Positions 1 through 21,596 of a stretch of DNA of 21,596 nucleotides are shown piece after piece. The notes beneath the pieces are model-generated. The model searched no databases and was not told where the DNA came from. It saw nothing but the letters and a program-made list of their open reading frames with translations. Each line of letters begins with the position of its first letter. The first letter of the stretch is position 1. A program made the translations under genes and the position numbers. The stretch lies in the IMG/VR virus record IMGVR_UViG_3300007523_000101, positions 1-21,596 of that record; one strand, 5' to 3'. The DNA comes from a virus.

Positions 1-830
1 CACACGAAAGAGGTTTTATAGCGGAAGCCCCAAGCCGCAATAATCGGAAGGCACTCAAAAAGCAAGGGTGACGTTACCCAAAGAAAAAGGACTGCATCCG
101 GCTCGCAAAGCTCTTTGATCGGCATTGCGCTCAGCTCGGAAATGCTCATTGATGGATAATGAAATTTAGCGGGGCCGTAATCCTCAGTAAGTTTATCGCC
201 GTATTTCCACGGAGGATCAGCATAAATGACCCGAAATTTTGCGTCGGGCAATAATGCCGCGGCTTTAACCTTCACGGACCGAACCGTCCTTCTAACCTCG
301 TTAATTTTCTTTTTCCCCTCAAAAACTTCCTGCGCAAGATCCGGGTGAGTCACGGCGAGCTCCTCCATGGCCTCAAACTTTTTGCCCGCCCGCCGGATGG
401 TTGACTCGTTAACTCCGTGCTCTTTGGCCAAGGACTCGGCGGTTTTCAAAGTGTCCAATTTGGACACTTTGTTTTTGTCAGCGTTTGTGTTTCCGGTTGG
501 AGCCCCGACCGCCTTCTTCGTCCGGGAATGACGCCTACCGCGAAGCCAACTGAGTTGATCCGGCGAAAGGTTACGCCTGCCAAGCTGGTTTGCATCCATC
601 CAGTCCATTGCGGCATCAGCATCGGCAAAAACCATTGCCACCGTCTCAAACGGAATGCCCAGCCGTGTGCAAATCTCGAATCGGTTGTGGCCGTCGATCA
701 GGGTGCCATCCCAGGTTACCAGCGGGTCACTGCAACCGTGCGCGACAAGGTTGGCTTCGAGCTGGGCAAGTTCCTCGGGAGAGAGTGGCGGGATCAGTTT
801 CTGAAATGCGGGATCAATTTTCGGGGTCAT
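1..830 (-). CDS. ParB-like / MT-A70 family DNA adenine methyltransferase (partial, 3' end off window)
   Basis: Read on the minus strand from ATG at 830-828; 276 codons stay open to the window edge. Residues about 10-95 look like a ParB N-terminal domain, with DGHNR at 46-50. Residues about 130-152 read as a helix-turn-helix (ESLAKEHGVNESTIRR). The MT-A70 motif DPPW is at 205-208, followed by the family-typical FLWVTSPLLFECLPI and GFRYKTSFV. MT-A70 enzymes transfer a methyl group from AdoMet to N6 of adenine; the ParB and HTH parts probably contact DNA. Likely roles are protecting phage DNA from host restriction or regulating early genes (inference). It is the only leftward gene here and has its own promoter just upstream. 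No Shine-Dalgarno precedes the ATG, and the predicted transcription start falls within about 0-2 nt of it. The C-terminal third is outside the window. Confidence 0.88.
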   Translation of the reverse strand, partial: MTPKIDPAFQKLIPPLSPEELAQLEANLVAHGCSDPLVTWDGTLIDGHNRFEICTRLGIPFETVAMVFADADAAMDWMDANQLGRRNLSPDQLSWLRGRRHSRTKKAVGAPTGNTNADKNKVSKLDTLKTAESLAKEHGVNESTIRRAGKKFEAMEELAVTHPDLAQEVFEGKKKINEVRRTVRSVKVKAAALLPDAKFRVIYADPPWKYGDKLTEDYGPAKFHYPSMSISELSAMPIKELCEPDAVLFLWVTSPLLFECLPIIAAWGFRYKTSFV

Positions 831-838
831 TTGCGAGA

Positions 839-866
839 ATCATACCGTAACCGCGTTAAGAGTCAA
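839..866 (-). promoter_or_regulatory. Sigma70-type promoter for the leftward methyltransferase gene
   Basis: On the minus strand, TTGACT (866-861) is followed after 16 nt by TATGAT (844-839). Each hexamer matches the sigma70 consensus at 5 of 6 positions. Only 8 nt separate the -10 element from the ATG, so the transcript should start at or next to the start codon. Confidence 0.6.
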
Positions 867-922
867 AACTTTTTTCGCGTGGATGAGTTTGATTCCTAGC
901 GAGTTATGAAGAGCGCGTAAAA

Positions 923-951
923 AATAACAAGAAATAGCTTGATCTGTTATT
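923..951. repeat. Inverted repeat, candidate operator in the divergent promoter region
   Basis: Perfect 7-bp arms AATAACA (923-929) and TGTTATT (945-951) are separated by 15 nt, and the right arm lies between the -35 and -10 of the rightward promoter. The location suits a repressor site, for example for the ribbon-helix-helix protein encoded just downstream (inference). Confidence 0.4.
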
Positions 952-966
952 GCGCTACGGTATTAT
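939..966 (+). promoter_or_regulatory. Rightward early promoter
   Basis: TTGATC (939-944), a 16-nt spacer, then TATTAT (961-966). The -10 matches sigma70 at 5 of 6 positions and the -35 at 4 of 6. The predicted transcription start, about 973, coincides with the GTG at 974, so the first gene may be translated from a leaderless mRNA. A TTG at 950 would lie upstream of this start site and is therefore disfavoured. Confidence 0.5.
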
Positions 967-973
967 TTCGGTT

Positions 974-1132
974 GTGAAACAAAAAGCATCACCCAAAAAG
1001 ACGCGAACCAGCGTGAGCGTCTCCATCCCGTCAACGCTCCTGAAAAAGGGGCAAACCACCGCTCACAATCTAGATCAATCGTTTAGCTATTTTGTGACGC
1101 GGTTGCTCCGAAAAGAACTCGAATCGAAATGA
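974..1132 (+). CDS. Small ribbon-helix-helix DNA-binding protein
   Basis: A 52-aa protein from GTG 974. The pattern TSVSVSIPSTLLKKG followed by two predicted helices ending in FVTRLLRKEL fits the Arc/MetJ-type ribbon-helix-helix fold: an alternating beta strand, then two helices. Such proteins bind DNA as dimers, usually as repressors. It is the first gene of the rightward early operon and sits beside an inverted repeat that overlaps the promoter, so autoregulation is plausible. An upstream in-frame TTG at 950 would add 8 residues but precedes the predicted transcription start. The basic N-terminus (KQKASPKKTRT) is typical of a DNA-binding arm. The fold assignment comes from pattern only. Confidence 0.6.
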   Translation: MKQKASPKKTRTSVSVSIPSTLLKKGQTTAHNLDQSFSYFVTRLLRKELESK

Positions 1133-1150
1133 TCCCTGCAACCCACACTG

Positions 1151-1173
1151 AAAACCACCAACAAAAAAATATC
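1151..1173 (+). promoter_or_regulatory. G-free A/C-rich leader before the gene at 1174
   Basis: 23 nt without a single G (AAAACCACCAACAAAAA then AATATC) abut the ATG, and no Shine-Dalgarno is present. Similar leaders occur before 1378, 1670 and 3270. Confidence 0.5.
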
Positions 1174-1347
1174 ATGATCGAACTCCTATCACTTATCTGC
1201 CTGATCGTCGCATCATTTGCGGCCTCATGCAAAATCACCGAACTCGCAACCAAAAAGCAGCAGGACCTAAAATGGCGCGAATGGTGCGAAAACCTGCGGC
1301 CTGGAGCCGGGCCAGACGGGCTGGACCGCGACGGCAACAGACCCTGA
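1174..1347 (+). CDS. Small putative membrane-anchored protein, unknown function
   Basis: A 57-aa protein. The N-terminus is hydrophobic (IELLSLICLIVASFAASC, residues 2-19). A charged region (TKKQQDLKWREWCENLR) and a Gly/Pro/Asp tail follow. This looks like a single N-terminal membrane segment or an atypical signal peptide; the Cys at 19 lacks a good lipobox. ATG 1174 is chosen because it follows the A/C-rich leader seen before neighbouring genes and opens directly into the hydrophobic stretch. The in-frame ATG at 1129 overlaps the stop of the previous gene (ATGA) and would add 15 polar residues, so it remains possible. No family is recognised. An early position behind a regulator suggests a host-interaction role (inference). 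Confidence 0.5.
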   Translation: MIELLSLICLIVASFAASCKITELATKKQQDLKWREWCENLRPGAGPDGLDRDGNRP

Positions 1348-1354
1348 ACCCGAG

Positions 1355-1377
1355 AATCAAAATCAACCCATAAAAAA
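1355..1377 (+). promoter_or_regulatory. G-free A/C-rich leader before the gene at 1378
   Basis: 23 nt with no G (AATCAAAATCAACCC then ATAAAAAA) directly precede the ATG. There is no Shine-Dalgarno. Confidence 0.5.
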
Positions 1378-1647
1378 ATGACGAAAAGAACAACAATCGA
1401 AATCGACGTCGAAATCGAATACGACTACGACCCAGGCACGGAACCCTATATCTCCGGGGCTCCTGAGGACTGCTACCCCGGCGAGGACCCCGGGGTTGAG
1501 ATCCAGAGCATCGAGTTAGTCCACCAGACCCGAGATGTCATCACTGGCAAAGTCTCGACCGCTAGGCTCGACATTGTGGACCATATAGACCCAGCCATCC
1601 TCAGCGCAATTGAGGACAATCTCATCCAAGACGGACCCGCAGAATAA
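1378..1647 (+). CDS. Small acidic protein, unknown function
   Basis: An 89-aa protein with a strongly acidic composition. The N-terminus alternates as a beta strand (TTIEIDVEIEYDYDPGTEPY). Next comes a Gly/Pro/Asp-rich stretch (SGAPEDCYPGEDPGVEIQS), then a strand and a helical end (DPAILSAIEDNLIQ). The ATG follows an A/C-rich leader with no Shine-Dalgarno. I do not recognise a named family. The acidity raises the possibility of a DNA-mimic or host-inhibitor role, but nothing beyond charge supports it. It lies in the early operon between a membrane-type small protein and the recombination module. Confidence 0.65.
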   Translation: MTKRTTIEIDVEIEYDYDPGTEPYISGAPEDCYPGEDPGVEIQSIELVHQTRDVITGKVSTARLDIVDHIDPAILSAIEDNLIQDGPAE

Positions 1648-1669
1648 ACCACCAACTAAAACCAAAATT
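1643..1669 (+). promoter_or_regulatory. G-free A/C-rich leader before the gene at 1670
   Basis: 27 nt with no G (including ACCACCAACTAAAACC) separate the stop region of the previous gene from the ATG. There is no Shine-Dalgarno. The motif closely resembles the leader before 1174. Confidence 0.5.
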
Positions 1670-1945
1670 ATGAATACAACAACACCGGCTGAAACGCCAA
1701 AAGACATCATTGCAGAAATGAAAGCTGCGACAGACCGCGAGGGGATCGAATCAGTCTGCCTCCTCATCACGAAAGGTTCGGGGGGGCCATTCTGGAATGT
1801 TTTCACACGCACCGGAAATGCGAGTGGCACGACGCTGGAAAAGGCTATCGACGCCTCAAAGCTGATTGAGGGGACGCGCATCAAAAACCTGAGGGCAGAA
1901 GCAGCCCTCATCGGAATGACACTCGTTAAGGAGGAATCGAAATGA
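1670..1945 (+). CDS. Hypothetical protein directly upstream of the RecT-like gene
   Basis: A 91-aa protein from ATG 1670; an upstream in-frame TTG at 1610 would run through the previous gene and is rejected. The N-terminus is Thr/Pro-rich. The body mixes strands (SVCLLITKGSGGPFWNVFTR) with a C-terminal helix (LEKAIDASKLIEGTRIKNLRAEAALIG). The 3' end contains a strong Shine-Dalgarno, AAGGAGG at 1928-1934. The stop overlaps the next start as ATGA, so translation of the RecT-like gene is probably coupled to this one. No family is recognised. Position suggests a recombination accessory or early regulatory protein (inference). Confidence 0.6.
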   Translation: MNTTTPAETPKDIIAEMKAATDREGIESVCLLITKGSGGPFWNVFTRTGNASGTTLEKAIDASKLIEGTRIKNLRAEAALIGMTLVKEESK

Positions 1946-2601
1946 GCGCAACCGAGACCCAAATCACTGACGTGCAATTTCAAATCTCCCGCGAGTCGGA
2001 AGCGTTTGAACTGGTCCAACGCCAAGCGAAAATGCTGGCAGCATCAACCCTCATCCCTAAGGAATTCCAGGGCAATATGTCCAACTGCGCCATCGGGTTG
2101 AATATCGCCAAGCGTCTTGGGGCTGACCCGTTCATGGTCCTTCAGAATATCGACATCATCCACGGTCGCCCCGGATTCAGAGCGTCGTTCCTCATTGCGA
2201 TGGTCAACGCCAGTGGCCGATTCACCCCGCTGAAATTTAAGATGACGGGCGAGGGCATGACGAAAACTTGCGTTGCGGTCACGACAGACAAGGACAGCGG
2301 CGAGATCGTAGAGGGGCCGGAAGTCTCAATGCAGATGGCTAAGGCAGAAGGCTGGTCGGAAAAGGCGGGCAGCAAATGGAAGACCATGCCTGACTTGATG
2401 CTCCGCTATCGAGCAGGAGCTTTCTTCGCGCGAATCTATGCACCGGACATTACGTTGGGAATGCAAACTGCTGAAGAGTTACGCGACGTAAAAGGCTTCG
2501 AGACGGCAAAGCAAGTGCAAGCCATCTCCGAACCGCTTGACCCGTTTACTCCGCCTGAGTTGCCAGAGGCCACCGCCACCGCAGAAGAGGAATCTGAATG
2601 A
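1942..2601 (+). CDS. RecT-like single-strand annealing protein
   Basis: A 219-aa protein. The region ASTLIPKEFQGNMSNCAIGLNIAKRLGADPFMVLQNIDIIHGRPGFRASFL matches the core of phage RecT-type annealing proteins in its order of motifs. The later segment MAKAEGWSEKAGSKWKTMPDLMLRYRAGAFFARIYAP is equally characteristic. RecT-type proteins bind single-stranded DNA left by a partner exonuclease and anneal homologous strands. The C-terminal about 30 residues are Pro/Glu-rich and acidic. The start at ATG 1942 has AAGGAGG 7 nt upstream and overlaps the preceding stop; its own stop overlaps the YqaJ start as ATGA. The pairing with YqaJ is the classic two-gene annealing system. RecT-like family membership rests on motif recall rather than a search. 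Confidence 0.78.
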   Translation: MSATETQITDVQFQISRESEAFELVQRQAKMLAASTLIPKEFQGNMSNCAIGLNIAKRLGADPFMVLQNIDIIHGRPGFRASFLIAMVNASGRFTPLKFKMTGEGMTKTCVAVTTDKDSGEIVEGPEVSMQMAKAEGWSEKAGSKWKTMPDLMLRYRAGAFFARIYAPDITLGMQTAEELRDVKGFETAKQVQAISEPLDPFTPPELPEATATAEEESE

Positions 2602-3239
2602 ATATCTTTCGCGACATTGAACAGGGCTCGCCCGAGTGGATCGCCATCCGCAAGGGCCACCCGACGGCTTCCCGTTTCTCTGACATCATCACGGCGGCGA
2701 AAGGCGAGTTGTCGAAAAGCTCCACGGGCTACATCCGCGAGCTAATCGGCGAGTCGTTTTGCCCTGACTGGGAGGAGTGGCTCGGCAACAAATTTACGGA
2801 CCGGGGCAAAGAGACCGAGCCGGAAGCTCGGGATGCGTTCGCAACTATTCTTGACGGCACCCTTAGAGTTGAGGAAGTCGGCTTCGTCCTGGGGGATGAT
2901 GGCGTCTGCGGATGCTCTCCAGACGGCCTAATCTATAAGGGCGACTTGCTCGTTTCTGGGGTGGAAATCAAATGCCCGTCGCCAAAGGTCCACGTCGGCT
3001 ATGTATTAGATGGGGGACTGCCCGCTGCCTACGCACAACAGGTCCATGGCTCAATGGCTATTACAGGAGTGCCTGAGTGGCATTTCTGGAGCTATTTCCC
3101 CGGCCTGATGCCGTTGCATATCATCGTTAAACGAAACGACTACACCGCAAAACTCGGAACCGCTCTAGCGCAATTTGTGGCGAGCTATAAGGCGGCTTAT
3201 GCCGACGCTCTCCCACGGCTCAAAATTCCCAATCAGTAA
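2598..3239 (+). CDS. YqaJ-type viral recombination exonuclease
   Basis: A 213-aa protein with the YqaJ/lambda-exonuclease layout. QGSPEWIAIRKGHPTASRFSD is at residues 9-29, and GKETEPEARDAF (70-81) carries the first acidic motif. SPDG at 107-110 supplies the catalytic Asp (D109), and the EIK motif at 123-125 supplies Glu and Lys; Q148 lies in the later QQVH helix. The family is the PD-(D/E)XK nuclease group that resects double-stranded ends 5' to 3', giving single strands to the annealing protein. Its start overlaps the RecT-like stop, so the two are translationally coupled. Length is normal for the family and no catalytic residue is missing. Confidence 0.88.
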   Translation: MNIFRDIEQGSPEWIAIRKGHPTASRFSDIITAAKGELSKSSTGYIRELIGESFCPDWEEWLGNKFTDRGKETEPEARDAFATILDGTLRVEEVGFVLGDDGVCGCSPDGLIYKGDLLVSGVEIKCPSPKVHVGYVLDGGLPAAYAQQVHGSMAITGVPEWHFWSYFPGLMPLHIIVKRNDYTAKLGTALAQFVASYKAAYADALPRLKIPNQ

Positions 3240-3269
3240 CCAACACCAAAAACCAAACAGAAAAACATC
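3238..3269 (+). promoter_or_regulatory. A/C-rich leader before the SSB-like gene
   Basis: 32 nt of almost pure A/C containing one G at 3260 (AACCAACACCAAAAACC, then AAACAGAAAAACATC). It directly precedes the ATG without a Shine-Dalgarno and matches the leaders at 1151, 1355 and 1643. Confidence 0.5.
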
Positions 3270-3551
3270 ATGAGAAAAGCACAAATCGACGTTACAAAAA
3301 TCATCAAAGCAAAACTCTACAAGGGCAAGAAAGGCACTTACCTGGACCTGACCTTTATCGACAACAAAGACGGGGAAGACGAGTGGGGGAACATGGGCTT
3401 CATCGTGCAAGACCTTGGAAAAGAAGCGCGGGAAGCTGGTGAGAAAGGGCCGATCCTTGGCAACTGGAAGGAGATCGCAACTAAGAAAGCTTCTGCGGCC
3501 AGTCCTGAACCTACCACCGAACAAGACGACTCAAAGGCCCTCCCGTTTTGA
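3270..3551 (+). CDS. Putative phage single-stranded DNA-binding protein with SSB-like C-terminal tail
   Basis: A 93-aa protein. Residues about 3-65 alternate as strands (IDVTKIIKAKLYKGKKGTYL, then DLTFID, then MGFIVQDLGKEAR), consistent with a small OB-like beta barrel. A flexible Ala/Ser/Pro/Thr linker follows, then an acidic tip ending DDSKALPF. Bacterial SSBs end in an acidic stretch closing with ...PF, which recruits repair and replication partners, so the tail is a strong hint. It sits directly after the RecT-like and YqaJ genes, where phages often encode an SSB. The mapping to a specific family is by pattern, and a general recombination accessory protein is the alternative. Confidence 0.55.
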   Translation: MRKAQIDVTKIIKAKLYKGKKGTYLDLTFIDNKDGEDEWGNMGFIVQDLGKEAREAGEKGPILGNWKEIATKKASAASPEPTTEQDDSKALPF

Positions 3552-3598
3552 GCAATCTCCGGTTGGGCATCAACACCCAGCCGGACCCATTTTTAATC

Positions 3599-3781
3599 AT
3601 GACTGAGCGTGATCTAATAATCCACCAGCTTCACAAAATCCACGGAACCAAAACCAAATCTGAACTTATGCACGAACTTTATTACCGCAACCTTTGCAGC
3701 GACCTTTGCCTATGCCTTGACGACATCGCAACTCTGGATTTGTTGCGAGCTTACAACGCTGGACTGCGGGAGGCTCAATGA
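3599..3781 (+). CDS. Small hypothetical protein
   Basis: A 60-aa, mostly helical protein (TKSELMHELYYRN, then LDDIATLDLLRAYNAGLREAQ). The C-terminal helix-rich part ends in overlap with the next gene (ATGA). ATG 3599 is taken as the start. An in-frame TTG at 3548 overlaps the stop of the SSB-like gene and would add 17 residues, so the N-terminus is uncertain. No family is recognised. It is co-oriented and tightly packed within the recombination/replication operon. Confidence 0.5.
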   Translation: MTERDLIIHQLHKIHGTKTKSELMHELYYRNLCSDLCLCLDDIATLDLLRAYNAGLREAQ

Positions 3782-4089
3782 GCAACAAATCCCCATCTCG
3801 CGTAGTCCCTAAACAAATACTTGACCTCACTCGGTTGATGGAATTTGCTAAGGCGAACGGATTCCCGAACGCAAGTTCGCTGATTTGGGAGGTGAATAAT
3901 CCCGAATTTCCCGCAGAGGACCTGAAGACATTGCTGGACGATTGCTGCGGCGAGGCTCGGGTGACATTCGGAATTGACCTCGGCATTACCCCGCTGATAG
4001 CTCGGCGGGACACAGACGAAGATGGCAATGATGGCGAAGATTATTTCGCTAATGACACGCCATGGACCAGCGCGGAGGGGAAGAAATGA
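3778..4089 (+). CDS. Hypothetical protein in the replication operon
   Basis: A 103-aa protein. A basic N-terminus (SNKSPSRVVPKQILDL) leads into helices (LTRLMEFAKANGFPNASSLIWEV, then AEDLKTLLDDCCGEARV). The C-terminal about 30 residues are acidic and end in DTPWTSAEGKK. The start overlaps the previous stop (ATGA), with GGGAGG at 3768-3773 as ribosome binding site, so it is probably coupled. The stop overlaps the VRR-NUC start in the same way. No known domain is recognised. Its place between an SSB-like protein and a nuclease suggests a replication accessory role (inference). Confidence 0.6.
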   Translation: MSNKSPSRVVPKQILDLTRLMEFAKANGFPNASSLIWEVNNPEFPAEDLKTLLDDCCGEARVTFGIDLGITPLIARRDTDEDGNDGEDYFANDTPWTSAEGKK

Positions 4090-4520
4090 ATATCCGAGAT
4101 TTGACCGACAAGCAAAAGCTCCTGATGTCCACCAAGGACCGGAAATCATTTGGTAAATCTGGAGTAACATACGACGAGGCGGAAGCGGGTGCCGTTGCGA
4201 AGTCCGAAATGGAATTGCAGGGGCAGCTTTACAGTCTGCTATACCGTCGCGGTCACCGGCCCCGAATGCAGCCCACCCGAAAACGCAGCCAGATTGCGCC
4301 AGGGATGCCCGACATCGCCTTTGAAATTCACGGCCTAAGCGTCCACTGGGAAGTCAAATTGCCGGGGAAGAATCCGACCCCGCAGCAATACAAATGCCAC
4401 CGGGAACTAGCAGCGGCTCCGAACGGGGCTATCGTCCGCGTGATCCGCTCGTACCGGGAAGGGCTTGACAACCTGGCTGAGATGTCTTCCGTGAATAAAA
4501 CGCTTGCCATAGACGGCTGA
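4086..4520 (+). CDS. VRR-NUC domain nuclease
   Basis: A 144-aa protein. The VRR-NUC (PD-(D/E)XK) signature is present in order. E43 sits in SEMELQGQLYSLL. PGMPDI at 72-77 supplies D76. HWEVK supplies E89 and K91. The Q-containing helix TPQQYKCHREL (98-108) follows, and the strand AIVRVIRSYREGLDNL ends the domain. Phage VRR-NUC proteins are structure-specific nucleases, some acting as Holliday-junction resolvases. ATG 4086 overlaps the preceding stop and has GGAGGGG at 4074-4080; an earlier in-frame ATG at 4062 lacks this context. The extra about 38 N-terminal residues are polar and not part of the domain. The role in resolving replication or recombination intermediates is inferred from the neighbours. 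Confidence 0.82.
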   Translation: MNIRDLTDKQKLLMSTKDRKSFGKSGVTYDEAEAGAVAKSEMELQGQLYSLLYRRGHRPRMQPTRKRSQIAPGMPDIAFEIHGLSVHWEVKLPGKNPTPQQYKCHRELAAAPNGAIVRVIRSYREGLDNLAEMSSVNKTLAIDG

Positions 4521-4522
4521 AC

Positions 4523-4576
4523 TTGACAATAATACACAGTGTATGCTTTTATACACGAAACTTTGACAAAATGCAC
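4523..4576 (+). promoter_or_regulatory. AT-rich block with palindromic half-sites before the replication initiator
   Basis: A perfect palindrome with a 1-nt centre, ATACAC-A-GTGTAT (4532-4544), is followed after 6 nt by a third half-site ATACAC (4551-4556). Two copies of TTGACA (4523-4528 and 4563-4568) flank the cluster, each followed by a similar A-rich stretch ending in CAC. The second copy abuts the gene start at 4571. The layout suits an operator or origin element controlling the initiator gene. No -10 box lies at ideal distance from either TTGACA, so promoter activity is uncertain. Confidence 0.45.
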
Positions 4577-5434
4577 TTTACAAAACTTTTTTCTTCAATT
4601 TTAGATTCTACCATTTGGCAGGAACCAGCCCATACGAAACTTACTTGGATCACGATGCTTGCCATGGTTGACCGCCACGGCGAGGTCCACGCATCAATTC
4701 CCGGCCTTGCGGCTAGAACGGGTGTTTCTATACAAGAATGCGAGGAGGCTTTAGCCAGTTTCCAGACGCCAGACCCCTATAGTCGGACGAAAGACCACGA
4801 AGGAAAGCGGGTGAAAGTGATAGATGGCGGCTGGGCTTTACTGAACCACGGGAAGTACTGTACTCTCCTAAGTGCCGAAGAGAGAAGGGAATACAACCGG
4901 GGGAAGCAGGCTGAGTACCGGGCTCTTGCCAAGGCCGCAAACCTGGCAATGACTGTCAATGACACAAATACACAGGCAGCTACAAATGTATCAAATGCAC
5001 ACATAGTAGATGTAGATGTAGATGTAGATGTAGATGTAGATGTAGATGTAGATGTAGATGTAGAAAAAGAATTACCGGAACCTACGGTTCCTCCCATCAT
5101 TGCTGCGTGGAATTTGTGCGGATGTTTCCCCAAAGTCTCGAGCCTGGGGGCAAAGCGCAAAGCGATATTCTCAGCAAGGATGCGCGACCGCTATTTCCGG
5201 GATCATGCCTTGGAGGCGATTCAGATGATTTCCAAGAGCGATTTTTGCACCGGGAAAAACGACCGTGGTTGGGTGGCAAACCTCAACTGGTTCCTCCGCC
5301 CCGGCAAGGTGGAGGAAATCATGGAGGGCGCATTCAGCCGCCGAGGGAACCAAAAAACCGCCACGGACAACGCAATCAAACCCGGCGAATACAAAAACCT
5401 TGTATTTGACCCCAACACACCTGAAAACCAATGA
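4571..5434 (+). CDS. O-like replication initiator protein
   Basis: A 287-aa protein. Residues about 6-98 resemble the winged-helix N-terminus of phage replication initiators (SILDSTIWQEPAHTKLTW, then GLAARTGVSIQECEEAL, then GGWALLNHGKY). A charged helix (AEERREYNRGKQAEYRALAKAA) and a linker of nine Val-Asp pairs (146-164) follow. The C-terminal domain, about 170-260, runs IIAAWNLCG, RKAIFSARM and ISKSDFCTG, then WVANLNWFLRPGKVEEIMEGAF. This is the helicase-recruiting type seen in O- and DnaT-like proteins. Proteins of this kind bind the origin and bring in the DnaC-like loader and host DnaB. ATG 4571 is chosen because it opens straight into the domain; TTG 4523 would translate the upstream half-site region. 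The stop overlaps the DnaC-like start. Confidence 0.78.
   Translation: MHFTKLFSSILDSTIWQEPAHTKLTWITMLAMVDRHGEVHASIPGLAARTGVSIQECEEALASFQTPDPYSRTKDHEGKRVKVIDGGWALLNHGKYCTLLSAEERREYNRGKQAEYRALAKAANLAMTVNDTNTQAATNVSNAHIVDVDVDVDVDVDVDVDVDVEKELPEPTVPPIIAAWNLCGCFPKVSSLGAKRKAIFSARMRDRYFRDHALEAIQMISKSDFCTGKNDRGWVANLNWFLRPGKVEEIMEGAFSRRGNQKTATDNAIKPGEYKNLVFDPNTPENQ
5007..5064 (+). repeat. Tandem hexanucleotide repeat (TAGATG, 9 full copies plus 4 nt)
   Basis: Nine uninterrupted copies of TAGATG (5007-5060) and a partial TAGA lie inside the initiator gene and encode alternating Val-Asp. Each unit is two codons, so copy-number change by slippage would alter linker length without shifting the frame. Confidence 0.95.
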
Positions 5435-6156
5435 CAACAGATTTACAACTCCCGGAAATTTTAATCCGTCTCAGCGCAATCCCGGTGCGCTCCGACGCCG
5501 AGATCCGCGAATGGACCTGGCGCAATGAGATACGCCCGATTCTTGCCGATGCCGGGTTTGATGGACGATTCCGAGAACGGGCCGATTGGAATCTGGAGCC
5601 GAATCAGAAAAAGGTGTTCCGGGTGGTAAGATCCAAACTTCTTGGCGAAGGGGCTATCATCGCCTTGGTAGGAATCCGTGGTACCGGGAAAACTACCATC
5701 TCAGCGCAAATTGCAATCCAGCTTGCTGAGGAGTGGGTTGCCTACTGGAATCAGTCGCAACGGCGCGAGAATGCCCCGATTGGCCTCCCGATATACCGCA
5801 AGATGCTTTCTATCGTTGAGATTCTTAAACCACTTTATTCTGATCACGGGTCAACGCGGACCGATTCGCTGGTGGCAATGCGGGACGCGCTATGCTCAAT
5901 CGGACTCCTGATAATTGATGAAAAACACGACGCGAACGCCCTTAATGTCGCTCCGAGGATTCTGACTGACATCATTGACCGGAGATATTCCGCCAAAAAA
6001 GACACTATCATCATCAGCAACGAGTCTGCTGTAGAGTTCGAGCAAAATACCGACGACTCTATCATCTCACGTTTATCGGAGCACGGAATGATCGTCCCCT
6101 GCAACTGGCCGTCGATGAGAGCGCGAAAAACAAACGCACCTCCCTTTAAGGGATGA
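5431..6156 (+). CDS. DnaC-like helicase loader ATPase
   Basis: A 241-aa AAA+ protein. Walker A is GIRGTGKTT (81-89), Walker B is LLIIDE (159-164), and a sensor-1-like strand is TIIISNES (192-199). ISRL near 212-215 sits where DnaC/IstB proteins carry the arginine-finger region. The N-terminal about 75 residues would contact the helicase. DnaC-type proteins load replicative DnaB helicase at the origin. No phage helicase or DNA polymerase is seen in this window, so the partner is probably host DnaB. The start overlaps the initiator stop (ATGA), which supports joint function. No conserved residue is missing. A 52-nt gap follows before the packaging genes. Confidence 0.85.
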   Translation: MTTDLQLPEILIRLSAIPVRSDAEIREWTWRNEIRPILADAGFDGRFRERADWNLEPNQKKVFRVVRSKLLGEGAIIALVGIRGTGKTTISAQIAIQLAEEWVAYWNQSQRRENAPIGLPIYRKMLSIVEILKPLYSDHGSTRTDSLVAMRDALCSIGLLIIDEKHDANALNVAPRILTDIIDRRYSAKKDTIIISNESAVEFEQNTDDSIISRLSEHGMIVPCNWPSMRARKTNAPPFKG

Positions 6157-6208
6157 TAGAAGGGATTTTTAAGTTGCCCCTGTCAAGCCTTTTTGCTATC
6201 CATCAACC

Positions 6209-6604
6209 ATGCCACCTAGGAAAAAAAATAAAATAGGTCGTCCTTCCACATTCACCGCCAAGACAGTCAATGAAATCTGCCAACGGCTTTCAAAGGGCGA
6301 GGGTCTAGCGGTAATTTGCAGAGATGACAAAATGCCAGGGGTTCAGACCGTTTACGACTGGGCCTTTAAATATGAGGATTTTTCCGTTGCCATCGTACGC
6401 GCGAGAGATCAGGGATTCGATGCAATCGCCCAAAAAGCCTTGGAGATTGCCGATGAACGAGGAGAAGACCCGCAATCCCGCCGGGTGATGGTGGATACCC
6501 GGCTGAAGCTCCTGGCGAAATGGTGCCCGAAGAGATACGGGGACAAGATCGAGGTGGAGCAGACAGGCCAGCAAATCGTCACTGTAGTGATTGGCGGAGA
6601 ATGA
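6209..6604 (+). CDS. Terminase small subunit
   Basis: A 131-aa protein. It begins with a basic stretch (PPRKKNKIGRPSTFT) and an HTH-like region (TVNEICQRLSKGEGLAVICRDDKMPGVQTVYDWAFKY). The middle ARDQGFDAIAQKALEIADE and the end MVDTRLKLLAKWCPKRYGDK are typical of the GRPS-type terminase small subunit family. Small subunits recognise the packaging site and regulate the large subunit. The stop overlaps the large-subunit start (ATGA). A 52-nt gap separates it from the helicase loader; no convincing promoter or terminator was found there, so late transcription may continue from upstream. Confidence 0.85.
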   Translation: MPPRKKNKIGRPSTFTAKTVNEICQRLSKGEGLAVICRDDKMPGVQTVYDWAFKYEDFSVAIVRARDQGFDAIAQKALEIADERGEDPQSRRVMVDTRLKLLAKWCPKRYGDKIEVEQTGQQIVTVVIGGE

Positions 6605-7941
6605 CCGGCGACACCGAAATAAGGCTGGAAATCAACCCGCGCAAGCAGATGCGGCCGTATCTGGAGCGTAAGGAGAGATGGGCCTGCATGGTCATTCATC
6701 GCAGGGGCGGGAAGACATTCGCCTGCATTCAGGATCTCCTGACCAAGGCTTTGACCTTCAAGCGTCCGGGCCCCCCTCTCCGGTATGCCTACATCGCGCC
6801 CACACGCGACCAGGGGAAGGACATCGCTTTTGGATATTTGGTCTCCTTCGCAGGCCAGATACCAGGCGTGGAGATAAACCGCGCCGATTTGATGATCACC
6901 TTTCCGAATAAGGCGAGCATCAGGATTTACAGTGGTGAATCATACGACCGGATGCGTGGACTGTATTTCGATGGAGTGATTTTTGATGAGTATGACGACG
7001 TTGACCCCGGCGCGTGGAACTCAGTGGTGCGTCCTACCCTCTCCGATTACACGGGCTGGGCTACATTCATTGGCACCCCAAAGGGCCGGGGGAGCTTCTG
7101 GAGGCAATGGAGCTATGCCTTGCAACAAGATGACTGGTTCACCCTCATCCTCAAGGCGAGCGAAAACGGGATCATCAACCCAGAAGAGCTGGCCGACATC
7201 AGGAAATCAACCCCGGAGCATATTTATCAACAGGAATATGAGTGTTCGTTTGCCATCGGTCGGCCTGGGGCCATCTTCTCGAAGCAGATTGAAGCGGCAA
7301 GGGCCTCCATGCGGATTACCGATAATGTCCTCTGGTTCAAAGAATTGCCGGTCTATTCATCGTTTGACGTTGGAGCGGCCCGAAATCAAAAGGTCTGGAT
7401 CTGGCAAATGGTTGGTGACCGGATCAACTACCTCGAAGCTCTCTCTGGTGATGACGAATGTAAGACTCCCGCTGATTGGGCTGCCCGCCTCATGACGAAA
7501 AGATACCGCTACGGAGCCCACTTCCTCCCGCATGATGCTTGTGCGGAGAATGGCGGTCTCTGGCAAGATGGCCTCGGCACAGGTGGGTTGTCTCATGTGG
7601 TCGGAGTGCCTCGGCAAAGGTCAGTGTGGGATGGGATCAACCTAGCCGTGGATGCCTTCGAGCGGGTGCATTTTAATGATTCGGGTTGCTCGGATGGGCT
7701 TGACGCTCTGGACGCCTACCATTCCAAGGAGGAACGCGATGGTGTGACGATCAAGGATGTTCCCTCCCACGATTGGGCCTCCCACTACTCGGATGCGTTC
7801 TCCCTATCGCACCAAGCCATCAAGGCGGGGCTCGTTATGGACAGAAGCGCAATTGCGGCCCGTCCACGATCCGGCCAGCGTCCCACCGTCCACTTGGGTA
7901 TTCGGGGGACAAATTCAATCAAGGTCAATATCCGTCGATGA
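6601..7941 (+). CDS. Terminase large subunit (DNA packaging ATPase/nuclease)
   Basis: A 446-aa protein from ATG 6601, coupled to the small subunit by ATGA with GGAG just upstream. The ATPase motifs are a Walker A variant HRRGGKT (33-39), Walker B VIFDE (126-130) and the coupling motif ATFIGTPKG (154-162). The C-terminal nuclease has candidate metal-binding acids D256 (SFDVGA), D312 (PHDA) and D398 (YSDAF). It pumps DNA into the prohead through the portal and cuts the concatemer. A longer reading from 6520 runs through the small subunit and is rejected. The length suits podoviral large terminases. The packaging mode (cos, pac or direct repeats) cannot be told from this window. Confidence 0.93.
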   Translation: MTGDTEIRLEINPRKQMRPYLERKERWACMVIHRRGGKTFACIQDLLTKALTFKRPGPPLRYAYIAPTRDQGKDIAFGYLVSFAGQIPGVEINRADLMITFPNKASIRIYSGESYDRMRGLYFDGVIFDEYDDVDPGAWNSVVRPTLSDYTGWATFIGTPKGRGSFWRQWSYALQQDDWFTLILKASENGIINPEELADIRKSTPEHIYQQEYECSFAIGRPGAIFSKQIEAARASMRITDNVLWFKELPVYSSFDVGAARNQKVWIWQMVGDRINYLEALSGDDECKTPADWAARLMTKRYRYGAHFLPHDACAENGGLWQDGLGTGGLSHVVGVPRQRSVWDGINLAVDAFERVHFNDSGCSDGLDALDAYHSKEERDGVTIKDVPSHDWASHYSDAFSLSHQAIKAGLVMDRSAIAARPRSGQRPTVHLGIRGTNSIKVNIRR

Positions 7942-8294
7942 CTCCGATTGACCGAGTGAGGCAGCTCTATCGACAGTGGCCGCAACCTCGAACCTTCGAG
8001 GAAGATGTCCGCGCCCATTTGCAAGTTGGCCATGTGCTCCACAATGATGATTGCTTTGGTTTGGGGAGAGCGGTCAATCGGTGGGCTGGTTCGGAAATTA
8101 TCGATGACCCTTGGCGCAGCTTTGATAAGGCGGACCAAAACGCATGGCTGATTTTTGCATACGCGGGGCGACTCAAAACAATTCTTGACTTTATCCCCTA
8201 CAAATTGCAATTCATTGGTTTCCAACGACGGGGAAAAACAATCCGGTATTATGATTTTGACAAACTTCTTCAGCGCATTCGGCAAGCGGGTTAA
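7938..8294 (+). CDS. Hypothetical protein between terminase and portal
   Basis: A 118-aa protein whose ATG at 7938 overlaps the terminase stop (ATGA). It contains RTFEEDVRAHLQVGHVLHND, then CFGLGRAVNRW, SFDKADQNAWLIFAYAG and KTIRYYDFDKLLQRIR. Trp-rich and mixed alpha/beta, it has no membrane segment and no recognised catalytic motif. Small genes at this place in podovirus genomes are usually conserved but uncharacterised. It overlaps the next gene by 44 nt in another frame. Function unknown; a head-morphogenesis or packaging accessory role is inferred from position only. Confidence 0.65.
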   Translation: MTPIDRVRQLYRQWPQPRTFEEDVRAHLQVGHVLHNDDCFGLGRAVNRWAGSEIIDDPWRSFDKADQNAWLIFAYAGRLKTILDFIPYKLQFIGFQRRGKTIRYYDFDKLLQRIRQAG

Positions 8295-8577
8295 TCCTGG
8301 CCAATTCTTTTTTGGGGGCGGACAGTCGGCACCATCGGCACCGAAGCCGGTAAAAATGCCAGCGGCACCGCAAGTCACGATCCCAGCGCCGCCACCTCCT
8401 CCGCCTCCCATTCCGCCGGCCCCCACGGTGAGCAATCTTGACGCTTCACAGGCCGCGACCGATCAGAAGACACAGGCCGCCAGGCGCAAGGGAGTTCGCT
8501 CCACGCTGATCGCTGGCGAGTCCACGGGTGCGCTTTCTCCTGCTACGGGCAGCCAAAACAAAACCCTTCTCGGGTAA
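8251..8577 (+). CDS. Proline-rich small protein preceding the portal
   Basis: A 108-aa protein from ATG 8251. Its N-terminus is Gly/Phe-rich (NPGQFFFGGG), and a Pro/Ala-rich middle includes a run of seven prolines. The conserved-looking end reads AARRKGVRSTLIAGESTGALSPATGSQNKTLLG. The RRKG...ST...KTLLG ending recurs in small podovirus proteins encoded just before the portal, from memory of such genomes; their role is not established. The stop directly abuts the portal start (TAA then ATG). The gene overlaps the previous one by 44 nt and has no clear Shine-Dalgarno, so the start is the least certain part. Confidence 0.6.
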   Translation: MILTNFFSAFGKRVNPGQFFFGGGQSAPSAPKPVKMPAAPQVTIPAPPPPPPPIPPAPTVSNLDASQAATDQKTQAARRKGVRSTLIAGESTGALSPATGSQNKTLLG

Positions 8578-10275
8578 ATGGTTGATAAAATTCCAGACGG
8601 CGGGCATTCTCTCGCTAAATACTGCGGAGAAAGACTTGCGAGCCTCAAGAGCGCTCGGGCATCTTGGGAGCCGACTTGGGATGAGTTGGCCCGCTACATC
8701 ATGCCGAGAAAAGCGGGGAAGATTTACCATTCCACGACTTCGCCGGACACTTCAGCGGAAGAAGAACTATTTGATTCGACCGGAGTTTTTGCCAATCAGA
8801 CTCTTGCTAATGGGCAAATGTCCTACATCACGCCTGCGGATTCTCGATGGTTTACGCTTGATGCTCCAATGAGCAAGAAGGGTGACGATGAGGTTGATTC
8901 ATGGTTTCAGAAATGTTCGGAGATCACCCAAGCGGAATTGGCAGGCTCAAATTTTTATTCTGAGATTCACGAGTTGTATTTTGACGATGGATGTTTCGGG
9001 ACCAGTTGCATGATCGTATTGCCAGGGAAGTCGGTCTCATTGAATTTCGAGGCTTTGCCAATCGGTTCCTACTGGATCGACGAGGACGACGAAGGCAAAA
9101 TTGATACGCTTTTTCGCGAGATTCAGCTTTCAGCCAGGCAGGCGGAAATGAAATTTGGCGCGGACAATCTCAGTCCCAAAATGACGGCGGCTTTGGAGAA
9201 GTTTAGGAAGGACGGCAAGCAAGGATCGCCCTTCACGGTGTCTCATGGTATTTATCCGCGTCCCTATGATGAGCGGGAACCGGGGAAGATGGACCGGAAA
9301 AACAAGCCTTGGAGGTCTGTTTACTTCATTGCTGGGGAAAACCATCTTATTTCCGACGAGGGATTTGATGAGAAGCCGTTCTTTGTTTCCCGTCATGCGA
9401 TAAAGAGCGGTGACATTTACGGGACTTCTCCCGGACAATCGGCACTAGCCGACCTGCGGCAACTGAATTTTCTGGTCAAGCAAATGGACGCCTTGGCAGA
9501 AGTGACGGCCTTCCCTCGCTTTCTTGCGCCATCCTCTATGGTGGATGAGATTGACCTTCGGGCTGGTGGTATGACTATATTCAACGAAAACCTGCCTGGT
9601 GCTCTGCTGAAAGAATGGATGACTGCGGGCCGTTATGATGTCGGGCTTGACCGCGAGAAGCGAAAACAAACCGCCATCGAACGATTGTTCTACGTTGATC
9701 TTTTTCAAATGTTCTCCCAGGTTGATAAACAAATGACGGCGCGAGAAGTTTCCGAACGAGCATCGGAAAAGCTGGCTCAATTCACACCGGCCTTTGCCCG
9801 CAAAACCACCGAACTTATCACTCCACTACTTCAGCGTGTCTTTGGCATCCTCCTCCGTGCGGGCAAGTTCCCTCAACCTCCCATGCAAGCCATCGAACAA
9901 GGGGCCGATGGTGCGTTCCTCCCAGATCCCTCTGTCGCTTATAATTCGCGGGTAGCTCTTGCAATCAAAGCCCTCCAAAACACGGCATTTTTTCGGTCGA
10001 TGGAAATCAATATGCCTCTCGCCCAGCAACATCCCGAGATCATGGATAATTACGATCTCGACAAGATTTCCCGCGATACCAGCCGGAATGACGGCTTGCC
10101 CGCTGATTGGATGCGGGATAAAGACGAAGTTGATGAGATCCGGGCCGGTCGGGCTCAGGCCCAGGCAGAAGCCGCGCAGCAACAGCAAATGTTGGATGCG
10201 TCGATGGCGGCAAAGAATGTTGGCGGGATCAAACCAGATTCAGTTGCAGGACAAGCCATCTCGAAAGAATTATGA
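8578..10275 (+). CDS. Portal protein (T7-type head-to-tail connector)
   Basis: A 565-aa protein in the size range of T7-like connectors. Recognisable segments are SARASWEPTWDELARYIMPR, then ANGQMSYITPADSRWF, GCFGTSCMIV, FFVSRHAIKSGDIYGTSPG and LRQLNFLVKQMDALAEV. All are typical of the head-tail connector family. Twelve copies form the ring through which the terminase packages DNA and to which the tail tubular protein attaches. The C-terminus is Gln/Ala-rich (AQAQAEAAQQQQ) and probably flexible. The start abuts the stop of the preceding gene, and its own stop overlaps the Bbp19-like start (ATGA). Confidence 0.92.
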   Translation: MVDKIPDGGHSLAKYCGERLASLKSARASWEPTWDELARYIMPRKAGKIYHSTTSPDTSAEEELFDSTGVFANQTLANGQMSYITPADSRWFTLDAPMSKKGDDEVDSWFQKCSEITQAELAGSNFYSEIHELYFDDGCFGTSCMIVLPGKSVSLNFEALPIGSYWIDEDDEGKIDTLFREIQLSARQAEMKFGADNLSPKMTAALEKFRKDGKQGSPFTVSHGIYPRPYDEREPGKMDRKNKPWRSVYFIAGENHLISDEGFDEKPFFVSRHAIKSGDIYGTSPGQSALADLRQLNFLVKQMDALAEVTAFPRFLAPSSMVDEIDLRAGGMTIFNENLPGALLKEWMTAGRYDVGLDREKRKQTAIERLFYVDLFQMFSQVDKQMTAREVSERASEKLAQFTPAFARKTTELITPLLQRVFGILLRAGKFPQPPMQAIEQGADGAFLPDPSVAYNSRVALAIKALQNTAFFRSMEINMPLAQQHPEIMDNYDLDKISRDTSRNDGLPADWMRDKDEVDEIRAGRAQAQAEAAQQQQMLDASMAAKNVGGIKPDSVAGQAISKEL

Positions 10276-10577
10276 CAATAGCGGAAAAGCAAAGCTCCCG
10301 AAAGCTCAAGTCCGACCAAGAGCACGGCCAGAGGATTTCCCTCTATCGTCAAGTTTTTGGATCGACTGAGGGACAAGCGGTCCTAGCTGATCTATCCAAG
10401 GCAGCCGGGCTGACTTCCCGCGTGTTCATGCTGGCGGATAAGGGCGACCATTCTGCCTATGACCCTCTTAAAGCTGCCCTAAAGGATGGTGGCCGTGATG
10501 TGATTATCCGCATCCATGAGATCCTTTCTTCTCCAATCGAGGAGGAAAAACCAAAACCCAAAGTTAAAAAATCATGA
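10272..10577 (+). CDS. Bbp19-like structural-region protein
   Basis: A 101-aa protein. The central YRQVFGSTEGQAVLADLSKAAGL, followed by DGGRDVIIRIHEIL, matches the short Bbp19-type phage domain, named after the Bordetella phage BPP-1 protein. These proteins lie next to the portal and are thought to be virion or assembly components; their exact function is not established. The basic Lys/Pro C-terminus (EEEKPKPKVKKS) is extra. It is coupled to the portal by an ATGA overlap, and its stop overlaps the next ORF (ATGA). Confidence 0.7.
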   Translation: MTIAEKQSSRKLKSDQEHGQRISLYRQVFGSTEGQAVLADLSKAAGLTSRVFMLADKGDHSAYDPLKAALKDGGRDVIIRIHEILSSPIEEEKPKPKVKKS

Positions 10578-10924
10578 TCGAATTAAAAGGAAACACCGTC
10601 TTGCGAGATGGGGAAGAGGTTGGAGTGGTGGACGAAAAGAACGTCTTCCATCCAGTCCAAGGCTTGCACCACAAGACCGTCACAATGGTCGAAAAGGAAC
10701 TTTCCAAAAACCAGGGTGGACAAGCGGCAAGTCGCTTGCCTCATAAGCAAGAGATCGCCGGTTCGAGTCCGGCCCCTGGCACCACTTCGCTTAAAGGCGA
10801 GCCTGAACGAACTGAACTTGGGGACATTGACCCGGATCTGATCGAATGGCGGCGCGAGAATTGGACGGAAGCTGATTTCGTCGCGTTATATCCCGCATCC
10901 CGGTTGCGGCAACTCGGGCTTTAA
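10574..10924 (+). CDS. Hypothetical phage protein interrupted in frame by a tRNA gene
   Basis: A 116-aa ORF coupled to the Bbp19-like gene by ATGA. The N-terminal part (MIELKGNTVLRDGEEVGVV then FHPVQGLHHKTV) and the C-terminal part (LGDIDPDLIEWRRENW then DFVALYP) look like a normal small structural-region protein. Residues 46-70 are encoded by the complete tRNA at 10710-10784 and read as a low-complexity linker. The tRNA length, 75 nt, is a multiple of three and has no stop in this frame, so the ORF stays open. Removing the insert would leave about 91 residues. Whether the protein is still made, or the locus now serves mainly as a tRNA gene, cannot be decided from sequence. Confidence 0.6.
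   Translation: MIELKGNTVLRDGEEVGVVDEKNVFHPVQGLHHKTVTMVEKELSKNQGGQAASRLPHKQEIAGSSPAPGTTSLKGEPERTELGDIDPDLIEWRRENWTEADFVALYPASRLRQLGL
10710..10784 (+). tRNA. tRNA with CAU anticodon (elongator Met or Ile2), CCA encoded
   Basis: All cloverleaf elements are present. The acceptor is ACCAGGG (10710-10716) with CCCTGGC (10774-10780), 6 of 7 pairs, with an A-C mismatch at 1-72. The D stem is GAC/GTC with A14, G18-G19 and A21 conserved. The anticodon arm is CTTGC (10735-10739), loop CTCATAA, then GCAAG (10747-10751), with CAT at 10742-10744. The variable loop is AGATC. The T arm is GCCGG, TTCGAGT, CCGGC (10757-10773). ACCA closes the gene at 10781-10784. The anticodon stem lacks the three G-C pairs of initiator tRNA, so it is elongator Met or, if C34 becomes lysidine, Ile2. 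It lies fully inside a protein ORF on the same strand. Confidence 0.92.
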
Positions 10925-10927
10925 TTT

Positions 10928-11299
10928 ATGGACAAAAAAGCTAAATCAAAAAAGGCGACAGTGAAAAAGAAAATCTCCGTCAGACCTCCGGTAAAGAAAA
11001 GCCAAGCGCGAAAAACTAGTTCAAGAGTTCTGTCCACAATGCAGAGGGTTGTTGAAGAGATTCATAATAAAAACCAAAAAATGAGGAATGACCTCATTGA
11101 CTCGATGGCGTCCGACCTTTCAAAGAAAATTCAAGAGGCAGTGAGGCTGGCGGCGTTAGATCGCGACATGGAAAGGTTCGTTGAATGGGGGATAGGCAGC
11201 CATTGGGATGCATACAACGTCATTGAAGAAGCCACTAATAGCGGAGCAAGAAAAGCAATTTCATGGCTCAGACTTCAAGGGCAAAATATAAATTTATGA
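10928..11299 (+). CDS. Lys-rich hypothetical protein
   Basis: A 123-aa protein. The first about 35 residues are strongly basic (KKAKSKKATVKKKISVRPP then KKSQARKTSSR). A long helical, probably coiled-coil region follows (RVVEEIHNKNQKMRNDLIDS then LSKKIQEAVRLAALDRDM). The C-terminal segment ends WGIGSHWDAYNVIEEATNSG and a short helix. No family is recognised. A basic tail plus helix suggests nucleic-acid or scaffold binding (inference). No Shine-Dalgarno precedes the ATG; the stop overlaps the scaffold start (ATGA). It lies between the tRNA-bearing ORF and the scaffold, where related phages need not have a gene, so it may be an accessory insertion. Confidence 0.6.
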   Translation: MDKKAKSKKATVKKKISVRPPVKKSQARKTSSRVLSTMQRVVEEIHNKNQKMRNDLIDSMASDLSKKIQEAVRLAALDRDMERFVEWGIGSHWDAYNVIEEATNSGARKAISWLRLQGQNINL

Positions 11300-12144
11300 G
11301 CGAAGAAACCACTACCACCGAGGCGACCACGGAAGCCCCTGCCACCACAACCGAAGCAACCGCAACAACCCAAGCGCCGCCTCCTGCTGGCTTCGTTGGT
11401 GAAGATGGCGCGTTTGTCGAGGGATGGACTGACCGCTTGCCGGAAGAGATGGGCGATGCCAGATCAACTTTTGGCAAATTCAAGTCACTGCCTGATATGG
11501 CCAAGAGCTATCGGGAACTCGAAACCCGCCTTGGAAAACCAGTAGGGGTAACGGTGCCTGGCGAAAATGCCAAGCCGGAAGAAGTGGCTGCCTATCGAAA
11601 GGCGGTGGGCGCTCTGGAATCCGTCGATGAATATGCCAAGATCAAACCGGAGAACTTGCCGGAAGGTCTCGACTGGAATGACGATCTATCAAAGCCGGTC
11701 TATGAACTGGCCCACAAATACAACATCCCAGCGGAGGCGGTGAAAGAATATGTGGCCCTCCGCGCTCAGCAAGAGTCTGGCCGGATCGTCGCGACGACGG
11801 GCGAACTGCAACGGCAACTGGACGAAGGCACCGCCACGTTGAAAAAGGATTGGGGCGAGAATTACGACAAAAATCTTCATCGTGTCGCCCAGGCGGCAAA
11901 AATTGCTGGGGTGGATGCGACGACGGCGCCAGGGTTCCGCGACCCGGAGACGCTTAAAGGCTTTCTTCGCCTCTCGGAAAAGCTCTCGGATGATGTTTGG
12001 CAGACCGGCGCAACCAGCAACAGTGCATCTATGTCGGCCAAGGACATCCAGACCAATCCTCAGAATCCGCTCTACGACCGATACCAGAAGGGCGACCCTG
12101 ATGTGGTGGCCCAGGTTCGCTCTTTGATAAAGCGAGGACAATAG
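11296..12144 (+). CDS. Scaffolding (capsid assembly) protein
   Basis: A 282-aa protein. The N-terminal about 35 residues are low-complexity Thr/Glu/Ala. The central part has scaffold-like features: GWTDRLPEEMGD, FKSLPDMAKSYRELETRLGKP, then VPGENAKPEEVAAYRKAVG, followed by long charged helices. The C-terminus is basic (VVAQVRSLIKRGQ), as expected of a segment that binds the capsid shell. Scaffolds guide prohead assembly and leave before or during packaging. Position between portal and capsid genes agrees. The start at ATG 11296 overlaps the previous stop; a reading from 11263 is less likely. A strong intrinsic terminator follows the stop by 26 nt. Confidence 0.85.
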   Translation: MSEETTTTEATTEAPATTTEATATTQAPPPAGFVGEDGAFVEGWTDRLPEEMGDARSTFGKFKSLPDMAKSYRELETRLGKPVGVTVPGENAKPEEVAAYRKAVGALESVDEYAKIKPENLPEGLDWNDDLSKPVYELAHKYNIPAEAVKEYVALRAQQESGRIVATTGELQRQLDEGTATLKKDWGENYDKNLHRVAQAAKIAGVDATTAPGFRDPETLKGFLRLSEKLSDDVWQTGATSNSASMSAKDIQTNPQNPLYDRYQKGDPDVVAQVRSLIKRGQ

Positions 12145-12169
12145 TTCGCCCTAAACGGGCATCATGAGG

Positions 12170-12208
12170 GGCCGGTCACCAATGGGTTTTGGTGGCCGGT
12201 CTTTTTTT
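12170..12208 (+). terminator. Strong rho-independent terminator after the scaffold gene
   Basis: GGCCGGTCACCA (12170-12181) pairs with TGGTGGCCGGTC (12190-12201) over 12 bp, including two G-T wobbles. The loop is 8 nt and seven T residues (12202-12208) follow. It separates the scaffold and upstream genes from the capsid gene. Confidence 0.9.
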
Positions 12209-12240
12209 GCGCGATAACGGATCGAATTAAAATATTTGTG

Positions 12241-12269
12241 TTGACTGGATGCGGGAAATTTCATAAAGA
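12241..12269 (+). promoter_or_regulatory. Candidate promoter for the major capsid gene
   Basis: TTGACT (12241-12246), then a 17-nt spacer and TAAAGA (12264-12269). The -35 is good and the -10 is weak. A promoter is expected here because a strong terminator lies just upstream and the capsid gene just downstream. The leader to the ATG is about 135 nt long. The rest of the 12209-12411 gap shows no supported gene. Confidence 0.4.
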
Positions 12270-12411
12270 ATAAATTCAGCAATAAAGCGGACAACCTCCT
12301 TCGTGTGGCCCGCCGATGGCAATCCCAAGACGGAAACCCGGAAACGGACAATTTCGCTGCCATGGGCGCAGTTTAAACCACAACGAAATTCAACAGGAGA
12401 TTATTAATCTT

Positions 12412-13335
12412 ATGTCCGCTAATTCTACAATCCCGGCACACTATCCGCTGGAATATGGTACCAACTGGGAGCAGCTCGTTCAGCAATCTGACAGCCGCCT
12501 TTCAGAATACGTCACCATGGCACCCTTCGACGGCAAGTCGAAGGACTTCAATCAAATCGGAGCCGTTACCTGGCAGGCCATTCTTGGCCGTGCTCGCGAA
12601 ACGGTTATCACTGACACCCCGCTCGGCAAACGACGTTTGACCCAAGGCGGATACGACAAAGCTGACCTGTTCGACGAATGGGATGAGACCTTCCTTGGTC
12701 AAATCTCGCTTCCTCGTTCTGAGGTTCAAATGGCTCACCTTAATGGGTGGAATCGCCTCAAGGACACCGTGATTATCGCGGCTGCCCTCGGTGATGCCGT
12801 TGTTCCCTCGGTCACTTCGCTTGGTCTCGAAACAACCACCACGACCGCGTTGCCCGTTGGTCAGAAGGTAGCCATCGACTACGTGGAAAGCGGCAGTGAT
12901 GCCAATTCCTCGCTGACCATCGGAAAACTCCGTCAGGCCAAGTTTATCTTGGACGATGCGGACGTGGACGATGAAGAGGCCCGGTGTATTGCCATCACGG
13001 CAAAAGAACTCCAAGCGTTGCTTCGGGTGACCGAAATCACAAGCATCGACTACAATAGCGTCAAATCGCTGGTCGAAGGCAAGGTTGATACGTTCATGGG
13101 ATTCTACTTCAAGAGGGTCTCTTCGAGCGTGATGCCTGCAGTGTCCGGCGTTCGCAATCTCCCTTGCTGGGTGAAGAGCGGCGTGAAGATGTCCACCGTT
13201 GGCGCTCGCGCTCACATGGACATCCGGGCCGACAAGAGCCATTCCTTGCAGATCCGTCATACCGGCCTTGTCGGTGGCGTCCGCATGGAGGAAGCGAAGG
13301 TCGTGCAAATCGCAGTTGATACCACCTTGGCCTAA
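12412..13335 (+). CDS. Major capsid protein
   Basis: A 307-aa protein. It begins SANSTIPAHYPLEYGTNWEQ and continues with VTMAPFDGKSKDFNQIGAV and TDTPLGKRRLTQGGYDKADL, then TIGKLRQAKFILDDADVDDE. The later VEGKVDTFMGFYFKRV and the end GLVGGVRMEEAKVVQIAVDTT fit podoviral capsid proteins with the HK97-type fold. ATG 12412 has AGGAGA at 12395-12400, spaced 11 nt. An in-frame ATG at 12316 would add 32 atypical residues without a ribosome site and is rejected. The gene lies after the scaffold and before a decoration-like gene, as expected. It is flanked by a terminator upstream and a hairpin downstream, suggesting independent high-level transcription. Confidence 0.88.
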   Translation: MSANSTIPAHYPLEYGTNWEQLVQQSDSRLSEYVTMAPFDGKSKDFNQIGAVTWQAILGRARETVITDTPLGKRRLTQGGYDKADLFDEWDETFLGQISLPRSEVQMAHLNGWNRLKDTVIIAAALGDAVVPSVTSLGLETTTTTALPVGQKVAIDYVESGSDANSSLTIGKLRQAKFILDDADVDDEEARCIAITAKELQALLRVTEITSIDYNSVKSLVEGKVDTFMGFYFKRVSSSVMPAVSGVRNLPCWVKSGVKMSTVGARAHMDIRADKSHSLQIRHTGLVGGVRMEEAKVVQIAVDTTLA

Positions 13336-13371
13336 TCGCCGCAAACTTAACGAAAATAGGAAACCAAAAAA

Positions 13372-13833
13372 ATGGCAACACTACTCGGAACTGACACCTT
13401 CCAAAAGCAGGCGTCAACCAACCCAGGGGCGCGACCTCTGGGACAAGTCATTTCTGGCGATGTCCAGGAAATCACCGGAACGTACACCACCACTGCAGCG
13501 GATGCTGCTGCGGACATCATCCCTCTGTTCAAGCTCCCTGTGGGCGCGATTCTGCGGGATATGTACGTGACCACAGACGGAATTGGCGGCACAGGATTCA
13601 TCTTCTCCAGCATTGGAGATGCTGGCGACGACGATCGGTACGCTACCACCGACATTGCGTTGACCGCAGCAGGCATCGAAATTAAGATGACTGCTCGGAA
13701 CACGAATGCTCTGGCTCCGTTTGCCGTCGATACGGCAGCTAACCAGACCGTAACGGGAACACTCGCTTCGGGCAGTGGCACCGTTACCGCAGGAAAGCTC
13801 ATCGTCATTCGGGCAAGCTACCGGATGCCCTGA
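13372..13833 (+). CDS. Putative capsid decoration / head stabilising protein
   Basis: A 153-aa protein rich in Thr, Ala and Gly with a beta-strand pattern throughout. Examples are GDVQEITGTYTTTAADAAAD, then LPVGAILRDMYVTTDGIGGT, and the end SGSGTVTAGKLIVIRASYRMP. It has no catalytic motif. Small beta-rich proteins encoded directly after the capsid gene are commonly shell decoration proteins or head fibres, which is the basis for the call (inference by position and composition). The ATG is preceded by an A-rich leader (AAACCAAAAAA) and a weak AGG at 13358-13360. A large hairpin follows before the tail genes. Confidence 0.6.
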   Translation: MATLLGTDTFQKQASTNPGARPLGQVISGDVQEITGTYTTTAADAAADIIPLFKLPVGAILRDMYVTTDGIGGTGFIFSSIGDAGDDDRYATTDIALTAAGIEIKMTARNTNALAPFAVDTAANQTVTGTLASGSGTVTAGKLIVIRASYRMP

Positions 13834-13836
13834 CCG

Positions 13837-13888
13837 AAAATCCAACTACCTGCGCTTTCGGAAAACCGGAAGCGCAGTCTTGGATTTT
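13837..13888 (+). terminator. Long hairpin, probable terminator or attenuator after the decoration gene
   Basis: The inner stem CTGCGCTTTCGG (13850-13861) pairs with CCGGAAGCGCAG (13866-13877) over an AAAA loop, with one wobble. The outer arms AAAATCCAA (13837-13845) and TTGGATTTT (13880-13888) also pair, so the A and T runs make it symmetrical and possibly bidirectional. It ends 8 nt before the start of the next gene. Confidence 0.7.
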
Positions 13889-13896
13889 TAATCTTC

Positions 13897-14517
13897 ATGG
13901 CCTCTGACGTTCAAATCGCGAACCTTGCACTTGCAAGGATTTCTCAAGATCAAATTCTTGCGCTCAGTGATGATTCCCCATCAGCGCGTTTCTGTAACGC
14001 CTTCTTTGACCAAGCGCGGGAAGAGGTATTGCAATCAAATCCTTGGCGATTCGCCATAAAGACTGCCACCCTATCGAAGCTAACTACTACCCCGCTTCTG
14101 GAGTGGGAGTTCGAGTACCAACTTCCCTCCGACAATCTGCGGGTGCTCTCACTGAATGGTTCCGGTCCGCATGATCGAAGCGATTACTTTGAGATTCAGG
14201 GGAAGACGCTCCTGACCGATGAGGGATCAGCCATCATCAAATACGTTTTCCGGGTCACTGACGGTTCTTTCTATCATCCGCTTTTCGTCTCTGCGCTTTC
14301 CTGCCAGTTGGCGGCCATGATCGCCAAGCCGCTGACAGGAGACGAGAAGATGGCATCTTCCTTGTTGATGGAATATGCCCGATTGACTGGGCCTGAAGCT
14401 CGCCGGGTCGATGCCTACCTAGGCCACCGACGCCCAGCCTTGCCTGCGGTTACTAGCGAACTGGTGGCGGCGCGGCGGGTTTATAGCTCTGGCGGCGGAA
14501 TCTACCGAACCTTGTAA
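13897..14517 (+). CDS. Tail tubular protein A (T7 gp11-like adaptor)
   Basis: A 206-aa protein. The N-terminus MASDVQIANLALARISQDQI and the following NAFFDQAREEVLQSNPWRFA are typical of the T7-type tail tubular protein A/gp11 family. The later WEFEYQLPSDNLRVLSL and the C-terminal ALPAVTSELVAARRVYS agree. The protein forms the adaptor ring between portal and nozzle. The start lies 8 nt after the large hairpin and has no clear Shine-Dalgarno. Its stop overlaps the next start as TAATG, so the nozzle protein is probably coupled to it. Length is close to T7 gp11. Confidence 0.9.
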   Translation: MASDVQIANLALARISQDQILALSDDSPSARFCNAFFDQAREEVLQSNPWRFAIKTATLSKLTTTPLLEWEFEYQLPSDNLRVLSLNGSGPHDRSDYFEIQGKTLLTDEGSAIIKYVFRVTDGSFYHPLFVSALSCQLAAMIAKPLTGDEKMASSLLMEYARLTGPEARRVDAYLGHRRPALPAVTSELVAARRVYSSGGGIYRTL

Positions 14518-16952
14518 TGCCTTTCTCGCAACTCATTCCCTCGTTCAACGCGGGCGAACTCTCGCCATACCTCGACGCACGGCCCGACATCGAGAAGTAC
14601 GGGAGCGGCTGCCGGACGCTTGAGAATATGATCGTTATGCCCTACGGCGGCGCGTATCGTCGGCCCGGAACGGAATACCTCGGCGCGGCCAAGCATTCAG
14701 ACAAGCGGTGCCGGCTGCTCGGGTTCAATTTCTCAACAACCACAAACTTCATACTGGAGGCGGGTGACCTTTATCTTCGCTTCTGGAAGAACGGGGCCAG
14801 CGTGGAAGACCCTGTCAGTCCCGGGAACCCGCTTGAAATCGTAACGCCCTATCTTGAGGCAGACCTGAGGGACATCCAATTCATTCAGATTAATGACGTG
14901 ATGTTCTTCGCGCACCCTTCCTATGCGCCCCGGAAGCTCTCGCGGTTGGCAGACAATTCTTGGCGGATTGAAGAATTGATACCCGATTGGCCCGCTCTTC
15001 TCGACGAGAACATTACCAAGATCACCCTGACGGCGAGCGCAACCACCGGGGACGCCATCACGATCACGGCGACAGCCCCCGCGTGGGCGGGGTCAACCGA
15101 CTATCTTGCCGGGGAATATGTTTCTAACAGCGGGAGCATCTATAAAGCGGAGACAGATCACACCTCGGGCACCTTCGCCACAGACCTTGCCGCAGCCAAG
15201 TGGACGCTTCACACGGAATTCACTGCGGCCAGCGTCGGGAGCTACTACCAGATTGGGCATGATAGGGACACGGCAAGCATTGGAAAAACAATCGTGGCAA
15301 ATGGCTCCTCCTCAACAATTGCGGTACTCGGGGATTGGGAATTGACGACCTATGGAACATGGACCGCTTCCGTGACCTTGGAGCGAAGCTATGACGGCGG
15401 GACGACATGGGCAACGGTCCGGGGGCCATATGTCAGCAAGAATGATCGCAACATTTCCGCCACCGGCACGGAAGAGAGTGAGGCACTTCTTCGGTTGACG
15501 GTGACAAATTATGTCAGTAACACGTCCGCCCGCGCTTTGCTGGAACTCAAGAACTCCAGGGAATATGGATTTGTAAAAATCTCGGCGGTAGCTTCTGCGA
15601 CAAGTTGCACCGCGGCCGTCAAAAACTCTCTCACCAAGACTACGGCAACGTCCTTTTGGAGTGAGGGAGCTTGGTCGGGGCGGCAAGGCTACCCGCGCAC
15701 GGTCTCGCTTCATGAACAGCGGGTGTATTACGCTGGGACATCCACCCGGCCTCAGTCGATTTGGGGGAGCAATACCGATGACTTTCAGAATTTCCGCACT
15801 TCGGCAAATGACGACGCGGGACTCTTCTTCTCGCTTTCATCGCAGGAGGCCAACCCGATCCAGTGGATGACCTCGCAAGATCAGCTTCTTATCGGGACCG
15901 CTGGAGATGAATGGACGCTTGGAAGCACGACTGCAGACACTCCAATCACTCCCTCGAATGTGCGGGCGGCGCGGCAATCGTCCTACGGATCGAAATACCT
16001 TCGGGCAATGGTCGTCAATGATGTGATTCTCTTCGTTCAGCGCCAGGGGCGAAAAATAAGGGAACTCGTCTATCAATTTGAAAAGGATGGCTGGGTTGCC
16101 CCGGATTTGACGGTGCTGGCGGAACACGTCACCAGCGGGGAAATCCTCGAATCGGCATTTCAGCAGCAACCGGATGCCCTATATTGGATGGTGGCGGGGT
16201 CAGGCGAACTTGTAGGCATGACTTACGAGCGGGATCAAAATGTGGTCGGGTTCCATCGGCATACAACTGACGGCACTTTTGAGAGCGTGGCTACGATCTA
16301 TGGGGCATCTGGGCCGGATGAAGTCTGGTTCTCGGTCAACCGCACAATCAATGGGAGCGTGGTCCGATATATCGAGCGGTTCAGGACTGATTTTCGCGAG
16401 CAATTCGAGAATGAGAACAAGCCATACTGGTGGTACCTCGACTGTGCCAAGCGGGTGACGAATGATCCGGCTTCTGTTTCGGTCTCCGGGCTGACGCACT
16501 TGGAGGCAAAGGAAGTTGACATTTTGGCCGATGGTGCCGTCTCTCCAGCCAGAACGGTTGCCAGTGGTGCGATTACATTGCAAGCCGCAGCGGGGATCGT
16601 GTTGGCTGGCCTACGCTTTACCTCGACCCTTCAACCAATGAAAATGGAAATGCAACTTCGGAGCGGCTCAACTAAGGGGTCCAAGAAGAAAGTCTATCGG
16701 GCCGCAGTGAGTCTCCACAAATCCCTCGGTGGTGAATATCAGGGCAATGCCGCTGGATCAGCCTGGGATTGGATGTTTTCCCGCACCACTCATGATCCCA
16801 TGGATTCATCGCCTCCTGTCTTTACTGGCGACAAAGAATTTCCGGTCACAGGAAACCATTCCAGAGCGGCGGTCATTGCCCTTCGTCAAACTCAACCCTT
16901 GCCTCTGACCGTGCTGGCAATAACGCCACAGTGGGAGGCAACTGGAATATGA
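14517..16952 (+). CDS. Tail tubular protein B (T7 gp12-like nozzle)
   Basis: An 811-aa protein, close to T7 gp12 in size. The N-terminus is diagnostic: SFNAGELSPYLDARPDIEKY, then CRTLENMIVMPYGGAYRRPG. Further segments WGSNTDDFQNFR and IQWMTSQDQLLIGTAGDEWTL also fit the family. Six copies form the tail nozzle. Residues about 190-231 (AWAGSTDYLAGEYVSNSGS then IYKAETDHTSGTFATDLAAAKW) resemble a small carbohydrate-binding module inserted in the nozzle protein. It starts on a TAATG overlap with tail tubular protein A, and its stop overlaps the next gene. Confidence 0.9.
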   Translation: MPFSQLIPSFNAGELSPYLDARPDIEKYGSGCRTLENMIVMPYGGAYRRPGTEYLGAAKHSDKRCRLLGFNFSTTTNFILEAGDLYLRFWKNGASVEDPVSPGNPLEIVTPYLEADLRDIQFIQINDVMFFAHPSYAPRKLSRLADNSWRIEELIPDWPALLDENITKITLTASATTGDAITITATAPAWAGSTDYLAGEYVSNSGSIYKAETDHTSGTFATDLAAAKWTLHTEFTAASVGSYYQIGHDRDTASIGKTIVANGSSSTIAVLGDWELTTYGTWTASVTLERSYDGGTTWATVRGPYVSKNDRNISATGTEESEALLRLTVTNYVSNTSARALLELKNSREYGFVKISAVASATSCTAAVKNSLTKTTATSFWSEGAWSGRQGYPRTVSLHEQRVYYAGTSTRPQSIWGSNTDDFQNFRTSANDDAGLFFSLSSQEANPIQWMTSQDQLLIGTAGDEWTLGSTTADTPITPSNVRAARQSSYGSKYLRAMVVNDVILFVQRQGRKIRELVYQFEKDGWVAPDLTVLAEHVTSGEILESAFQQQPDALYWMVAGSGELVGMTYERDQNVVGFHRHTTDGTFESVATIYGASGPDEVWFSVNRTINGSVVRYIERFRTDFREQFENENKPYWWYLDCAKRVTNDPASVSVSGLTHLEAKEVDILADGAVSPARTVASGAITLQAAAGIVLAGLRFTSTLQPMKMEMQLRSGSTKGSKKKVYRAAVSLHKSLGGEYQGNAAGSAWDWMFSRTTHDPMDSSPPVFTGDKEFPVTGNHSRAAVIALRQTQPLPLTVLAITPQWEATGI

Positions 16953-17425
16953 TGAAAGGCCCAATTCACATTCGAGATATGCGCGAAGGCGATATGGTGG
17001 CGTTTGATGCCGTGGGGCTGGAGTCGTATCGCGCCGCCGAACCGGTGATTCTGACTGTCGGAAAAGGCTGGGCTGTCGAAAACGAAGCTTCGCAGATTGT
17101 CGCGATTGGTGGCATCATTCCCTCGCATCCAGGCTCAGGAGAGTCTTGGTTCATCATTGAGCCATCTTTGCAAGAATATCTTTCGGGGCTTCGCGCTCTA
17201 TCGTTCATCCGTTCCTGTCGTGATTTTATCATCAGCGCATTTGTATCTTTAGACCTACACCGCATCCAAGCCCACATCATCGCTTCCCCGGCAACCGGGT
17301 CGTATCAGAGTGCTCGGTTCGTCCGGTGCATGGGATTCGTGAGCGAAGGAATCCGTCAAGCTTGGGGACCAAGCGGAGAAGATATGGAAGAATTTGTCCT
17401 ATTTCCACAGAAGGAGGAGTTCTAA
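16949..17425 (+). CDS. T7 gp13-like protein with GNAT-type acyltransferase fold
   Basis: A 158-aa protein. KGWAVENEASQIVAIGGIIP, then GESWFIIEPSLQEYL and FVSLDLHRIQAHIIAS followed by RFVRCMGFVSEG, is the strand-helix order of the GNAT fold. This also occurs in T7 gp13-type proteins, which are needed for virion assembly. In this location, between nozzle and gp14-like genes, it occupies exactly the gp13 slot of T7. Whether it keeps acyltransferase activity is unclear. ATG 16949 overlaps the preceding stop, with GGGAGG at 16933-16938; an upstream reading from 16931 is less likely. Its stop overlaps the next start as TAATG. Confidence 0.75.
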   Translation: MMKGPIHIRDMREGDMVAFDAVGLESYRAAEPVILTVGKGWAVENEASQIVAIGGIIPSHPGSGESWFIIEPSLQEYLSGLRALSFIRSCRDFIISAFVSLDLHRIQAHIIASPATGSYQSARFVRCMGFVSEGIRQAWGPSGEDMEEFVLFPQKEEF

Positions 17426-18213
17426 TGGCTCTCGAAGCACTCGGACTCACATTGGGGGCGTCAATCGCCCTTTATGCCGGAGTTGCCAGTACTGCGGTCG
17501 CTGCGGCTGGCGCGGGCCTGTCCTATTATTCCCAACAACAACAGGCAAGCAATGCTTCTGCCATGGCGAATTACAATCGCCAAGTCGCAGACCAGAATAA
17601 CCGGATCAACCTGCAATTGGCCCAACAACAATCCACATGGCAGGCCCAAAATGCGTCAGCGCGGGCGCAGGCTCAACAGAATAACGCAACAGCCTTAGAG
17701 CAACAAGGCCGTGCGGCTGAGTCTCAGGCGCGAGAGGAGGCCAGCCGCGAGAGGATGCAGAACGAACGCCAACTCGCCTTGCAGCGGGCTCGCTATGGAA
17801 AATCCAACGTCACCTCGGAAGGATCTCCCTTGGCCGTGATGGCTGAAACTGCCTCGCTTCTTGAGCTAGGGGTTCAGGACATCAACTATCGCGGGGACAT
17901 GGAAGGCCGGGCGTTTGACCGGAGGGCACAACTTGAGCGCTTTGAGGCCGGATTCAGCCTTTTCGATGAGGGCCTTGCCCGATATGAAGGTGCGGCGGCT
18001 CAAGCTGGGTTCTCCATCAATCAAAACAAGGCTCGGGCCGACTACCTGTCCGGCATGAACACCGCGCAAGGGTTCCGAAGCGCGGCGACAGGAACTCTTA
18101 TTCAAGGGGCGGGGCAGGCAATCAACGTGGGGACGACTGGTTACTCGAACATTGCCGAAGCGCAACGAACCGTTAAAAAAAATTATGCCCATTCCGCTCG
18201 CTCAAATCCCTAA
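17425..18213 (+). CDS. Internal virion protein, T7 gp14-like
   Basis: A 262-aa protein. A hydrophobic Ala/Gly segment (residues about 7-31, LTLGASIALYAGVASTAVAA) could enter a membrane. A very Gln/Ala/Asn-rich helical region follows (SYYSQQQQASNASAM, then RAQAQQNNATALEQQGRAAE). The later SEGSPLAVMAETASLLELGV and INYRGDMEGRAFDRRAQLERF recur in podoviral internal proteins. In T7, gp14 is ejected and forms the outer-membrane part of the DNA channel. The start has a strong AAGGAGG at 17411-17417 and overlaps the previous stop. The 3' end overlaps the next gene by 29 nt in another frame. Confidence 0.75.
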   Translation: MALEALGLTLGASIALYAGVASTAVAAAGAGLSYYSQQQQASNASAMANYNRQVADQNNRINLQLAQQQSTWQAQNASARAQAQQNNATALEQQGRAAESQAREEASRERMQNERQLALQRARYGKSNVTSEGSPLAVMAETASLLELGVQDINYRGDMEGRAFDRRAQLERFEAGFSLFDEGLARYEGAAAQAGFSINQNKARADYLSGMNTAQGFRSAATGTLIQGAGQAINVGTTGYSNIAEAQRTVKKNYAHSARSNP

Positions 18214-20275
18214 CGCGCCACAACTAGGTCCAGATCCCTCGATGATCGGAGTTCCCCAGGCGAACACGAACCTTTCCGGCGTGGCTGGAAATTTGATGAC
18301 GCAGCCGCTCCAACAAGGCTCTTTCGATGGAGCGGCCCGGGGGTCTCAGGCCATTGGTGATTCTATTTCCGGGCTGGGCGAAGTAGGCCAGCGGATTAGC
18401 GCGGTGATTCAGGATGCCAATGAGCGCAAGGCAAAAATGCAGGATGATGTGTCTCTGGCGACGATTGACGGACTCCGATCTGAAAGGCTGGCCCGATACC
18501 AAGGGACGCTACAAGGGAAATCAGAGGACCGCTGGCAGCCTGATTGGGAAACTGAATTTGCCAGCGGAGATCCGAAAGACTTGGAAGGACTGCCATTAAG
18601 TCAAGATGGAAGGCATCGGCTTGCGCTTCAAACGCAGGAATTCATGACGCGGGCTAACACTGGCCTAATTGTATCCTCGAATCGGTCGGCGGTGGATAGG
18701 GGGGCAGGCATAATGGTGTCCCAAGCGCAAAGGAAATTTGACGATGGCGATGATGCGGGTGGACGGGTGATAGTCTCGCAACTCGTCACCAATGGCGCCT
18801 GGCGACAGGATCAGGCGGACACATTTTTGAAGCAGGTTAAAGAGACCCGGAATGCCAATGAACTGACCGGCTTCATGCAGTCGGCCCCCCCGCAATTTGC
18901 GGATGACATGAAGATCATCAAAAACGGGAAGGACATCCCGCCCCATTTGCAAGACATGGCGGACCATTACTTTTCTGGTCCCGATGGACGGATGAAGATC
19001 GACAAATGGGAAGTCGAAGCGGCCCGGAACCTCCGAAATTTCCAGATTCAAGGGTCCAATGAAATTGACGATGACATTTTGAGCGGGAACATTACCACGG
19101 AAGATCAAATCCATGATAGGACGGCAATCCTTGGCCTCGGGGAAAAAGACGCGCGTTCCTTCGTGGATTCGCTGGCGGTAGAGAAATCCACCACACCGGA
19201 AGGACAAGCGGCATACCTCGCGGCTTACGATCAGATGTGGACGGAATCCGTCAATTACGATCCATCCTCGGACACTGACGGCCAAGAGCGGATGAGGATA
19301 CTTCGTGACATCCGGTCCCAAGCCATTCCAGGCGAGCGGCAACCGCTCCTAACCAATCTCCGCGAGGCCATTAAAGACGGCATGACCCCGCAACGGGAAC
19401 GGGCGGCGAACATGGAGAATGTAATCGACACCATTGGCATGCAAGGGCTTTTGATCGAAAAACCAAAATCCAAACCAGAAGACGACCGTGAGGCTTGGGC
19501 TGAATACACGATTGCTCTGAACCAGAAGAAAGCAGCTTTGAAAAAGTCGGCCCGCGATTGGCAGAAAAAGTGGCCTGAACCTGGCCCGCAAGATGATGCC
19601 GATTGGATGAAGTCGGCGGTGGGATCAAGTACAGCGGGTGCGGCGGCGAAATCTATGTGGCAAACTCCCGGCAACTTATGGAGTTCGTTTATGAGCCGGC
19701 AGACGGGCGGCCTTGGGGATTTTATTCCAATTGTTCAACTGGGGCGCTTTCAGGCGGCTGGAATTTGGGGCGACAAGAAAACGAATGGCGAAGTTCCATC
19801 TGATGCGATTCGAGCTAAAGCCAGCAAACCCCAACCCCAACCAACGCCAGCCACAGGCGGCAAACTCGACAGCGCCTTGATTGATGCAGTGAAACAGTGG
19901 GAGGGGTTTAGCTCTGGTTCTTATGACGACTACAAGCAAACCGCCATCGGCTACGGGACGAAAGGCAAGCCGGGGGAGACCATCACGAGGGCAGATGCCG
20001 ATAAGCGCCTTACCTCGGAATTAGAGACTCACGCGGCAAGGGTTGACGCTCAGATTGCCAAGAGCGGAATCAGTCTAAATAAAAATCAGCGGAACGCCTT
20101 AATTAGTTTCGATTTCAACACCGGCGACATCGAGACAATCATGACATCGAAAAGCGCGGAAGAGATCGCAAGACGGCTCCCGACATGGAACAAATTCACA
20201 AAGGGCGGAAAATTGGTGGTGAGTCGAGGGTTGATAAATCGTCGCCAAAAAGAACTGGAAATGTTCAACTCCTAA
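18185..20275 (+). CDS. Internal (ejection) protein with C-terminal GH24 lysozyme domain
   Basis: A 696-aa protein. Residues 1 to about 555 are helical and resemble gp15-type internal virion proteins, with a Pro/Gln linker near 550 (KPQPQPTPATGG). The C-terminal about 135 residues form a GH24 lysozyme-like domain: ALIDAVKQWEGFSSGSY holds the probable catalytic Glu E573, D582 follows, and TAIGYGT starts at T586. The end is typical too: LNKNQRNALISFDFNTG, then LVVSRGLINRRQKELEMF. GH24 enzymes cut peptidoglycan between MurNAc and GlcNAc, so this is probably the virion enzyme that opens the wall for DNA entry. The residue immediately before IGYG, often Thr, is Ala. ATG 18185 is chosen over an upstream start that would run inside the gp14-like gene. 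Confidence 0.85.
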   Translation: MPIPLAQIPNAPQLGPDPSMIGVPQANTNLSGVAGNLMTQPLQQGSFDGAARGSQAIGDSISGLGEVGQRISAVIQDANERKAKMQDDVSLATIDGLRSERLARYQGTLQGKSEDRWQPDWETEFASGDPKDLEGLPLSQDGRHRLALQTQEFMTRANTGLIVSSNRSAVDRGAGIMVSQAQRKFDDGDDAGGRVIVSQLVTNGAWRQDQADTFLKQVKETRNANELTGFMQSAPPQFADDMKIIKNGKDIPPHLQDMADHYFSGPDGRMKIDKWEVEAARNLRNFQIQGSNEIDDDILSGNITTEDQIHDRTAILGLGEKDARSFVDSLAVEKSTTPEGQAAYLAAYDQMWTESVNYDPSSDTDGQERMRILRDIRSQAIPGERQPLLTNLREAIKDGMTPQRERAANMENVIDTIGMQGLLIEKPKSKPEDDREAWAEYTIALNQKKAALKKSARDWQKKWPEPGPQDDADWMKSAVGSSTAGAAAKSMWQTPGNLWSSFMSRQTGGLGDFIPIVQLGRFQAAGIWGDKKTNGEVPSDAIRAKASKPQPQPTPATGGKLDSALIDAVKQWEGFSSGSYDDYKQTAIGYGTKGKPGETITRADADKRLTSELETHAARVDAQIAKSGISLNKNQRNALISFDFNTGDIETIMTSKSAEEIARRLPTWNKFTKGGKLVVSRGLINRRQKELEMFNS

Positions 20276-20276
20276 C

Positions 20277-21596
20277 ATGGCTTTAATTATCGACCCGGAA
20301 CCGCAAGAGGACAGCCCCGTCATTGACGACGCAACCGCCCATAGCTTTATGGAGCGACTCGACACGGCGGGACCGGATGAGCGGCCAACCATTGAGGCAA
20401 AACTCCTTCAATACGCCGACGCACAGGACGCAAGGAAGCGCGAAGTGCAAGGGGAGCATTTCGCCAAGCTCTATACGGACGATGAATTTTTCAAGAAGCA
20501 GTCGCGCCAACCCGCCGTGGTTGATGCTATGGCGGCATCATTGATTCCCGAAACGCTGCCAATCAGGGCGGCAAATCAAGCGTATCTCGAGTTTGCCACG
20601 GGGAAGCAACCTGGGGAACTGACCGACACGTACGAACATTGGCGGGACGGGTTCGGGCAAAAAGCCAATGGAAAGCCGACCATCACGGATCAGGAAATGT
20701 TTTCGCTGGTGCGAGACAATTTCACAGGGGAGAAGAAACGAGCGATGGATGAACAACTCATCCTTGGTGATGTCATGAACGGCCTTTTCGAGGAAGCGAC
20801 GACTGGAGTGGTACAAACTGGAGCCGCAGCACTCCAAAAATACAAGACTGAAAATCCCGATTTTGCCAAAGGTCTCAAGCCGGGCGAGGAAGCGCAATAT
20901 CTCAATGGACTCATGGCGACGAGGGAAGATCTTCGAGAGAAATTCGACAAATATGCTCCCACCGCAAAGCGCCTCTATGACGAGGTGACAAGTCAGACAG
21001 GGCAGAAGGAAGGCTCTGGCGCGAAGAATGTCATTGGAGAGATTGCCAATATGCCAAAGGCCGACCAAGACATTCTCTTTTCTGCAGTATTGCTGGCCGC
21101 GCAACGGAGCGGGTTTGATCCGAAAGGGTTCTTGAAGCAGACTGCGGAAACGCTCGGGCGCGCGACCATCGGCACAATGAATCAAACCGTAAGAGTGACG
21201 ATGGAGGACGGCTTGCGAAACAAGCTCAGGTCATTAAATCAGCTTGATGTCCCTGAAATTAAATACGGAGGCCCACGAAGCATGGATGAGATTGGAGCAT
21301 TTGCGATGCTGGGGCCAAGGTCTCGGTCGGGATTTGAGGAGAGTTACCCGACGCCAGAGAGTAGAGCGAAGGCTAAGGAGGAAATCCAAGATCAACTGAA
21401 TGTCATTGGCGTTATTCGCAAGATCGACAATCTTTCACAGGAGGCGGACCCAATCAAGGTGGTCTCGAAAAGCTGGCTTGGGCAAGTGGCGGAAAAATCA
21501 GTCTATGGCGTTGCTGGGTCTGCTGGGATCATGGCTTCCTCAATGATTCCCGTCATTGGTCCAGCGTTGACGTTTGCGGCTTACCGAGCAGGCAAC
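20277..21596 (+). CDS. Large internal virion / ejection protein (partial, N-terminal 440 codons)
   Basis: ATG 20277 starts one base after the previous stop, and the frame is open to the window end. The visible part is helical and charged (MALIIDPEPQEDSPVIDDAT, then FMERLDTAGPDERPTIEAKL). Near the edge, a small hydrophobic Gly/Ala/Ser stretch appears (VYGVAGSAGIMASSMIPVIG). No lytic transglycosylase motif is visible in this part. By position after gp13-, gp14- and gp15-like genes, it should be the gp16-like core protein that lines the ejection channel; such proteins exceed 1000 residues. The identification is positional. Confidence 0.7.
   Translation, partial: MALIIDPEPQEDSPVIDDATAHSFMERLDTAGPDERPTIEAKLLQYADAQDARKREVQGEHFAKLYTDDEFFKKQSRQPAVVDAMAASLIPETLPIRAANQAYLEFATGKQPGELTDTYEHWRDGFGQKANGKPTITDQEMFSLVRDNFTGEKKRAMDEQLILGDVMNGLFEEATTGVVQTGAAALQKYKTENPDFAKGLKPGEEAQYLNGLMATREDLREKFDKYAPTAKRLYDEVTSQTGQKEGSGAKNVIGEIANMPKADQDILFSAVLLAAQRSGFDPKGFLKQTAETLGRATIGTMNQTVRVTMEDGLRNKLRSLNQLDVPEIKYGGPRSMDEIGAFAMLGPRSRSGFEESYPTPESRAKAKEEIQDQLNVIGVIRKIDNLSQEADPIKVVSKSWLGQVAEKSVYGVAGSAGIMASSMIPVIGPALTFAAYRAGN

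Follow-up and report, generated by a model that had tools for sequence, protein, structure and literature searches.

The 143-nt gap (positions 831-973) between two divergent genes of an uncultured tailed phage carries, at each of its outer ends, a sigma-70-type promoter sequence that points outwards and whose -10 element ends only 7 or 8 nt before the start codon of the gene it faces. The best explanation, with a probability slightly above one half, is that the gap is a divergent control region in which two sigma-70-type promoters fire outwards and the first proteins on both sides are made from leaderless or near-leaderless mRNAs. Transcripts are predicted to begin 0-2 nt before the AUG of a ParB/MT-A70 gene on the left and 0-1 nt before the GUG of a ribbon-helix-helix (RHH)-like gene on the right, and the genes behind the latter would start mostly without a Shine-Dalgarno (SD) sequence inside the operon mRNA. 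The promoter pair behaves as a module, since in related phages the left promoter is followed by a different, swapped-in ParB/MT-A70 gene. The sigma-70 consensus and the start-site rules applied throughout are those of E. coli; they are assumed and may not be the host's.

The gap, its promoters and its neighbouring genes

The window, meaning here the whole stretch of DNA analysed, comprises one entire IMG/VR virus record (21,596 bases), and the record may itself be a genome fragment. Profile matches reveal RecT-like, YqaJ-like, Sf6-type terminase, portal, capsid and tail genes, a set that makes the phage probably podovirus-like. Bases 1-8000 had no DNA match among 50,697 annotated phage records. 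A host search through the portal protein gave no match in 84,980 genomes; one through the left gene gave matches that were distant, mostly to MT-A70-domain proteins and spread across many phyla, and no host was assigned.

The left gene (3-830, minus strand, starting with ATG, its 3' end lying off the record) encodes a ParB-like/MT-A70 methyltransferase (PF05063, E 9.2e-10; phrog_359, E 4.2e-33). The right gene (974-1132, plus strand, starting with GTG) encodes a 52-aa protein of CopG/Arc-like RHH type, recognized by profile searches and homologues, and heads a rightward operon that includes the RecT and YqaJ genes. Its assignment comes from family profiles: the family profile matches the RHH structure 9kkd with E 0.00099, and RHH_1 is matched by six of ten family members (best E 0.0013), while the window protein by itself scores 17.5 bits against CopG_antitoxin, below the Pfam cut-off of 28. 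A monomer model consists of one helix at residues 20-51 (mean pLDDT 85.5, pTM 0.47), which is uninformative on the fold, and a Foldseek search with this model returned 0 matches. The RHH-like protein is a candidate regulator, and the gap beside it probably functions in early or immunity control. The preliminary description had spoken of the first early proteins on both sides; the left gene, being ParB/MT-A70-like, need not be early.

The gap has a GC content of 39%, against 53% overall. On its left side, read on the minus strand, the -35 element TTGACT (861-866) is followed after 16 nt by the -10 element TATGAT (839-844), and a discriminator of 8 nt, TCTCGCAA (838-831), leads to the ATG at 830-828. 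On its right side, on the plus strand, TTGATC (939-944) is followed after 16 nt by TATTAT (961-966), and a discriminator of 7 nt, TTCGGTT (967-973), leads to the GTG at 974-976. Both sequence and promoter scan thus confirm the two divergent promoters, with the hexamers, 16-nt spacers and distances of 8 and 7 nt that had been described earlier. In the scan of the gap they are the top-scoring promoter-like sites aimed at their respective genes, and the sole further site scoring at least 8/12 is ATAACA-18-TATTTT, 90 nt from ATG 830.

The likelihood of such an arrangement arising by chance was estimated with 20,000 dinucleotide-preserving shuffles of 831-973, each scored for a promoter-like site that reaches 9/12 or more and ends 4-10 nt ahead of the start codon. 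Such a site appeared before the right start in 0.70% of shuffles and before the left start in 0.63%; a single shuffle (1/20,000, 0.005%) had one on each side. The geometry was picked after it had been seen, so this last percentage serves for orientation and is no corrected probability. Matches of at least 9/12 at any position on both strands were present in 1.3% of the gap shuffles. Among the other window genes, with starts picked by us from the list of open reading frames, 0 of 28 have a site of at least 9/12 located 4-10 nt upstream.

A repeat search found that a 12-mer, TACGGTATNATT, occurs in the window in two exact, inverted copies, one on each -10 element. The left arm, TACGGTATGATT (838-849, minus strand), overlaps the left -10, and the right arm, TACGGTATTATT (956-967, plus strand), overlaps the right -10; the repeat is a possible operator or extended promoter element. 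It is only partly kept in relatives, with TAAGG on the left in L002 and L004 and CACGG, TATGG and CATGG on the right, which weakens the case for a conserved operator.

Close and distant relatives

Identity to the contigs L003 and L004-L006 is about 94% over positions 806-1148, and to L002 it is 84% over 806-1340. The aligned region 780-1160 yields four haplotypes, namely the window, L002, L003 and L004 (L005 and L006 are identical to L004 and were counted once). Both -35 hexamers are invariant in all four (12 of 12 positions). The left -10 reads TATTAT in L003, and the right -10 reads TATTAT, TATTAT, CATTAT and TATTGT in the window, L002, L003 and L004, respectively. Of the 29 positions in the spacer, -10 and discriminator on the right, 9 vary, compared with 10 of 72 in mid-gap and 4 of 36 in the left core; the right -10 with its surroundings is the most variable part of the gap, and the left core barely exceeds mid-gap in conservation. 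In L003 and L004, where the right -10 is weaker, positions -15/-14 read TG, an extended -10, and the two TATTAT haplotypes read CG there; this would fit compensation, but with four haplotypes the pattern is suggestive only. An excess of variable gap sites resembling third positions in the GTG frame (4, 6, 13) was taken as chance.

When 2.9 million viral contigs were scanned for the left promoter together with its start, L002-L006 were again the only contigs recovered. In three of the four close haplotypes (L002, L003 and L004-L006) the left gene is swapped, and the protein is another ParB/MT-A70 protein that begins MKKHKYNI, the native N-terminus in L338 and L339. The five contigs keep the promoter, the old ATG and its first eight codons (MTPKIDPA, or MNPKIDPA in L003), corresponding to window 806-830. 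After these codons the old frame ends in a TGA that overlaps the ATG of the new gene as ATGA, and the swapped-in gene starts 24 nt downstream of the kept ATG and 31 nt after the -10. With the same +1, this gene would have a leader of 23-25 nt without an SD; alternatively, it would be translated by re-initiation from the small open reading frame. KIDPA matches what is seen at the N-terminus of the window-type left-gene family, so the arrangement in the window is probably the older of the two.

The geometry was rejected as a property of the left gene itself. It precedes the gene's own start in 0 of 53 distinct relatives of the window left gene (80 loci, of which 73 have a match starting in the first 15 residues and 53 are distinct upstream) and in 0 of 46 distinct relatives of the L004-type left gene (75 loci, 46 of them distinct with a usable start, two of the 46 being the close clade itself). 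The geometry belongs to the promoter module and not to the left gene.

From 1151 to at least 3000, contig L007 matches the window at 99.9% identity. In its positions 2590-2875, compared with window 806-1150, the RHH gene is missing and other small divergent genes are found instead. Taken as a whole, these comparisons suggest that the region is an exchangeable control module.

Phages whose portal proteins are 53% identical have a gene for a homologue of the RHH-like protein (36-43% identity), separated by about 110 nt from a second, divergent small gene, and the inverted repeat there differs from that of the window. In L257, L258 and L259 two divergent small genes, both RHH-looking and the left one labelled so by eye, flank a gap with the inverted repeat CAAAAGTTAACAAG / CTTGTTAAATGTTTG. 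No site of the window's geometry occurs in seven more distant loci, and the idea of an old trait was rejected on this ground. The divergent layout appears to be older than the leaderless geometry.

These comparisons bear on the earlier claim that the same geometry on both sides is unlikely to be accidental. The rarity of the pair among the shuffles and its absence from the other window genes uphold that claim; the absence of the geometry from the seven more distant loci and the displaced start of the left gene in L002-L006 count against it.

Start codons, leaders and competing explanations

Both start codons are well supported by comparison. GTG 974 is the earliest possible in-frame start in L004, where it follows an in-frame stop, and homologues at 37-43% identity align from their residue 1, which supports the same codon. 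A start at TTG 950 was rejected, as it reads TTC in L004. ATG 830 fits the N-terminus of most left-gene relatives, M-x-I-x-IDPEFKALIPPL (M-x-I-x-IDPEF), which begin at the same point or a few residues off.

Bacterial RNA polymerase prefers a +1 located 7 bp downstream of the -10, with 6, 8 and 9 bp possible as well (PMC5730371, in excerpt). On the left, the seventh and eighth bases after the -10 are both A and the ninth is the A of ATG, for a predicted leader of 2, 1 or 0 nt; on the right, the seventh base is T973 and the eighth is G974 of the GTG, for a predicted leader of 1 or 0 nt, both by E. coli rules that may not be the host's. Because the -10 elements end 7-8 nt from the codons, there is almost no room for a leader, provided that the promoters are used and that the host polymerase is E. 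coli-like. The earlier statement that standard spacing places +1 on or beside both codons therefore holds, within 0-2 nt, under those two provisos. Leaderless or near-leaderless mRNAs on both sides are plausible from this spacing.

Leaderless genes are widespread in bacteria and are recognized by the position of the -10; those of the TA-led class have a TA-rich, -10-like TANNNT about 10-12 bp before the start codon (PMC3160421, in excerpt). Leaderless mRNAs are also reported to be translated in the presence of kasugamycin, to which they are resistant. Counted to the first base of the start codon, the first T of the -10 lies 14 bp upstream on the left and 13 bp upstream on the right, and the two genes are counted here as carrying the TA-led signal. 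The start codons themselves differ, AUG on the left and GUG on the right; at a 5' end AUG is usable, and in some phyla GUG is too. A leaderless GUG works at less than 10% of the level of AUG in E. coli and is efficient in mycobacteria (PMC4633059, in excerpt), and it is likewise described as a poor start in E. coli in the consulted portion of PMC9031893.

Neither start has an SD, as had been noted before: no 4-nt core lies in -20 to -4 of 830 or 974. However, this does not discriminate in favour of leaderless translation, for which it had been offered as an argument and for which it was rejected as support, because the core is absent at 20 of 30 window gene starts (830 and 974 among them) and present at 10. 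The closely spaced, operon-internal genes at 1174, 1378, 1670 and 3270 lack both an SD and a promoter-like site of at least 8/12 within 110 nt. Some SDs in the window are strong, as at the RecT gene at 1942 and the gene at 17425, and A-rich stretches precede many gene starts. For the proposal that the first proteins are made by leaderless translation, what endures is the geometry and the TA-led signature; the SD argument, the GUG at the right start and the lack of conservation with distance detract from it.

The abundance of starts without an SD gives weight to an account in which the promoters are real and translation is ordinary non-SD initiation. Transcription would begin loosely or slightly upstream, the start region would be AU-rich and unstructured as at most genes of this phage, and the leaderless geometry would be incidental. 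The operon-internal genes, which start with neither SD nor promoter-like site, are in keeping with it, as is the left gene of L002-L006, which would be translated behind 23-25 nt of SD-free leader; however, the short distance from -10 to codon leaves such a mechanism almost no leader to work with if the promoters are used, and we consider it rather unlikely. The promoters themselves might be questioned, the sigma-70 matches being chance products of an AT-rich gap while the real promoters use another sigma factor or sit elsewhere in the gap. The sigma-70 consensus may indeed not be the host's, purifying selection on the hexamers is not apparent beyond the -35s, and in distant relatives the divergent layout persists although such promoters are absent. 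Yet shuffles of the same AT-rich gap reproduce both geometries once in 20,000 and yield matches of at least 9/12 anywhere on both strands in just 1.3% of cases, so that a chance origin is quite improbable.

A further possibility accepts the promoters and changes the reason for their position: the 12-mer TACGGTATNATT would be foremost an operator of an RHH-like repressor that shuts both promoters, and closeness to the starts would follow from the overlap of operator and -10, not from selection for leaderless mRNA. The two exact inverted copies on the -10 elements and the RHH/CopG-like neighbour, recognized at the profile level, point in this direction, and so do the distant relatives, in which two divergent small RHH-like genes flank a different inverted repeat. 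The 12-mer is nevertheless not kept in relatives, and the window RHH protein alone falls below the Pfam cut-off. This possibility, which is compatible with outward-firing promoters and leaderless mRNAs, is tentative and somewhat on the unlikely side.

The phage tRNA and known control regions

A tRNA gene with anticodon CAT is found in the window at 10710-10784 (plus strand) and in relatives at L148 4693-4767, L155 10490-10564, L154 11962-12036, L161 11965-12039, L156 5142-5216, L151 5721-5795, L153 3398-3472 and L159 2026-2099. ARAGORN places it about 290-440 nt downstream of the end of the portal gene in 8 of 11 related or module-sharing loci. The L159 tRNA matches tRNA-Met genes of E. coli along its full length with 81.6% identity, the median number of such places being 4 per genome, and its match in E. 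coli K-12, the initiator gene metY, is just upstream of rimP-nusA-infB. The phage tRNA has A11-U24, a feature of initiator-type tRNAs, and four relatives have an AGG/CCU anticodon stem. Position 1-72 is C-A in L151, L154, L155 and L159, U-A in L153, L156 and L161, and A-C in the window, the readings for L151, L153 and L156 having been made by alignment to drawn tRNAs. A mismatch at 1-72 marks 98.6% of initiator tRNA genes, 99.5% of elongators being paired there, and the AGG/CCU stem of the L155 type occurs in 522 initiators versus 2 others (PMC5143459, in excerpt). The window tRNA is without the G-C run in the anticodon stem, is identical to the E. coli gene at 53 of 75 positions and gave no full-length E. 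coli match; this copy may be altered or decayed. By these features the phage tRNA looks like a bacterial initiator tRNA.

More initiator tRNA is reported to favour leaderless mRNAs strongly (PMC9031893, in excerpt), and the VapC nuclease targets initiator tRNA (PMC12482277, in excerpt). The phage tRNA could serve to supply initiator tRNA or to evade nucleases that cut it. A link between the tRNA and the leaderless promoters is a guess against which co-occurrence speaks: the L004-type records G014 and G016 have the promoters and no tRNA match, and the tRNA-bearing G007, G010 and G011 (by ARAGORN; only G011 passes by the Rfam model) are without the promoter geometry. Very improbable, in our judgement, is the broader notion of a phage built for non-SD initiation, with leaderless control-region mRNAs, most later genes free of an SD, an initiator-like tRNA of its own that raises initiator tRNA during infection, and, in L002-L006, a swapped-in gene reached by re-initiation after a leaderless 8-codon reading frame.

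Phage lambda provides the classical comparison. Its leaderless cI mRNA arises from PRM, and only the cI side is leaderless, cro having an SD leader. The window resembles it in having a control-region gene without a leader, here by prediction, and differs in that both sides are predicted to be leaderless. The cI mRNA is described as a leaderless phage mRNA in the parts consulted of PMC4488713 and PMC9031893. A closer parallel is the telomere phage PY54, whose divergent cI and cro each give one leaderless species by 5' RACE (PMC4488713, in excerpt). As in PY54, the divergent promoters share one intergenic region; the PY54 mRNAs start at the start codon, whereas leaderlessness is only predicted here. 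PY54 also pairs the CI and Cro repressors, both starting with AUG, whereas the window pairs a ParB/MT-A70 gene (AUG) with an RHH-like gene (GUG). The left and right genes of the window are not the divergent CI-like and Cro-like helix-turn-helix repressors of a PY54/lambda-type switch. A -10-like TANNNT near the start and no SD are shared with the TA-led genes (PMC3160421, in excerpt; Zheng et al. 2011), which form a genome-wide statistical class, whereas here two genes are concerned in a phage where most starts are without an SD. A literature search found no RHH/ParB-MT-A70 phage pair with leaderless mRNAs, a result that is not proof of absence. With PY54 as a known doubly leaderless divergent region, the gap is plausibly a further case of this kind and involves no new mechanism.

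If the 5' ends lie as predicted, the gap would be a further phage control region, with regulators other than CI and Cro, in which both divergent first genes are leaderless. The leaderless GUG start, if true, would be informative about the ribosomes of the host. The relatives constitute a natural experiment, in which the same promoter and ATG are followed by another gene 24 nt downstream, and which separates leaderless initiation from re-initiation.
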